Shown here: piece after piece, positions 1 through 64,000 of the stretch
Layout: each line of letters starts with the position of its first letter
Numbering within the stretch: position 1 is the stretch's first letter
DNA from: a bacterium
Lineage (GTDB): Bacteria > Bdellovibrionota_G > JALEGL01
Direction: 5' to 3'
DNA: 64,000 bases
NCBI GenBank assembly: GCA_022763185.1
Contig: JALEGL010000014.1
Span: 124,001 to 188,000, forward strand
The notes under the pieces: generated by a model
What the model was told of the DNA's origin: nothing
The model's database searches: none
The model's input: the letters and a program-made list of their open reading frames with translations, nothing else
Position numbers and translations under genes: made by a program

Positions 1-3000
1 TCTTGGTTAAAGCGGGCAAGAAGTTTACAAAGTTTTCATTAAAAAGGTTAGAGCGCTCTAATATTGATGCAATAAAGATTAATGCTGAAGATATTATTGG
101 TCGTTTTGCTGCCAAAGATGTTGTCAATAAAGACACCGGTGAGGTTATTCTGGGTGTGAATCAGGAGTTGACTGCAGAAATTTTTGATGACATTAAAACA
201 GCTGGTATTGAATCGTTTGATTTGCTTTATATTGATGGTGTTAATGTCAATGCTGCACTAAGAAATACCTTGATGGCGGATAAAATGTCTACGCAAGATG
301 AATCCATCTTGGAAATATATTCAAGATTGCGTCCTGGCGAGCCACCTACACTTGAAACGGCAACAGCTTATTTTGAAAGTTTATTTTTTAACCCCGATCG
401 TTATGACTTGTCACATGTTGGCCGTTTAAAAATTAACCATAAGTTTGGCTTTGATACTGAATTGGAAACCAGAACTTTACAAAAAGAAGATATTCTTCAT
501 TCAGTAAAGTACCTTTCTGGCTTAAAAGATGGTTTGGGCGTAACTGATGATATTGATCATCTAGGTAACAGGCGTGTGCGTACGGTAGGTGAGTTGGTTG
601 AAATTCAGTACCGCATAGGTCTTGTCCGTATGGAAAGAGCTATAAAAGAGCGCATGAGTTTGCAAGATGTTGAGACGCTGATGCCACATGAGTTGATTAA
701 TTCTAAACCCGTGTCTGCAGTTGTAAAAGAGTTTTTTAGTTCAAGTCAGTTGTCACAGTTTATGGATCAAACCAACCCTTTGTCTTCAACAACGCACAAA
801 AGAAGATTGTCGGCTTTAGGACCAGGTGGTTTAACCAGAGAGAGAGCCGGTTTTGAGGTTCGTGATGTTCATACCACGCACTATGGACGTATTTGTCCTA
901 TTGAAACACCTGAGGGACCCAATATTGGTTTGATTACCTCTTTATCAACTTTTGCAAGAGTTAATGACTATGGCTTTATTGAAACACCATACAGAAAAGT
1001 TGTTAACGGTGTTGTCACAGATGAAGTGAACTTTTATTCGGCTTTGGAAGAGGAAAAGCATATTATCGCTCAGGCCAATGCGCCCATTAATGCCAAAGGA
1101 AAGTTTACAGGTGATTTAGTTCAGTGTAGGCAAGCCGGTGAAACAATTTCTGTTGATCCAGCTGAAGTGACATTGATGGACGTTTCTCCAAACCAACTTG
1201 TTTCCGTTGCAGCGTCGCTGATTCCGTTTTTAGAGAATGATGATGCTAACCGTGCTTTGATGGGGTCAAACATGCAACGGCAAGCCGTTCCATTGCTTTC
1301 AGCTAGTGCACCAATTGTGGGTACAGGTATGGAAAGTATTGTTGCGCGTGACTCAGGTGCAGCTCTGGTTGCAGTCAATGACGGTGTTGTTGAATCTGTT
1401 GATGCTGGAAGAATTGTGATTCGTTCTAAAGCAGGTTCTAAGGTTTCTGGTCCAGAGGTTGATATTTATAACTTGGTGAAGTACCAGCGCTCCAATCAGG
1501 CGACCTGTGTTAACCAAAAACCTATCGTTAGAAAAGGTGATGAGGTTTTACGTGGTCAAGTGATTGCGGATGGTCCATCAACATCAAAAGGTGAGCTTGC
1601 GCTTGGGAAAAACGTTATTGTGGCGTTTATGCCTTGGCAAGGTTATAACTTCGAAGATTCTATCCTGCTATCAGAAAGACTCGTGACTGAAGATGTTTAT
1701 ACATCAGTACATATTGAGACTTTTGAATTGTTTGCTAGGGACACCAAGTTAGGTAAGGAAGAAGTTACTCGAGATATTCCTAATGTTGGTGAGGATGCAT
1801 TGAGAGATCTAGATGACTCAGGTGTTGTTCGTATTGGTGCAGAAGTTTCTTCTGGTGATATTTTGGTGGGTAAAGTGACACCAAAAGGAGAAACACAGCT
1901 TTCTCCAGAAGAAAAACTGTTAAGGGCAATTTTTGGCGATAAAGCGGGTGATGTTAAAGATACATCGCTTAGAATGCCACCAGGAGCTAAAGGAACAGTT
2001 ATTGATGTGCAAATTTTTTCTCGAGAAGGTGTTGAAAAAGATGCCAGAGCGAAAGAAATTGAAGACATGCAAGTAAGCAAACTCTTACAGGATCAAGAAG
2101 ATCAGATTAAGATTATTCGTGAGTCTTCTTATGCAAAAATCGCCAATGTCTTAAGTGGTGAAAAAGTGGCGGCGGATCTAAAAGACAATAAGTCTAAAGT
2201 TCTGATTAAAAAAGGCACAAAGATTACGCAAGAAGCTTTAGATGAGGTTCCAAGGCATAAATGGAAAGATATTGCTTTAGTCAGTAATGAAGATGCTGAA
2301 AAACAAGTTTTGCAGATCTTTGATCAATTGGCTGAACAAACTGATGGTATTAAGCATGCTTTTGATGAAAAAATATTAAGAATCAAAAGCGGTGACGATT
2401 TGTTGCCGGGCGTAATCAAGATGGTGCGTGTATTCGTTGCCATTAAAAGACGTATTTCTGTGGGTGATAAAATGGCTGGACGCCACGGAAATAAAGGTGT
2501 TGTGTCTAGAATTATGCCTGTTGAAGATATGCCTTACTTGGAAGACGGTACACCGGTAGATGTTGTTTTAAATCCATTGGGTGTTCCTTCTCGTATGAAC
2601 GTTGGTCAGATCATGGAAACGCATCTGGGTTGGGCTGGACGCATGCTTGGGCGTAAAATTGACCAGATGATTGAAGAGAAAGTAGACAGCGAAAAAATCA
2701 GAACATTTCTTAAGAAAGTGTACCATCGATCAGAAGATCATGACCTGATAGATAAAGCTAAGAAAAGTGATGTTTTGGCCTATGCCAGAAGAATCGCAGA
2801 AGAGCATGTGCATTTGGCAACGCCAGTATTTGATGGTGCCAATGATGAGCATATCAAAGAGTTGCTCAAACTTTCCGATGTCCATTCTTCGGGCCAAAGT
2901 AAATTGTTTGATGGTAGAACCGGTGATGCTTTTGACCGTATGGTGACAGTAGGAATCATGTATGTCCTTAAGTTACACCACTTGGTTGATGATAAGTTGC

Positions 3001-3368
3001 ATGCTCGTTCTATTGGTCCATACTCTCTTGTCACACAACAGCCTTTGGGCGGTAAAGCTCAGTTTGGTGGTCAAAGACTTGGGGAGATGGAAGTGTGGGC
3101 TCTGGAAGCCTATGGTGCTGCTTATGCTCTGCAAGAATTTTTGACTGTAAAATCTGATGATATTGCCGGTCGAACAAGAACGTATGAAGCTATCGTCAAA
3201 GGTGAGAATCATCTTGAGTGTGGTTTGCCAGAGTCATTCAACGTGCTTTTAAAAGAGTTAAAAGCTTTATCCTTGGATGTAAGGTTGATTGAGTCACCTG
3301 AGTCTTCTACTGAAGAAGGTTCAGATGACCAAGGTAAAGAGTCTTCAGATCAAGAGGCTGCGGCTTAA
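1..3368 (+). CDS. rpoB: DNA-directed RNA polymerase subunit beta, 5' truncated by window edge
   Basis: This is the catalytic beta subunit of RNA polymerase. About 1121 residues are visible and the N-terminal part, roughly 290 residues by comparison with E. coli, lies upstream of the window. The TTG at base 3 is therefore not a real start. The rifampicin pocket is intact: in visible numbering S248-Q249-L250-S251-Q252-F253-M254-D255, then H265 and S270 correspond to E. coli D516, H526 and S531. The [12 protein letters not shown] and [12 protein letters not shown] motifs of the active-centre and switch regions are present. After the conserved [12 protein letters not shown] motif there is a short acidic Ser/Glu/Asp-rich tail. 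It is followed after 37 bases by rpoC, the usual rpoBC operon. Identification is certain. Confidence 0.99.
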
Positions 3369-3405
3369 TTTTTAGTTTGAATATTAAAACTAGAGGAAAA
3401 CAATA

Positions 3406-6400
3406 ATGCAAAACTTATTTTCATTCTTTGAAAAACCTAAAGATCCACTATTTTTTGAAGCTATTCAGGTTGGCTTGGCGTCTCCTGAAAAAATATTAGA
3501 GTGGTCTTACGGTGAAATAAAAAAACCAGAAACCATCAATTATAGAACATTTAAGCCAGAAAGAGATGGTTTGTTTTGTGCTAAAATTTTTGGCCCAGTT
3601 AAAGACTATGAGTGTAACTGCGGTAAATATAAAAGAATGAAGCATCGCGGAATTGTCTGTGAAAAATGTGGCGTTGAAGTTATTGAGTCAAAGGTTAGAC
3701 GTGAGCGTATGGGGCACATCACTTTAGGTTCGCCTGTTGCGCATATTTGGTTTTTAAAATCTTTGCCCAGCCGTATTGGTAACCTTTTAGATTTAACCTT
3801 AAAAAACCTTGAAAAAGTTATTTATTTTGAAGCGCATATTGTTCTGGAGCCAGGTGCTTCAAGTTTAGAAAAAGGTCAGGTCCTCAGTGAAGATGAATAT
3901 CATAAGGCACTTGAGGATTTTGGTGATACAGGTTTTGAAGTTGGAATGGGTGCTGAAGCAATTAAGGTGTTGTTGAGTGATCTTGATCTGGAAGATTTAG
4001 CCGTAACGGTCAGAGAAGAAATTTCTGCAACCAAATCAGAAGCCAAGAAGAAAAAACTTGCCAAACGTCTAAAGGTTGTAGAAGCATTTAGAGAGTCTGG
4101 CAATAAACCAGAGTGGATGGTGTTGGATACAATTCCAGTGCTACCTCCTGACTTAAGACCTTTGGTAGCCTTGGAAGGTGGCCGTTTTGCTACAGCAGAC
4201 TTAAATGACTTGTACCGTCGTGTGATTAACAGAAACAATCGTTTGAAGCGTTTGTTAGAGCTAAATGCGCCTGGTATCATTATTAGAAATGAAAAAAGAA
4301 TGTTACAGGAAGCTGTAGATGCTCTGTTTGATAACGGTAGAAGAGGTAAAACCATTACAGGTACCAATAAAAGGCCTTTAAAATCTTTATCTGACATTAT
4401 TAAAGGGAAGCAAGGTCGTTTTAGACAGAACCTTTTAGGTAAACGTGTTGATTATTCAGGACGTTCAGTGATTGTGGTTGGTCCTGAGTTGAAATTGCAT
4501 CAGTGTGGTTTGCCAAAGCTTATGGCTTTGGAGTTGTTTAAGCCATTTATTTTTCAAAAACTAGATGAGAGAGGGTTTGTTCCTACAGTTAAAGCGGCTA
4601 AAAAAATGGTGGAAGACCAAACCGATGAAGTCTGGGATGCATTAGATGAAGTGGTAAGAGAGCATCCGGTGATGTTAAACCGTGCACCAACATTGCACCG
4701 TTTAGGGATTCAAGCTTTTGAGCCAGTTTTGATTGAAGGTAAGGCCATTCGTTTACACCCATTGGTTTGCTCTGCGTTTAACGCTGACTTTGATGGTGAC
4801 CAAATGGCGGTTCATGTGCCCTTGTCTATTGAGGCTCAGGTAGAAGCGCGTGTCTTAATGATGTCAACCAATAATATTTTATCTCCAGCTAATGGTAAGC
4901 CAGTTATTGTTCCTTCTCAGGATATTGTTTTGGGCTTATATTATTTAACTAAAGAAAGACCATTCTGTGTAGGTGAAGGTAAACATTTCTCCAGCGAAGA
5001 AGAAGTACGAATAGCTTATGATTCTGGTGCAATAGAATTGCATGCAAAAATTCATGTTAGAATTCGTGGAGAAAAAGTTCAAACAACCGTTGGGCGAGTC
5101 CTTCTTTTAGAAGCTTTGCCTAAAGGTTTGCCATTTTCTATGATCAATAAAGTGATGGATAAAAAGGCATTGGCAGACTTGGTTGACCAAGCGTTTCGTC
5201 TATGTGGTCAAAAAGATACTATTTTGTTGGCCGATCAGTTGAAAAACTTAGGTTATAAGCACTCTACACAAGCGGGTGTTTCAATTTGTATGGACGACAT
5301 GCAAATCCCAAGTAAAAAATATGAGCTGCTTGATAAGGCTCAAAATTCCGTTCAAGAGATTCAGAAACAATACACCGAAGGTTTAATTACTGATGGTGAA
5401 CGTTACAATAAAGTTATCGATGAGTGGGCTCAAGTGTCCGAGCAGATCGCTGGCGAAATGTTAGGTGAGCTTAGTACTGATATCGTTAAGAGTGCAGATG
5501 GTAAAGACTCTGAAGAAGCACCAAGCTTTAACCCAATTTTTATGATGGCTGATTCCGGTGCCAGAGGCAGTGCTCAGCAGTTAAGGCAGTTGGCAGGTAT
5601 GCGTGGTCTTATGGCTAAACCATCTGGCGAGATTATTGAGACACCTATTACAGCTAACTTTAAAGAAGGTTTAACGGTGCAGCAGTACTTTATCTCTACA
5701 CACGGTGCTCGTAAAGGTTTGGCAGATACTGCCTTGAAAACTGCAAACTCAGGTTATTTAACTAGACGATTGGTGGATGTTGCACAAGATGCTGTAATCA
5801 CTGAGTATGATTGTAGTACGCTAGATGGTGTTGAAGCTGTAGCTTTGATTGAGGGTGGAGAAATAATTGAGCCTCTTGGAGATCGTATCTTAGGAAGGGT
5901 TGCATTGGAAGATGTTGTTGATCCTTATTCAGGCGAAGTTGTGATCCCAGCTAATGTTGAAATTGATGAGAAAATTGTTGAGAAGGTCAATAACTCAGTT
6001 ATTGAAAAGGTGAAAATTAGATCCGTTCTTACTTGTCAAACTCGCAGAGGTATTTGTACTTTATGTTACGGGCGTGACTTGTCTCGTGGTAGAATGGTGA
6101 GCATTGGTGAAACCGTTGGTGTTATTGCTGCTCAGTCTATTGGTGAGCCAGGAACTCAGTTAACGATGAGAACCTTCCACGTTGGGGGTACCGCGACTCG
6201 TAGAGCTGAGCAGTCAACTTTAGAAAGTCGCAATGCAGGTACAATTAAATTTATCAACCTTAATACAGTAAAGAACAGAGCTGGCCGTTTAACAGTTTTA
6301 AATAGAAATGCAGAGCTTGCTATTGTTGATGACAAGGGGCGTGAGCGAGAAAAATATAAAATTCCTTACGGTTCCGAAGTCTTTTTTGATGATGGTAAAA

Positions 6401-7572
6401 AAGTCAAGGCCAATGCAATGATTGCTGAATGGGATCCTTACACCATTCCAATTATTACTGAGGTCGGTGGTATTGTTCAATTTAATGATATGATTGAAGG
6501 GAATACCGTTTCTGACCAAATGGATGCGGTTACGGGTCTTTCACGTAAAGTCATTATTGAAGCTAAAGAAGCGGGTTTAAGACCTTCTATTATCTTAACT
6601 GATAAAAAAGGTGAAACCATAAAATCTAAAGTTACAGGTGGCGATATTCAGTATGTGCTGCCGGTAGGTGCTAACTTGGCTGTTGATAATGGTGATGAAC
6701 TTAAACCTGGTGACGTTGTTGCTAAAATTACCCGCGAGAGCAGTAAAACAAAAGATATTACGGGTGGTTTGCCAAGAGTTGCAGAGCTTTTTGAAGCAAG
6801 AAAGCCAAAAGAGGTTGCTGTTATTTCTGAAATTGATGGCGCCGTATCTTTTGGTAAAGATACCAAAGGTAAGCGTAAAGTAATTGTAACTCCAGAAGTT
6901 GGAGATGCGCGTGAATACTTGATTCCTAAAGGTAAGCACATCTCTGTTATTGAAGGAGACAGAGTGGTTGCCGGTGAGGCCTTGATGGATGGCTCGGCAG
7001 ATCCGCATGATATCTTAAGTGTTCTTGGTGAAAAAGAATTGTCCAAGTACATGGTGGATGAAGTGCAAGAGGTTTATCGTTTGCAAGGTGTAAAAATTAA
7101 CGATAAGCATATTGAAACCATTGTTCGCCAAATGTTGCGTAAAGTTAAGGTTGTGGATCCAGGTGAAACCAGCTTCTTGTCTGGTGAACAAGTGGATAAA
7201 GCTGCTTTTTATGAAGAGAATGATAAAGCCTTGGCAGAGAAGAAAAAGCCAGCTAAAGCAGAAGCTTTGTTGTTAGGTATTACGAAAGCTTCTTTGTCAA
7301 CGGAGTCCTTTATATCAGCCGCATCATTCCAGGAAACCACAAAAGTGTTTACTGAAGCAGCGATCAACGGAAAAATTGATCACTTAAGAGGCTTAAAAGA
7401 AAATATTGTGATGGGTAGAATCATTCCAGCTGGAACGGGAACTGCTCATTATAGAAATTTAGGCCTTGAGGTTGTAGGAAAAGAAATTAAATCAATGGTG
7501 GACCCTACATTGGAGAGTCCAGCTAATGAAAACAACTACATAGAGAATGTAACAACAGAAACGGGTGCTTAA
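3406..7572 (+). CDS. rpoC: DNA-directed RNA polymerase subunit beta'
   Basis: This is the largest RNA polymerase subunit, 1388 residues, close to the E. coli length. It carries the catalytic Mg site N459-A-D461-F-D463-G-D465. The N-terminal zinc site is C70, C72, C85 and C88, identical in position to E. coli. The second zinc site is C803, C877, C884 and C887. The bridge-helix and trigger-loop region ([18 protein letters not shown]) is intact. The ATG follows an AGAGGAAAA Shine-Dalgarno sequence. It is co-transcribed with rpoB. A long inverted repeat follows the stop codon, before rpsL. Confidence 0.99.
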
Positions 7573-7587
7573 AAATCTTAAAAATTA

Positions 7588-7620
7588 GGGCCTTAATTAA
7601 AAGTTCTTGACTTTTGGCCC
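7588..7620 (+). promoter_or_regulatory. Inverted repeat between rpoC and rpsL
   Basis: GGGCC at 7588-7592 pairs with GGCCC at 7616-7620, and inside this AAAAGT pairs with ACTTTT around a five-base loop. There is no T-run after it, so it is not a standard intrinsic terminator. It may be an mRNA processing or attenuation structure separating rpoBC from the str operon. The inner arm also contains TTGACT, which could be a -35 box, but no convincing -10 box follows. Confidence 0.4.
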
Positions 7621-7659
7621 GCAATTCCTTAGGTACGCATTCTTTAGAAAAGGAAAATT

Positions 7660-8028
7660 ATGCCAACGATAAACCAATTAGTTAGAAAAGCGAGAGAAAA
7701 ACAGAGCCAAAAAAATACGGCTCCAGCATTAGCCAAATGCCCACAAAAAAGAGGGGTATGTACAAGAGTGTATACAGTAACCCCTAAAAAGCCTAACTCG
7801 GCTTTAAGAAAAGTGGCTAGGGTAAGATTGACCAACGGCTATGATGTTACTGCATATATCCCAGGAGAAGGCCATAATTTGCAAGAACACTCTGTTGTGT
7901 TGGTGCGTGGTGGTCGTGTAAAGGATTTACCTGGTGTTCGTTACCACATTGTTAGAGGTTCATTGGATACTGCGGGTGTACAAAACAGAAAAAGAGGCCG
8001 CTCTAAGTACGGTACCAAGAGGAGTTAA
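7660..8028 (+). CDS. rpsL: 30S ribosomal protein S12
   Basis: S12 is part of the decoding centre of the small ribosomal subunit. The product has 122 residues, close to the 124 of E. coli. The streptomycin-relevant lysines K43 ([11 protein letters not shown]) and K88 ([12 protein letters not shown]) are both wild type, so no resistance substitution is visible. The start follows an AAAGGAAAA ribosome binding site. It is the first gene of the str operon and lies 5 bases before rpsG. Confidence 0.99.
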
Positions 8029-8033
8029 GGGTT

Positions 8034-8504
8034 ATGTCTAGAAGAAGAGAAGCTAAAGTTAGAGTTCGTGTTCCAGATCCCAGGTTTGGTGATCGTCTTA
8101 TTGCTAGATTGATCAGTTCTTGTATGTTGGATGGTAAGAAGTCTTTGAGTCAAAAAATAGTTTACACTGCCTTAGATATGGTGGCAGAAAAAATGAAAGA
8201 TGACCCTATTAAAGTGTTAAGAAAAGCATTGGACAATGTAAAACCTGTTGTAGAGACTAAAAGTAGACGTGTTGGTGGTGCAAACTATCAGGTGCCAATG
8301 GAAGTAAGGCCTAATAGAGCTGAAGCTTTAGGTATTCGTTGGTTGTTGAAATCCAGTCGTGATCGTTCTGGTAAATCAATGGCAGAGAAATTGGCCAATG
8401 AATTAATGGATGCGCATGCACAACGTGGTGCGGCAGTTAAGAAACGTGAAGAAGTACATAAAATGGCAGAAGCAAATAAAGCGTTTGCACATTATCGATG
8501 GTAG
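8034..8504 (+). CDS. rpsG: 30S ribosomal protein S7
   Basis: S7 nucleates assembly of the 30S head and lies near the E site. The product has 156 residues, the usual length, with the conserved MSRRREAK start and the GGANYQVPMEV and ALGIRWLL segments. It lies between rpsL and fusA with spacings of 5 and 9 bases, the standard str-operon order. Confidence 0.99.
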   Translation: MSRRREAKVRVRVPDPRFGDRLIARLISSCMLDGKKSLSQKIVYTALDMVAEKMKDDPIKVLRKALDNVKPVVETKSRRVGGANYQVPMEVRPNRAEALGIRWLLKSSRDRSGKSMAEKLANELMDAHAQRGAAVKKREEVHKMAEANKAFAHYRW

Positions 8505-8513
8505 GACAAGACA

Positions 8514-10586
8514 ATGGATTTAAAAAAAGTAAGAAATATTGGAATTATTGCGCATATTGATGCCGGTAAAACAACAACTACAGAGCGTGTATTGTATTAC
8601 ACCGGTCGTTCACATAAAATAGGTGAAGTGCATGAAGGTAATGCCACGATGGACTGGATGGAGCAGGAGCAAGAGCGAGGTATTACAATTACGTCAGCTG
8701 CTACAACTTGTTCTTGGAAAGATCATAAAATTAATATTATTGATACGCCTGGTCACGTTGATTTTACTGTTGAAGTAGAGCGTTCTTTGCGGGTTTTGGA
8801 TGGTGCTGTCGGTGTTTTTGATGGTGTCGCCGGTGTAGAGCCTCAGTCAGAGACTGTGTGGCGTCAAGCAGATAAATACAAGGTTCCTAGAATAGCCTTT
8901 GTTAATAAAATGGACCGCACAGGGGCAGACTTTTTTATGTGCGTTGAGCAAATGGTTTCAAGGTTGCAGGCTAATCCAGTGCCTGTGCAGATCCCTCTGG
9001 GCCGTGAAGAAGGTCATATGGGCGTAATTGACTTGGTTAAAATGAAAGCATATCAGTTTAACAATGAGTCATTGGGTGCAAAATTTGATGAAATAGAAAT
9101 TCCTGCTGAATACAAAGCTGATGCAGATAGCTGGAGAGAGAAGCTCTTAGAAGCTGTTTCTGAAGTTGATGAAAATTTAATGGAAAAGTATTTAGGCGGA
9201 GAAGAGCTTTCTGAAGATGACGTTTGGAGTGCTTTGCGTAAAGGTGCTAACACCATGGAGCTTACCCCTGTACTATGTGGTTCTGCTTTTAAAAATAAAG
9301 GTGTTCAACAGCTTCTTGACGCAATTGTTGCTTTGTTGCCTTCTCCTTTAGATGTTCCTGCGATTAGAGGGGTGGACGTTAAAGATGAAGAGAAAGAGAT
9401 TGTCAGAAAAGCGGATGAGTCTGAGCCATTCTCAGCTTTAGCTTTTAAAATTATGTCAGATCCTTTTGTTGGGCATTTGACTTTCTTGAGAATTTATTCT
9501 GGTAAGATTGCCAGTGGCGATGCTATTTTAAACTCAACCAAAGATAAAAAAGAGCGTTTGGGGCGTATTCTTCAGATGCATGCCAATAAACGTGAAGAGC
9601 TTACAGAAGCCTCAGCTGGAGATATCATTGCGGCTGTGGGTCTAAAAACAGCGTCTACCGGAGATACATTTTGTGTGCCCACCAACCCTGTAAAGTTGGA
9701 GTCTATCAATTTCCCAGAACCCGTTATTCAAATTGCTGTTGAGCCTAAAACAAAGTCTGACCAAGAGAAAATGGGCGAAGCTTTGCATAAATTGGCTCAG
9801 GAAGATCCATCTTTACGTATTAAAACAGATGAAGAGACAGCTCAAACATTGCTTGCGGGTATGGGTGAGTTACACTTAGAAATTATTGTTGATCGTTTGT
9901 TACGTGAGTTTAAGGTTGAAGCCAATATTGGTAAACCTCAGGTTGCATATCGGGAAACAATCACCAAAGCAATTAAAGCCGAGGGTAAGTTTATTCGCCA
10001 GTCTGGTGGTAAAGGTCAGTATGGCCATGTTGTTTTTGAAATGGAGCCAAATGAAGCTGGCGGTGGTTTTTCCTTTGAAACAACCATTAAAGGTGGAGCG
10101 GTTCCAAAAGAGTTCTTTAAACCTATTGAAGAAGGTGTTAAAGAGGCTTTAGATTCTGGTGTTGTTGCTGGTTATCCAGTGGTTGACATTAAGGTTAACT
10201 TGGTAGATGGTTCTTTTCACGAAGTGGATTCATCAGAGATGGCATTTAAAATTGCTGGATCTATGGGTTTTAAAGAGGGGTGTTCAAAAGCTTCTCCAAT
10301 ATTATTAGAGCCTATTATGAAAACTGAAGTTGTGGTTCCTGAAGACTATATGTCTAACGTCATTGGTGACCTCAACTCTAGAAGAGCTAAAATTTTGGGT
10401 ATGACCCCGCGTTCAGGAACGCAAGTTATTGATGCAGAGGTGCCTCTGTCAGAGATGTTTGGTTATACAACGGACTTACGGTCTAATACGCAAGGTAGAG
10501 GGAGCTCTTCAATGGAGTTTGATCACTATGCTCCGTTGCCAGCAAAGATAAGTGCTGAAATTGTTGAGAAATCTAAGTCAAAGTAG
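8514..10586 (+). CDS. fusA: Elongation factor G
   Basis: EF-G is the translational GTPase that drives translocation of tRNA and mRNA on the ribosome. The product has 690 residues. G-domain motifs are present in order: AHIDAGKTT (P-loop), the RGITITSAA switch I threonine, DTPGHVDF and [10 protein letters not shown]. Domain IV follows with GGKGQYGHV, and the C-terminal domain carries the usual [12 protein letters not shown] segment. It is the third gene of the str operon. The tuf gene that often follows is absent, and rpsJ starts only 8 bases downstream. Confidence 0.99.
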
Positions 10587-10594
10587 AGGATGAT

Positions 10595-10918
10595 ATGGCT
10601 ATTGCAGAAGAAAAAATTAGAATTCGATTAAAAGCTTATGATTATCAATTGTTGGATCAGTCTACACAAGAAATTGTAGAAACTGCCAGAAGAACAGGAG
10701 CTAGAGTTGCTGGTCCTATCCCTTTGCCAACAAAGATCAATCGTTATTGTGTTTTGAGATCTCCGCATACAGATAAAAAATCGCGTGAGCATTTTGAAAT
10801 CAGAACCCATAAAAGAATGATGGATATTCTTGAGCCTACACAACAAACCATTGACTCGTTGATGAAGTTGGATTTGTCAGCCGGTGTTGATGTGGCGATA
10901 AAGAGTTATAGGGAGTAG
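10595..10918 (+). CDS. rpsJ: 30S ribosomal protein S10
   Basis: S10 is a component of the 30S head and a NusG/NusE antitermination partner. The product has 107 residues, with the conserved [14 protein letters not shown] start and the [19 protein letters not shown] loop. The ATG follows an AGAGGATG ribosome binding site. It normally heads the S10 operon, but here it directly follows fusA. The next gene is rplD after 2 bases, and rplC, which normally intervenes, is missing. Confidence 0.99.
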
Positions 10919-10920
10919 TT

Positions 10921-11547
10921 ATGGCCGTAGAAGCAAAAAAAATTGATTGGTCAGCCAAAAAGTCCAGTTCTGCAGTTGCTCTGCCGAAAGACATTTTTGC
11001 TGTTGAAGTGAAAGAAGCCGCTGTACATCAAAATGTATTGAGTATTTTGGCTGGGCGTAGGTCTGGGACAGCTAAGGTTAAGACCAGAGGTGAAGTCGCT
11101 GGTGGTGGTAGAAAGCCATATCGTCAAAAAGGTACCGGTAATGCAAGGCATGGTAGTAATACATCACCGATTTTTGCTGGTGGTGGTACTGTTTTTGGCC
11201 CTAAACCTAGATCTTATGCTCAGAAAATTTCAAAAAAGCTTAAAAAAGCTGCGCTGAACAGTGTGTTGACTGACAAGTTAAGTAACGAACAAGTTTTTGT
11301 TTGTGCGCGTTTTTCTGAAGAAAAGCCATCCACTAAGAAAGTGTCCGCATGGATGAAGTCTGCACAGCTTGATAGTGTTGTTTTTGTTGATAAATCAAAT
11401 GAAGCATTGTCTTTGTCAGTACGTAATATTCCAACTGCTCGCTACTTAGATGTAAGAAGTTTGAATGTATTTGATTTATTGAAGTACAAAACTTTGGTTA
11501 TTTCTGAAGATGCGGTTGCATATCTTAATGAAGGAGCAAAGGCATGA
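10921..11547 (+). CDS. rplD: 50S ribosomal protein L4
   Basis: L4 is an early-assembly protein lining the peptide exit tunnel. The product has 208 residues. The extended loop motif GGGRKPYRQKGTGNARHGS that reaches into the tunnel is present, as is GPKPRSYAQKISKK. It follows rpsJ by 2 bases, without the usual rplC between them. Its TGA stop overlaps the rplW start as ATGA, which implies translational coupling. The E. coli homologue also represses its own operon, but that function cannot be seen here. Confidence 0.99.
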   Translation: MAVEAKKIDWSAKKSSSAVALPKDIFAVEVKEAAVHQNVLSILAGRRSGTAKVKTRGEVAGGGRKPYRQKGTGNARHGSNTSPIFAGGGTVFGPKPRSYAQKISKKLKKAALNSVLTDKLSNEQVFVCARFSEEKPSTKKVSAWMKSAQLDSVVFVDKSNEALSLSVRNIPTARYLDVRSLNVFDLLKYKTLVISEDAVAYLNEGAKA

Positions 11548-11849
11548 ATGTAAGGTTAGATAAAGTCTTAAAAAGACCGATACAAACAGAAAAGACAACC
11601 ATGCAAAAAGAGACTGCAAATCAAGTCGTTTTTGAAGTGTACCCAGGTGCTGATAAATTGAGCATTAAGTATGCAGTAGAAAAAGCCTTTAGTGTTAAGG
11701 TTGACTCTGTTCAAACTATGGTTGTTCCATCGAAGCGAAAAAAACCAATTATTGGAAGACGTAGAGTTGAATTTAAAAAAGCCAACTGGAAAAAGGCTAT
11801 CGTGAAGTTAGCACCAGGTGAGAAGATTGAGTTGTTTGAAGGAGTTTAG
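11544..11849 (+). CDS. rplW: 50S ribosomal protein L23
   Basis: L23 sits at the tunnel exit and docks trigger factor and SRP. The product has 101 residues, the usual bacterial size. The conserved features are [13 protein letters not shown], the [15 protein letters not shown] segment, and the basic loop around [17 protein letters not shown]. It overlaps rplD by 4 bases and is followed by rplB after 2 bases. Confidence 0.98.
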
Positions 11850-11851
11850 AA

Positions 11852-12679
11852 ATGCCAGTAATTAAGTATAAACCGATTACTCCAAGTAGACGTTATATGT
11901 CTACATCAGATTTTTCTGATGTGACATCTAGTAAGCCAAAGAAAAGTTTATTGGCTCCGCAAAAGAGATCCGGTGGAAGAAATAATAGAGGTCGTGTTAC
12001 CAGTCGTTGGATTGGTGGCGGACACAAAAAGAAGTATAGAAAAATAGATTTTTTGCGTCGTGATAAAGAGGGTATTGAGTGTCGTGTTAAAACGATTGAG
12101 TATGATCCGAATCGTTCAGCACGAATTGCTTTGGTGTCCTATTTAGATGGTGAATATAGATATATTGTTGCTCCTCACGGTGTAGAAGTTGGTGCCAGCT
12201 TAAAGTGTGGTAAAGAAGCGGAAATTAAGCCAGGAAATGCTTTAGAGTTGCAAAACATTCCTGTGGGTACGCTTGTGCATAACCTAGAGCTTAAAAAAGG
12301 TCGTGGTGCGCAAATGGTTCGTTCAGCTGGAACTTCAGCTCAAATCATTGGTCGTGAAGAAGGCTACACTCAAGTTCGTATGCCATCAGGTGAGATTAGA
12401 AGAGTTCGTAAAGAGTGTTATGCAACCATTGGACAGGTGTCTAATATTGAGCATGAAAACTTGACGATTGGTAAAGCCGGTCGTTCTCGCTGGTTGGGTA
12501 AGAACCCAAGAGTTAGAGGTGCAGCGATGAACCCAGTAGACCATCCTCATGGAGGTGGTGAAGGTAGAACTACGGGTGGTCGCCATCCAGTTACACCTTG
12601 GGGTGTTCCAACAAAAGGATATAAAACACGTAATAATAAGAAAACTGATCGATTTATTATTGAAAGGAAGAAAAAATAA
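11852..12679 (+). CDS. rplB: 50S ribosomal protein L2
   Basis: L2 is needed for subunit association and peptidyl-transferase centre assembly. The product has 275 residues, the normal length. It has the [22 protein letters not shown]-terminal segment and the functionally important [13 protein letters not shown] loop containing the conserved histidine. The ATG follows GGAGTTTAGAA. The stop overlaps the rpsS start by one base (TAATG). Confidence 0.99.
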
Positions 12680-12954
12680 TGGCACGTAGTACCAAAAAAG
12701 GACCTTTTGTTGATGGGTACCTGCTGAAAAAAGCAGATGATTCGCGTAATGCAGGTGGTAAAAAAGTGATTAAAACATGGTCACGACGATCGACTGTATT
12801 ACCAGAGTTTGTTGGCTTAACCTTTGCTATTCATAATGGTCGTAAGTTTCTTCCAATCTATATAACAGAAAATATGGTTGGTCATAAATTGGGTGAGTTT
12901 GCATTGACGAGAACGTTTACAATGCATGCTGGCGATAGAAAAGCCGGAAAATAA
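12679..12954 (+). CDS. rpsS: 30S ribosomal protein S19
   Basis: S19 forms a head complex with S13 near the A site. The product has 91 residues. The conserved [18 protein letters not shown] start, [13 protein letters not shown] and [23 protein letters not shown] segments are visible. Translation is probably coupled to rplB through the one-base overlap. Confidence 0.99.
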
Positions 12955-12968
12955 TGAGGGTATAGATC

Positions 12969-13295
12969 ATGCAAGTTAGAGCAAAATTTTTAAGAGTGCC
13001 GCCGCGCAAAGCAAGATTGGTGGCCAATATGATTAAAGGAAAAATGGCCAATGATGCTATGACCATGCTTAAATTCATGCCTAAAAAAGGTGCAGGAATG
13101 ATTGAAAAGCTGCTAAAAAGTGCGGTTGCCAACGTTAATGCCCAAGGGCAAGTAGATGTGGATAATTTGTATGTTGAGCAAATTTGGGTTGATCCAGGTC
13201 CAGTTATTCAAGCGTTTACACCTAGAGCACAAGGTAGAGCAACGCCAATTAATAAAAGAACAAGCCATATATCATTGGTGTTAAAGGAAAAGTAG
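12969..13295 (+). CDS. rplV: 50S ribosomal protein L22
   Basis: L22 lines the exit tunnel with its beta-hairpin. The product has 108 residues, with [17 protein letters not shown] near the N-terminus and the hairpin tip region [19 protein letters not shown] near the C-terminus. No macrolide-type insertion is seen in the hairpin. The surrounding order rpsS-rplV-rpsC is standard. Confidence 0.98.
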
Positions 13296-13305
13296 GAGAT
13301 ATCGT

Positions 13306-13980
13306 ATGGGTCAAAAAGTAAATCCTTTAGGTTTAAGAATGGGTATCATGAAGCCATGGCGCTGCAGATGGTACTCAGAAAAAGATTATGCAACTTTTTT
13401 GCATGAAGATCTTAAGATTAAAGATATTGTTAAAAAGAAGCTTTATCATGCAGGTGTTTCGCATATTGATATTGCAAGAGCAGCAGGGAAGTGCATTGTA
13501 GATATTTATACAGCTAGACCTGGTGTAGTTATTGGTAAGAGAGGCGCCGGCATTGACAGTTTGCGACAACAGTTGCAAAAAATGACTGACAAAGAAGTTG
13601 CTGTGAATATTAAAGAAGTACGTAAAGCAGAGTTGGATGCACAGTTGGTTGCTGAAAATATTGCTATGCAGTTGGAAAGACGGGTTGCTTTTAGGCGTGT
13701 AATGAAACGTGCTGTACAGTCGGCAATGAAGTTGGGAGCTAAAGGTATTAAGGTGCGTATGGCCGGACGACTCGGTGGTGCTGAGATTGCTAGAGCAGAG
13801 TGGTATATGGAAGGCGCAGTTCCATTGCATACACTTAAGGCTGATATTGACTATGGTTTTATAGAGGCAAATACAACCTATGGTAAAATTGGTGTAAAAG
13901 TTTGGGTCAATAAAGGTGTTATTGTGAATGAAAAACCAAAACGTGATGGTAAAGGCGAAGAAGCGGTTAATGCTGCGTAA
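13306..13980 (+). CDS. rpsC: 30S ribosomal protein S3
   Basis: S3 lies at the mRNA entry channel and contributes to helicase activity. The product has 224 residues. The [13 protein letters not shown] start, a KH domain with the [13 protein letters not shown] loop, and the C-terminal [19 protein letters not shown] segment are all present. An AGGAGAT ribosome binding site precedes the ATG. It is followed by rplP. Confidence 0.99.
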
Positions 13981-13995
13981 TAAAGGATAAGTATT

Positions 13996-14409
13996 ATGTT
14001 ACAACCAGCAAAAGTTAAGTTTAGAAAGCAACAAACGGGAAGAATGAAGGGGAAAGCTCATCGTGGGTCTAAAATCTCCTTTGGAGATTTTGGTTTGAAA
14101 GCTGTTGAGTGTGGATACATGACTTCACGTCAGATTGAAGCAGCGCGGATTGCAATGACCCGTCATATTGATCGTGGTGGTAAAGTTTGGATTAGAGTTT
14201 TTCCTGATAAACCTATTACCAAAAAGCCACTTGAAACAAGAATGGGTAAGGGTAAAGGCCCGTTGTCACACTGGGTTGCCGTTATCAAACCAGGTCGAGT
14301 TTTGTATGAGTTGCAAGGTGTGAACAAAGAAATGGCAAAAGAAGCATTACGCTTAGCTTCACATAAGCTGCCATTTAAGACTAAGTTTGTAGAAAGAGGA
14401 CAGATATGA
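13996..14409 (+). CDS. rplP: 50S ribosomal protein L16
   Basis: L16 helps position A-site tRNA at the peptidyl-transferase centre. The product has 137 residues. It carries the [16 protein letters not shown]-terminal segment, [19 protein letters not shown] and the [20 protein letters not shown] signature. The stop overlaps the rpmC start as ATGA. Confidence 0.99.
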
Positions 14410-14636
14410 GTGCGGCAAAGAAAAATAAAGATGAAGTTCAGGCTTTTCAAGCTTTATCAGAGGATGAGCTTAACTCAAAAATCAGCAGTTTACGTGAAGA
14501 ATCTTTTTGGTTGAAATTTAAAAATAACAGTGGCCAAGAAGTTAATGCAAAAGATATTAGATCTACAAAAAAAAGTATTGCTAGAGCTTTAACCGTTTTA
14601 AAACAAAAAAAACGTGTTGAGATAACAGAGAATTAG
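14406..14636 (+). CDS. rpmC: 50S ribosomal protein L29
   Basis: L29 is a small two-helix protein beside L23 at the tunnel exit. The product has 76 residues, slightly longer than typical because of a charged N-terminal lead ([17 protein letters not shown]). The conserved [14 protein letters not shown] and [19 protein letters not shown] helices are clear. It overlaps rplP by 4 bases. Confidence 0.96.
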
Positions 14637-14647
14637 GAATAAACACT

Positions 14648-14947
14648 ATGGAACGTACACAAAGAAAAGAACAACAAGGTATTGTTGTCAGCGATAAAAT
14701 GGACAAAACAGTTGTGGTTTTGACTAAGTCACATGTCAAGCATCCAAGGTATGGAAAGTATTATGTTCGTCGTTTAAAGTTTCCTGCGCATGATGAAAAG
14801 CAAATTGCAAAAATGGGCGATTTGGTAAAGATTCGTGAAACACGACCATTGAGCAAAACCAAGAACTGGAAGGTTGTTGAAGTATTAAAAGAGGCAGCTA
14901 TCATAGAAGAAAATCAGGATGCAGCTGTCAGTGAGGTGCAATCATGA
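14648..14947 (+). CDS. rpsQ: 30S ribosomal protein S17
   Basis: S17 is a primary 16S rRNA binder with an OB fold. The product has 99 residues, with [27 protein letters not shown] and [18 protein letters not shown]. The C-terminus carries about 15 extra acidic residues relative to short homologues. Its stop overlaps the rplN start as ATGA. Confidence 0.98.
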
Positions 14948-15312
14948 TTCAAACTGAAAGTGTTTTAGCTGTTGCTGATAACTCTGGTGCAAAAAAAGTG
15001 ATGTGCATCAAGGTTTTGGGTGGTTCAAAAAGAAAGTACGCTAGTGTTGGGGATATCATTGTAGTTTCTATAAAAGAGGCTATCCCTAGTGCAAAAGTAA
15101 AAAAAGGTGAAGTGAAAAAAGCTGTAATCGTGAGAACAAGAAAAGAATATGTGCGTAAAGATGGCTCGTATATTCGTTTTGATGATAACTCTGCGGTTTT
15201 AATCAACAATGAAAAAGAGCCTATTGGTACACGTATTTTTGGCCCTGTTGCTCGTGAGCTGAGAGCAAAAAGTTTTATGAAAATTATATCTTTAGCTCCG
15301 GAGGTATTGTAA
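14944..15312 (+). CDS. rplN: 50S ribosomal protein L14
   Basis: L14 lies at the subunit interface. The product has 122 residues, the canonical length, with the [18 protein letters not shown] start and the [14 protein letters not shown]-terminal segment. It is coupled by short overlaps to both rpsQ (ATGA) and rplX (TAATG). Confidence 0.99.
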
Positions 15313-15650
15313 TGTCCCGCGTAAATAGAGCAAATAAAAAAATTAAAGTCGGTGATACGGTAAGAGTAATCGCTGGTAAAGATTCAGCTGGAAAAGGCAA
15401 GGTTGGTAAAGTATTGAGTATTAATGCTAAAACTGACCGTGCAGTTGTTGAAAAAGTAAATATGGTCAAAAAGCATCAAAAGGGCGATGAAAGAGGTAAT
15501 CAAGGAGGAATCTTTGACCAAGAATCTCCTATCCATTTGTCAAACTTGAGCTTGGTATCTGGAGTGAAAGAAGAAAAAACTCCTAAGAAAAAAACAACAA
15601 AAAAGAAAGCTGCCAAGAAGGTTAGCAAAAAAGCAGTGAGCAAAAAGTAA
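15312..15650 (+). CDS. rplX: 50S ribosomal protein L24 with Lys-rich tail
   Basis: L24 initiates 50S assembly. The product has 112 residues. Residues 1-85 are the usual KOW-type protein ([20 protein letters not shown], then VNMVKKHQK). The last 25 or so residues are almost only Lys, Thr, Ala, Ser and Val, a basic low-complexity tail similar in composition to those of L30 and L17 in this window. It is followed by rplE. Confidence 0.97.
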
Positions 15651-15667
15651 ACTAGAGAGAAAAAACC

Positions 15668-16210
15668 ATGTCAACAAGATTGTACGAAAAATATAAAAAA
15701 GAAGTTGCACCCAATATGCAAAAAACATTTGCCTATAAAAGTGCCATGCAAATTCCAAAATTAGAAAAAATAGTGATCAATGTAGGTTTGGGAAGAGCTG
15801 TATCTGAACCAAAGTTGGTTGAAAATGTTGTTAAAGAGGTTGCTGTTTTTACTGGACAAAAACCTATTGTAACCAAAGCTAAAAAAGCGATCTCTAACTT
15901 TAAGTTAAGGGAAGGTATGCCCATTGGTTGTAAGGTGACATTAAGAAAAGATAGAATGTATGAGTTTTTGGATAGATTGTGTTCTATTGCTTTGCCTAGG
16001 GTAAGAGACTTTAGAGGCGTTTCCAATAAAGGTTTTGATAAAAGTGGTAATTATACGCTTGGGATTAAAGATTACTCTATCTTTCCTGAGATTAAACTAG
16101 AAAATGTACAATCAACATTTGGTATGAATATTTCTTTTGTAAGTTCATCGCAAAATGCAAAAGAAGGTAAAGAATTGTTAACCCAGTTGGGCATGCCTTT
16201 TAGAAAGTAA
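15668..16210 (+). CDS. rplE: 50S ribosomal protein L5
   Basis: L5 binds 5S rRNA in the central protuberance. The product has 180 residues, with LEKIVINVGLG near the N-terminus, the GQKPIVTKAKKAISNFKLR loop, and FDKSGNYTLGIKDYSIFPEI near the C-terminus. The next gene is rpsH after 14 bases. The rpsN gene usually placed here is absent. Confidence 0.99.
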   Translation: MSTRLYEKYKKEVAPNMQKTFAYKSAMQIPKLEKIVINVGLGRAVSEPKLVENVVKEVAVFTGQKPIVTKAKKAISNFKLREGMPIGCKVTLRKDRMYEFLDRLCSIALPRVRDFRGVSNKGFDKSGNYTLGIKDYSIFPEIKLENVQSTFGMNISFVSSSQNAKEGKELLTQLGMPFRK

Positions 16211-16224
16211 TTCGGAGAATAAAA

Positions 16225-16620
16225 ATGATTACAGACCCTATAGCAGATTTAATTACAAGAATTCGTAACGCTCAAAATGCAAAACATAAGAGTGTTTCAG
16301 TGCCTGCATCTAAACTAAAAAAGCAAGTGTTGGATGTACTTAAAAAGGAAGGTTTTATTAGTCGATGGAACAGCAGCAATGATAGCGCTTTTGAAGCATT
16401 GGATGTTGAACTTAGATATGAAAGAACCGGGCGCGGCGTGATTAGAAAAATTGATAGAATCAGTAAACCTGGTCGACGAGTCTATTTTTCTTCTGAAGAT
16501 TTAAAAAAAGGTAGTGATATTATTACCTTAAGAATATTAACGACGTCAAATGGTGTTATGTCTGATAAAGAGGCTATTTCAAAAGGCATTGGCGGTGAAG
16601 TTATTTGTGAAGTGTCTTAA
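16225..16620 (+). CDS. rpsH: 30S ribosomal protein S8
   Basis: S8 is a central-domain 16S binder and is often the spc-operon repressor. The product has 131 residues, with the MITDPIADLITRIRNAQ start and the C-terminal SDKEAISKGIGGEVICEV. A GGAGAATAAAA ribosome binding site precedes the ATG. It sits between rplE and rplF. Confidence 0.99.
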   Translation: MITDPIADLITRIRNAQNAKHKSVSVPASKLKKQVLDVLKKEGFISRWNSSNDSAFEALDVELRYERTGRGVIRKIDRISKPGRRVYFSSEDLKKGSDIITLRILTTSNGVMSDKEAISKGIGGEVICEVS

Positions 16621-16652
16621 TGAGAATTAAGGCAGGTAGGAGAAAGTAAGAT

Positions 16653-17189
16653 ATGTCACGTATAGGGAAAAAACCAATAGAAATTCTACAAGGTACTGTT
16701 GTTACCGTTTCTGGCAAAACAGTTGCTGTTGAGGGTCCAAAAGGAAAGGCATCAATAGAAGCTTTTGATGGAGTGTCTGTAAAAGTTGAAGATAATCAAG
16801 TTGTTTGCGCCTTAGATGAGGGGCATGTTGACGGATCAAAGCATGGATTAACCAGAAGCTTAATTTCAAATATGATAGAGGGTTGTAGCAAAGGTTTTCA
16901 AAAGGAGCTTGAAATCGTTGGTGTAGGTTATCGTGCTTCTGTTAACGGTCAGACTCTGGAAATGACTTTAGGGCATTCTCATCCAATTAATTACCCAATA
17001 CCAATGGGAATTACAATTAGTGTTGAGAAACAAACTAAGGTTACCGTTGAAGGTGTTGATAAACAGTTGGTTGGCCAAGTAGCTGCTGATATTAGGAGCT
17101 TCAGAGAGCCTGAGCCTTACAAGGGTAAAGGTGTAAAATATGCTGATGAAAGAATCATCAGAAAAGCTGGTAAAGCTGGAGCAAAATAA
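16653..17189 (+). CDS. rplF: 50S ribosomal protein L6
   Basis: L6 lies near the sarcin-ricin loop and the factor-binding site. The product has 178 residues with two repeats of the L6 fold. The [10 protein letters not shown] start, [23 protein letters not shown] and the C-terminal [21 protein letters not shown] signature are visible. The ATG follows TAGGAGAAAG. Confidence 0.99.
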
Positions 17190-17203
17190 GAGGATCATGG
17201 GTT

Positions 17204-17548
17204 ATGAAAAAAAATCATTCAAGAAGCGCAAGAACACGTTATAAACTTAGAAAAGTATCGTCTAGACCAAGGTTGTCTGTTTTTAGAAGTAATAAGCATA
17301 TTTATGCACAAATTATTGATGATACAAGCAATGAAACTTTGGCTTCTGCATCAACGATGTCAAAAGAGTTGAAGGGCAAGTTTAATTCACTTACCGTTGA
17401 TGCTGCTAAATCAGTTGGACAATTGATTGCAGAAAAAGCAAAAGCCAATAAGGTTGAGCAGGTTTGTTTTGATAGAGGTGGGTACCCATTTCACGGTAGA
17501 GTAGAAGCTTTAGCAACTGCAGCTAGAGAGCATGGATTGAAATTTTAA
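17204..17548 (+). CDS. rplR: 50S ribosomal protein L18
   Basis: L18 brings 5S rRNA into the large subunit together with L5 and L25. The product has 114 residues, with a basic N-terminus, [20 protein letters not shown] and the C-terminal [18 protein letters not shown] signature. It stands in standard position between rplF and rpsE. Confidence 0.99.
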
Positions 17549-17557
17549 GGAGTTACA

Positions 17558-18058
17558 GTGTCTGAAAATATTGATGTAAATGAATTGGGTTTGGTTGAGA
17601 ATGTTATTAAAGTTAACCGTTGTGCCAAAGTGGTTAAAGGCGGCCGTCGATTTAGCTTCGCAGCTATCGTTGTTGTAGGAGACCGTAATGGACATGTTGG
17701 CGTTGGTTTAGGTAAAGCCAATGAGGTTCCTGAAGCAATTAGAAAGGCACAAGAACAAGCCAAAAAATCAATTAAGAAAGTTAACATTCATGGGCACACC
17801 ATTGCTCACGATGTTTTAGGAAGATATGGTGCTGGTTCTGTTTTGTTAAAACCTGCAAGTGAAGGTAAAGGTGTTATTGCTTCGGGTGTTGTTCGCGCGG
17901 TTGTTGAGGCTGCCGGGATTCAGAATGTATTGTCAAAGTGCTTGGGCTCTTCCAATCCGCATAATGCGGTTAAAGCGACCATAGCTGCTTTGGAGATGTT
18001 AAGAACTGAAGAAGAAATTAACCAAGCACGCCAACTTGGTGGTAAGGAATCAGAATAA
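17558..18058 (+). CDS. rpsE: 30S ribosomal protein S5
   Basis: S5 contributes to decoding fidelity and mRNA entry. The product has 166 residues and starts at GTG after AAGGAGTTACA. It carries the double-stranded-RNA-binding type N-terminal domain with [17 protein letters not shown], and the C-terminal GPIL-like core [20 protein letters not shown]. It is followed by rpmD after 2 bases. Confidence 0.99.
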
Positions 18059-18060
18059 TT

Positions 18061-18372
18061 ATGGCTAAATTAATAAAAATCACACTTAAGAAAAGTACAA
18101 TTGGTTGTACACAAAAGCAGATAGCTAATGTACAAGGTTTAGGCTTTAAGAAAACAGCAACAACTGTATACAGGGAAGATACACCTGAAGTAAGAGGTAT
18201 GATTCAAAAAGTTGTTCACCTTTTAGATGTGGAAAAAGCTCAGTCAAAACCTGAGAAACCAGCTAAAAAGGTCTTTGTAGACGTATCTAAACCGGCTAAA
18301 AAACAAACGGCAGCTAAAAAAACAGCCAAGAAAAAGACAACAAAAAAAACTGCGGCAAAAAAAGCCAGCTAA
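18061..18372 (+). CDS. rpmD: 50S ribosomal protein L30 with long basic tail
   Basis: L30 is normally a protein of about 60 residues, and this one has 103. Residues 1-60 are a clear L30 (LIKITLKKSTIGCTQKQIAN, GLGFKKTATTVYREDTPEVRGMI). Residues from about 62 on form an extra low-complexity tail of Lys, Ala, Thr and Pro resembling histone-H1-like tails. The composition and repeating AAKKTAKKK words match the L24 and L17 tails. It sits in standard spc-operon position. Confidence 0.95.
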   Translation: MAKLIKITLKKSTIGCTQKQIANVQGLGFKKTATTVYREDTPEVRGMIQKVVHLLDVEKAQSKPEKPAKKVFVDVSKPAKKQTAAKKTAKKKTTKKTAAKKAS

Positions 18373-18398
18373 ATGTTGAATTTTAAGGAGTATCAATC

Positions 18399-18881
18399 AT
18401 GGATTTGTCAAATTTAAAGAGCCCAGAAGGTTCAAGAAAAAAAAGAAAACGTATTGGACGAGGCCACGGCTCAGGTTGGGGAAAAACCTCCGGCAAAGGA
18501 CATAAAGGTCAAAATGCGCGTTCAGGTGGAGGTGTTAACCCTGCTTTTGAAGGTGGTCAAATGCCTTTGATTAGACGTTTGCCTAAATTTGGTTTTACAA
18601 ATATTTTCAAGAAACAATATGCAGTGGTTAATCTAGATGCTCTCAATGCAATTGAAATTGATGGTCCGATTGATTTAAACATTTTAAAAGATGCTAAAAT
18701 CGTTCGTAAAAAATCATTACGTTTGTTGAAGGTTTTAGGTAATGGTCATCTAGATAAAAAAGTTCATGTTGTTGCAGATGCTTTTAGCGCAAGTGCTAAA
18801 GCGGCCATTGAAAAAGCGGGTGGAACGGCTGAGTTGATTAAAGATTTGGATGCTCAAACAGAAAGCAGCAAAGAAGCCTAG
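18399..18881 (+). CDS. rplO: 50S ribosomal protein L15
   Basis: L15 is a late 50S assembly protein. The product has 160 residues. The Gly/Arg-rich extended N-terminus ([20 protein letters not shown], then GQNARSGGG) and [17 protein letters not shown] are diagnostic. An AAGGAG ribosome binding site lies upstream. It is followed by secY, as in most bacteria. Confidence 0.98.
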
Positions 18882-18911
18882 ATATAGGCTTGCTTAGAGA
18901 AAGGTATTAGC

Positions 18912-20225
18912 GTGTCAACTGTAGCAAATATGGCAAAAGTTCCTGAATTAAGAAAACGAATTTTGTTTACTTTAGGAATGTTAGCGGTTTACCGCTTGGG
19001 GGTTCATGTGCCCTCTCCAGGTATTGATGCTGCAGAGTTGGCTAAGTTTTTTTCAGATAAAGGCGACACAATTTTGGGTGTTTTTAATGTTTTCAGTGGT
19101 GGAGCTTTAGAGAGACTGTCGATTTTTGCGCTTGGTATCATGCCTTACATTAGTGCATCGATTATCATGCAACTGTTAGCACCAACCATTCCTTACCTAG
19201 AAAGACTTAAAAAGGAAGGTGAACTAGGTCAACGTAAGATTACGCAATACTCTAGGTACTTAACAATTGTCATCAGTTGTGTACAAGGCTTTGGTTTAGC
19301 GGCGTATTTCCAGAGTCAAGGAGTTGTGATTAACCCAGGGCTTGCATTTAAGATTCAAACAGTAATAACTTTGGCTGCAGGTACTGCATTTTTGATGTGG
19401 TTGGGTGAGCAAATAACCGAGCGTGGTATTGGTAATGGGATCTCCTTAATTATTTATGCAGGTATTGTGGCTGGATTGCCAGGAGCAATTTCTAATACTG
19501 TAACTTTGGTTCAAGAAAATCAAATGGCAGTTTTGAGTTTGATTTTTATGTGTGTTTTTATGGCAGCAGTGATTTATGGTATTGTTTATGTTGAGCAGGC
19601 CTATAGAAGAGTACCCGTTCAAGTGGCGAAACGTGTTGTAGGTAGAAAAGTATTTCAAGGTCAAAATACGGGTATTCCAATTAAAGTCAACTCAGCAGGG
19701 GTGATGGCGGCTATTTTTGCAATGGCCATTATTTCTGGTCCAATCTCTCTTGCTCGTTTATCTAATATTCCTTGGTTGCAGCGTTTTAGTCAGCAGTACT
19801 TGTCTTTTGATGGCTGGATAACCAATGTTATCATGGTTGTCTTGATCATCTTTTTCTTTTTCTTTTATACCGCGATTCAAGATCAAACCAACCCTGAAAA
19901 AATTGCTGAAAACATAAAAAAATCAGGTGGTTATATCCCAGGTATTCGTCCAGGAAGAGCTACAGCAGATTATTTAGAGAAAGTTATTGTTCGTATTGCG
20001 TTTGTGGGTGCTATATACACGTGTTTGGTATGTGTTTTGCCGGGCATTTTACAAAGCAATGCAGGTGTATCTTTTTACTTTGGTGGTACCAGTTTGTTGA
20101 TTGTTGTTGGTGTAGCTCTAGATACGATGCAGCAAATACAAGCTCATTTGGTCAGCCATGATTATGATGCGATGATGGGTGGCAATGTTCGTGGTAGAAA
20201 GCTTAAAGGGCGTAGAGCTGGATAA
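18912..20225 (+). CDS. secY: Protein translocase subunit SecY
   Basis: SecY is the channel subunit of the SecYEG inner-membrane translocon. The product has 437 residues with about ten hydrophobic membrane segments. Family signatures present include VPSPGIDA near the start, GIMPYISASIIMQLL, the FFYTAIQDQTNPEKIAENIKKSGGYIPGIRPG loop region and LKGRRAG at the C-terminus. The start is GTG after AGAGAAAGG. It lies between rplO and adk. Confidence 0.99.
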   Translation: MSTVANMAKVPELRKRILFTLGMLAVYRLGVHVPSPGIDAAELAKFFSDKGDTILGVFNVFSGGALERLSIFALGIMPYISASIIMQLLAPTIPYLERLKKEGELGQRKITQYSRYLTIVISCVQGFGLAAYFQSQGVVINPGLAFKIQTVITLAAGTAFLMWLGEQITERGIGNGISLIIYAGIVAGLPGAISNTVTLVQENQMAVLSLIFMCVFMAAVIYGIVYVEQAYRRVPVQVAKRVVGRKVFQGQNTGIPIKVNSAGVMAAIFAMAIISGPISLARLSNIPWLQRFSQQYLSFDGWITNVIMVVLIIFFFFFYTAIQDQTNPEKIAENIKKSGGYIPGIRPGRATADYLEKVIVRIAFVGAIYTCLVCVLPGILQSNAGVSFYFGGTSLLIVVGVALDTMQQIQAHLVSHDYDAMMGGNVRGRKLKGRRAG

Positions 20226-20237
20226 AGGTATAAGATC

Positions 20238-20789
20238 ATGAATGTTGTATTTTTAGGAGCACCTGGCGCCGGTAAGGGCACACAAGCAGAAAATGTTAAA
20301 GATCATTTTGGTCTTAAGCATATTTCTTCGGGTGATTTGTTGCGGGAGTCTTTAAAGAAGGAAACTGATTTGGGACTAAAAGCTAAAGCTTACATGGACA
20401 GAGGTGACTTGGTACCTGATGAAATAGTTTTTGCTATGATTCAGGAGAAGTTGCCAGCCAAACAAGGGGTTTTGTTTGATGGCTTCCCAAGAAATTTAGA
20501 GCAAGCCAAGCAATTGGATCAGGTTTTTTCTAATCTTGAGGATAAGATTGATACAGTTATTAACCTTGATGTTAAAGAAGATCTTGTTGTTGACCGCTTA
20601 ATTGCAAGAGGCCGTAAAGATGACAACCCAGAGGTTATTAAGAACAGGTTGGATGTATATAGGAAACAAACACAGCCTTTGTGTAGCTATTATGAAACAC
20701 AAGGCAAACTGTTTACCATTGACGCTTCTGAAAGTGTAGAACAAGTCTGGGATAATATTAAAGTATGTTTGGAGCGTAAGCATGGTTAA
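20238..20789 (+). CDS. adk: Adenylate kinase, short LID form
   Basis: The enzyme interconverts ATP + AMP and 2 ADP in the cytosol. It has 183 residues, with P-loop GAPGAGKGTQ (7-16), the AMP site SSGDLLRE and DGFPRN, and the LID arginine region ARGRKDDNPEVIKNRL. The LID lacks the roughly 27-residue zinc-finger-like insertion of the long bacterial form. It is therefore the short type, also seen in cyanobacteria and cytosolic eukaryotic AK1. The 3' end overlaps map by 8 bases. Confidence 0.97.
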   Translation: MNVVFLGAPGAGKGTQAENVKDHFGLKHISSGDLLRESLKKETDLGLKAKAYMDRGDLVPDEIVFAMIQEKLPAKQGVLFDGFPRNLEQAKQLDQVFSNLEDKIDTVINLDVKEDLVVDRLIARGRKDDNPEVIKNRLDVYRKQTQPLCSYYETQGKLFTIDASESVEQVWDNIKVCLERKHG

Positions 20790-21528
20790 TATCAAGTCAA
20801 AAGAAGAATTAGATATCATGCGTAAAGTCAACAAACTTCTCGCGGGTGTAAGAGAGACTTTAAGAGAAATGGTCAAGCCTGGTGTGACAACGCTTGATTT
20901 AGATAAAAAAGCTGAAAGCATGATCCGCGATTTTGGGGCTGTTCCAGCGTTTAAAGGTTATCATGGGTTTCCATCAACCTTGTGTACATCTATAAATGAA
21001 GAGGTTGTGCATGGTATTCCTAGCAATAGAGTTTTGCAAGAGGGTGATGTTTTAGGTATGGACATGGGAGCTATTTTGCAAGGTTTTTATGCGGATACAG
21101 CCATTACATGTAAAGTAGGGCAGGTTTCTGCTGAAGCTGAAAAACTCCTGAAAGTTACAGAGCAATCATTGTACAGAGGTATTGAGCAGGCTAAACCAGG
21201 TGGCCGTTTGAATGATATTGGGGCTGCTGTGCAAAAATGTGTTGAAAAAGAGGGCTATAGTGTTGTAAGAGAGTTTGTCGGACATGGTATAGGCAAGCAA
21301 TTGCATGAAGATCCTCAAGTCCCTAACTACGGTGTAGCAGGTACAGGAATGATGCTAAAAGCCGGGATGGTTATTGCCATTGAACCTATGGTAAACATAG
21401 GCGGAGCAAAAGTAAATATTTTAGATGATGGCTGGACGGCTGTCACAGAAGATGGTAGTTTGTCGGCTCATTTTGAGCATACGGTGGCAATTACTGAAAA
21501 TGGGCCAGAAATTCTGACCCAAGCATAG
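20782..21528 (+). CDS. map: Methionine aminopeptidase type I
   Basis: The enzyme removes the N-terminal methionine from new proteins. The product has 248 residues. The five metal ligands of the pita-bread fold are present: D94, D105, H168, E201 and E232. It lacks the zinc-finger N-terminal extension, so it is type Ia-like. The start lies inside the end of adk, suggesting coupling. It is followed after 8 bases by rpmJ, without an intervening infA. Confidence 0.98.
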
Positions 21529-21536
21529 AGGTAGGT

Positions 21537-21650
21537 ATGAAAGTAAGAGTATCAGTGAAAAAAATTTGTAATAAATGCAAAGTGATCCGCCGCAAAGGGG
21601 TGGTCAGGGTTATTTGTGACAATCCAAGACATAAGCAAAGACAGGGTTAA
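21537..21650 (+). CDS. rpmJ: 50S ribosomal protein L36
   Basis: The product has 37 residues and begins [20 protein letters not shown]. It has the zinc-ribbon ligands C11, C14, C27 and H32, so it is the zinc-containing (C+) form. The ATG follows AGAGGTAGGT. It sits between map and rpsM, the canonical position. Confidence 0.97.
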
Positions 21651-21659
21651 GGAGAAAAA

Positions 21660-22040
21660 ATGGCACGTATTTCAGGTGTTGAGTTACCGAAAAAGAAAAG
21701 AATTAATTACGCTTTAACATATATTTATGGCATTGGTTATACAAGAGCCACAGCTATATGTGATGCCGCCAATGTGGATAAGTTTAAAAAAGTTGATGAG
21801 TTGGCTGAAGGTGAGTTGGTCAGAATTCGTGATATTATTGACCAAAGCTATAAAGTTGAGGGTGACCTTCGTCGTGAAGTGAATGCCAATATAAAACGTC
21901 TCATGGATTTAGGCTGTTACAGAGGTATGCGTCATAGAAGAGGTTTGCCTGTTCGTGGACAAAGAACGCATACCAATGCAAGAACAAGAAAAGGTAAAAG
22001 TAAGATCGCTGTTAAAGTAAATAGACCGGTTGGAAAATAG
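21660..22040 (+). CDS. rpsM: 30S ribosomal protein S13
   Basis: S13 contacts P-site tRNA and forms bridges to the large subunit. The product has 126 residues, with the [20 protein letters not shown] start, an H2TH region, and the C-terminal [19 protein letters not shown] signature. An AAGGAGAAAAA ribosome binding site lies upstream. It is followed by rpsK. Confidence 0.99.
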
Positions 22041-22056
22041 AACTGAAGAGGTAAGC

Positions 22057-22455
22057 ATGGCTGCAGTAAAGAAAAAAGTAACGAAAAAGAAAAAAGAAAA
22101 AAGAACGATTCCACATGGGATGGTCAAAGTTCAAGCAACATTTAATAACACCATGGTGTCTATTACGGAGCCTAATGGTAATGTGTTGTCTTGGTCAAGT
22201 GCTGGAGCGCAAGGGTTTAAAGGGTCTAAGAAATCTACACCTTTTGCAGCTCAAATTGCTGCTGAAAAAGCCGCAAGGATTGCTATAGATACCTATGGTT
22301 TGAAATCTGTAGATGTTGATATTAAAGGTCCTGGTGCAGGCCGTGAAGCTGCAGTAAGAGCTATTCAGTCTGCAGGGATTAGAGTCAATTCAATTCGTGA
22401 TGTGACACCTATTCCACACAACGGTTGTCGACCACCTAAAAGAAGAAGAGTTTGA
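22057..22455 (+). CDS. rpsK: 30S ribosomal protein S11
   Basis: S11 is a platform protein at the E site. The product has 132 residues from the ATG at 22057, which follows GAAGAGGTAAGC. A longer reading from TTG at 22030 overlaps rpsM and has no better ribosome site, so it was rejected. The conserved segments are [40 protein letters not shown] and the C-terminal [16 protein letters not shown]. The next gene should be rpsD but is instead rpoA, after 184 bases. Confidence 0.98.
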
Positions 22456-22639
22456 TTGATTTTAACAGTATTTAGGAGACGCTAGTACGAATAAATAATT
22501 TATGCTTATGAAGGAAGGGTTTTATTTTGTAAAGCTTGACCTAGGTGGAATAAATCAGTCAAAAGTCATATTTTTTGATTGAAAAACAAAGAGACAATCT
22601 CTTTAAGAAAACTACCAGAGCAGTGAAGGAGAAAATGGT
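22456..22639 (+). promoter_or_regulatory. rpsK-rpoA spacer with orphan Shine-Dalgarno and hairpin
   Basis: This 184-base spacer replaces the usual rpsD. It contains an AGGAG at 22474-22478 with no start codon at the right distance. It also contains a 26-codon open frame at 22502-22582 without a ribosome site. A perfect hairpin AAAGAGA-CAA-TCTCTTT lies at 22588-22604, just before the rpoA ribosome site GAAGGAG. The hairpin has no T-run, so it is more likely a processing or translational-control element than a terminator. Confidence 0.4.
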
Positions 22640-23698
22640 ATGTATAAGAATTGGAAAGATCTAATTGAACCTGAAAAAGTAGAGCTTGAGAGAGATCCAA
22701 ATCGTGAAAACTATGGTAAATTTACGGTTAAGCCTTTAGAAAGAGGTTTTGGTCTTACCATGGGTAACTCTTTGCGAAGAGTTTTATTGTCTTCATTGCA
22801 AGGTGCAGCCATTACAAAGGTTAAAATTAAAGGTGTTGAGCATGAGTTTTCAACCATTCGTGGTGTTGCTGAAGATGTCTCTGATATTATTTTAAACCTT
22901 AAAGGTGTTCGTATTAAATGTCACTCTGAAGGTCCTGAAGCCATTACCATTAAAGCTTCTGGGCAAGGTGATGTTACAGCCAAAGATATATTGACCAATG
23001 ATAACATAGAAATCTTAAACCCTGAGCATCACATCGCTTCTTTAGATGAAAATGGTAAATTGGAAGCAGAAATGACCGTTAAAATGGGACGTGGTTATGT
23101 GACTTCAGAAGAGAACAAAGATGAAGACGATGAAATTGGTGCAATCTCTATTGACTCAGCATTTTCTCCAATCAAACGCGTTAACTACAACGTTACGCAA
23201 GCGCGTGTAGGTAAAAAAACAGACTTTGATAAATTAACTTTAGAAGTATGGACCAATGGTGCTGTTGCACCTGAAGATGCTGTTGCTTATGCAGCTAAAA
23301 TTATCAAAGAACAAGTACAAGTTTTCATTAATTTTGATGAAAAAACAGCTGAGCCAGAAGTTGTTGAAGTGATTGAGGAAGAAGTTCCTAATAAAATTAA
23401 TGAACACTTATTGCGAAAAGTTGAAGAGTTAGAACTTTCTGTGCGTTCAGCAAACTGTTTGCAAAATGCAGACTTAAAGTTTATTGGTGAGCTGGTGCAA
23501 AAAACAGAAATGGATATGTTAAAAACCAAAAATTTTGGTCGTAAGTCTTTGAACGAAATCAAAGAAATTTTAACTGAGATGGGTCTAGGTCTAGGTATGA
23601 AACTTGACTTAGAAACTGTTAAAGAAATTGAAAAATTGAGAAGGAATAACTCAGCCGTTGGACAAGTTAGCGCGGCATTGGGAGAGTCAGTGGTATGA
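22640..23698 (+). CDS. rpoA: DNA-directed RNA polymerase subunit alpha
   Basis: Alpha dimerises to nucleate RNA polymerase assembly, and its C-terminal domain binds UP elements and activators. The product has 352 residues. The N-terminal domain has the [20 protein letters not shown] signature. A glutamate-rich linker follows at about 240-262. The C-terminal domain has [10 protein letters not shown] (the DNA-contacting arginine, equivalent to R265) and [15 protein letters not shown]. Its TGA overlaps the rplQ start as ATGA. Confidence 0.99.
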
Positions 23699-24228
23699 GA
23701 CACCAAATGAGAAAAAGAAACTTTGGTCGTAGACCTCATCAACGCAAAGCTTTGATGAGAGGTTTGGCAGATCAATTGATTGAACATGAACGTATTACTA
23801 CAACTTTAGTTAAGGCTAAAGAACTTAGAAAAGTTGTAGAACCTTTGATTACTTTAGGTAAGAAGGGTGACTTACACTCTAGAAGACAAGCTGCTTCTGT
23901 GCTATACAAAAAAGAAACCGTTCAAAAGCTGTTTGATGGCGGCATTGTAGAGCGTTTTAAAGATCGCCCAGGTGGTTACACCCGTATTTACAAAGGCGGT
24001 ATTAGACGCGGTGATGCTGCGCCTATGGCAATCATTGAGTTGATTCCTGAAGGTGACAAGCCAGCGAAGAAAAAGGCTAAGAAAACTGCAAAGTCTAAAG
24101 CTGCGCCGGCAAAACAAGCTAAAGCTACTAAAAAAACAGAAGAAAAAGCTACTCAATCAGCGGCTGCTAAGGCTTCAGAAAACAAAACTGATCAAGCAGC
24201 TCAAGAAAAAGCAACTGATAAAGAATAA
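23695..24228 (+). CDS. rplQ: 50S ribosomal protein L17 with long Lys/Ala tail
   Basis: L17 lies near the exit tunnel. The family is usually 115-130 residues and this one has 177. Residues 1-120 are a normal L17 ([20 protein letters not shown], then [20 protein letters not shown]). The last 55 or so residues are a low-complexity tail of Lys, Ala, Thr and Glu, the longest of the three ribosomal tails in this window. It is coupled to rpoA by a 4-base overlap. Confidence 0.97.
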
Positions 24229-24239
24229 GATCTTGCCGT

Positions 24240-24782
24240 ATGCGACTTATAGCATGGCTTAGTTTATTCATTGTCCCAGTAGTCTTTGCGTCGTCAGAGC
24301 AATGCAAAGGTTCTGTAGCGCCTCAAGTTAACGCTTGTGCTCCTAAAGTGGCAGCTTTAAATAATGTTTCTCAAAAAAAATTAAAAAAAGACATTTCTGC
24401 GAGTGATCTTAAAGATAAAGTAGTTTTTTTACACTTTTGGGCAACTTGGTGTAAACCTTGTGTAGAAGAATTACCTGAGCTAGAGAAACTGTTTACAAAA
24501 ATCAAAAATAATAAAGATATTATCTTTCTTGCAGTAAGTATTGATACAGAAGGAAAGCCAGCCTTGGATCGTTTTTTTACGCGCTTGTTCAAGGGTGAGT
24601 ACCCTGACTTTGATGTTTTTTTAGATCAAAAAAAACAAACAGCCAATAGGTTTGGAGCAATGAAAGTTCCAGAAACGTTTATTATTGATAAAACAGGTAA
24701 AATTACCGATAAAATTGTGGGTATTAACAATTGGGATAGCTCAATTGTTGAAAACTATTTAAATTTGTTAAGCCAACAGTAA
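24240..24782 (+). CDS. TlpA/ResA-type secreted thioredoxin-like protein
   Basis: This is a thiol-disulfide oxidoreductase of the TlpA/ResA/AhpC-TSA type. The product has 180 residues. Residues 1-18 are a signal peptide with a hydrophobic stretch ending at FASS, so the protein is probably periplasmic. The thioredoxin fold begins near residue 60, with the redox pair C71-K-P-C74 in FWATWCKPCVEELPEL and the cis-proline region MKVPETFIID. There are further cysteines at 22 and 33. It follows rplQ by 11 bases and may ride on the alpha-operon transcript. Cytochrome c maturation or envelope thiol reduction is the likely role, but the substrate cannot be told. Confidence 0.85.
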   Translation: MRLIAWLSLFIVPVVFASSEQCKGSVAPQVNACAPKVAALNNVSQKKLKKDISASDLKDKVVFLHFWATWCKPCVEELPELEKLFTKIKNNKDIIFLAVSIDTEGKPALDRFFTRLFKGEYPDFDVFLDQKKQTANRFGAMKVPETFIIDKTGKITDKIVGINNWDSSIVENYLNLLSQQ

Positions 24783-24812
24783 TAGATAATATAAAAGCCA
24801 CAAGGAGATGCC

Positions 24813-25742
24813 ATGAGCACAGTATTTTTATTTCCAGGACAGGGTTCTCAAAAAGTTGGTATGGGGCAAGAGCTTTATCAGCATTATGATCTCGTTAAAC
24901 ATAAGTTTAAGCAGGCTAATGATATTTTAAACCAAGATATAACAAAATTAATTTTTGAAGGGTCTTCAGAAGAACTGCAATTGACCTACAACGCTCAACC
25001 TGCAATTTTGTTGCTGAGTGTGGCTATTTTAGAAGTTTTAAATAAAGAATATGGTGTTATCGCAGATGCCGTAGCAGGGCATAGCTTGGGTGAGTTTTCA
25101 GCTTTGGTTGCTGCTGGAGGTTTATCATTTGAAGACGCTCTAAAAACAGTGAAAAAGCGTGGAGAACTCATGCAAGAAGCGGTTCCAACAGGTATTGGAA
25201 GTATGGCTGCAGTCTTGGGTGCAGAGGATGAGTTGGTAGAAACTGTTTGCAAGGAAATTTCAAAAGAAGGACATAAAGTTGAGCCAGCCAACTACAACTG
25301 TCCAGGCCAACTGGTGATCAGTGGTCATAAAAAAGCCGTTGATCAGGCATGTGAACAACTTAAGGCTAAAGGAGTTAAGCGTTGCATTCCATTAAAAGTC
25401 AGTGCCCCCTTTCACTCTAGTTTGTTGGAGCCTGCAGGAAGAGCCTTAAGAACCTATTTAGAACAAATTGACTGGTCTAAAAATCTTAATATCCCCTATT
25501 GGGCCAATGTAGATGCTCAAAAATATACGAGTACAGAAGGTACGGTTGATCGCTTGGAGTCTCAGGTGTGGAGTAGTGTCAAGTGGACGCAAAGTTTAAA
25601 AGCTATTTTTAGAGAGTATCCAGATGCAAACTGTATTGAAGTTGGACCGGGCAATGTTGTTTGCGGTCATGTTAAAAAGATTAATACTGATATAAAATGT
25701 GCCCCCAGTCAAACAGAGCACGATATTCAAAACTTGATATAA
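24813..25742 (+). CDS. fabD: Malonyl-CoA:ACP transacylase
   Basis: The enzyme moves the malonyl group from CoA to acyl carrier protein to start fatty-acid elongation. The product has 309 residues, standard length. FPGQGSQKVGMG lies at the N-terminus, the nucleophile is S91 in GHSLGEFS, and the active-site histidine is H202 in SAPFHSSLLEP. The ATG follows ACAAGGAGATGCC. No other fab gene adjoins it here. Confidence 0.97.
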   Translation: MSTVFLFPGQGSQKVGMGQELYQHYDLVKHKFKQANDILNQDITKLIFEGSSEELQLTYNAQPAILLLSVAILEVLNKEYGVIADAVAGHSLGEFSALVAAGGLSFEDALKTVKKRGELMQEAVPTGIGSMAAVLGAEDELVETVCKEISKEGHKVEPANYNCPGQLVISGHKKAVDQACEQLKAKGVKRCIPLKVSAPFHSSLLEPAGRALRTYLEQIDWSKNLNIPYWANVDAQKYTSTEGTVDRLESQVWSSVKWTQSLKAIFREYPDANCIEVGPGNVVCGHVKKINTDIKCAPSQTEHDIQNLI

Positions 25743-25895
25743 ACATCTATGATCTAATTTAAAAAAAGTTGCAGTGATTCTAAGCTTTCTTGAAGGTTAG
25801 AATGAAATATATGTTTTTATATTTATGATAGTGCTTAATGAATTTTAGATTAAAATAGAAATTTTAAAAATTTACTCTGTTTGATGAGGAGTTAA

Positions 25896-25999
25896 ATGGT
25901 TAAACCCAGACCAAAAAAGTTTTAGGGTACAGTAAAAAGTTAGAGCTTGAGTACACAAAAGTCATAGACGAAGAAACCTTTTTGACTAAGATGAGCTAA
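25896..25999 (+). pseudogene. Small split ORF joined by a -1 shift at A AAA AAG
   Basis: An ATG at 25896 with a good ribosome site (GATGAGGAGTTAA) opens a frame that stops after nine codons at 25923. At 25913-25919 the bases are A-AAA-AAG in the reading frame, the classical bacterial -1 slippage heptamer. Reading on in the -1 frame continues to TAA at 25997 and gives 34 residues, beginning MVKPRPKKVLGYSKK and ending EETFLTKMS. It may be a degraded gene with a one-base change, a chance frame, or a tiny programmed-frameshift gene. No family is recognised. Confidence 0.3.
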
Positions 26000-26021
26000 A
26001 AGAGTTTAGGATACATCTCTA

Positions 26022-26027
26022 TATAAT
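26022..26027 (+). promoter_or_regulatory. Possible -10 box upstream of miaB
   Basis: A perfect TATAAT lies 48 bases before the miaB GTG start. The -35 region at 17-18 bases spacing (AAGAG-like) is poor, so support is limited. Confidence 0.3.
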
Positions 26028-26067
26028 CAATTATTCTATTGACCTATAGGTGCGATTCGGAGTAAGT

Positions 26068-26079
26068 ATGGGCCTGTGA
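26068..26079 (+). promoter_or_regulatory. Three-codon leader frame overlapping the miaB start
   Basis: ATG-GGC-CTG-TGA begins 5 bases after a CGGAG ribosome site. Its TGA overlaps the GTG start of miaB as GTGA. The ribosome site is better placed for this ATG (5 bases) than for the GTG (13 bases), so miaB could be translated by re-initiation. The alternative is that miaB starts at ATG 26091 without any such coupling. Confidence 0.3.
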
Positions 26080-27458
26080 ACTCACAACGTATGCATATAT
26101 TGACTTATGGCTGTCAGATGAATGATTATGAATCTGATCGCACCTATAGACTGTTTCATAACAAATATGGCTATTCCTGGGCGGATCATCCCCATGACGC
26201 TGATTTGGTTATTTTTAATACCTGTAGTATTCGTGAGAAAGCAGATCAAAAAGCTTTTTCTGCCTTAGGAGAGCTCAAAAAAACCAAAGCTGCCCGTAAG
26301 CAGGATATGATTATAGCGGTCGGTGGCTGCAGTGCCCAATTACGTGGAAAAGAGATTCAAAGTAAATTTCCCTTTGTAGATATTGTTTTTGGTACGCATC
26401 AGTGGAATAAATTACCGGAGTTGGTTGAAGCCTCGCTTAAGAAAAACAAACGGCAAAGCAACCTGGATTTATTTGGTTGGCAAAAATACAGTTTTTTGGA
26501 TGTTGAAAAGCATCAGGAACAAGATCAACACCCTGTGACCGAACTCATTACCGTACAAAATGGCTGTGATAAGTTTTGTAGTTTTTGTGTGGTTCCTTAC
26601 ACACGGGGTCGTCAGGTGAGTCGCGATCTGGATGATATCTGTAGAGAAGTAGAAAAAGTGGCTCAAAAAGGTACCAAAGAAGTTATTTTATTGGGTCAAA
26701 ATGTCAATGCCTATGGCAATGACAAAAGTTCCGATATTGGTTTTTCCAAGCTATTAAGGTCGGTTGCTGCAGTTGATGGTATTGAAAGAATTCGTTATGT
26801 GACCTCACATCCCTCAGAGCTGAGTTTTGAAATGATGGACACCATGGCAGAATTGGATGAAGTATGCAATAGCTTGCATTTACCTATTCAAAGTGGTTCA
26901 GACAAAGTCTTAAAAGCCATGAATCGAGACTATACGGTAGAACGCTACAGAGAAGTGGCTGAGTATTTGTACAAAGTTATCCCCGATATGATCTTGACCA
27001 CGGACTTAATGGTGGCTTTTCCTGGTGAAACAGAAGAAGATTTTCAAGATACGCTAAGAGCCATGGAAGAATTTAACTTTGCTGAAAGCTATTCCTTTTT
27101 ATATTCTCCTCGTCCGCATACCAAAGCTGCCAAGCGTGAAGAAGACTTTATCCCTATGGATGTGGGTAAACAGCGTTTGTATAAACTGCAAGACTTACAA
27201 AACAAACTGTCCATGCAAGCTCGACAAAACTATTTGGGTAAAACTGTCAAAGTTTTGGTTGATGGACTTTCAGCGCGAGACAACAAGCAAATTACCGGTA
27301 AAATGGAGCAAAATTGGTCGGTTAATTTTGATGGAAGCAAAGATCTTATTGGCAGTATTGTTGAAGTCAAAATAGATCAAGTGATGAGCAATACCTTTAA
27401 AGGACAGTTGGTTTCGGCCCCTGATATGTTGAAGAAATCTCTTCCTAGTGTAGGATAG
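26076..27458 (+). CDS. miaB: tRNA-2-methylthio-N6-isopentenyladenosine synthase
   Basis: MiaB is a radical-SAM methylthiotransferase modifying A37 of tRNAs that read UNN codons. The product has 460 residues. The N-terminal MTTase domain ligates the auxiliary cluster with C13, C50 and C85. The radical-SAM cluster is C164-x3-C168-x2-C171. The TRAM domain occupies about 385-450. The start used is GTG 26076. ATG 26091 (MHILTYGCQMN) is an equally sensible start. It is followed after 4 bases by a hexapeptide-repeat gene. Confidence 0.96.
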   Translation: MNSQRMHILTYGCQMNDYESDRTYRLFHNKYGYSWADHPHDADLVIFNTCSIREKADQKAFSALGELKKTKAARKQDMIIAVGGCSAQLRGKEIQSKFPFVDIVFGTHQWNKLPELVEASLKKNKRQSNLDLFGWQKYSFLDVEKHQEQDQHPVTELITVQNGCDKFCSFCVVPYTRGRQVSRDLDDICREVEKVAQKGTKEVILLGQNVNAYGNDKSSDIGFSKLLRSVAAVDGIERIRYVTSHPSELSFEMMDTMAELDEVCNSLHLPIQSGSDKVLKAMNRDYTVERYREVAEYLYKVIPDMILTTDLMVAFPGETEEDFQDTLRAMEEFNFAESYSFLYSPRPHTKAAKREEDFIPMDVGKQRLYKLQDLQNKLSMQARQNYLGKTVKVLVDGLSARDNKQITGKMEQNWSVNFDGSKDLIGSIVEVKIDQVMSNTFKGQLVSAPDMLKKSLPSVG

Positions 27459-27462
27459 CAAT

Positions 27463-27981
27463 ATGTCTGAACAACAGTTGATTACGTTAAGCAATGGGCT
27501 TCATCCTCAATTACATCAATCCGTTTTTTTAGCGCCCTCATCTTATGTTATTGGTGAAGTGAGTATGGGAGAGCAATGCAGTGTTTGGTTTGGCTCTGTG
27601 ATTCGCGGTGATGTCAATTATATAAAAATTGGTAAAAAAACCAATGTACAAGATCAAAGCATGCTGCACGTTACTCACAAAACGCATCCTTTAATTATTG
27701 GCGATGAAGTTACCATTGGTCATCGTGTGACTTTGCATGGCTGTACGCTAAAAGACAGAATTTTAGTGGGTATGGGAGCTACAATTATGGATGGAGCTCA
27801 TATTGAGAGTGATGTGATGATTGGTGCTGGAGCCTTAGTAACTCCAAATACAAAAATCCCTAGCGGTGTTCTGGTGGTTGGGAGTCCTGCCAAAGTAAAG
27901 CGTGAACTTAAACTTGAAGAAATAGCTTTTTTAAAAAAATCAGCGCAAAATTATGTGGATTACCAAAGTTTGTATAAATAA
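27463..27981 (+). CDS. Gamma-carbonic-anhydrase-like hexapeptide-repeat protein
   Basis: This is a left-handed beta-helix protein of the YrdA/PaaY/gamma-carbonic-anhydrase group. The product has 172 residues. Hexapeptide repeats run from about residue 20 to 150. The family histidines appear in the MLHVTHKTHP and VTIGHRVTLHGC segments, so a metal site is plausible. True carbonic anhydrase activity is not assured, since many members bind metal without it. It is packed between miaB and a cyclic-nucleotide-binding-like gene with 4-5 base gaps. Confidence 0.85.
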   Translation: MSEQQLITLSNGLHPQLHQSVFLAPSSYVIGEVSMGEQCSVWFGSVIRGDVNYIKIGKKTNVQDQSMLHVTHKTHPLIIGDEVTIGHRVTLHGCTLKDRILVGMGATIMDGAHIESDVMIGAGALVTPNTKIPSGVLVVGSPAKVKRELKLEEIAFLKKSAQNYVDYQSLYK

Positions 27982-27986
27982 GAAGT

Positions 27987-28406
27987 ATGTCGCATTTTGA
28001 TTTATTAAAATCCTGTTCTATTTTTTCACAACTCAGTGATTCAGAGATGATATTGCTTGAAAAGAGTTGTGAAGAAATCTTGTTGGGCAAAGGAGAAGTG
28101 CTCTATAAACAAGGTGATATGAGCAAAGGGTTTTGCCTGATTAAAGCTGGTAAATTATCATTTAATCAGGGCAATGCGGTTTTAAATGCTGGAGATTTTA
28201 TGGGGGCTTTTTCACTCTATAAAAGTGGCTTAAAAGCAAAATTAGATCTTGAAGCGCTTGAAACTTCAGCCTTACTTTGTTTGTCTCAACAAAAGTTCTA
28301 TGCTCTGAGCCAAGATAACCCGCAAATTCAATTGAAAGTCGCTTACAGCATAATCAATGAGTATGTTTCTGAGCTAGATCAAGTTGCAAATAGCTTAATA
28401 AAATAA
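27987..28406 (+). CDS. Stand-alone cyclic-nucleotide-binding-like domain protein
   Basis: The product has 139 residues and consists only of a CRP-type cNMP-binding fold. The opening HFDLLKSCSIFSQLSDSEMI helix leads to the beta-roll GEVLYKQGDMSKGFCLIKAG and a second half around NAGDFMGAFSLY, followed by two helices. There is no DNA-binding helix-turn-helix and no kinase or channel domain. The phosphate-binding Arg of true cAMP binders is not obvious, so the ligand is unknown. It is the third gene of the miaB group. Confidence 0.7.
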   Translation: MSHFDLLKSCSIFSQLSDSEMILLEKSCEEILLGKGEVLYKQGDMSKGFCLIKAGKLSFNQGNAVLNAGDFMGAFSLYKSGLKAKLDLEALETSALLCLSQQKFYALSQDNPQIQLKVAYSIINEYVSELDQVANSLIK

Positions 28407-28458
28407 TACGGCCATTTGTCGCTTTTATCATTCTAAAAAAACTGCTAGGTAAGCATCT

Positions 28459-29208
28459 ATGTTTTACATTTTGGGGAATAAAAAAACATACTTTAAGCTT
28501 TTGTTTCTGGGCTTTTGTCTTTTCATGAACCGTGGTTTTACTCAAGAACGATTGAGTCTGGATACACGTATTTCTGAATATAGACAGAGTAAAATTACGC
28601 AAGCAACTGAGCAGATTGGTGAAGTTCTGGAGTTATCCATAGAAACACTTCAAGAAATTGCACAACTTGTGCAAACTGAAGCAGAAAGTGATGATGAAAA
28701 AAAATTGTTAAGTATTTGGAAAAACACATTTATAGGTAATGAGCCTAATGAAATTTTAGAAAAATTTAAGTATTTACAGACTCAGTTTAATGAAAACTCA
28801 ACCCATATTCGTTATGCGTCACAAGCAATGTGTCAGACAAAAACTAAAAAACCACAAAAGAAGGTCATCAAGCTCGCCTTTGTTTTGATGTTGAGGGATA
28901 GGGTCACAGGCGAAATTGTACCTTATGATACAGAAACGCAGAGTTTAAGCCATGAAGCCATTGTTCATTTATGTGATCATTGGTTTGACTCAATCGGTTT
29001 TTATGATCAAATTGCTAGTTTGATCCATGAATTAAGCCATTGGTATTTAAAGACTGAAGATTATGCTTATGTTCATCAAAACGCTCAATATCAGGCATTA
29101 ACAGCCCAAAAGCATAAAAATAATGCTGATAGCTATGCTTTTTTTATTAAACAAGTGTTACTTCTTAAACCTTTAGGATATTCACGGGAAATAGAGTTCA
29201 ATAGTTAG
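28459..29208 (+). CDS. Predicted secreted M35-like (aspzincin) zinc metalloprotease
   Basis: The product has 249 residues. Residues 11-28 are hydrophobic and look like a signal peptide or anchor. Residues 35-115 are helical and charged. The catalytic signature lies near the C-terminus: H190-E191-L-S-H194, then T199-E-D201-Y-A-Y, which fits the aspzincin pattern HExxH plus T-x-D-x-x-Y. A later NADSYAFF segment at 222-229 also resembles the M35 lysine-specific group. E191 would be catalytic, with H190, H194 and D201 as zinc ligands. The H-to-D spacing is a little shorter than in fungal members. The assignment rests on motifs only. Confidence 0.6.
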   Translation: MFYILGNKKTYFKLLFLGFCLFMNRGFTQERLSLDTRISEYRQSKITQATEQIGEVLELSIETLQEIAQLVQTEAESDDEKKLLSIWKNTFIGNEPNEILEKFKYLQTQFNENSTHIRYASQAMCQTKTKKPQKKVIKLAFVLMLRDRVTGEIVPYDTETQSLSHEAIVHLCDHWFDSIGFYDQIASLIHELSHWYLKTEDYAYVHQNAQYQALTAQKHKNNADSYAFFIKQVLLLKPLGYSREIEFNS

Positions 29209-29309
29209 CGAATCATGGGCCATGAGCGCTACTATACTATGCGTCTCGTTCTTAAAGAATCTGCAATAAATCATAGTCATAGTAAAAAAAATCTTGTATA
29301 GGGCGCTCT

Positions 29310-30374
29310 ATGGAAAAAGCAAATGTTCATGTTGTTGGTACAGGTACTATAGGGGAGCCGCTGATTGGCTTATTATGTGAGTTCAGAGAAAAATTGGGGT
29401 TTGGAGAGATTACTTTTTCAAAACGCAATGTTTCGTTGTTAGACCGTTCAAAAGTGAATGCTTTGATCGCTAAAGGGGCCAAACTTTGTGCCCAGAAAAC
29501 GTCATGGGATGCGTTTGTTGATTTGGGAATTACCCCCAGTTACAATTTGGACGAAGCACATGAAAAAGCGGATGTTATTATTGATTGCACACCTGTAGGA
29601 AATAAAAATAAAGAAACCGTTTATCAAAAACTAGAAGGTACAACCAAAGGCTTCATTGCGCAGGGGAGTGAATTTGGCTTTGGAAAAATGTATGCACGAG
29701 GCGTTAATGATGAAAGCCTTAATGCAGATGATAAGTATTTACAAGTGGTTAGCTGTAATACGCATAACTTATCCGCATTAATAAAAACCATTGCCATGAA
29801 TAATGGGCAAAACATTCAAGGTCTTAACCATGCAAAGTTTGTCTGTATTCGTCGAGCCAATGATATCAGCCAAAATGGTTCATTTTCTCCTGCGCATGAG
29901 GTCAATGCACACAGTGACCCAGAATTTGGAACTCACCATGCTAGAGATGCGCATGAACTGTTTAAGACTTTAGATATCAAGTTGCCTCTGTTTTCTTCAG
30001 CCATGAAAAGCAATACTCAGTATATGCATACGCTTTGGTTTCACTTAACATTAAATGAAGATGTCACTCGTGAAGAAGTATTACGGCGTTTGTATGAAAA
30101 TGACAGGGTTGCTCTAACCTATAAAAACACATCAAATTCAGTGTTTTCATTTGGTCGTGATCATGGTCATTTTGGACGCATTTTGAATCAAACAGTTGTT
30201 GTTGAACCCGGTTTAAGTGTGGTCAATAATAGAGAAGTTGTCGGCTGGTGTTTTACGCCCCAAGACGGTAACTCTTTATTATCTTCTTTGGCAGCAGCAA
30301 CCTACTTTGCCAATCCAGATAGCTATGAAGATAGAGTTCAGTGTTTAAATGAATACTTTTATAATGAAATATAG
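29310..30374 (+). CDS. Type II (archaeal-type) glyceraldehyde-3-phosphate dehydrogenase
   Basis: The product has 354 residues. It has an N-terminal Rossmann motif G10-T-G-T-I-G15, the IIDCTPVGNKNKE segment typical of archaeal GAPDH, and the catalytic C149 in VVSCNTHNL. A RRANDISQNG segment follows, aligning with the archaeal RRAADP region, with a conserved histidine-rich TPEFGTHH-like loop after it. It lacks the SCTTNC motif of ordinary bacterial GAPDH. It is expected to oxidise glyceraldehyde-3-phosphate with NAD(P) and phosphate. A -10-like TATAGG lies only 7 bases before the ATG and no ribosome site is visible. Confidence 0.8.
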   Translation: MEKANVHVVGTGTIGEPLIGLLCEFREKLGFGEITFSKRNVSLLDRSKVNALIAKGAKLCAQKTSWDAFVDLGITPSYNLDEAHEKADVIIDCTPVGNKNKETVYQKLEGTTKGFIAQGSEFGFGKMYARGVNDESLNADDKYLQVVSCNTHNLSALIKTIAMNNGQNIQGLNHAKFVCIRRANDISQNGSFSPAHEVNAHSDPEFGTHHARDAHELFKTLDIKLPLFSSAMKSNTQYMHTLWFHLTLNEDVTREEVLRRLYENDRVALTYKNTSNSVFSFGRDHGHFGRILNQTVVVEPGLSVVNNREVVGWCFTPQDGNSLLSSLAAATYFANPDSYEDRVQCLNEYFYNEI

Positions 30375-30428
30375 AAAACATGATTGCGCGCTAACTGCTT
30401 GATTTTTATACATAAAATCTAATTTTTC

Positions 30429-30457
30429 TTGACATTCTTTCTGTGTTTATGTTAAAA
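30429..30457 (+). promoter_or_regulatory. Sigma70-type promoter
   Basis: A perfect TTGACA (30429-30434) is followed by a 17-base spacer and TTAAAA (30452-30457). It drives the 60-residue gene at 30518, leaving a leader of about 55 bases. Confidence 0.55.
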
Positions 30458-30517
30458 GACCAGAGTCTATTCATACGGAAGTATGCGTAAGAAGGGGATC
30501 TAGCAGAAAGGATTTAT

Positions 30518-30700
30518 ATGGATATTTTGAATGATGATGTAAGAGAATACTCAATGGATCAAGTTTATCAAATTGGTGATGAGATTGAACATCCATTTTT
30601 TGGCAAAGGCAAAGTAACAGCAAATTTACGCAAAGGTAAAATTGAAGTTGATTTTGATAAAATTGGTACACGTACTTTGGTGGCTAACTATAAAAGCTAA
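30518..30700 (+). CDS. 60-residue Tudor/CarD-like small protein
   Basis: The product is a 60-residue soluble protein. Residues 16-58 (YQIGDEIEHPFFGKGKV, then KGKIEVDFDKIGTRTLVANY) resemble the small beta-barrel at the C-terminus of UvrD/PcrA helicases and the CarD-type RNA polymerase-interacting fold. The first 15 residues are acidic. It has its own promoter (30429) and a strong terminator (30726), so it is a single-gene unit. RNA polymerase or nucleic-acid association is inferred from the fold resemblance only. Confidence 0.6.
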   Translation: MDILNDDVREYSMDQVYQIGDEIEHPFFGKGKVTANLRKGKIEVDFDKIGTRTLVANYKS

Positions 30701-30725
30701 TTCATCATTTTTATATAAAAAAACC

Positions 30726-30758
30726 AAAAAGAGCGCCCGATGGACGCTCTTTTTTTTT
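30726..30758 (+). terminator. Intrinsic terminator
   Basis: An A-run plus GAGCG pairs with CGCTC and is followed by nine T residues. The A and T runs make it usable in both directions, so it may also end the convergent glutamate dehydrogenase transcript. Confidence 0.85.
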
Positions 30759-30829
30759 GCCTTAGGTTAAAAGCCGGTCATGATGAAAATTGAAAAGACC
30801 AGACTTCTATAAAATAAAGTAATAAAATT

Positions 30830-32089
30830 TTAAGGAAAAATTCCTCTTTCTCTATAGGCTGTTTGTAGCTTTTCTAAAGCAACTATGTATGCTGCGGTTC
30901 TTAAGTTAATATCTTCCTGTTTTGCTTTTTCCAAGGTTTTATAAAAAGCCTGACGCATAATAAAAGATAATTTATGATCCACTTCTTGTAAGCTCCATTG
31001 AGCACTGGTTTTGTTTTGTACCCACTCAAAATAACTTACTGTAACACCGCCGGCGTTGGCTAAAATGTCTGGTAATACAGTAATTCCGCGTTCATTTAAA
31101 ATAGAGTCGCCCTCAGATGTGATAGGGCCATTGGCACCTTCAACCACAACCATGGCTTTGATGTCTTGGGCATTGTTTTTATGAATTTGTCCTTCCAATG
31201 CCGCTGGGATAAGAACATCTACATCTTGAGTGAAAAATTGGCTAGGATCCATGGCTTCAGCATTTGGATAACCTTCTACAGAACCATTTTCCGCCACGTA
31301 ATCTCTAAGTTCAACACAATTTAGGCCCTTACTGTTATAGATTGTTCCTTTGTGATCTTGGACAGAAGTGATTTTTCCGCCACGTTTTTCTAAAAGAATT
31401 GCAGTACTGCTACCTACATTCCCAAAACCTTGAATAGCATAGCTTAAAGAAGATAAAGAGATATCTTTTTCATCTGCCCAACTTCTTAATACATAGACAA
31501 GACCTTGCCCAGTAGCTTTATCACGACCATGGCTTCCACCGCAGGTTAGAGTTTTTCCAGTTACAATATGTCTCTGTGCGTTTCGAGTAATGGCTGTTTG
31601 AGCATTCATAAAAGTATCCATGATGTGTACCATGGTTTGTGCATTGGTTCCCATATCTGGAGCTGGGATATCGTATTCTGGACCAATGTTTGCGCCTAAA
31701 GCGTGCGTCATTCTTCGGGTAAGTCGTTCAATTTCTTTTTCACTAAAGTCTCTAGGATTAATGGTTACACCGCCTTTTGCACCACCAAAAGGTATATCTA
31801 CCAAAGCACATTTAAAGGTCATCCAAGCTGCAAGAGCTTTGACTTCATCCAAGTTTACGTTCTGATTATAGCGAATACCACCTTTAAAGGGTCCTAAAAT
31901 ATTACTGTGTTGAATTCTATAACCGCTTACCATTTTTAAATCACCGCTATCCATACGAACCGGAAAGTTAACCGCGATTTCATTTTTAGGTTGCGATAAT
32001 ATTTCTCTAACCGAGGGATGGAGTTGCATGATATCAGCGGCAGCTTGCCACTGGGAGACGGCCTGTTTATACAATGATTTTTCTGACAT
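30830..32089 (-). CDS. gdhA: Glu/Leu/Phe/Val-family dehydrogenase, probably glutamate dehydrogenase
   Basis: The enzyme interconverts glutamate and 2-oxoglutarate plus ammonia with NAD(P). It has 419 residues from the ATG at 32089 (MSEKSLYKQAVSQW). The frame extends 28 codons further upstream, but that part is a hydrophobic stretch unlike the family. The substrate-binding GGAKGGV motif with the catalytic lysine region (FKCALVDIPFGGAKGG), the PAPDMGTN motif and a Rossmann GFGNVGS are present. This matches hexameric GDH of the 420-residue class. A leucine dehydrogenase is less likely given the length. Confidence 0.9.
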   Translation of the reverse strand: MSEKSLYKQAVSQWQAAADIMQLHPSVREILSQPKNEIAVNFPVRMDSGDLKMVSGYRIQHSNILGPFKGGIRYNQNVNLDEVKALAAWMTFKCALVDIPFGGAKGGVTINPRDFSEKEIERLTRRMTHALGANIGPEYDIPAPDMGTNAQTMVHIMDTFMNAQTAITRNAQRHIVTGKTLTCGGSHGRDKATGQGLVYVLRSWADEKDISLSSLSYAIQGFGNVGSSTAILLEKRGGKITSVQDHKGTIYNSKGLNCVELRDYVAENGSVEGYPNAEAMDPSQFFTQDVDVLIPAALEGQIHKNNAQDIKAMVVVEGANGPITSEGDSILNERGITVLPDILANAGGVTVSYFEWVQNKTSAQWSLQEVDHKLSFIMRQAFYKTLEKAKQEDINLRTAAYIVALEKLQTAYRERGIFP

Positions 32090-32219
32090 AATGGCCGGGA
32101 TCATACACCAGATAAAAATAAAGAAAACAAAAAATGCTGATTCAATATAGGTTTCTTTGTCGCATACAAACAAGTATTTTGCTTTTACCCAGACTTTGCC
32201 GGGAAGTTTATCAAAATAA

Positions 32220-33269
32220 CTAAGGAGTTTCTTTGGTTACAATATTGGGTTTATCAACGGTTCCCGAAACATGGAAAGAGTTGATAGGCGTGTATTCATG
32301 GTAGAAAGTGACTTCCGCTCCTGCATTTAAGTCTTTATTTGGAAAATTTTTTTGAGCTTGATTGATAAGGTCTAGAATAAAGCTGGATAAACGGTATTGT
32401 GTTCTAAAATTGATATGCGAATATGAAATGATGTCTACTTGAAGACTAATTTTTGAACAAGGATCAGTGTTGCACTGGATAACAAAATTTAGATTTGAAA
32501 TATTATATTCGCCTAAGTTTTGTTGTAAAAGGCTGTTTTCATAAAGTGTAGCCCATTGTTGGGTTAATTGCTCATCGTAAGGATTAGTTGTCATTTTTAT
32601 TTGTGCTGGAGAAGTGATTTTTGAAGGAGTGACTTCTTTTTTACCTGATAAGAGCTGATTAAAACTTTCTCTAAGTTCACAGTCTTTAACGAGTTGAGAT
32701 TGTTTATCCTGGTTAAGCTTCGTTTTGGGGATATATTTCTTTAATAAGGAGCATTTTTTTTGTTCAATGAGTTGCAAGGCAAAGACTTCAGGGTCAACAA
32801 GACCAGAACGATATTGTTTTTGATTTTGTTGCCTAAACCAATCTGAAAAATCATTGATCAGTTTTCTGTTTCCCATATTTTCAAAAGCACTTTCACCAAT
32901 GAGCTCATAGTTTTGTACATCCCATAAACTAACGGCAATATAGTTTGGAGATATTTTTCTTAAAATAGCCATAGTTTGGACTTGGTCCAAAGCAGCCTTA
33001 GCTAAAATTAGTGCATCGTTACGGATGTTTTTGATAGGAAAAGCTTTTAAAGTAAAGTTCTGACTATGAATAGATAACCTTTGAATTAAATTATTGTATT
33101 CACTGAGTTGATTAGGGTCTTTGCCATCAAAAGTTTTACTGTTAACAAAAATACCGACAAAAGGTTTGTTTTTTTGATTGGCATAGCTTTTTTCAGTGAT
33201 ATACACAACAATGAACAGAGCGTATAAAAAAAGGAATGCTGTGTGCTTAAATTTTCTTTTATTATACAT
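32220..33269 (-). CDS. Exported protein of unknown function
   Basis: The product has 349 residues from the ATG at 33269, which follows GGAG at short distance. Residues 8-28 form a signal peptide or membrane anchor. The rest is hydrophilic, with one early segment (KPFVGIFVNSKTFDG) and a later part rich in alternating beta-type sequence. Cysteines at about 190-200 and 270-277 could form disulfides. No family is recognised. It is divergent from purN, with the two starts about 50 bases apart. Confidence 0.6.
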   Translation of the reverse strand: MYNKRKFKHTAFLFLYALFIVVYITEKSYANQKNKPFVGIFVNSKTFDGKDPNQLSEYNNLIQRLSIHSQNFTLKAFPIKNIRNDALILAKAALDQVQTMAILRKISPNYIAVSLWDVQNYELIGESAFENMGNRKLINDFSDWFRQQNQKQYRSGLVDPEVFALQLIEQKKCSLLKKYIPKTKLNQDKQSQLVKDCELRESFNQLLSGKKEVTPSKITSPAQIKMTTNPYDEQLTQQWATLYENSLLQQNLGEYNISNLNFVIQCNTDPCSKISLQVDIISYSHINFRTQYRLSSFILDLINQAQKNFPNKDLNAGAEVTFYHEYTPINSFHVSGTVDKPNIVTKETP

Positions 33270-33321
33270 CAACTCCAATTATACATGACATGTTTGAGGT
33301 TTGACTAGATATCAAGTGAAT

Positions 33322-33903
33322 ATGAACAAAAAAATACAACAAAAAAGAATCATCATCATGGCTTCAGGCAATGGCAGTAACTTTGAAGCCATTGTAAAAG
33401 CATGTCACTGTGGTCAAATCAATGCTCAACCTGTTAAACTCATTGGAGATAAACCCAAGGCCTTTGTTTTTGAACGAGCCAAAACTCTTGGTGTAGACTC
33501 TGAATGTATCGATTATCAGTCTTTTACTTATAGATCTGAATTTGAAGACCAACTATTGCGGGCATGCAAAAAAGATGGACCGGATTATATTGTTTTGGCG
33601 GGTTTTATGAAAATACTTCCAGTGCAATTTATCCATAACTTTAAAGACAAGATTATCAATATTCATCCCTCGCTTTTACCCAAATACCCTGGAACCAAAG
33701 CGATTGAAAAAGCCTGGGCTAATGATGATAGTGTTAGCGGGGTTACGGTTCACTATGTTGATGAAGGTGTTGATACAGGTAAAATCATCTTACAAAAAAG
33801 TCTAGAGATTGACCGCACAAAAACATTTGAAGATTTTTGTCAGCAGATGCACGCTTTAGAGCATCAAGTATACATTGAAGCTTTGCAAAAAATTCTGAAA
33901 TAA
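33322..33903 (+). CDS. purN: Phosphoribosylglycinamide formyltransferase
   Basis: The enzyme transfers a formyl group from 10-formyl-THF to GAR, the third step of purine synthesis. From the ATG at 33322 the product has 193 residues. The GSNFEA phosphate loop near the N-terminus, the catalytic INIHPSLLPKYPG motif (Asn and His) and the GVTVHYVDEGVDTGKII motif with the active-site Asp are present. The frame opens seven codons earlier at a TTG, but the ATG has AAGTGA upstream and fits family length better. Confidence 0.95.
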   Translation: MNKKIQQKRIIIMASGNGSNFEAIVKACHCGQINAQPVKLIGDKPKAFVFERAKTLGVDSECIDYQSFTYRSEFEDQLLRACKKDGPDYIVLAGFMKILPVQFIHNFKDKIINIHPSLLPKYPGTKAIEKAWANDDSVSGVTVHYVDEGVDTGKIILQKSLEIDRTKTFEDFCQQMHALEHQVYIEALQKILK

Positions 33904-33952
33904 TGACACTTTAACTCAAAAGAGTTGGCATGTATTGTGAATTAAATATGAC

Positions 33953-34603
33953 ATGTTGCTAAAATCTTTGCATGAACATTCAAAGCATATTCAGTATGAA
34001 TTTTATTCTACTGAAGAACTTTTTAAGGTTTTGTTTTTAGAAAAACCTATTAATCAAACAGCCATTAAAAAAATCATATATCGATTAAATAATAACCTAG
34101 TATGTGACTATGAGTATTTACGTTATATTTTGGATTTAGATGAAGATATCATATTTAAACTTTTAGCATTGATTGAAATGATCAAGCGTAAAGAGACTCT
34201 TGTCTCTAACCTGAAGTACATTCACTCACCCAAAGACTTTGCTCTAGGCTTAATTAAACATTGCCAATACTTGGTTAAAGAAGTTGTTTATATTGGCTTA
34301 TTGAATCATAAAAACGTTTTGTTTGAATTAAAGCAGTTAGGTCAAGGTGAAACAGACAGTATTAAAATAGATATGAAAGTATTTATGAAGCATATTTTAT
34401 GTGAGGATGCGTCTCGAATTATTTTAGGACATAATCACCCCTCAGGTGACCCAAGCCCCTCACATCAAGATATTGCATTAACAAAGCGTATAGAAAGAAT
34501 GTTGAGTTACTTTAATTTAGAGTTATTGGATCATATTATCATTGGACGAAAATCATACTACAGCTTTAAAAACAAACGCATTTGTTTGATACAACAATAT
34601 TAA
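33953..34603 (+). CDS. RadC-like JAB/MPN domain protein
   Basis: The product has 216 residues. The C-terminal half is a RadC/JAB1-type domain with the metal motif ILGHNHPSGDPSPSHQD (H-x-H then D). The N-terminal part lacks a clear helix-hairpin-helix motif and is shorter and more divergent than in typical RadC. RadC proteins are not proven DNA repair enzymes, and their biochemical role is uncertain. The stop overlaps that of the convergent oxyR by 4 bases. Confidence 0.85.
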   Translation: MLLKSLHEHSKHIQYEFYSTEELFKVLFLEKPINQTAIKKIIYRLNNNLVCDYEYLRYILDLDEDIIFKLLALIEMIKRKETLVSNLKYIHSPKDFALGLIKHCQYLVKEVVYIGLLNHKNVLFELKQLGQGETDSIKIDMKVFMKHILCEDASRIILGHNHPSGDPSPSHQDIALTKRIERMLSYFNLELLDHIIIGRKSYYSFKNKRICLIQQY

Positions 34604-35544
34604 ATTTCGATGCGTTCAATGTTTCTTTTTTTAAGTGAACTCAATTCATTAGGTACATTGTCAATAATGCAGTCTATTATAGCGTTGATAATGTGCTCTT
34701 TTAGAAAGGTTCTGCTGTGAACGAGACTAACTTCACGGGTAGGAACGGGGGTTTTAAACTTTTTTAATTGATGTTTTTTTTCTTGTTCACTGAGATCGAG
34801 AGTGGATAGATGAGGAATAAGGGTGTAACCATCTCCTCGACGAATTAGGTTTTTTAAAGTTTCAAGATTACCACTATCAAAATGTACATTGTTTAAAACT
34901 TCAGGTTTGTTTTTAAAGGCACAAACTTTAATGACTTGCTCTCTAAAACAATGCCCCTCATCAAGAAGCCAAATCGGATAATCTTGCAGTTGGGTTTCTG
35001 ACACAGTTTTCTTTTTGATTAGGGGGTGTTTGTTGGACATGAACGCATAAAAAGGTTCATAAAATAAACTGCGTTCTATGATTTTATCATCATAAAGGGG
35101 GGTTACTAAGAGTCCGCCATCAATTTGATCGTCGTAGAGTTTTTCAATAATGTCTTGGGTTTTGTGCTCGCTAATGGTCAACTCTACCTTTGGGTAGTTG
35201 TCTGAAAAGCTTTTAATAAACAGAGGTAAAATATAAGGAGACAAGGTAGGAATAACGCCAAGATGAAATGACCCACTGAGTTCTGTGCTTTGAGCATGGA
35301 TATCGAGCAGCTTTTTATGTTCAGATATGATTTTTTTTGCTTGGTCAATCACTTCTTGACCAAGCTGTGTGATTTTAATGGGAGATTTTGAACGATCAAA
35401 AATCACAATATCCAACTCATCTTCAGCTTTTTGGACTTGGGCTGAAAGAGAAGGTTGACTGACAAAGCACGATTTAGCAGCTCTGCCAAAATGTTTGTGT
35501 TTTGCTACGGCTAAAATGTATTCAAGTTGACTCAAACTTGGCAT
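34600..35544 (-). CDS. oxyR: Peroxide-sensing LysR-family regulator OxyR
   Basis: The product has 314 residues. The N-terminal winged helix-turn-helix lies at about 5-60 (ILAVAKHKHFGRAAKSCFVSQPSLS). The redox pair C199 and C208 is present at exactly the E. coli OxyR positions, within LLDEGHCFREQVIKVC. This makes peroxide sensing by disulfide formation very likely. It is divergent from a thioredoxin gene, and a peroxiredoxin lies close by. The shared 141-base upstream region has a candidate OxyR operator at 35584-35608. Confidence 0.93.
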   Translation of the reverse strand: MPSLSQLEYILAVAKHKHFGRAAKSCFVSQPSLSAQVQKAEDELDIVIFDRSKSPIKITQLGQEVIDQAKKIISEHKKLLDIHAQSTELSGSFHLGVIPTLSPYILPLFIKSFSDNYPKVELTISEHKTQDIIEKLYDDQIDGGLLVTPLYDDKIIERSLFYEPFYAFMSNKHPLIKKKTVSETQLQDYPIWLLDEGHCFREQVIKVCAFKNKPEVLNNVHFDSGNLETLKNLIRRGDGYTLIPHLSTLDLSEQEKKHQLKKFKTPVPTREVSLVHSRTFLKEHIINAIIDCIIDNVPNELSSLKKRNIERIEI

Positions 35545-35583
35545 TTTTGTAATGTACTTTGAGCAATTAAAATGTCAACAATA

Positions 35584-35608
35584 ATAGTTTTAAGCTATTG
35601 ATTAATAG
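35584..35608. promoter_or_regulatory. Candidate OxyR operator between oxyR and thioredoxin
   Basis: ATAG at 35584, CTAT at 35595 and ATAG at 35605 repeat the quarter-site pattern of the OxyR consensus (ATAG-N7-CTAT-N7-ATAG-N7-CTAT). The first spacer is exactly 7 and the second is 6. The fourth quarter is not matched. A perfect 7-base inverted repeat, AGCTATT and AATAGCT, overlaps the middle. The site lies between the divergent starts, suiting autoregulation and activation of the thioredoxin cluster. Confidence 0.5.
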
Positions 35609-35685
35609 CTTGAAAGTCTTGGAAAAAATTGAAGCTTTGTTGCATATTATGAACTGAACCGAATGCAATAAAAACGGAGGTTGCA

Positions 35686-35997
35686 ATGATTGAACTAAAT
35701 GAAGATAACTTACAAACAATACTGAATGAAAATCCACATGTTATTGTACAGTATGGCGCCACCTGGTGCGGAAATTGTAGAATGATAAAGCCTAAATTTA
35801 AAAAGCTGGCAGAAAATACTCAGGATGTTACTTTTGTTTATGTTGATGCAGAGAAGTATCCTAACTCAAGAAAGCTTGCAAATGTCGATAATCTTCCTAC
35901 CTTTGCTGCTTTCAAAGGTGGGGAATTATTAAAACAAGATCAAGGTAATAAAATTGATGTGGTTGAAGGGTTGGTCAGTGAAATTACCAGTCATTAA
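35686..35997 (+). CDS. Thioredoxin-family protein
   Basis: The product has 103 residues, cytosolic, with active site W27-C28-G-N-C31 (CGNC instead of the usual CGPC) and a cis-proline in NVDNLPTFAAF. It probably reduces the neighbouring peroxiredoxin, judging from the cluster. The ATG follows ACGGAGGTTGCA. It is divergent from oxyR, and the end overlaps the start of the following small gene by 20 bases. Confidence 0.92.
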   Translation: MIELNEDNLQTILNENPHVIVQYGATWCGNCRMIKPKFKKLAENTQDVTFVYVDAEKYPNSRKLANVDNLPTFAAFKGGELLKQDQGNKIDVVEGLVSEITSH

Positions 35998-36235
35998 GTC
36001 ATTAACAGAGTTTATCACTCAGCATGATGAAGATTATGTTAATGAGTGTATTGAGGTATTGGAACATGTATCTCAAGCCAAGGGTTTAAGTGATGAAGAG
36101 CTTAATACTATTGGTGAGCTGCTTTCCAATATGTATGGATCGTTAGAGGTTTCAAAAATGGTCAAAGAAGGAAAGTCTGATAAAGATGCTTTGAACCATT
36201 TTATGAAAAGAGTCGTAGGCTCTATAGACAAATAA
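35978..36235 (+). CDS. Small conserved protein, DUF6952-like
   Basis: The product has 85 residues, starting at GTG 35978 within the end of the thioredoxin gene. An earlier in-frame ATG at 35954 gives eight extra residues that do not look conserved. The sequence (KLPVIKSLTEFITQHDEDY, then VLEHVSQAKGLSDEELNTIG and ELLSNMYGSLEV) is soluble, helical and acidic. From memory it resembles the small family called DUF6952, seen beside thioredoxin and peroxiredoxin genes in Bacteroidota. Function is unknown. The overlap suggests translational coupling to the thioredoxin. Confidence 0.65.
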   Translation: MKLPVIKSLTEFITQHDEDYVNECIEVLEHVSQAKGLSDEELNTIGELLSNMYGSLEVSKMVKEGKSDKDALNHFMKRVVGSIDK

Positions 36236-36240
36236 GGAAC

Positions 36241-36478
36241 CAGAGGAAAAGAAGGTTTATCCTGAATTTTCCCCGGGTGGGCGCCGCTGAAGCGGCATAA
36301 GTTGTACTAAATCATCGCAAGGCAAAAGCCTTGCTCTTCACAAGTACAGCTTTATGAATTTGATCAAAAAGACATTTTTTGGTCAAGAATGGCGGGAGAT
36401 TTTACATGAGTCATTATTAAGACGAAGGGTCTAAGGATGACTGAAGACCTCCCTTAAATAAAAATGAAAAAGGAGTAA
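36241..36478 (+). promoter_or_regulatory. Highly structured leader upstream of the peroxiredoxin gene
   Basis: At least four hairpins can be drawn in 240 bases. GCCGC-TGAA-GCGGC lies at 36283-36296. GCAAGGC-AAAA-GCCTTGC lies at 36317-36334, enclosed by GTACT/AGTAC at 36304-36308 and 36343-36347. An 11-pair stem with one G:U lies at 36360-36370 and 36376-36386, and GGTCT/AGACC at 36428-36432 and 36445-36449. The local base composition is more GC-rich than the surroundings. It may be a structured 5' leader, a small RNA, or copies of the hairpin repeats also found after etfA. Confidence 0.5.
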
Positions 36479-36484
36479 ATGTAT

Positions 36485-37069
36485 ATGTCAAGATTAGTAG
36501 GTAACCAAGCACCAAGTTTTTCTGAACAGGCTTTAGTAAACGGTGAAATTGGTAATGTTTCATTAGATGATTTTAAAGGTAAGTGGAAAATTTTATTCTT
36601 TTATCCTCTAGATTTTACTTTTGTATGTCCAACAGAAATTGTGGCATTTTCTGATGCTGCAGAAAAATTTAAAGAAAAGAACTGTGAATTGATTGCATGT
36701 TCTGTGGATTCCGTATTTTCTCACCTTGCGTGGACTCAGCAAGATAGAAATGATGGTGGTTTAGGGGATGTTAATTTTCCAATTATTGCAGATATCAACA
36801 AGAAAGTAGCCAGTGATTATGAAGTCTTAACCGATGGAGGTGTTTCACTAAGAGGCTTATTCTTGATTGATGATCAAAATGTGATTCAACATGCAACCAT
36901 TAACAACCTTTCTGTTGGAAGAAATGTAGATGAAGCCTTACGTTTGTTAGCAGCGTATCAATATACTGCTGAAAAAGGCGAAGTCTGCCCAGCAAACTGG
37001 ACTGAAGGTGAAGACAGCATGAAACCTGATCCACAAGGTTCAAAAGAGTGGTTCAATAAACATAAATAA
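36485..37069 (+). CDS. ahpC: Typical 2-Cys peroxiredoxin (AhpC type)
   Basis: The enzyme reduces hydrogen peroxide and organic hydroperoxides. From the ATG at 36485 the product has 194 residues. This ATG is 9 bases after GGAG, while an ATG two codons earlier is only 3 bases away. The peroxidatic cysteine is C48 in DFTFVCPTEI and the resolving cysteine is in GEVCPANW near residue 168. The nearby thioredoxin is the probable reductant, and OxyR the probable regulator. No ahpF is visible here. Confidence 0.95.
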   Translation: MSRLVGNQAPSFSEQALVNGEIGNVSLDDFKGKWKILFFYPLDFTFVCPTEIVAFSDAAEKFKEKNCELIACSVDSVFSHLAWTQQDRNDGGLGDVNFPIIADINKKVASDYEVLTDGGVSLRGLFLIDDQNVIQHATINNLSVGRNVDEALRLLAAYQYTAEKGEVCPANWTEGEDSMKPDPQGSKEWFNKHK

Positions 37070-37096
37070 ATGATTGAATAGCTTTCATGAAACTGT

Positions 37097-37130
37097 AAAA
37101 AAGAGCCTTAAGAGGCTCTTTTTTATTTTT
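37097..37130 (+). terminator. Intrinsic terminator after the peroxiredoxin
   Basis: A-run plus GAGCC, a short loop, GGCTC and a T-run (TTTTTTATTTTT) form a strong stem-loop about 30 bases after the stop codon. Confidence 0.85.
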
Positions 37131-37252
37131 AGGGTGTAAAGTTTGTTTTTAAAAGAACTGGGGTGAAAAAAGTAAATAAATAATATGTTTTATAAAAAAT
37201 GAGATTGCATTAAAAAAAATTATCTATTACAAGAGATATTAGGGGAAGTTTA

Positions 37253-38128
37253 ATGGTTATAAAGTCGCGTTTAGCTAAAGTTTTTTTAATAAGTCTATAT
37301 TTATTTTTTGCAACTGTTTATGCGCAAAAAAATATAAGAGTTGTGGCCTTTGATGATGCTTCAATTGAAAAGTATGGGCCTGTGAAAGTTCTTTTACATT
37401 TAGCTAGTGCCATTAAGAATGTAAAATCTGGGGATATTGTTTTTGATATGAACCTGTGGGAACCCATTGATTTTGAAATACTTTTAAAAGACCCAAATAA
37501 AAGAGAAATGGTATTAGATTATAAAGAAGCACAAAAAATCTTTTTTCATAATGTTACAAGTTTTTGTGAGCAGTCTTTAGAACAAAATAAATTTTTTATT
37601 ACTGCCCCCGGTAGAGTACGTTTTTATGAACAAGCATCTTCAATGTATCTACAAAGCTTAAAAAACTTAGGCTTAGATCAAGAGCTTCCAACTTGTGTTG
37701 AGTTTGCTTATGCTAAAGGCTATGAAAAACAGGTGATGATTGATGGTGATATCACCAATGAAATTGCAATTGTTAAGCTTAAACATACGGACCTAGAACA
37801 CATGTTTTTTGCTATTAACAGACAAGTTTGGGGAGATGCAGGAGTCAGTTCTATGTTAAAAGGAGTAGATAGAGAGATATTTTTAGAGTATTCCTTTGTG
37901 GATACTTCTGATTACTTTGATGAAAACTATAATCCAGTTAATCGTGTGCTAGCTTTATCTTCAATGGAAAACAATGAAATTATAGACTCAGAACTCACTA
38001 TTTTTTCTGCCCATTCAATTAAAAGAGATGCTTTTATACGAAAAATAGATAAACAAGGTAAAATTAAGCAGTGGTATCCAGGCTACTTTTTAATTGTATT
38101 GGGTATAGAGTTAGTTTCAGAGTTTTAA
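37253..38128 (+). CDS. Exported CHASE2-like sensor-domain protein without output domain
   Basis: The product has 291 residues. A signal peptide covers about residues 5-24 (FLISLYLFFATVYAQ). The mature N-terminus, IRVVAFDDASIEKYGPVKV followed by the HLASAIKNVKSGDIVFDMNL segment and WEP, resembles the start of CHASE2 extracellular domains. No histidine-kinase, cyclase or GGDEF domain follows, and only a weakly hydrophobic segment lies at the C-terminus. It could be a truncated receptor or a free periplasmic ligand-binding protein. Family placement is tentative. Confidence 0.5.
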   Translation: MVIKSRLAKVFLISLYLFFATVYAQKNIRVVAFDDASIEKYGPVKVLLHLASAIKNVKSGDIVFDMNLWEPIDFEILLKDPNKREMVLDYKEAQKIFFHNVTSFCEQSLEQNKFFITAPGRVRFYEQASSMYLQSLKNLGLDQELPTCVEFAYAKGYEKQVMIDGDITNEIAIVKLKHTDLEHMFFAINRQVWGDAGVSSMLKGVDREIFLEYSFVDTSDYFDENYNPVNRVLALSSMENNEIIDSELTIFSAHSIKRDAFIRKIDKQGKIKQWYPGYFLIVLGIELVSEF

Positions 38129-38134
38129 AACAAT

Positions 38135-40300
38135 CTAAAGATTTTTAACGCGTTCAACAGTTAGAACTCCTTTTAACTCTCCTATGCGTTGAATTAAAGA
38201 ATTAAGTTGATTGGTATTTTGAATAGAAACATCAAAGTAGCAAATGGCCTTGTTATCCGCAGTTGTTTTAATCGATGCATGAGAGATATTGCCTCCAGAT
38301 TTTGAAATTTGCTGTGAAACATCGGCTAAAATTCCTACTGTATCGGTTGTGATGACTTGGATACGGACGATTCGCTTACTGCCTGCAATGCTATCTGCCC
38401 AAGCCACATGAATTTTTCTTTCATCGTCTGTTTCTAAAATCATATAGCAATCACTTTTGTGAATTGTAACACCACGACCTCGAGTAATAAAACCAATAAT
38501 TGGATCTCCGGGCAAAGGTGTACAGCATTTACCATACCTGACAACAATACTGTCTTCTCCTCCCACTTGAATGGGAGCAGATTTTTCTTGGCTTATGGCT
38601 TGTGACGAAATATTTTCGTGAACTTTGGCTAGTTTTTTAAATGTTTTTTCTGGGTTTAAAAGCTGTGTGTATTTTTCTACAACTACTTGTGGATGAATTT
38701 TTCCATAGCCTACAGCTAAAAGTAGTTCATCTTCATTGCCTAAACGCAACTCTTTTAAAGTTGCAGAAAAAAGATCGCTATCGAGGACACTTTCAAAACG
38801 CTCTTTATGTTTTCTAAATTCACGAATAAGAATTTCATGCCCCATTTTTTTGGCTTGGTCACGTTCAATTTTTTTAATATGCGATCTTATTTTAGAACGA
38901 GCTTTTGAAGTTTTAACCAACTTTAGCCAATCTTTTGATGGGCTCATGTTTTTATCGGTGATAATTTCAACTTTATCGCCATTTTTAAGCTGATATTTTA
39001 AAGGGACCATTTTGCCATTAACAATAGCACCTTTACACTTTAATCCTACTTCTGTATGGACTCTAAAGGCATAGTCTATGGGTGTAGATCCTCGAGGGAA
39101 GTCTAAAACTTCACCTTGAGGGGTAAATACATAAACTTCATCTGAGAATAGATCAATTTTTACGCTTTCAATGAATTGATGAGCATCGGATAAATCTTGT
39201 TGCCATTCTACCATCTGTCTAAGCCAAGCGAATTGCTTAATATCTTTGGCTTTGGCAGATGCTTTTTTATTGTTTTTATAGTCCCAGTGGGCTGCAATTC
39301 CGTCCTCAGCAATAGAGTGCATATCATAAGTTCTGATCTGAACTTCAATGCGTTCTCCATTAGGGCCAATAAGTGTGGTATGTAAAGATTGATACATATT
39401 AGCTTTGGGTAGGGCGATAAAATCTTTAAATCGACCAGGAATAGGCTTCCACATGGCATGAATATGCCCCAAAGCTTCGTAACATTTTGGAATAGAATCA
39501 ACCAAAATTCTAAACGCAAGGATGTCATGTATTTGATCAAATTCGAGCCGACGTTTTTCCATTTTTTTAAAAATTGAAAAAGCGTGCTTACGTCTCCCGG
39601 TAACTTCACAGGAGATATTTTCTTCCTTCATTTTTCTAGCTAAAATATCAATGATTTTAGAAATAAAGGTGTCATGTTTATTTTGAGATTCAGCTAGGTG
39701 ATCTTGAATCATTGAAAAAGAGGAGGGGTGAAGGTATTGAAAACAAAGATCTTCCAGCTCATTTTTCATCCAAGACATACCTAAACGATGGGCCAAAGGA
39801 GCATAGATGTCTAAAGTTTCCTGCGAAATATTTCTTTGCTTGTCTTCACGCATGTGTTCCAATGTGCGCATATTATGTAGACGATCAGCAAGTTTAACAA
39901 CAATCACCCTGATATCCTTGGCCATGGCCAAGAGCATTTTTCTAAAACTCTCACTTTGTTGAATGTCTTTGGACTGAAAAGAGATTTTAGATAGTTTAGT
40001 CACACCATCAACCATTTGAGCAATGTCTTGACCAAACTGGGCTTCAATATCGTCTATGCTGGTATCGGTGTCTTCTACAACATCATGCAGCAAACCTGTA
40101 GCAACAGTGTCTTCATCCATTTGGTGCGACGCTAAAATAAAAGCAACTTGAGTGGGGTGAGCAAAGTAAGGTTCCCCAGATTTTCTTTTTTGATGTTGGT
40201 GCGCTACCTTTCCCAAGGCATATGCTTTTTCAATAAGCTCTGCATTGGCTTTAGGTCGGAATTTTTGAATTTCTGAAATAATTTCTTTTACTGGTATCAT
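38135..40300 (-). CDS. rel: Bifunctional (p)ppGpp synthetase/hydrolase, Rel/SpoT type
   Basis: The enzyme makes and degrades the stringent-response alarmone. It has 721 residues. The N-terminal HD hydrolase is intact with H48 and H72-D73 (LLHDVVEDT). The synthetase domain follows (about 230-350), with YQSLHTTLIGPNGERIEVQI. A TGS domain (about 385-445) and a C-terminal ACT domain (about 645-720) complete the long RSH layout. Both catalytic parts look active, so one bifunctional enzyme is likely. A TATAAT lies 13 bases before the ATG, so its mRNA leader may be only a few bases long. Confidence 0.96.
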   Translation of the reverse strand: MIPVKEIISEIQKFRPKANAELIEKAYALGKVAHQHQKRKSGEPYFAHPTQVAFILASHQMDEDTVATGLLHDVVEDTDTSIDDIEAQFGQDIAQMVDGVTKLSKISFQSKDIQQSESFRKMLLAMAKDIRVIVVKLADRLHNMRTLEHMREDKQRNISQETLDIYAPLAHRLGMSWMKNELEDLCFQYLHPSSFSMIQDHLAESQNKHDTFISKIIDILARKMKEENISCEVTGRRKHAFSIFKKMEKRRLEFDQIHDILAFRILVDSIPKCYEALGHIHAMWKPIPGRFKDFIALPKANMYQSLHTTLIGPNGERIEVQIRTYDMHSIAEDGIAAHWDYKNNKKASAKAKDIKQFAWLRQMVEWQQDLSDAHQFIESVKIDLFSDEVYVFTPQGEVLDFPRGSTPIDYAFRVHTEVGLKCKGAIVNGKMVPLKYQLKNGDKVEIITDKNMSPSKDWLKLVKTSKARSKIRSHIKKIERDQAKKMGHEILIREFRKHKERFESVLDSDLFSATLKELRLGNEDELLLAVGYGKIHPQVVVEKYTQLLNPEKTFKKLAKVHENISSQAISQEKSAPIQVGGEDSIVVRYGKCCTPLPGDPIIGFITRGRGVTIHKSDCYMILETDDERKIHVAWADSIAGSKRIVRIQVITTDTVGILADVSQQISKSGGNISHASIKTTADNKAICYFDVSIQNTNQLNSLIQRIGELKGVLTVERVKNL

Positions 40301-40441
40301 AAGTTAAACGCCGATTATAAACCAGTCAACTCAGGCTTACCAGTCTTATTTCTTAATTTGTCTTTTAAAGAAAGATTTAGATAATACAGCAAAGGCTTTT
40401 GCCTAAATAATATTTTTAAGATATTTGTAAAGACAAAAATT

Positions 40442-41764
40442 ATGAGCAGAGAAGCAAAATCCAGTGAATCTAAACCAATAAGCAAGCAAGAAGACCTGTT
40501 AGATATTTTTTATGGGGGCAGTAGATCTTCAGAAGATTTCTTGGTTGGGCTTGAGACTGAAAAAATTGGTGTTTATAAAGATAACTTACAGGCCATCCCC
40601 TATGCTGGTGAAAGAGGGATTGAAACAATTTTACACGCTATTGCTGAAAATGATGACTGGAGAAAAATCCTAGATCAAGAGCAACTGATTGCGCTGGAGA
40701 AGGGGGGGCAGGCAATTACTTTAGAACCCGGTGGTCAATTAGAGCTTAGTGGTTCAGCGCACCGGTCTATTGCCGATGTTGCTCAAGAACTTGGCCAACA
40801 CTTAAAACTTCTCTGTAAAATTTCAACGCCCTTAAATATTTCTTGGTTGGGAATAGGTATTCAACCCATGAGCAGTATTGATGAGGTTTCATGGGTACCC
40901 AAGTCTCGATATAAAATTATGAAAAGCTATTTTGAGAAAGTCTCTCCGGGCGGTTTACAAATGATGAAACTAACCGCCTCATCACAAGTTAATTTAGATT
41001 ATAGCAGTGAAGAAGATGCCTCCAAAAAGGTAAGTGTGGGTAGCGTTTTTGGCGTACTGGCTTCGGCGTTAACAGCTAATTCAGCAATAGAGCAGGGGAA
41101 AAAAAATGGTTTTTGTTCCAGGCGTTTAAAGGTTTGGCAGAATACCGATAAACAACGTTGTGGGATTCCAAAATTTTTTATTGATGGTAGTTTCTCTTTT
41201 GAGAAGTATAAAGATTATGCGCAAAATATTCCTATGTACTTTTTATACAGAGATGGAGTCTATCAAGATGCAACTCAGTATTCCTTTGCTCAGGCACTTA
41301 ATAAAGGTGTGAGTTTGACACAAACTGACTGGGAGAGCCACTTAACAACTTTGTTTCCCGATGTGCGTTTAAAAAATCATTTAGAATTTAGAACTGCCGA
41401 TGCCAGCAGTGAAAAGCTATCTATAGCCATAACCGCTTTTTGGATGGCTTTATTGTATAACAACAGTTTATTGGATGAGGCTTATAATTTTTCTAAGAAA
41501 ATTGATTTGGAAACTTTACAACTTGCCATTGATGATGTTGCTCTTAATGGAATGCAAGCAAATCTAGGTAAAATAAAGATACAAGATTGGGCCAATGAGT
41601 ATATAGATTATTGTATATCAGCCATGGACAAAGTGCTTTATAATCAAGGGATGACAGATTACTTAATCCCACTCAAAGAAATTGTTGATCAAGGACAATC
41701 GCCAGCAGAACAGTTGTTGGCCAACTGGCCAACCTGTCTTAAAACACTATGCGAAAAGGAATAA
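40442..41764 (+). CDS. gshA: Glutamate-cysteine ligase, plant-type GCS2 family
   Basis: The enzyme joins glutamate and cysteine to gamma-glutamylcysteine with ATP, the first step of glutathione synthesis. It has 440 residues. Family motifs are VGLETEKIGV near residue 35, the LEPGGQLELSGS substrate site, KLTASSQVNLDY, and HLEFRTADAS. This is the GCS2 type of plants and alpha-proteobacteria, not the E. coli type. No gshB follows. Instead a VanZ-like gene overlaps its end by 16 bases and a phytochelatin-synthase-like gene is next. Confidence 0.9.
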   Translation: MSREAKSSESKPISKQEDLLDIFYGGSRSSEDFLVGLETEKIGVYKDNLQAIPYAGERGIETILHAIAENDDWRKILDQEQLIALEKGGQAITLEPGGQLELSGSAHRSIADVAQELGQHLKLLCKISTPLNISWLGIGIQPMSSIDEVSWVPKSRYKIMKSYFEKVSPGGLQMMKLTASSQVNLDYSSEEDASKKVSVGSVFGVLASALTANSAIEQGKKNGFCSRRLKVWQNTDKQRCGIPKFFIDGSFSFEKYKDYAQNIPMYFLYRDGVYQDATQYSFAQALNKGVSLTQTDWESHLTTLFPDVRLKNHLEFRTADASSEKLSIAITAFWMALLYNNSLLDEAYNFSKKIDLETLQLAIDDVALNGMQANLGKIKIQDWANEYIDYCISAMDKVLYNQGMTDYLIPLKEIVDQGQSPAEQLLANWPTCLKTLCEKE

Positions 41765-42207
41765 AATATGTTATCCCCTGCGGGATTTGGGTGGGAATTA
41801 TTTTTTTGTTTTCAAGTAAGTATTTTTCTGCAGGCAATACCAGTACAGTTTTGTATGAATGGATTCACGCTCTGTTTAAATCGTTTTCAAGACAAGATTT
41901 TTGGACCATTCATACCTACATTCGTAAGTCAGCACATATTATGGCCTATGCGGTTTTGGCATATTTTACATTGGTGGCCCAGTTAAAAAGCTTTTATATT
42001 TTTAGGTTTAAGGTGCCTAAAAAATTTTTTTTCTATGCGTTTACATTTTGTTTTAGTGTTGCTGTTTTAGATGAATACAATCAAAGTCAGATTTCTGTTC
42101 GGACAGGAACGTACAAAGATATTATCTTTGATATGATCGGTGTTTTGCTTATACTTATCTTTGTTCATTTTAAGACTATGCATCGGCAATGTAAAATTTT
42201 TATATGA
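41749..42207 (+). CDS. VanZ-like membrane protein
   Basis: The product has 152 residues with about four membrane helices. The VanZ signatures RKSAHIMAYAVLAYF and LDEYNQSQISVRTGTYKDIIFDMIG are present. VanZ proteins are linked to low-level teicoplanin resistance in enterococci, but most members have no known role. The start overlaps gshA by 16 bases, so translation is probably coupled. The overlap suggests a functional or at least transcriptional link to thiol metabolism. Confidence 0.85.
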   Translation: MRKGIKYVIPCGIWVGIIFLFSSKYFSAGNTSTVLYEWIHALFKSFSRQDFWTIHTYIRKSAHIMAYAVLAYFTLVAQLKSFYIFRFKVPKKFFFYAFTFCFSVAVLDEYNQSQISVRTGTYKDIIFDMIGVLLILIFVHFKTMHRQCKIFI

Positions 42208-42234
42208 CAGTATTGTTTGTGCAACAGCAATGTG

Positions 42235-42263
42235 TTGACAAAAAAGAGGGTAATTTGTAGTTT
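42235..42263 (+). promoter_or_regulatory. Promoter abutting the phytochelatin-synthase-like gene
   Basis: TTGACA (42235-42240), a 17-base spacer and TAGTTT (42258-42263) place transcription start within one or two bases of the ATG at 42272. No Shine-Dalgarno sequence is visible, so the transcript may be leaderless. Confidence 0.4.
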
Positions 42264-42271
42264 CAATTGCT

Positions 42272-43105
42272 ATGAAAAATTTATTGATCACATTGTTATG
42301 CATACTAAGCCTAAATTTATCATCTTGTGCGAACAAGAAAATTCCATCACAGGTCCAAGCAAATGATACTAAGCCTGAATTGATTGAGTTTTCTTCTAAA
42401 GAAGGAATGGAAAGATTCAATCGATCGAAGCATAAGCAAGATTTTTTTATTTTATCGAATCATTTTGAATCACAAACCAATAAAGTATATTGCGGCCCAA
42501 CATCAGCAGTTATTGTTCTAAACGGTTTAAGACAAGATGAACTGCGTAACAATAATATACAGTTGAAAGTTGATAAAAGTCTGATCAGCAATGTCAATAG
42601 GAAACACTTAAACTCTGAAAGAGTTTATGTATTTAATCGGTATACCTATAATAATATTTATAATGTAAACAATGTTAAAACCTCTCAGCAAGTTTTAGGT
42701 GGTCCCATGGAAAATGGAAAATCAGATTGGGGCTATCAGTTAGAACAGCTTGTACAACTATTCAAAGCGCATGGATTGAATGCGGATAAATTTGTTGTAG
42801 ATGATGCATTATCCATACAAAAAATGAAAGCAACAATGATTGATTCACTAAACAATAATTCCAATTTTATATTGGTCAATTATAAAAGAACTGCTTTAGG
42901 TCAAAAAGGTGGAGGACATATTTCTCCAATTGGAGCCTATGATAAAAAAAGTGATTCCTTTTTGATTATGGATGTAAACCCTAATAAGGCTGACTGGGTT
43001 TGGGTTGATGCTAAAGACCTTCACGCTGCAATGAAAACCTTTGATACAATAGAAAACAGAGGCTATCTAATGGTTAGCGATATTAAAGCTATGTATACCA
43101 ATTAG
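42272..43105 (+). CDS. Phytochelatin-synthase-like lipoprotein
   Basis: The product has 277 residues. A lipoprotein signal ends in L16-S-S-C19, so the mature protein should be lipid-anchored in the envelope. The phytochelatin-synthase papain-like triad appears in order: C74 in VYCGPTSAVIVLNGL, H216 in GGGHISPIGAY, and D234 in FLIMDVNPN. The His-Asp distance of 18 residues equals that of the plant enzyme as I recall it. The Cys-His distance is longer by about 36 residues. It would act on glutathione or gamma-glutamyl peptides as a transpeptidase or hydrolase. It stands beside gshA, the gene that makes gamma-glutamylcysteine. Confidence 0.75.
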   Translation: MKNLLITLLCILSLNLSSCANKKIPSQVQANDTKPELIEFSSKEGMERFNRSKHKQDFFILSNHFESQTNKVYCGPTSAVIVLNGLRQDELRNNNIQLKVDKSLISNVNRKHLNSERVYVFNRYTYNNIYNVNNVKTSQQVLGGPMENGKSDWGYQLEQLVQLFKAHGLNADKFVVDDALSIQKMKATMIDSLNNNSNFILVNYKRTALGQKGGGHISPIGAYDKKSDSFLIMDVNPNKADWVWVDAKDLHAAMKTFDTIENRGYLMVSDIKAMYTN

Positions 43106-43107
43106 AT

Positions 43108-43740
43108 TTAAGATTTGGCCAAGTCAATGAGTTTATCAAGCAGACTAGAGTCTATTTTTTCAGGCTTTCTAATGTTGTTTGCTAAAAATAAAATTTTTGC
43201 ACTATGCTCCACACGTTCGAGTTGGGTGTAGGCATCATGGATACTTGTGCTTGATGCACTAACCACACCATGGCGTTCTAAAATAATACATTGATTGTCT
43301 TTTAAAGCCTTGGCCGCCTGTTGTGCTATGGCGTCTGTGCCTGGCGTGGTGTAAGGACATGTTGGCACCTTGCCCAAAGCAATGATGACCTCAGGTAAAA
43401 CAGGGTCTTCTAAACTGATCTTAGATAAGCTGCACGCTATGGCATAAGGAGGGTGGGAGTGGACAATGGATTTTGCTTCTGGGTTTTGCTGATAGCAAAC
43501 AAGGTGCAACTGATACTCTGAAGACGGTTTTGGGCCAGAAAGGTGTTCCCCCGTTTTTAGACAAACTATACTGATATCAAAAGCCTTCAGTTTGCTTTTA
43601 TCGTATCCTGTGGGGGTGATTAACATCCTTTGTCCTGAAATCCTTATAGATGTATTACCATCATTCCCCACTCCGTAACCCTTGTTGTAAAGTTGTTTGT
43701 GAATACTTATGATTTTTTTTCTTGCCAATAAATTAAACAC
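43108..43740 (-). CDS. Class II aldolase/adducin-family protein
   Basis: The product has 210 residues, cytosolic. Zinc-binding and catalytic motifs are GNTSIR near residue 28, HSHPP near 94-98, and ERHGVVS near 155. This matches L-fuculose-phosphate aldolase, AraD and methylthioribulose-phosphate dehydratase, which cannot be separated from sequence alone. Conserved PTGYDKSKL and GPKPSSEYQLH segments fit the aldolase group. It is convergent with the phytochelatin-synthase-like gene and divergent from the transaldolase gene. Confidence 0.85.
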   Translation of the reverse strand: MFNLLARKKIISIHKQLYNKGYGVGNDGNTSIRISGQRMLITPTGYDKSKLKAFDISIVCLKTGEHLSGPKPSSEYQLHLVCYQQNPEAKSIVHSHPPYAIACSLSKISLEDPVLPEVIIALGKVPTCPYTTPGTDAIAQQAAKALKDNQCIILERHGVVSASSTSIHDAYTQLERVEHSAKILFLANNIRKPEKIDSSLLDKLIDLAKS

Positions 43741-43869
43741 AGTTTTTGTATAGCACTAAACCTTATATATAGTCGATAGATGCTGTGTTTTGCTTTCATA
43801 AAATTAAAAATATGTTGATGGGGTTATGAATAAATTGACAAGGCTGCTGCAGTATAGCATTTTTAATGC

Positions 43870-44520
43870 ATGAAATTCTTCATAGATACAGCCAATATAG
43901 ATGAAATTAAACAAGCCATTGCTTTGGGTATGTGTGACGGTGTCACAACCAACCCCAGTCTGGTCGCTAAAGAAGGCAAATCCTATTTTGACTTAGCCAA
44001 AGAAATTTGCGCTTTGGTTCCTGGGCCGGTTAGTCTTGAGACAGTTGCACAAACATCTGAGACCATGGTGACAGAGGGCAAAAAGTTAGCAGAGCTTGGA
44101 GATAATGTTGTTGTCAAGCTACCCATGTGTGAAGACGCTTTGATTGCAACCAAGCATTTGGCACAAGAAGGTATCAACGTCAATATGACCTTGTGCTTTT
44201 CCCCGATGCAGGCACTTTTGGCTGCCAAAGCTGGAGCTGCTTACATTTCCCCTTTTGTTGGTCGTTTGGATGACATCTCTCATGATGGAATGGCTTTGAT
44301 TGAGGAGATTGTAGCCATCTATGATAATTATGCTTTTGAAACGGAAGTTTTAGTGGCCAGCATTAGACATCCAAAGCATTTACTGGATGCAGCCTTGATG
44401 GGGGCGGATGTTGCAACCATTCCATTTAAAGTTTTGTCACAATTGGTCAAACATCCCTTAACCGATAGTGGTATTGCAAAGTTTAACGAAGACTCAAAGA
44501 AAGTAGAAGGGCACATATAG
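43870..44520 (+). CDS. Transaldolase / fructose-6-phosphate aldolase, TalC type
   Basis: The product has 216 residues, the short transaldolase class. The Schiff-base lysine is K83 in [21 protein letters not shown] at the start and [14 protein letters not shown] are typical. Members are either transaldolase of the pentose phosphate pathway or F6P aldolase. No ribosome site precedes the ATG, although a short inverted repeat GCATT/AATGC abuts it. The neighbouring gene starts directly after the stop. Confidence 0.92.
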
Positions 44521-45021
44521 ATGATGAAACAGCTTTTAGCATGTGCTTTATGTTTAACTATGCTTTTTACAGCGGATGCTTATGCTCAGCTGCAAGAAAA
44601 AATTGATTTAAAAATAGGTGCTGGGACAACACTTTCTCCGACAGGTGTTTTAGGCGTTGGCTCTGCGGATTACAGGCTTTCAGAAAACATAGCTTTAACG
44701 GCAATGATGCAATGGTCCTTGGGTGAGTTGCAGGACATTGTTTTTCCAAGCTTTGGTGGACGTCTTATTTTGCCCCGTAGTGTAATTAGCGGATCTGAAA
44801 AATCAGGTTTGGAGTTGTCGGCGCTATTTGGAGCAGGTCCGGTGTATAGAGAAGTGAATGGCTTTAAAGCCTCACATGTTGGTTATACTACTGGCCTTGG
44901 AGTTGACATGTTTTTAGGGAGTGGTTTTTCTTTTGGTGGAACAGCTTTGGTTAACTTAACCAGTAATGTTGTAGAAGATTCATTTTTTTCAGTTTTTGGC
45001 CACGTAGGCTTTCACTTTTAA
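44521..45021 (+). CDS. Small exported outer-membrane-barrel-like protein
   Basis: The product has 166 residues. A signal peptide ends near residue 22 (FTADAYAQ). The mature part alternates hydrophobic and polar residues, with Gly-rich strands and a terminal phenylalanine (VFGHVGFHF). This is typical of eight-stranded outer-membrane barrels. No family name can be given. It follows the transaldolase without a gap and precedes etfB. Confidence 0.6.
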   Translation: MMKQLLACALCLTMLFTADAYAQLQEKIDLKIGAGTTLSPTGVLGVGSADYRLSENIALTAMMQWSLGELQDIVFPSFGGRLILPRSVISGSEKSGLELSALFGAGPVYREVNGFKASHVGYTTGLGVDMFLGSGFSFGGTALVNLTSNVVEDSFFSVFGHVGFHF

Positions 45022-45068
45022 TTAGAAAGTAACTTAAAAAATAAAAATTAGTAGAGGAGATGCACACC

Positions 45069-45848
45069 ATGAAAATAGCAGTTTGCGTAAAACGGGTACC
45101 GGATACAGCCAGCAATATCAAGCTTAACAATGATCAACAAGGTATTGTAGAAGATGGCTTGAAGTTTATTATCAGTCCTTATGATGAGTTTGGTGTTGAA
45201 GAAGGTTTAAAAACCAAAGAAAGTGTGGGTTCTGGTGAAGTTACTGCTTTAACTGTAGGTGATGATAAGTCACAGGATGTTCTTAGAAATGCTTTGGCCA
45301 TGGGCTGCGATAAAGCTGTGATGGTTCAAAGTCAAGAAAAGTTATCGGGATTGTCTGTCGCAAAACTCTTGGCAGCAAAAATTAAAGCGGATGACTACCA
45401 GTTGGTATTTACCGGAAAACATGCCATTGATGATGATGCTTCCCAAGTCAGCCAAATGACAGCTCAGCTGCTAGATTGGCCGCATGTTTCTTCAGTAAGT
45501 AAATTTGAACTGATTGATGAAACTACTGCAAAAGTGCATCGAGATGTCGATGGCGGCAATCAAGAGGTATGGGAAATTAAGTTGCCAGCAATATTTGCTG
45601 CAAGCAAAGGTCTAAACCAGCCACGCTATGCGTCTTTAAAAGGCATTATGCAATCGAAGTCAAAACCCATTGAAAAAGTTAGTGCATCTGACTTGGGTTT
45701 AGATGAGGGATCGTTGAATAACAATGTTAAAGTTATAAATTATGAAGAACCACCTGCACGCCAAGCTGGGCAAATTTTTAAAGATGCTCCGCAAGAAGCC
45801 GTTAAAGAAGTGGTTAAAAAATTAAGAGAAGAAGCTAAAGTAATATAA
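45069..45848 (+). CDS. etfB: Electron transfer flavoprotein subunit beta
   Basis: EtfB pairs with EtfA to carry electrons from acyl-CoA and other dehydrogenases to the quinone pool. From the ATG at 45069 the product has 259 residues. The ATG follows GAGGAG by 9 bases, and an ATG three codons earlier was rejected. MKIAVCVKRVPDTASNIKLN, the AMP site region and the C-terminal recognition-loop motif around residues 190-205 fit the family. It is followed after 32 bases by etfA. Confidence 0.96.
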   Translation: MKIAVCVKRVPDTASNIKLNNDQQGIVEDGLKFIISPYDEFGVEEGLKTKESVGSGEVTALTVGDDKSQDVLRNALAMGCDKAVMVQSQEKLSGLSVAKLLAAKIKADDYQLVFTGKHAIDDDASQVSQMTAQLLDWPHVSSVSKFELIDETTAKVHRDVDGGNQEVWEIKLPAIFAASKGLNQPRYASLKGIMQSKSKPIEKVSASDLGLDEGSLNNNVKVINYEEPPARQAGQIFKDAPQEAVKEVVKKLREEAKVI

Positions 45849-45880
45849 GGTTTATTTGAGTCTGAGAAGGAGTTGATTGT

Positions 45881-46855
45881 ATGAATATCGCTGTATGGAT
45901 TGAAGGTAGTAACAATAAAATTAAAAAGGCATCTTTAGAAGTTTTGGCCCAAGCAGGTCGCTTGGCAAAAGCCAACAATGCAAATCTACTGGCATTGTAT
46001 GTTGGTGAGTCGATTGCGGATATAGAAACACAACTTAGGCCTTATGCAGTAAAAGCACTGTATCATGCCAATGTGTCCAATTACAATACAGTGTCTTGGT
46101 CCAACCAAACAGCCAAGTTTTGCAGTGACCATGATGTCAATATTTTGCTGGCCTCTTTAAGTGCAAACAGTCAAGATACCTTTCCAAGAGTTGCGGCACA
46201 ATTAAACTGTGGAATGATTTCAGAGGTGACTCATATTGAGTTGGAAGGCAATACTTTAAAAGCCAAACGGCCCGTTTATGCGGGTAAACTGATTGCCAAT
46301 GTTGAGGCCAGTTTAGATGCTCCCGTGGTAGTGACCTGTAGACCCAATGTTTTTGACCCTAAGCCTGAATCGGGTGAGTCCAATATTGAGATCAACGAAC
46401 TTGACGCTGCTGGATTTTCCGAGTGCGGTCGTTGTAAAATCCTAGATGTTAAAGAAACTGTGTCCGATAGACCTGATTTGGCAGCCGCTGAAATTGTTGT
46501 TTCTGCGGGACGTTCTATTAAGTCAGAAGAGAATTTTAGCATGATCAATGAATTGGCCGATGTTTTAGGTGCTGCCGTTGGTGCTTCAAGAGCTGCTGTA
46601 GACGCTGGATATGCTAGCCATGACATGCAAGTGGGGCAAACCGGTAAAACAGTGAACCCAAAATTATACATTGCCTGTGGTATATCAGGAGCCATACAAC
46701 ATTTAGCCGGCATGAGCTCCTCAAAAGTCATCGTCGCCATCAACACCGATCCAGAAGCGCCCATTTTCCAGAAAGCAGATTATGGCATAGTGGGGGATAT
46801 GTTTGAATTGGTGCCACTGATGAAGGAAGAGTTAGCAAAACTCTTGCAAGAGTAG
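45881..46855 (+). CDS. etfA: Electron transfer flavoprotein subunit alpha
   Basis: The product has 324 residues. The C-terminal FAD domain has VVSAGRSIKSEENF, the VGASRAAVDAGYASHDMQVGQTGKTV segment, and YIACGISGAIQHLAGM. The last 29 codons and the following bases are duplicated 193 bases downstream (46961-47064). The copy encodes nearly the same C-terminus but has no gene in front of it. EtfA itself looks complete. Confidence 0.97.
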   Translation: MNIAVWIEGSNNKIKKASLEVLAQAGRLAKANNANLLALYVGESIADIETQLRPYAVKALYHANVSNYNTVSWSNQTAKFCSDHDVNILLASLSANSQDTFPRVAAQLNCGMISEVTHIELEGNTLKAKRPVYAGKLIANVEASLDAPVVVTCRPNVFDPKPESGESNIEINELDAAGFSECGRCKILDVKETVSDRPDLAAAEIVVSAGRSIKSEENFSMINELADVLGAAVGASRAAVDAGYASHDMQVGQTGKTVNPKLYIACGISGAIQHLAGMSSSKVIVAINTDPEAPIFQKADYGIVGDMFELVPLMKEELAKLLQE

Positions 46856-46871
46856 GGCAACCCGCAAAAGG
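46768..46871 (+). repeat. Duplication copy 1: 3' end of etfA
   Basis: These 104 bases cover the last 29 codons of etfA and 16 bases after its stop. They recur at 46961-47064 with only two mismatches (AC versus TT in the middle). Confidence 0.95.
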
Positions 46872-46873
46872 TG

Positions 46874-46911
46874 AATTTGTCCAAAACGACGTTTTTGGAC
46901 AAAGAGGAAAA
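46874..46911 (+). repeat. Hairpin repeat B, copy 1
   Basis: A 38-base element is repeated exactly at 47112-47149. Its core is an 11-pair stem TTTGTCCAAAA/TTTTGGACAAA around a CGACGT loop, followed by GAGGAAAA. The next bases (to about 46924) form a second stem AGGAAAAA/TTTTTCCT. Confidence 0.95.
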
Positions 46912-46927
46912 AGCGATTTTTCCTAAA

Positions 46928-46950
46928 TATCAATGGCAAAGCCATTGATA
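46928..46950 (+). repeat. Hairpin TATCAATGGC-AAA-GCCATTGATA
   Basis: This is a perfect 10-pair stem with a three-base loop. The GGCAAAGCC core resembles the GGCAAAAGCC core of the hairpin at 36317-36334. Confidence 0.85.
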
Positions 46951-46960
46951 AGAAATCGGA

Positions 46961-47064
46961 CCAGAAAGCAGATTATGGCATAGTGGGGGATATGTTTGAA
47001 TTGGTGCCTTTGATGAAGGAAGAGTTAGCAAAACTCTTGCAAGAGTAGGGCAACCCGCAAAAGG
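46961..47064 (+). repeat. Duplication copy 2: orphan etfA 3' end
   Basis: 102 of 104 bases match 46768-46871, including the stop codon of etfA. It lies in non-coding DNA and is not expected to be translated. Confidence 0.95.
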
Positions 47065-47074
47065 GCCTTGCATA

Positions 47075-47107
47075 AGCTATCCTAAAAACAAAGCTTTAAG
47101 GATAGCT
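47075..47107 (+). repeat. Hairpin AGCTATCCT/AGGATAGCT
   Basis: This 9-pair perfect inverted repeat lies in the segment that separates duplication copy 2 from hairpin repeat B copy 2. The segment is absent after copy 1. Confidence 0.8.
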
Positions 47108-47111
47108 AATA

Positions 47112-47149
47112 AATTTGTCCAAAACGACGTTTTTGGACAAAGAGGAAAA
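47112..47149 (+). repeat. Hairpin repeat B, copy 2
   Basis: It is identical over 38 bases to 46874-46911. It is followed by GTATTTTTCCCT, a diverged version of the second stem seen after copy 1. The remaining bases to 47313 hold no gene and no clear promoter. Confidence 0.95.
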
Positions 47150-47313
47150 GTATTTTTCCCTGGCTATCATGTTGAGAGGGCTTTGATTTTTTCTTCATAT
47201 TCAAGCTTTTAAGCCAGTTTTCATATTCAAAGAGTTGTTTTTTTTATAACTTTTTGATTTTATTGTAAAAAATATACTTGATTGAGATAACGCAATATGT
47301 TAATTTGCTTGAG

Positions 47314-48282
47314 ATGATCAAAAAAGCGACTTTACTCTTATTCTTAGCCATGATGTTTGGATGTGCATCAAAACCAGTTGTCCCTACTGAAAAAAAAGTA
47401 AAAGAGGTTATCCCAAAGCCTAAAAAAACCATTACAGAGGTTGAAGAAAAAGGTGATGGTGAAGAAAAAGGTGATGGTGAAGAAACAAGCGATGATGATG
47501 GCGACGATACCGAGACCGAGGCTGCAAAAATCTATCTAAAAAAGACAGAACAACAATTTAAAAATGGCGAATTCATTTATGACATCATGAAAGATGATCA
47601 AGTCATGGGTGAATGGTGGCCAGTGAGTGCTTTAGACTTAGTGACCAAAGATTCGCATTCCGATTTATTTGAAAAAGAATTGAAAGAAATTATCAAAGAA
47701 GTGGGGGGCATTGCTGCTGCACCTGATGGCATGACTTCTGGCGCTAGTCCTGGAAAGCTTGAAGGAAAGTTTTTAATTGATGGTGTTTTGTATGAAGGAG
47801 ATGGGTCTCATCCAAAATACGGCATTGTATTACTAGAACAAAATGGAAGAAAAATCACCTTTACTCATCAAGAAGAAGTTCTTAAAGATTATGATGATAT
47901 GGACGCCTTTTTTGCTGAATATGAAGGTAATGACGAAGCTACAATATTTTATACCCCATCGATAAAACGTGGAGAAAAAGAATTAAACAACGATACCAAG
48001 ATTCATAGAGCCTTGGTCAGAAGAGTGAATGCTGATGATGAGCAAGAAGTGGGTATGGCTATTTTAGAAAAGCCTATTAACAATAAAGAGATGATTGCTT
48101 TGATGAATGGGCTCAATACCAAAGATGATGATGGAAATATGCTGACCAAAACCACGCATATTTATTATACTGATGGTGGCAACAGCTATGGGCAAGCAGC
48201 AAGGCTAGATGCTGATGCAAAGGTTACCGTGCTGGGTGAGCGCAACTCTGATCTTGTGACCAACTATCTGATTATTTATTAA
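47314..48282 (+). CDS. Acidic lipoprotein of unknown function
   Basis: From the ATG at 47314 the product has 322 residues. It has a lipoprotein signal MIKKATLLLFLAMMFGC with the cysteine at residue 17. A longer frame from TTG at 47278 adds residues before the signal and was rejected. Residues 25-70 are low-complexity: Pro/Lys-rich, then an acidic Glu/Lys/Gly/Asp repeat. The rest is a soluble domain with no recognised family, including ATIFYTPSIKRGEKE and THIYYTDGGNSYGQ. It lies between the etfA repeats and dnaK. Confidence 0.65.
   Translation: MIKKATLLLFLAMMFGCASKPVVPTEKKVKEVIPKPKKTITEVEEKGDGEEKGDGEETSDDDGDDTETEAAKIYLKKTEQQFKNGEFIYDIMKDDQVMGEWWPVSALDLVTKDSHSDLFEKELKEIIKEVGGIAAAPDGMTSGASPGKLEGKFLIDGVLYEGDGSHPKYGIVLLEQNGRKITFTHQEEVLKDYDDMDAFFAEYEGNDEATIFYTPSIKRGEKELNNDTKIHRALVRRVNADDEQEVGMAILEKPINNKEMIALMNGLNTKDDDGNMLTKTTHIYYTDGGNSYGQAARLDADAKVTVLGERNSDLVTNYLIIY
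47443..47478 (+). repeat. 18-base in-frame tandem repeat
   Basis: Two exact copies of an 18-base unit encoding EEKGDG are followed by a partial third. They lie in the acidic linker of the lipoprotein gene and are prone to length change by slippage. Confidence 0.9.
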
Positions 48283-48322
48283 AACTTAAAGAACTGATTT
48301 AAATAAAATCAAAAAAATACCA

Positions 48323-48350
48323 TTGACAAGCGGCTTGATGAGTTTATTTT
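48323..48350 (+). promoter_or_regulatory. Promoter upstream of dnaK
   Basis: TTGACA (48323-48328) with a 16-base spacer and TATTTT (48345-48350) lie about 80 bases before dnaK. No CIRCE inverted repeat and no clear heat-shock sigma32 promoter were found. Confidence 0.45.
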
Positions 48351-48428
48351 GCTTGTGTTGGCTTTTTTGGGCCAAAAATTTAGTGTTATCAATATTTTAG
48401 AGAACAGATAAGTAAGGAATTTGAGATT

Positions 48429-50339
48429 ATGAGCAAAATTATTGGAATTGACCTTGGAACCACCAACTCAGTGGTTGCCATTATGGAAGGTGGAGAAACC
48501 AAAATTATCCCTAATGAAGAGGGCGGTAGAACCACACCATCGGTGGTAGCGTTTTTAAAAGATGGGAATAGAGCTGTTGGCCAGGTGGCTAAACGTCAAG
48601 CTGTAACAAACCCAGAAAAAACCATTTATTCTGCCAAACGTTTTATGGGTAGACGCTTTTCTGAAGTAGGCGACGAAAAAGATGTAGTTCCTTATAAAGT
48701 TGCAGAAGGTGATAATGGCATGGCGGTTATTGAAATCGATGGTAAAAATTATACACCTCAAGAAATTTCTGCCATGGTTTTGCAAAAATTAAAAAAAGCA
48801 GCTGAAGACTATCTAGGAACAACCGTGACTGAAGCGGTGATTACTGTTCCTGCCTATTTTAATGATTCACAACGACAAGCCACCAAGGACGCAGGTAAAA
48901 TTGCCGGTTTAGATGTAAAGCGTATTATCAATGAACCTACAGCTGCTGCCTTAGCCTATGGTATGGACAAAAAGAAAGACCAAGTGGTTGCGGTTTATGA
49001 CTTTGGAGGTGGTACATTTGATGTTTCTATTCTTGAAGTGGGAGATAAGGTTGTAGAAGTGAAGTCTACCAATGGTGATACGCACTTAGGTGGTGATAAC
49101 GTTGATGAAGCCATCATTAAATGGTTGGCAGAAGAGTTTAAAAAAGACCAAGGCGTGGACGTATCTAAAGACAAAATGGTGATGCAGCGTTTGAAAGAAG
49201 CTGCTGAAAAAGCCAAGATTGAGCTTTCTACCGTTATGGAGACAGAAATTAATTTACCTTTCTTAACTGCAGATGCATCAGGTCCAAAACACCTCAATGT
49301 CAAGTTAAGTCGCTCACAGTTTGAAAAGCTTGTGGGAGATATCATTGATGGTACCAAACAGCCTTGTATTCAGGCTTTAAAAGATGCGGGTCTTAAAGCC
49401 GGTGATATTGATGAAGTGATTTTGGTGGGTGGTTCAACCCGTATCCCTATGGTGCAAAACATTGTTAAAGATATCTTTGGTAAAGAAGGCGCAAAAACAG
49501 TCAATCCTGATGAAGTGGTTGCCAGTGGTGCTGCCGTTCAAGGGGGTGTATTAGCTGGGGATGTCAAAGACGTTCTTTTATTGGATGTAACACCGCTTTC
49601 TTTGGGTATTGAAACTTTAGGTGGCGTCGCAACCAAGTTGATTGAGAAGAATAGTACTATTCCAATTAAAAAATCTGAAACGTTTTCAACAGCTGCGGAC
49701 AATCAAACATCGGTTGATATTCATGTCTTGCAAGGTGAGCGTGAAATGGCTTCTGGCAACCGTACTTTAGGTAGATTTCAGTTGGGTGATATTCCTCCAG
49801 CACCAAGAGGTACGCCTCAAATTGAAGTAACCTTTGATATTGATGCCAATGGTATTGTGAATGTATCAGCTAAAGACAAAGCAACAGGCAAGGAGCAAAA
49901 AATTACCATTTCTAACTCTTCTGGCTTATCGGAAGAAGAAGTAGAAAAAATGGTGAAAGATGCCCAAGCCCATGCTGAAGATGATAAAAAACGTCTAGAG
50001 CAAGTTCAAGCCAAAAACCAGTTGGATACTCTGGTTTTCTCAACAGAAAAAACCTTGAAAGAGCACGGTGAGCAATTGCCGGCTGATGAGAAGAAAAAAG
50101 TGGAAGATGCCTTGGCTTCAGCTAAAAAAGCGCTTGAAAACCAAGATGCTGATGCAGAGAGCTTGAAAAAAGAAACAGAATCTTTAACGCAAGCATCGCA
50201 TAAATTGGCTGAAATCATGTATAAAGCAACGCAAGAGGCTTCTGCTAATGCATCAGCAGAAGGTGATAGTGCCGAGTCTGAGTCTTCTAAAAAAGATGAC
50301 GATGACGTGATTGATGCTGAGTACAAAGACGTCAGTTAA
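48429..50339 (+). CDS. dnaK: Chaperone DnaK (Hsp70)
   Basis: DnaK is an ATP-dependent protein-folding chaperone. It has 636 residues. [15 protein letters not shown] lies at the N-terminus, [15 protein letters not shown] in the phosphate-2 region, and [14 protein letters not shown] in the adenosine site. The linker [16 protein letters not shown] precedes the substrate-binding domain. The tail ends in the [12 protein letters not shown] consensus. No grpE or dnaJ adjoins it. A strong terminator follows. Confidence 0.99.
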
Positions 50340-50362
50340 TTAAAAACTGACACTACATTCAT

Positions 50363-50399
50363 AAAAAAGGCCTGTTTCTTACTTACAGGCCTTTTTTTT
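50363..50399 (+). terminator. Intrinsic terminator after dnaK
   Basis: AAAAGGCCTGT and ACAGGCCTTTT form an 11-pair stem around a nine-base loop, with a run of eight T residues. The symmetric A/T flanks may let it also stop the convergent gene ending at 50418. Confidence 0.92.
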
Positions 50400-50417
50400 G
50401 ATCTAAATATTTTAAGA

Positions 50418-50897
50418 TTACCGGCTATCAAATCTACTGGTTGCGCCGCCTCCGCCTTCAATATTAATTTCAAAGCTTCCCTGTACTGCAATGACTTGAT
50501 CACCATCGGTAGCGATTCCTGTAATGGTTATGCTTCCAGCACTTGCAGAAAAGGCTTGGGTGACTTGTTCTAAATCACGGGTCACGGTAATTTGTCCATT
50601 AACTTGTGTTACTCCACCAACAGAATATGTGCCTACGCTAGCGTCTCCAAGTGTGATAACCATGTTATCTCCTTCAGGGTTAGTGAATTGTAATTCTGCA
50701 TCGCCATTACTGCTTGAGTATATACCATTAAACCGAGTGAAGTTAACAACTGCATATGATGAGCCAGAGCCACTGGTATCATTGGGATCAATAATTGTAG
50801 CCTCTAAGGTAGCCAATACCGGTGGTAAGTTACATGAACTTAATAAAAACAATGATATAACTGTTAAAAAACTAAATGTGCGCCCCAATAACTTCAT
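50418..50897 (-). CDS. Small lipoprotein of unknown function
   Basis: The product has 159 residues with a lipoprotein signal ending LLSSC (cysteine at residue 22). The mature part is Ser/Gly/Thr-rich with alternating beta strands, for example TRFNGIYSSSNGDAELQF and AGSITITGIATDGDQVI. It ends in a glycine run followed by a charged tail. No family is recognised. It is divergent from the propeller-protein gene at 50937. Confidence 0.6.
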   Translation of the reverse strand: MKLLGRTFSFLTVISLFLLSSCNLPPVLATLEATIIDPNDTSGSGSSYAVVNFTRFNGIYSSSNGDAELQFTNPEGDNMVITLGDASVGTYSVGGVTQVNGQITVTRDLEQVTQAFSASAGSITITGIATDGDQVIAVQGSFEINIEGGGGATSRFDSR

Positions 50898-50936
50898 TTC
50901 ACTATTATAGCAAAAAATAGCATAAAAGCAGAGCCT

Positions 50937-52763
50937 ATGTTTAAATGTTTTTTAATGTCTAAGATGAGATTGGTATGTTTGTGGATATTCCTGCTTTTAA
51001 AGCCTGCGCAGGCTTATCCAGATAAACTGCATTATGAACTGAATTTTAGTCACCAAAGCTCTATATTGATTGCTAGTGATAAGGCAAATCCTAGATATGG
51101 TTTTGTTTTTTCTACAACGTCAAATGTACTGAGTGTAGTGGATTTGTTTTCAAGAACTTTGGTGAAAACCATAATCACTCCAGGGTTTACTGTTTCGGCT
51201 TGTTTATTAACGGAAGAAGAAAAAATTTACTTCATCACTGATCAAAGTGATCAATGGTCCGTGTTGGACTTGTCACAAAATATTGAGTCTCCAAATCTAA
51301 GTAATGTTGATAGTGATACCAATGGAGTAGACTTTGAAAGTATTGATTGTTTGCATAGTTTAGGAAACAGTCACCTTGTCTTGGGAGATTATAATACTGG
51401 TACACTCTATACCTATAATCTTGATGATAATAGCTTAGACCAACAATTAAATATTGGTTTTACACCAGTGGATACTGAGGTGATAGAAGAGAGAAATCAA
51501 GTGCTGGTATTGGGTGAGTCAGGTGAACTGGAAGCTTATCAGGTGCCAAGTTTACAGCGATTGGGCAATAGAGTAGAGTTAAGTAATTATTCTAGCAGCA
51601 ATAACTTTTTGCAGTTAACCCAAAGCAGCTTTGAAAACAGCAGTTACATTTTTATCAGCAACCCAATATCGTCTGCATCAGAGATATTTGCAGTGCAAGC
51701 AGATCATCAAAACTATTTGTTGAGTATGATAGACTTTACAAGTGGTGGTGGTATTGATCCAATACTTACAGATACACTTATTGGTAATATCTATTGCGCA
51801 GTAACACAGCGTCCAGAAAGTTTTTCATCTGCAAAGATATATGTTTATGCAGAAGATTTAAGCAATAGTAGATTAAAAATCATAGATCCTAATGTTAGCG
51901 CTGCGCCCAGTAGCTGGCAAGAAATTAATCATATTGATGGCGTGACCAATATGACGGCTAAAGGAAATTTTATTGATGAATATAACAATCTTTATATTTT
52001 AAATGATAGTACAAATACATTAAAGGTTTTTTCAGATCTTCCAAGCATTGATTTAATCGGAGCAAACTTAGAGATCACCAATGAGAGTGATTATAGCTTT
52101 AGTGTTCAAAGTGATGCTTCAGGCCTTTTAAAAATAAAATTAATGGATGCGACCAAGCAAGCCGTATCCCCTCAAGCCATAAAAACCTATAGCTCTTCAA
52201 GTATCACCGCCAATCAAAATAAGAGTGTCAGTATCAATACGGATGATTTTATAGAAGGTGATAACTTGTTGGGTGTTTATGTGGAATCAGGTTCAACCGA
52301 AAGCTACCGAGGTATTGAGATTTTTAAAGACACTATTCCACCGTATCCCAATGATTATAAGTTAAAATTTGGAAATCAAAAACTATTTGTGAGCTGGGAT
52401 GGTGTTAATCAAGCGGATATTGATTATTATGAAATTTCATTTGGTTTGGATGATCAAGCTAGCGATGGAGCAGGTATAACCAGCCCAGTGTTAGTTAACC
52501 ATACCGGGACAGGAGATTATACCTATAACATAACAGGCTTGGTTAACGGTCAAAGGATCTACGTAAAAATTAAAACAGTTGATCAACAAGGTAATGAAAG
52601 TGACTACAGCCCCATATTAAGTGAAGTGCCTGAAGAAACCATTGGTTTAATAGCCTTAACTGGAGAAACAGGTTGTCAAGCCGATAGTAAAGTTTCAGGA
52701 ATGATTTTAATGATGCTGATGCTACTAATTTTATATAGTCGAAAAAAGTGGCAAAGGAAATAA
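50937..52763 (+). CDS. Surface protein: beta-propeller, FnIII domain, C-terminal Cys-TM-basic tail
   Basis: The product has 608 residues. A signal peptide occupies about residues 10-27 (ending PAQAYP). An ATG at codon 8 may be the true start. Residues 40-370 look like a YncE/WD-type beta-propeller with repeated short strands. Residues about 470-565 are fibronectin-III-like (KLFVSWDGVNQADIDYYEIS, then TYNITGLVNGQRIYVKIKT). The end is G579-C580, a hydrophobic helix at 588-600, then RKKWQRK. This resembles MYXO-CTERM-type sorting tails. It is followed after one base by a barrel-like gene. Confidence 0.6.
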   Translation: MFKCFLMSKMRLVCLWIFLLLKPAQAYPDKLHYELNFSHQSSILIASDKANPRYGFVFSTTSNVLSVVDLFSRTLVKTIITPGFTVSACLLTEEEKIYFITDQSDQWSVLDLSQNIESPNLSNVDSDTNGVDFESIDCLHSLGNSHLVLGDYNTGTLYTYNLDDNSLDQQLNIGFTPVDTEVIEERNQVLVLGESGELEAYQVPSLQRLGNRVELSNYSSSNNFLQLTQSSFENSSYIFISNPISSASEIFAVQADHQNYLLSMIDFTSGGGIDPILTDTLIGNIYCAVTQRPESFSSAKIYVYAEDLSNSRLKIIDPNVSAAPSSWQEINHIDGVTNMTAKGNFIDEYNNLYILNDSTNTLKVFSDLPSIDLIGANLEITNESDYSFSVQSDASGLLKIKLMDATKQAVSPQAIKTYSSSSITANQNKSVSINTDDFIEGDNLLGVYVESGSTESYRGIEIFKDTIPPYPNDYKLKFGNQKLFVSWDGVNQADIDYYEISFGLDDQASDGAGITSPVLVNHTGTGDYTYNITGLVNGQRIYVKIKTVDQQGNESDYSPILSEVPEETIGLIALTGETGCQADSKVSGMILMMLMLLILYSRKKWQRK

Positions 52764-52764
52764 C

Positions 52765-53367
52765 ATGAAAGAAAAGCTTTTGTCGTTTTTAATTATTACA
52801 ATGGTTTCTCTTTCTTATGCAAAAATGAAACACAGCAACAAAGTGTCATTGCGTTGGGTTCAGTTTACTGGGGACGTAGAACAAACTTTCTTTGATAAAG
52901 GCAATCATCTAATAAGTTATGATTACCTTATAGGCTACGAAACTTTAAAATTAGGTTTAAGTCTTGGCTACATGAGAAAAAAAAGTTTTTTGATAGGTGT
53001 AGATTCCGGAAGGGAAAGTGGCGAGACCATGATTTTAACGCTTGTACCTATAGAGCTTTACCTTGAGTATAGTCCTTTTGAAAAACAAAAATGGTATGTT
53101 CAACCGTTTTTAGGAGCTGGATATCAAGGTTATCTTATGTGGCTAAAAGAAAGTGCTCGTCAATTAAGTAATGTAAAGCATGGTTATGCAGTAAAAGGTG
53201 GGATAAGGTTTTCACTTAGAAATTATGCAAGTTTGGGGAGCAGAGAGTTGTTTGATATTAATAACATTTTCATTGATGTATTTGCCTCTTATAGACCTAT
53301 GATGGGTTCAGGTATCGATTTAAGTGCGTGGGATTACGGTGTTGCTTTAGGTTTAGATTTTTTATGA
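52765..53367 (+). CDS. Exported outer-membrane-barrel-like protein
   Basis: The product has 200 residues. Residues 1-19 are a signal peptide (FLIITMVSLSYAK). The mature part is built of alternating strands rich in Tyr, Gly and Leu, with YVQPFLGAGYQGYL and a final strand ending GVALGLDFL. This fits a small outer-membrane barrel. It begins one base after the propeller-protein gene, so the two are probably made together. Confidence 0.6.
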   Translation: MKEKLLSFLIITMVSLSYAKMKHSNKVSLRWVQFTGDVEQTFFDKGNHLISYDYLIGYETLKLGLSLGYMRKKSFLIGVDSGRESGETMILTLVPIELYLEYSPFEKQKWYVQPFLGAGYQGYLMWLKESARQLSNVKHGYAVKGGIRFSLRNYASLGSRELFDINNIFIDVFASYRPMMGSGIDLSAWDYGVALGLDFL

Positions 53368-53487
53368 TTTTTTTAAAGAGTGTTTTTCTTCTACCTTAAA
53401 TAAAAGCATGTTTTTGATTCAGTTTAACGAGTCTGTTTTGATTTAGTATAAAACATCTTTGTTAAATTATGTTATGGAGTATAGATA

Positions 53488-54252
53488 GTGAGTAAAAATC
53501 TAAAGAAGAAAATATTACTTAATATTACCTATCAAGGGACATCCTATAAGGGCTGGCAGAAACAACCAGATACAGATATGACTGTGCAAACCCAAATTGA
53601 GTCAGCAATAGAGAAACGAAGTGGTCAAAGAATAAAAACCTTGGCCAGTGGAAGAACCGATGCGGGTGTTCATGCTCGTAGACAGTCTGTTTGCTTTGAT
53701 TATTATGGTGATAGAGTCATTGATTTAGAAGACTGGGTTAGTGGTTTAAATGTTTTTTTACCTGAAGATATTAGGGTGCGTTCAGCGCAATATGTCCATG
53801 AAAAATTCCACCCAATCGCCTGCGTTAAGAAAAAAGCGTATCGATATTTTTTTAAGGTGGGTAAAAAAAACAATATTTTTTTAAGAGAATGCGTAGCTTT
53901 ATTTCATGATGACGTGGATATAGACTTAATGAAAAAAGCAAGCCTTCTTTTTAAAGGAAAGCACGACTTTAGATCATTTCAAACATCAAATGACCCCCAA
54001 AAAACAACCCAGAGAGAAATTTTTTCTATTGAGTTAAGACAATTAAGAACAAGCAGTATTTATTATTTAGAAATTACGGGTGAGGGGTTTTTAAAGCATA
54101 TGGTACGTAATATAATGGGAGCCTTGGTTGCTGTAGCTAGAAAAAAAGCCACGCAAAAAGATATTCAACGTGCTTTGAAATCTAAAGAAAAAATAAAAAT
54201 AGGCAGTACCGCTCCGCCAGAAGGCTTGTTTCTTTGGGATATTTTATACTGA
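53488..54252 (+). CDS. truA: tRNA pseudouridine(38-40) synthase
   Basis: TruA isomerises uridines 38-40 in the anticodon arm. The product has 254 residues, standard size. The catalytic aspartate is D58 in ASGRTDAGVHA. TYQGTSYKGWQKQ at the N-terminus and FLKHMVRNIMGALV near residue 205 are diagnostic. The start is GTG after ATGGAGTATAGATA. The end overlaps the convergent proC by 9 bases. Confidence 0.97.
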   Translation: MSKNLKKKILLNITYQGTSYKGWQKQPDTDMTVQTQIESAIEKRSGQRIKTLASGRTDAGVHARRQSVCFDYYGDRVIDLEDWVSGLNVFLPEDIRVRSAQYVHEKFHPIACVKKKAYRYFFKVGKKNNIFLRECVALFHDDVDIDLMKKASLLFKGKHDFRSFQTSNDPQKTTQREIFSIELRQLRTSSIYYLEITGEGFLKHMVRNIMGALVAVARKKATQKDIQRALKSKEKIKIGSTAPPEGLFLWDILY

Positions 54253-55056
54253 TAGCTCTTCAGCTCTTTTTGCTGCAGCTTCAACCGCTTCAATAAGGCT
54301 ATGTCTAACACCACCTTTTTCTAAAGTATAAATACCTGTAATGGCTGTACCGCCGGGGGAAGTAATGAGGTCTTTAAGCTGTCCAGGGTGTTTTCCTGTA
54401 GCGTTAATCAACGCAGATGAACCAAAAAAAGTTTGTTTAACCATGGCTTTGGCATGCTGTCTTGATAAACCGACTTTTACGCCAGCATCAATCAAGGCTT
54501 CCATCATGGTGTAAATAAATGCAGGGCCGCTTCCTGATAGACCCGTGGCAGCATCAAACTGGGTTTCTGGTAGCTCTATATTTAAACCTAACGCATTGAA
54601 AAGCTTGATAAAATACTCTCTGCCTTGTGAGTTTGCAGCAGCATTACATGCAAAAACATTGACACCAGCACCTACTTTAACCGCTATATTTGGCATGATA
54701 CGAATACAGGCAATATTTTTAATGTGTTTATCGAGGACATGTTCAATTTGTTTTAAAGTGTAGCCAGCAGCACAAGAAATCAGGGTTTGATGAACATCTA
54801 ACACCGGAGCTATTTCTTGCAATACTTTATCTAAAATTTGAGGTTTTACCGCTAAAATTATCAGTTCAGATTCTTTGGCCAGATGAAGGTTATTTTGTAC
54901 ACATTCTATAGCATAATCTTTATTTATCAATGCTCTAGAGTCTGAATTGGGGTGAGATGTGATAAAGTTTTTTTCATTCAATTCAGAAAATTGTATCAAG
55001 CCTTCATACAAAGCTTTACCCATATTACCAAAACCAATTATGCCAATTTTTTTCAT
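54244..55056 (-). CDS. proC: Pyrroline-5-carboxylate reductase
   Basis: The enzyme makes proline from pyrroline-5-carboxylate with NAD(P)H. It has 270 residues. The Rossmann motif GFGNMG lies at 8-13, with AVKPQ near residue 71. The C-terminal signature around 215-245 includes LKDLITSPGGTAITGIYTLE. It lies 4 bases after the Tam41-like gene on the same strand, so the two likely form one transcript. Confidence 0.97.
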   Translation of the reverse strand: MKKIGIIGFGNMGKALYEGLIQFSELNEKNFITSHPNSDSRALINKDYAIECVQNNLHLAKESELIILAVKPQILDKVLQEIAPVLDVHQTLISCAAGYTLKQIEHVLDKHIKNIACIRIMPNIAVKVGAGVNVFACNAAANSQGREYFIKLFNALGLNIELPETQFDAATGLSGSGPAFIYTMMEALIDAGVKVGLSRQHAKAMVKQTFFGSSALINATGKHPGQLKDLITSPGGTAITGIYTLEKGGVRHSLIEAVEAAAKRAEELSV

Positions 55057-55060
55057 TATT

Positions 55061-56008
55061 TTATTTTAACAGTTTTTTTTGATTAAGTTTAAATAATAAT
55101 TTCCATCCATAAATAAACCAATATTTTTTTTCATGTTCTGTAAGTGTAAATTCGTCGCCATAGTTTCTTCTGATTTTTAAGAGTACATAATCTAGCCAAT
55201 TTTTTGCGGTAAGCATGCCTTTTGGCCAACGCAGTTGTGCTCTTAGCTTGCTTTTAAAAATGAAGCGTTTATATTTTTTTGGGAGTAAAGTTTTATCAAG
55301 TAAAGTAATAAGGTTTTGTTCTTGGTCAAAATAGATGATTTTTTGATGGTGAAAATGGTTGAGAATTTCTTGATAAACCCTAAGATAAAATTTTTCCTCC
55401 GCTAAAAATAATTTTTCAACTTTATCTTTGGCTTCAACTCTAACATCACCTTCGTAACTTAAGGCTAAACATTTAATTGCAAAATTTTTTAGATGGATGG
55501 TGTCACCCAAATTCATGGAAGATAGAACAATCATTGCCACGCTTTGACATGCTTGGTTTTGTACTTCTAATAGAGCATCTATGTTATTCTTATCTTTACT
55601 CCAGTAGACATAAATATTTTTTGAAAACCTTCCTAAAAAATACATATCTTTTGCTTTGGGGTGAATGATAAGTTGTGTTTGCGATTTTAATTGCTTTAGA
55701 CTGACCACGCTGTATTTACTGAAACCTTGTTTTATTTTGAAATGGTAAATGTTGGGTGGGAGAAAGAAGTTCAAAATACTTTTTAGCATTGATGAATAAT
55801 AGGTTTTAAATGAGTCTACAATAATAAAGTAATCTGGGACAGAATCTTTTTTTTGAGTGGTTTGGCTCAAGCAAGATCCATAGACAACAACAGCTAGAGC
55901 ATTTTTTCCATAGTCATTTAAAACCTGCTCATGAATATCATGAAAAGATTGATTGCTTTGACTTAAAGACTTTTGTTGATCAAAAAAAACCTTTTTTAGT
56001 TTAGACAC
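55061..56008 (-). CDS. Tam41-like nucleotidyltransferase (CDP-diacylglycerol synthase type)
   Basis: The product has 315 residues, without a signal peptide. The nucleotidyltransferase pattern Y43-G44-S45, then D59 and D65 (VPDYFIIVD), is followed by SMLKSILNFFLPPNIYHF, KYSVVSLKQL near 100 and DMYFLGRFSKNIYVYW near 125. This order matches the mitochondrial matrix protein Tam41, which makes CDP-diacylglycerol from phosphatidate and CTP. It has no membrane helices, unlike CdsA. The assignment is by motif reading, and a different nucleotidyltransferase function remains possible. It lies upstream of proC. Confidence 0.65.
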   Translation of the reverse strand: MSKLKKVFFDQQKSLSQSNQSFHDIHEQVLNDYGKNALAVVVYGSCLSQTTQKKDSVPDYFIIVDSFKTYYSSMLKSILNFFLPPNIYHFKIKQGFSKYSVVSLKQLKSQTQLIIHPKAKDMYFLGRFSKNIYVYWSKDKNNIDALLEVQNQACQSVAMIVLSSMNLGDTIHLKNFAIKCLALSYEGDVRVEAKDKVEKLFLAEEKFYLRVYQEILNHFHHQKIIYFDQEQNLITLLDKTLLPKKYKRFIFKSKLRAQLRWPKGMLTAKNWLDYVLLKIRRNYGDEFTLTEHEKKYWFIYGWKLLFKLNQKKLLK

Positions 56009-56081
56009 TCTATCTCCTTATCTTAGGCAGCTATGCAAGTAAAATTTACAGATGGTTTTTTCTAGCATATAGGCCGTGTTT

Positions 56082-56831
56082 ATGGATTTAGCTTTTTTAA
56101 TCATGGGCTGTTTTTTTGCGGGTTTTATTGATGCAGTGGCCGGTGGCGGTGGCTTGATCACGGTGCCTTTGATGCTTAATTTAGGTTTGGCAACAAAGGT
56201 TGCTTTAGGAACCAATAAAATTATTGGGATCATGGCTTCGTTTGCCAGTTCCATACGTTATGCAAGCTCTAAAAAGATGGTATGGTCCATTGCTTGGCCA
56301 GCGACAATAGCAGCATTGTTTGGTGGAGCAACCGGTGCACTTGTTGCCAGTCAACTGAGCAATGCCTTTTTAAAACCAGTGGTTATTTTTTTATTATTAT
56401 CTGTTGCCATTTACAGCATACTGCAAAAAAACTTAGGTAAAACACAAATTGAAGCAAGGTTGAAGCACAAGCTATGGCCTTATGTGGTTGGCTTTGTTAT
56501 TGGAAGTTATGACGGCTTTTTTGGTCCTGGTGCGGGAACTTTTGTCATGATTGTGTTTGTTAGTTTGTTTGGCTTATCTTTGCTCAATGCTTCTGCGAGT
56601 GCCAGAATTGTTAATTTTGCAAGTAACTTGGGTGCATTGTTGTGGTTTTCTTTTTCTGGCTATGTTGATTTTAAAATAGCTTTATGGGGAGCTTTAGCCT
56701 CTGGTTGTGGCGCTTTACTTGGAGCAAGTTTTTCAATTAAACGTGGACATGGTTTTATTCGACCGGTTTACTTAGCTGTTGTTTGGTTTATGTTAATAAA
56801 GCTTTTATTGCAGTTTTTAGGTTGGATTTAA
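56082..56831 (+). CDS. TauE/SafE-family (TSUP) membrane permease
   Basis: The product has 249 residues with seven to eight membrane helices. The duplicated family motif is clear: FAGFIDAVAGGGGLITVP in the first half and GSYDGFFGPGAGTFVMI in the second. Members export sulfite, sulfonates or other small anions, and the substrate cannot be told here. The start chosen is ATG 56082. A GTG two codons earlier is possible. It is followed after 12 bases by maf. Confidence 0.88.
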   Translation: MDLAFLIMGCFFAGFIDAVAGGGGLITVPLMLNLGLATKVALGTNKIIGIMASFASSIRYASSKKMVWSIAWPATIAALFGGATGALVASQLSNAFLKPVVIFLLLSVAIYSILQKNLGKTQIEARLKHKLWPYVVGFVIGSYDGFFGPGAGTFVMIVFVSLFGLSLLNASASARIVNFASNLGALLWFSFSGYVDFKIALWGALASGCGALLGASFSIKRGHGFIRPVYLAVVWFMLIKLLLQFLGWI

Positions 56832-56843
56832 GGAAAGGATAGA

Positions 56844-57437
56844 ATGCAACAGTTGAAACCTATTATTTTAGCCTCAGCATCTCCACGTAGAAAAGATCTT
56901 TTGCAGCAAATGGGCTTAGACTTTTCTGTAAAAGTTTTTCCAGTCAACGAACAGAGTTTAGAAACAGACCCTGAAAAAAAAGTAATGGCTATAGTTAAAC
57001 AAAAAATGGATGCCGCCATTAAACATTTAGCCAAAGAAAGTGTTGAAAAAAGCTGTATACTCTGTGCTGATACGATTGTTGTTGTCAATAATAATGTGTT
57101 GGGCAAGGCCAGAAATAAGGACGAAGCAAAAGACATGCTTCAAAAGCTTTCTGGGAAAGAACATAAAGTAATGACTGCTTTTTATATGCATTGTCATAAT
57201 GATAAAGTTTATCAGGAAGTTGTTATTACTGAGGTTGAGTTTATGTCTTTAACGGAAACCATGATTGATCAATACTTATGTCATGATGAGTATAAAGATA
57301 AAGCTGGATCTTATGCTATACAAGGGATGGCAGGAAGTTATATTAAAGAAATCAAAGGTTCTTATTCAAATGTCATTGGTTTACCACAAGTTCATGTTTT
57401 AAAGGCTTTTGAAGTATTAAATGTCCTCAAATTTTAA
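56844..57437 (+). CDS. maf: Maf-type nucleoside triphosphate pyrophosphatase
   Basis: Maf proteins hydrolyse non-canonical or canonical NTPs to NMP and pyrophosphate, and they affect septum formation. The product has 197 residues. ILASASPRRKDLL near residue 8, the catalytic aspartate D76 in CADTIVVV, and DKAGSYAIQGMAGSYIKEIKG are conserved. Which of the dTTP/UTP or m7GTP subgroups it belongs to is unsettled. It overlaps the next gene by 17 bases. Confidence 0.93.
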   Translation: MQQLKPIILASASPRRKDLLQQMGLDFSVKVFPVNEQSLETDPEKKVMAIVKQKMDAAIKHLAKESVEKSCILCADTIVVVNNNVLGKARNKDEAKDMLQKLSGKEHKVMTAFYMHCHNDKVYQEVVITEVEFMSLTETMIDQYLCHDEYKDKAGSYAIQGMAGSYIKEIKGSYSNVIGLPQVHVLKAFEVLNVLKF

Positions 57438-58140
57438 AGCAGTGATGAGTACAGCAGACCTTAAATATAAACTAAATCAAATAAAAAGTGACATTTTTAC
57501 ATTGAATGAAAAAGCACGTTTGGTGTGTGTATGTAAAAAATTCCCTGCCAATGTTTATGAAACACTTATGGAATGCGGTCAGAAGGACCTTGCTGAAAAC
57601 TATGTTCAAGAAGCCATTGAAAAAAGACGCTTGCTGGCTCAAGAGAAACAAAGCCAAGTAAATTGGCATTACATAGGAAAAATTCAAAGCAATAAAATTA
57701 AAGACATTTGTCAGTATTTTTCAGTTATTCATAGTTTGGATCAGATTAAGCATGCAAAAAAAATGAATCAAGTTTTAACAGAGCTCAACAAAGAACTAAA
57801 TGTATTGGTGCATGTTAACTTGGCGCTTGAAGAGCAAAAAAGTGGAATCAAAAAAGAAAGTTTGTCTCAGTTTTTAATTGATTTACAACCGTTTAATAAG
57901 CTGCATTGTATTGGTTTGATGACTTTTCCACCCTATCAAGAGAATCCTCAACACAATAGAGTGTACTTTAAAGCATTAAGAGAATTGTTAGAAAACAATA
58001 GAAGATTTGTAAGAGATGAAGAAAAATTTATTCATTTGAGTATGGGGGTATCCAGTGATTATAAGGTTGCTCTTTCTGAAGGGGCAACCATGATCCGGTT
58101 GGGACGAAGTGTTTTGGGAGACAGAGAAAAGCTTGGATAA
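57421..58140 (+). CDS. YggS/PROSC-type PLP homeostasis protein
   Basis: This is a pyridoxal-phosphate carrier protein of the YggS family. It has 239 residues, with the PLP lysine probably K39 in VCVCKKFPANVY. The family segment WHYIGKIQSNKIKDI near 80 and the C-terminal LSMGVSSDYKVALSEGATMIRLG are diagnostic. The start may be ATG 57421 inside maf or ATG 57445. It is located between maf and divIVA, with proC nearby on the other strand, a commonly seen grouping. Confidence 0.93.
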   Translation: MSSNFKAVMSTADLKYKLNQIKSDIFTLNEKARLVCVCKKFPANVYETLMECGQKDLAENYVQEAIEKRRLLAQEKQSQVNWHYIGKIQSNKIKDICQYFSVIHSLDQIKHAKKMNQVLTELNKELNVLVHVNLALEEQKSGIKKESLSQFLIDLQPFNKLHCIGLMTFPPYQENPQHNRVYFKALRELLENNRRFVRDEEKFIHLSMGVSSDYKVALSEGATMIRLGRSVLGDREKLG

Positions 58141-58174
58141 ATGCGATATATTTAGATAATCTGCAAAATTACCG

Positions 58175-58180
58175 TATAAT
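58175..58180 (+). promoter_or_regulatory. -10 box directly before divIVA
   Basis: A perfect TATAAT lies 9 bases before the divIVA ATG, with only a weak -35 match (TTTAGA). No Shine-Dalgarno sequence is present, suggesting a leaderless or nearly leaderless transcript. Confidence 0.45.
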
Positions 58181-58189
58181 ACATATCTA

Positions 58190-58645
58190 ATGAAATTAGC
58201 ACCTTTAGACCTTTTGCATAAAAAATTTAATAAAAAAACCTTTGGTTTTGATCCTAAGGAAGTTGCAGATTTTCTTAAAGATATACAAACTTCATGGGAA
58301 GAGGATAGAGCAGCTTTAATAAAAAAAGAAGAAGAGCTTGCTCAACTAGAGCGGCTGGTTTCTGATTATAGAGAAAAAGAAGTTGCATTAAAGCAAGCCG
58401 TGGTCTCTGCACAAAAAGTATCTGAAGAAATGAAGCGATCGGGTGAAAGAGAAGCCCAAATGATCAAAGAAGAAGCCAATGTTCAGGCTGAAAGATTGCT
58501 TAATCAAGCACATAACCAACTCAATCATGTCATGCAAAGAATCAACGCCTTAAAACAGCAAAAAGCAGATTTTTTGGGTCACCTTAGAGGTCTGATTCAA
58601 ACTCATGATAATTTACTAAAGATGCATGAAAACAACGACAAATAA
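58190..58645 (+). CDS. DivIVA-family coiled-coil protein
   Basis: The product has 151 residues. The N-terminal DivIVA motif (APLDLLHKKFNKKTFGFDPKEVADFL) is followed by a long coiled coil from about residue 30 to 145. DivIVA proteins bind curved membranes and organise poles or septa, and shorter relatives occur in delta-type proteobacteria. It follows the YggS-like gene by 50 bases. Confidence 0.88.
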   Translation: MKLAPLDLLHKKFNKKTFGFDPKEVADFLKDIQTSWEEDRAALIKKEEELAQLERLVSDYREKEVALKQAVVSAQKVSEEMKRSGEREAQMIKEEANVQAERLLNQAHNQLNHVMQRINALKQQKADFLGHLRGLIQTHDNLLKMHENNDK

Positions 58646-58737
58646 CAAGTAACTTTATCTAAGATAAGAATGGAATGATCAAAAAATAACATAAGTTTTC
58701 GCAACTTGGTTTAAATTTTAATGGATAATGTTTTAGC

Positions 58738-58765
58738 TTGATTCCCTAATTGATCAAGGTATAAA
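58738..58765 (+). promoter_or_regulatory. Promoter abutting folD
   Basis: TTGATT (58738-58743), a 16-base spacer and TATAAA (58760-58765) would start transcription at or next to the folD GTG (58772). No ribosome site is visible. Confidence 0.45.
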
Positions 58766-58771
58766 TGGCAT

Positions 58772-59635
58772 GTGAGTCTACTCGATGGGAAAATGTTAAG
58801 TAAAAAGCTTAAAGAAGAGCTTACGCAAGATGTATCCCATTTTATTGAAAATCACGGCAGAGCACCTGGCTTGGCAACCATTTTGGTTGGGCATGATTCA
58901 GCTTCTGCAGTTTACATTAAAAATAAACGCTTATCTTGTGAAAAAACAGGTATTACTTCTTATCATCAACAGTTTGCTGACGATATTGATCAACAAAAGC
59001 TAATTGATCATATTAATCAGTTGAACAATGATCCTAAAGTGGATGGTATTCTTCTGCAGTTACCCTTGCCCATCCATTTAAATACACAAAAGCTTTTAAA
59101 TACAATTGATCCTTGTAAAGATGTAGATGGTTTTCATCCGTACAATTTAGGTAAATTACTTAAATCAGAAACAGCATTCATTCCTTGTACGCCGCTAGGC
59201 ATTTTAAGGCTATTACAACATTATGCTATTGAGCTTTCAGGCAAGCACTGTGTAATTTTAGGTAGAAGTAATATTGTGGGAAAACCTCTGGCAATGTTAT
59301 TGTTAAATAACAATGCAACAGTAACGGTTTGCCATTCTAAAACTGACAACATTGAGAGCTATGTTCAGCAAGCGGATATTGTCATTGCAGCCGTGGGTAA
59401 AGCCAAACTGGTTAAAGAAGATTGGATAAAACCTGGTGCAGTTGTGATTGATGTGGGAATCAATAGACAAAATGATGGATCTCTATGTGGAGATGTTGAC
59501 TATGAACAAACTGCTGATAAAGCCTCTTGGATCACACCGGTTCCAGGAGGGGTAGGGCCTCTAACCATTGCCATGCTTTTACAAAATACAGTTTTAGCTG
59601 CCAAACAGCAGGAAAAAATAAAAGATAGAGGATAA
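58772..59635 (+). CDS. folD: Bifunctional methylene-THF dehydrogenase/methenyl-THF cyclohydrolase
   Basis: FolD interconverts 5,10-methylene-THF and 10-formyl-THF. The product has 287 residues. The catalytic lysine is K52 in VYIKNKRL, followed by GILLQLPLP, KDVDGF, the Rossmann region VILGRSNIVGKPLAMLL and the C-terminal TPVPGGVGPLTIAMLLQNT. The start is GTG. It precedes gcvT by 5 bases, so methylene-THF made by glycine cleavage can be processed by an enzyme from the same transcript. The formyl-THF produced also feeds PurN. Confidence 0.97.
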   Translation: MSLLDGKMLSKKLKEELTQDVSHFIENHGRAPGLATILVGHDSASAVYIKNKRLSCEKTGITSYHQQFADDIDQQKLIDHINQLNNDPKVDGILLQLPLPIHLNTQKLLNTIDPCKDVDGFHPYNLGKLLKSETAFIPCTPLGILRLLQHYAIELSGKHCVILGRSNIVGKPLAMLLLNNNATVTVCHSKTDNIESYVQQADIVIAAVGKAKLVKEDWIKPGAVVIDVGINRQNDGSLCGDVDYEQTADKASWITPVPGGVGPLTIAMLLQNTVLAAKQQEKIKDRG

Positions 59636-59640
59636 ATAAA

Positions 59641-60762
59641 ATGAGTCAGTTATTAAGAACACCCGTGTACAATTTGCATATCCAAGCCAAGGCTAAAATG
59701 GTTAATTTTGGTGGTTGGGAGATGCCCATACAGTATTCAACAGGTATTATTAAAGAGTATGAAGCCGTCAGAAATGATATGGGGCTTTTTGATGTTAGCC
59801 ATATGGGCGAAATCGAAATATCTGGCAAAGATGCATTGGCTTTTTGTCAAAAAGTATGCAGTAATAATGTCGCTAAGCTCAAACCCGGTAAAATTCAGTA
59901 TGCAGCCATTATTGATCATCAAGCAAAAATGATTGATGATTGCACGCTTTATTGTTTGTCAGCAGACAAGTTTTTATTTGTGGTCAATGCAAGCCATATC
60001 CAAGAAGTTTATGACTGGTTTGAAGAGAATAAAGCCAGTGAAGAAGTAGAGATTAACAATAAAAGTGATGACTATGCTTTGTTTGCTTTACAGGGCCCCA
60101 AATCAGACGCTTTTTTAAGTGAGCTTGTAAAACGTAATTTAAGTGAAACAGTTCGCTATTATGAGTTTAATGTTGCTCAAATTAATGATGTTGCTTGTTT
60201 AATTTCCAGAACAGGCTACACAGGTGAAGACGGTTTTGAAATTTATTTTGACAGTAAAGACGCCGCTAAACTATGGGCATATTTTATTGAGCAAGGAGAG
60301 CCTTTAGGTTTAAAGCCAATTGGTCTAGGTGCAAGAGATTTATTGCGCTTGGAGATGGGCTACCTGTTAAGTGGCCAAGATTTTAATAAAAACACTCACG
60401 TGCTGGAGGCTGGTCTGAGTTGGGTCACCAAGCTAGACAAAGGCTCATTCATAGGAAAAGATGCCGTTGCAAACTTGAAAGAACAAGGCGTTAAACAACG
60501 TGTACGGGCCTTTAAGTTGCTAGGCAAGGGAGTCCCTCGTGAAGGGTATACGATCTGGCTGGATGAAGACAAAACTCAAAAATTAGGTCAAGTAACCAGT
60601 GGATCATTCTCGCCACAGTTAAAACAAGGTATTGGTTTAGCTATGCTTAGTACAGAACCAAAATTAGGTTCAAAGCTGTTTGTTGAGCTTCGTAAGGATA
60701 AATTGGTTATGGGAGAAGTATGCAAACCTCCTTTTGTAAAATCTTCTGTAAAGAAAAACTAA
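59641..60762 (+). CDS. gcvT: Glycine cleavage system T protein (aminomethyltransferase)
   Basis: The T protein moves the aminomethyl carbon from lipoylated H protein to THF, releasing ammonia. It has 373 residues, with VNFGGWEMPIQYSTGIIKEY near the N-terminus, FDVSHMGEIEISG, and the folate-site aspartate in the SRTGYTGEDGFEIYF region. The GSFSPQLKQGIGLA segment lies near the end. It is coupled in position to folD. No glycine riboswitch was recognised upstream. Confidence 0.97.
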   Translation: MSQLLRTPVYNLHIQAKAKMVNFGGWEMPIQYSTGIIKEYEAVRNDMGLFDVSHMGEIEISGKDALAFCQKVCSNNVAKLKPGKIQYAAIIDHQAKMIDDCTLYCLSADKFLFVVNASHIQEVYDWFEENKASEEVEINNKSDDYALFALQGPKSDAFLSELVKRNLSETVRYYEFNVAQINDVACLISRTGYTGEDGFEIYFDSKDAAKLWAYFIEQGEPLGLKPIGLGARDLLRLEMGYLLSGQDFNKNTHVLEAGLSWVTKLDKGSFIGKDAVANLKEQGVKQRVRAFKLLGKGVPREGYTIWLDEDKTQKLGQVTSGSFSPQLKQGIGLAMLSTEPKLGSKLFVELRKDKLVMGEVCKPPFVKSSVKKN

Positions 60763-60843
60763 AAGCTAAAGAGAATTTGCGTGTTTTGTAAAAATAGGTA
60801 TTAGGGAGAAAAGTTTAAAAAAAGTATGTTAACGAAATGACTG

Positions 60844-60872
60844 TTGACATGATTTGAGTTGATCAAAATTAA
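60844..60872 (+). promoter_or_regulatory. Possible promoter upstream of gcvH
   Basis: TTGACA (60844-60849) lies in the 128-base gap between gcvT and gcvH. The -10 at 17 bases (AATTAA) is weak. A separate promoter for gcvH-gcvPA-gcvPB is therefore only possible. Confidence 0.3.
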
Positions 60873-60890
60873 AAATATAGGAGTAAAACT

Positions 60891-61286
60891 ATGGATTTTC
60901 CTGAAGATCTTTATTATACCAAAGAACATGAGTGGGTAAAGCTGCTTGAAAGTGAAAGTGCAGTATTAATTGGGATTACTGAATATGCTCAAGAAAAATT
61001 AGGAGATATTGTTCATGTTGATTTACCTGATGAAGAAGATGAAGTGCACATGAATGAGCCTTTTGGCAGTATTGAGTCAGTTAAAGCCGTATCAGATGTT
61101 TACGCGCCAGTTTCAGGCCATGTTGTAGAAAACAACAGTGCTTTATTAGACTCTCCTGAAGCAGTTAATGATGATCCCTATGAAGATGGCTGGCTTGTAA
61201 AAGTTGAAGTTGAAAGTATGGATTTTGCTCAAGAGTTGATGGATGCTGAAGAATACGCTGAGTTTATTGAAAACGAAGAAGATTAA
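60891..61286 (+). CDS. gcvH: Glycine cleavage system H protein
   Basis: The H protein is the lipoyl carrier shuttling between P, T and L proteins. It has 131 residues. The lipoylated lysine is K65 in FGSIESVKAVSDVYAPVSG. KEHEWVKLLE and GITEYAQEKLGDIV are conserved, and the C-terminus is strongly acidic. The ATG follows ATAGGAGTAAAACT. It is followed after 26 bases by gcvPA. Confidence 0.98.
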   Translation: MDFPEDLYYTKEHEWVKLLESESAVLIGITEYAQEKLGDIVHVDLPDEEDEVHMNEPFGSIESVKAVSDVYAPVSGHVVENNSALLDSPEAVNDDPYEDGWLVKVEVESMDFAQELMDAEEYAEFIENEED

Positions 61287-61312
61287 ATACTAATAAAATA
61301 GAGGATATTAAA

Positions 61313-62662
61313 ATGATGCGATACTTTTCCCTAACTGAGCATGACAAAAAACAAATGTTAGATACATTAGGGAAAAGTAGTCTTGAACAGCTGTTTTTAA
61401 GTTTACCTGAAGAAGTATTTCATCAAGGCCAATTAAATTTACCCAGTGCAAAAGAAGAGTATGAGTTGCAGTCTTATTTTGAAGCAATGTCGCATAAAAA
61501 TTACTCTGCACAAAAAAGCTTTAAAAGTTACCTAGGTGCAGGAGCTTATGAACACTTTATCCCTTATGTGGTGGATGCCTTAAGCTCTAGAGGTGAGTTT
61601 ACAACGGCTTATACCCCATACCAAGCTGAAATAAGTCAAGGAACCTTGCAAGCTATTTTTGAGTTTCAATCCATGGTGGCCAATTTATTAGGTGTTGGTG
61701 TGGCCAATGCGTCGATGTATGACGGCGCATCAGCTCTAGCAGAAGCTGTATTGATGGCTTTGAGAATTCAAAAGAAGCGCAGTAAAGTTTTAATTTCTCA
61801 AGGTGTTCATCCAGAGTACATTAAAACTATTCAAAGTTATATTGACCCAAATCAATGTGAGATTCATTATTTACCCTTGAATCAAGAAGGTTACCCCCAA
61901 CTCCCTGAATTGGATGACTCTATTGCTTGTGTGGTCACAGGGTATCCTAATTTTTATGGGGTAATAGAACCGATTGATCAAATAGCAGAACAATGTAAAC
62001 AGCATAATATTTTAACCATTGCATGTTTTACGGAAGCCTTGGCTTTTGGCTTGCTTAAAGCCCCAGGTGAGTTGGGTGCTGACATTGTTGTTGGTGAAGG
62101 TCAAAGTTTAGGTAACCCATTAAGTTTTGGTGGCCCTTATGTAGGGTTAATGGGCGCTGATGATAAATATGTAAGACAGCTTCCCGGACGTTTGGCTGGA
62201 CAAACAGTAGATGCACAAGGAACACCAGGTTATGTTTTAACACTGTCTACCCGTGAACAACATATCAGAAGGCAAAAAGCAACTTCTAATATCTGCACAA
62301 ACCATTCACTCTGCGCACTTAGAGCTGCAATCTATATGGGAACATTGGGGCAAAAAGGTATAGAAAGTATAGCGCTTAATAATCATGAAAAAGCAGAATA
62401 TTTAAAAAATGAACTCACCCAGTTAAAAGGTTTAGAACTGTTATACCAGGGGCCAAGCTTTAATGAGTTTGCTATAAAGCTTAACTCTATTTCACTAAAG
62501 CAGTGGCAGGAAGCTTTTGAAAATAATAACATTGCTAGCGGGGTAGATTTAGCAAGGTTTGACCATAGAAATAAGAACTGTCTTTTGATTAACTGTACTG
62601 AAACAAAAACGGATGATGACTTAAAACATTATATTAAAGTGGCAAAAGAGGTGCTAAAATGA
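61313..62662 (+). CDS. gcvPA: Glycine dehydrogenase (decarboxylating) subunit 1
   Basis: This is the N-terminal half of the two-subunit glycine decarboxylase. It has 449 residues, with a PLP-enzyme fold but no PLP lysine. FLGAGAYEHFIPYVVDAL near residue 65, YQAEISQGTLQAIFEFQSM, and SLGNPLSFGGPYVGLMG are characteristic. The stop overlaps the gcvPB start as ATGA, ensuring equal synthesis. Two ATG codons occur in tandem at the start. Confidence 0.97.
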   Translation: MMRYFSLTEHDKKQMLDTLGKSSLEQLFLSLPEEVFHQGQLNLPSAKEEYELQSYFEAMSHKNYSAQKSFKSYLGAGAYEHFIPYVVDALSSRGEFTTAYTPYQAEISQGTLQAIFEFQSMVANLLGVGVANASMYDGASALAEAVLMALRIQKKRSKVLISQGVHPEYIKTIQSYIDPNQCEIHYLPLNQEGYPQLPELDDSIACVVTGYPNFYGVIEPIDQIAEQCKQHNILTIACFTEALAFGLLKAPGELGADIVVGEGQSLGNPLSFGGPYVGLMGADDKYVRQLPGRLAGQTVDAQGTPGYVLTLSTREQHIRRQKATSNICTNHSLCALRAAIYMGTLGQKGIESIALNNHEKAEYLKNELTQLKGLELLYQGPSFNEFAIKLNSISLKQWQEAFENNNIASGVDLARFDHRNKNCLLINCTETKTDDDLKHYIKVAKEVLK

Positions 62663-64000
62663 GCGAAAATACACACAATGAGCCATATAAAGTCCAAGAA
62701 GAACAGCGGTCTTACAAGTATATTCCAACTCTGCTTGAAAAGTCCATTGTTCACGATACCTCTTTGGAAAACAAAAAGGTACAATCTAAAAATGTAACAT
62801 CAATTCCTGAGCAATACATAAGATCAAGTATTGAAGATTTCCCAAATGTATCTGAATTTGAAATCGTGCGCCATTATACGAATTTATCAAAGTTAAACTT
62901 TTCTATTGATGAAGGCTTTTATCCTTTGGGCTCTTGCACGATGAAATACAATCCCAAAATCAATGATTGGGCGGCCAACTTGCCAGGCTTTAGAGATATT
63001 CATCCTTATGCAGCAGAAAAAACTGTTCAAGGCGCCTTGGAGTTGATGTATCTTTTGCAAGAAAGTTTAACTCACATATCAGGTTTAAAAGCCTGTAGTT
63101 TACATCCAGCAGCCGGTGCACAAGGTGAATTGGTGGGTGTCAAGATGATTGCAAAATATCATCAGCAGAATAATCAAACACATAAAGATACAGTTTTGGT
63201 TCCAGACTCAGCACATGGTACCAATCCTGCCAGTGCAGCATTATGTGGCTTAAAAGTAAGAGAAATAAAAACTGGGACCAAAGGTTACATTGAGTATGCC
63301 CAGGTTGAAGAAGCCATGGGTGATGATGTTGCGGCTATAATGACAACGGTTCCTAACACCTTAGGGATTTTTGAAAAAGATATCGTAAAAATTTCAAAAC
63401 TCATGCATGATAATGGAGCTTTGGTTTATGGCGATGGTGCTAACCTAAATGCTCTTGTTGGCAAAGCAAGTTTTGGTGCTATGGGGGTTGATGTCATGCA
63501 CATCAATCTGCATAAAACATTTTCAACACCACATGGAGGAGGAGGGCCTGGAGCAGGTCCAGTGGTGGTGTCTGATCGTTTAAAGGATTATTTGCCTTCG
63601 CCTTTTGTCAATAAGAATGATCAAGGAGAGTATCATTTAGATTATTCAACTCCATATTCAGTTGGTCAATACAGAGCATTTTACGGTAATTTTGGTATGT
63701 TGGTTAGAGCACTGTGTTATATCTATGCTTTTGGTCATGAACATTTGGCTAAAATTAGTGAGTACTCGGTACTGAATGCTAACTATATTCGTAAAGCTTT
63801 AGAACCCTATTTTCATTTGCCTTATGAAACAGACACTTTGCATGAAGTTGTATTTTCAGACCAAAAGCAAAGAAAAAAATATGATGTCAATACGATGGAT
63901 ATTGCCAAACGCTTAATGGACTACGGTTATCATCCCCCAACAGTATACTTCCCACTTATTGTTGAAGGTGCATTAATGATGGAGCCCACAGAAAGCGAAT
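62659..64000 (+). CDS. gcvPB: Glycine dehydrogenase (decarboxylating) subunit 2, 3' truncated by window edge
   Basis: This is the catalytic half of glycine decarboxylase. About 447 residues are visible and the gene runs off the end of the window, with perhaps 30-50 residues missing. The PLP lysine is K286 in INLHKTFSTPHGGGGPG. GFYPLGSCTMKYNPK near residue 90 and VPDSAHGTNPASAA near 180 are diagnostic. It begins 4 bases inside the end of gcvPA. Together with gcvT and gcvH it supplies all cleavage-specific proteins. The L protein gene is not in view. Confidence 0.97.
   Translation, partial: MSENTHNEPYKVQEEQRSYKYIPTLLEKSIVHDTSLENKKVQSKNVTSIPEQYIRSSIEDFPNVSEFEIVRHYTNLSKLNFSIDEGFYPLGSCTMKYNPKINDWAANLPGFRDIHPYAAEKTVQGALELMYLLQESLTHISGLKACSLHPAAGAQGELVGVKMIAKYHQQNNQTHKDTVLVPDSAHGTNPASAALCGLKVREIKTGTKGYIEYAQVEEAMGDDVAAIMTTVPNTLGIFEKDIVKISKLMHDNGALVYGDGANLNALVGKASFGAMGVDVMHINLHKTFSTPHGGGGPGAGPVVVSDRLKDYLPSPFVNKNDQGEYHLDYSTPYSVGQYRAFYGNFGMLVRALCYIYAFGHEHLAKISEYSVLNANYIRKALEPYFHLPYETDTLHEVVFSDQKQRKKYDVNTMDIAKRLMDYGYHPPTVYFPLIVEGALMMEPTESE

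Follow-up and report, generated by a model that had tools for sequence, protein, structure and literature searches.

A predicted lipid-anchored member of the phytochelatin synthase family encoded downstream of a gshA-vanZ gene pair

Bacterial phytochelatin synthases (PCSs) have been studied mainly in cyanobacteria, and whether they synthesize phytochelatins or only trim glutathione is debated. PCS and gamma-glutamyltranspeptidase (GGT) act at opposite ends of glutathione. The Nostoc enzyme Alr0975 (NsPCS) needs no additives to convert glutathione efficiently into gamma-glutamylcysteine plus glycine (PMC12065762), and it produces almost no phytochelatin (PMC7411734). Another prokaryotic enzyme, the PCS of Geitlerinema, makes phytochelatins up to PC4 when cadmium is present (PMC7411734). 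For the eukaryotic enzyme AtPCS1, a second-substrate cavity that includes Gln50, Arg152, Lys185, and Tyr186 has been proposed, and NsPCS Tyr207, the counterpart of Tyr186, belongs to this proposed cavity as well (PMC3855540).

The window analyzed here was a stretch of bacterial DNA of 64,000 nucleotides, and our analysis focused on three consecutive genes on its + strand. The first, gshA (40442-41764, +), encoded a 440-residue protein of the plant glutamate-cysteine ligase type. Its product scored 169.9 bits against the GCS2 profile PF04107 in the Pfam search, which was above the cut-off, and 365 bits against TIGR01436, which was the best match among all NCBIfam models; it is likely to be a glutamate-cysteine ligase, even though the TIGR01436 equivalog cut-off of 463 bits was not reached. 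The second gene (41749-42207, +) encoded a 152-residue VanZ-family membrane protein that scored 39.8 bits against PF04892 (cut-off, 30.1) and 65.9 bits against the NCBIfam vanZ_1 model (NF037970), and its open reading frame (ORF) shared 16 bp with that of gshA. The third gene, pcs (42272-43105, +), encoded a 277-residue predicted lipoprotein that was assigned to the PCS family via PF05023, phmmer, and Foldseek. The ORF list and the profile searches thus placed all three genes where an earlier note on this DNA had put them and in the families that it had named. The vanZ and pcs genes were separated by 64 bp, no terminator-like site was found on the + strand of this interval, and the genes may be co-transcribed. 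The GC content was 32.5% for both pcs and vanZ, 38.4% for gshA, and 37.6% for the whole window, values that argue neither for nor against a lateral gain of pcs. A literature search for VanZ together with glutamate-cysteine ligase yielded nothing relevant among the matches listed. Upstream of these genes, the 291-residue product of an ORF at 37253-38128 (+) started with a sequence resembling a signal peptide and was not matched by any Pfam or NCBIfam model.

The third protein was clearly a member of the PCS family (PF05023, peptidase C83). It scored 144.9 bits against PF05023 (E value, 2.5e-42; cut-off, 24.9) over profile positions 7 to 210 of 210, compared to just 26.4 bits against the C39-type profile PF13529. 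The nearest relative with a solved structure was Alr0975 (phmmer E value of about 1e-31). A structural model generated with AlphaFold2 from a 27-sequence alignment (pLDDT, 86.8; pTM, 0.82) was searched with Foldseek, and the top nine matches were all Alr0975 (E values of 1e-18 or better). The E values for 2bu3 and 6tho were both about 1e-20 (2e-20 for 2bu3, a structure of the Alr0975-glutathione acyl-enzyme), and TM-scores to target for the Alr0975 structures ranged from 0.83 to 0.92 (0.88 to 0.92 for 2bu3). The next structure had an E value of 2e-5, and the lower matches included other papain-like peptidases that fell far below Alr0975. The PF05023 score and the Foldseek ranking ruled out membership solely in a C39-type or other papain-like family.

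The putative catalytic residues were also in place. Cys74 (codon 42491-42493, +) aligned with the Cys of the YCG motif in Alr0975 and was at least 90% conserved in alignment A1, and His216 (codon 42917-42919, +), located in the sequence GGHISP, and Asp234 (codon 42971-42973, +) were likewise aligned with Alr0975 and conserved; the three residues matched the Alr0975 triad one for one. The His-Asp spacing was 18, as it is between His162 and Asp180 of AtPCS1 (PMC3855540). The earlier note had described a PCS-like lipoprotein with this triad and this spacing, and the alignment, the AtPCS1 comparison, the profile score, and the predicted PCS fold all agreed with that description.

The predicted lipoprotein signal peptide of the window PCS (42272-42328, +) ended in the lipobox pattern LSS-Cys19 (TGT codon, 42326-42328), and the residue at position +2 was Ala. 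Judging from this pattern, the protein is apparently lipid anchored and extracytoplasmic, and it would probably be located in the outer membrane, facing the periplasm. Export as such is nothing unusual among PCSs: most of the other gammaproteobacterial PCSs sampled had N-termini that resembled signal peptides by eye, and Alr0975 also appears to be processed, since its PDB titles speak of the "mature" protein. Some of the other sampled PCS genes had unusual features. The L062 protein (genome G246; 5062-5772, -) had the best profile score in the gamma class sample (208 bits); in this protein, Ser replaced the catalytic Cys (YSGVAS) and Gln replaced the His (GGQFSP); this protein is probably inactive or repurposed. 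Locus L067 (G359) carried tandem PCS genes (5060-5794 and 5856-6653, +), each encoding a signal-peptide-like N-terminus, and the reading frame of the L058 gene (G425; about 1471-2190, -) was broken by a single in-frame TAA.

In a tree of 25 PCS rows, the window PCS fell into an 11-row group with a support of 100/99. In addition to the window PCS, this subclade contained proteins from Methyloprofundus/Bathymodiolus (mussel) symbionts, Cycloclasticus, and Oligoflexales. Every member with an intact N-terminus had a lipobox-type Cys at the end of a hydrophobic segment, with three lipoboxes (LNAC, LNAC, and TTAC) straying slightly from the strict pattern. Two features were specific to the subclade. 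One was an extra internal segment: the stretch from the Cys helix to the core was 65 residues in the window PCS versus 37 in Alr0975, a difference of about 28 residues. The other was the acceptor-side loop after the catalytic Asp, which was P237-N-K-A-D-W242 in the window PCS (42980-42997, +). The sequence PNKADW was found in 12 of the 12 subclade members examined, and canonical enzymes had RYKYPP or a close variant. As a result of this change, Ala240 occupied the position of NsPCS Tyr207 and AtPCS1 Tyr186; the second-site residues Gln68, Tyr73, Arg206, Gln211, and Lys239 were retained. The PCS family is well known, and the lipid-anchored subclade with the altered loop is a variant for which we found no description among the open-access articles searched. 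A paper on a mussel PCS was set aside, as the transcript was ascribed to the host.

Because the acceptor-side loop is changed, water would be a likelier acceptor than a second glutathione, and the products would be gamma-glutamylcysteine and glycine. The changed loop favors hydrolysis without proving it, and the window PCS may still be capable of transpeptidation, given that Gln68, Arg206, Gln211, and Lys239 are retained. The protein could instead be a periplasmic phytochelatin synthase that joins gamma-Glu-Cys units in the presence of cadmium, zinc, or copper, such that metals are held outside the cytoplasm. This idea fits the PF05023 membership, the intact triad, the retention of Gln68, Tyr73, Arg206, and Lys239 in the second site, the PC4 made by the Geitlerinema enzyme with cadmium (PMC7411734), and the fact that several subclade carriers are Bathymodiolus symbionts. 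However, the acceptor loop was altered in all subclade members, Alr0975, which is the closest enzyme to have been tested, acts mainly as a hydrolase (PMC7411734, PMC12065762), and none of the genes directly flanking the window pcs was recognized as serving metal transport or resistance. We consider a phytochelatin-producing role improbable.

The earlier note had suggested, as one possibility, a thiol-peptide or metal-handling module, but a survey of relatives indicated that the block was not kept together. Our phylum sample consisted of five genomes, four of which belonged to one order. The gshA gene was present in all five genomes, and vanZ was directly downstream of it in four, namely, the four genomes of the order (window, 40442-42207; loci L018, L021, and L022). 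The two genes overlapped by 16 bp in one of these genomes, abutted in another, and were 1 bp and about 90 bp apart in the remaining two. In contrast, pcs was found in only one of the five genomes, the window's own. Neither gshA nor vanZ was present in the flanks (5 kb where the contig allowed) at 11 loci representing the closest PCS relatives. A conserved gshA-vanZ-pcs module was rejected on the basis of this single occurrence of pcs in the phylum sample and the lack of gshA near pcs elsewhere. Evidence for a wider gshA-vanZ pair was also sought at 30 gshA loci from the phylum containing Oligoflexales, and the short flanks examined there did not contain a match to vanZ.

In wider samples, a PCS above the cut-off was carried by 15 of the 369 genomes sampled from the class of Cycloclasticus, by 9 of 151 from its order, and by 4 of 58 from the Oligoflexales-containing phylum. 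The loci examined from these samples had no gshA, gshB, or GGT gene nearby, with the exception of the Cycloclasticus GGT gene. When all neighbors were compared against each other, distant pcs carriers shared only the PCS and widespread families, ABC ATPases among them, and genes resembling modABC recurred beside pcs in Methyloprofundus-like loci only. Near pcs, one methanotroph-like locus and two Cycloclasticus loci (L010, 10170-10577, +; L012, 5789-6184, -; L011, 5810-6205, -) encoded copies of a small protein whose N-terminus resembled a signal peptide, and the L012 copy had no Pfam family. At the canonical locus L120, a VanZ-family gene was located near pcs, without gshA; we read this proximity as chance.

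VanZ is tied to gshA and not to pcs. From the distribution of the genes, gshA-vanZ has the look of an old pair in the order, and pcs that of a later, lineage-specific addition downstream. The link between gshA and pcs is suggestive only, and because it was seen once, gshA adjacency is weak evidence on the substrate. The gene order may simply reflect chance, with pcs gained laterally and landing downstream of gshA-vanZ without any functional link to gshA. The other four phylum genomes lacked pcs, the nearest PCS relatives found were in other phyla, and no other pcs locus had gshA nearby (about 5 kb where the contig was that long), all of which would be expected under such a history; the shared strand, the 64-bp gap, and the terminator-free + strand between vanZ and pcs speak against it. 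We put this explanation at slightly under an even chance. It concerns linkage only and is compatible with the glycine carboxypeptidase function proposed below.

The absence of gshB had led the earlier note to ask what the final thiol might be. This absence held for the window but not for the genome, in which a gshB gene was located on another contig (403 bits; cut-off, 299). With this strong gshB in the genome, ordinary glutathione is the most likely final thiol. The question is a real one for G001 and G002 (96% and 74% complete, respectively), two genomes of the same order that had gshA next to vanZ and no pcs, because their matches to the gshB model were weak (66 and 63 bits). Among the PCS carriers tested, gshB either exceeded the cut-off or was represented by a divergent, gshB-like match. 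Hence, the lack of co-occurrence with gshA, which the earlier note had considered to be evidence against its proposal, applied to adjacency but not to the wider pathway. A search for GGT in the window's genome, which was 97% complete, yielded no match.

In two Cycloclasticus genomes, the gene for the PCS lipoprotein followed a GGT gene at a distance of about 40 bp, and the GGT product itself had a lipoprotein-type signal. These two genomes are related, and therefore the pairing is probably one event. The GGT neighbor points to glutathione as the substrate and to its breakdown outside the cytoplasm.

We think it fairly probable that the window PCS is an envelope-anchored glycine carboxypeptidase that acts on glutathione or a glutathione conjugate, rather than part of a phytochelatin or metal module. 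Specifically, Cys74-His216-Asp234 would take the gamma-Glu-Cys portion of glutathione or an S-conjugate as an acyl-enzyme, with the release of glycine. The substrate would be cytoplasmic glutathione that is made by GshA and GshB and then exported, or glutathione taken from outside. In the window's genome, which had no GGT, gamma-glutamylcysteine might be the end product, or it might be reimported and reused by GshB; in Cycloclasticus, the adjoining GGT lipoprotein could complete the breakdown of glutathione. Of the interpretations in the earlier note, processing of glutathione outside the cytosol was the best reading, and the gshB puzzle and the conserved module did not hold up. A papain-like enzyme might also have moved to some other small envelope peptide, gamma-linked or wall derived, in which case glutathione would be irrelevant. 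The subclade-specific insertion and loop, the lack of conserved glutathione-gene neighbors in most carriers, and the lower-ranked Foldseek matches to other papain-like peptidases could be explained in this way, but the triad and most of the neighboring residues were retained, GGT adjoins pcs in Cycloclasticus and gshA is near pcs here, and the carriers tested had gshB or a divergent match. A switch to another peptide seems unlikely to us.

The lipoprotein anchor, the changed loop, and the Cycloclasticus GGT neighbor point to glutathione handling in the envelope. As a broader and more tentative proposal, which we hold to be possible rather than probable, the lipid-anchored PCSs might be a distinct subfamily that has lost the acceptor site for making phytochelatins and spread between phyla as a dedicated envelope deglycylase for glutathione or its conjugates, an alternative first step of extracytoplasmic breakdown with or without GGT. 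The subclade also lends itself to a clean test of the residues that distinguish trimming enzymes from those that synthesize phytochelatins.

Compared to described systems, the window PCS was most reminiscent of Alr0975 (PDB 2btw, 2bu3, 6th5, 6tho, and 6tjl), with which it shared a half-size PCS domain, the fold, and the Cys-His-Asp triad; it differed in having a lipobox, about 28 more residues, and PNKADW in place of RYKYPP. Like AtPCS1 (Cys56, His162, and Asp180), it had the spacing of 18 and the second-site Gln, Arg, and Lys (PMC3855540), but it lacked the C-terminal regulatory domain, had Ala240 as the equivalent of Tyr186, and was predicted to be exported, whereas AtPCS1 is cytosolic. The canonical gammaproteobacterial PCSs (for example, L062 and L065 to L068) also belonged to PF05023 and had N-terminal export signals that looked cleavable by eye; however, they formed a separate branch of the tree, had an RYKYPP-type loop, and mostly lacked a lipobox. 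Finally, periplasmic GGT, such as that of Helicobacter pylori (PMC10406306), has no match in the window's genome and adjoins pcs in Cycloclasticus. Both enzymes would break down glutathione outside the cytoplasm, but GGT strips the gamma-glutamyl group and leaves Cys-Gly, whereas PCS strips the glycine.
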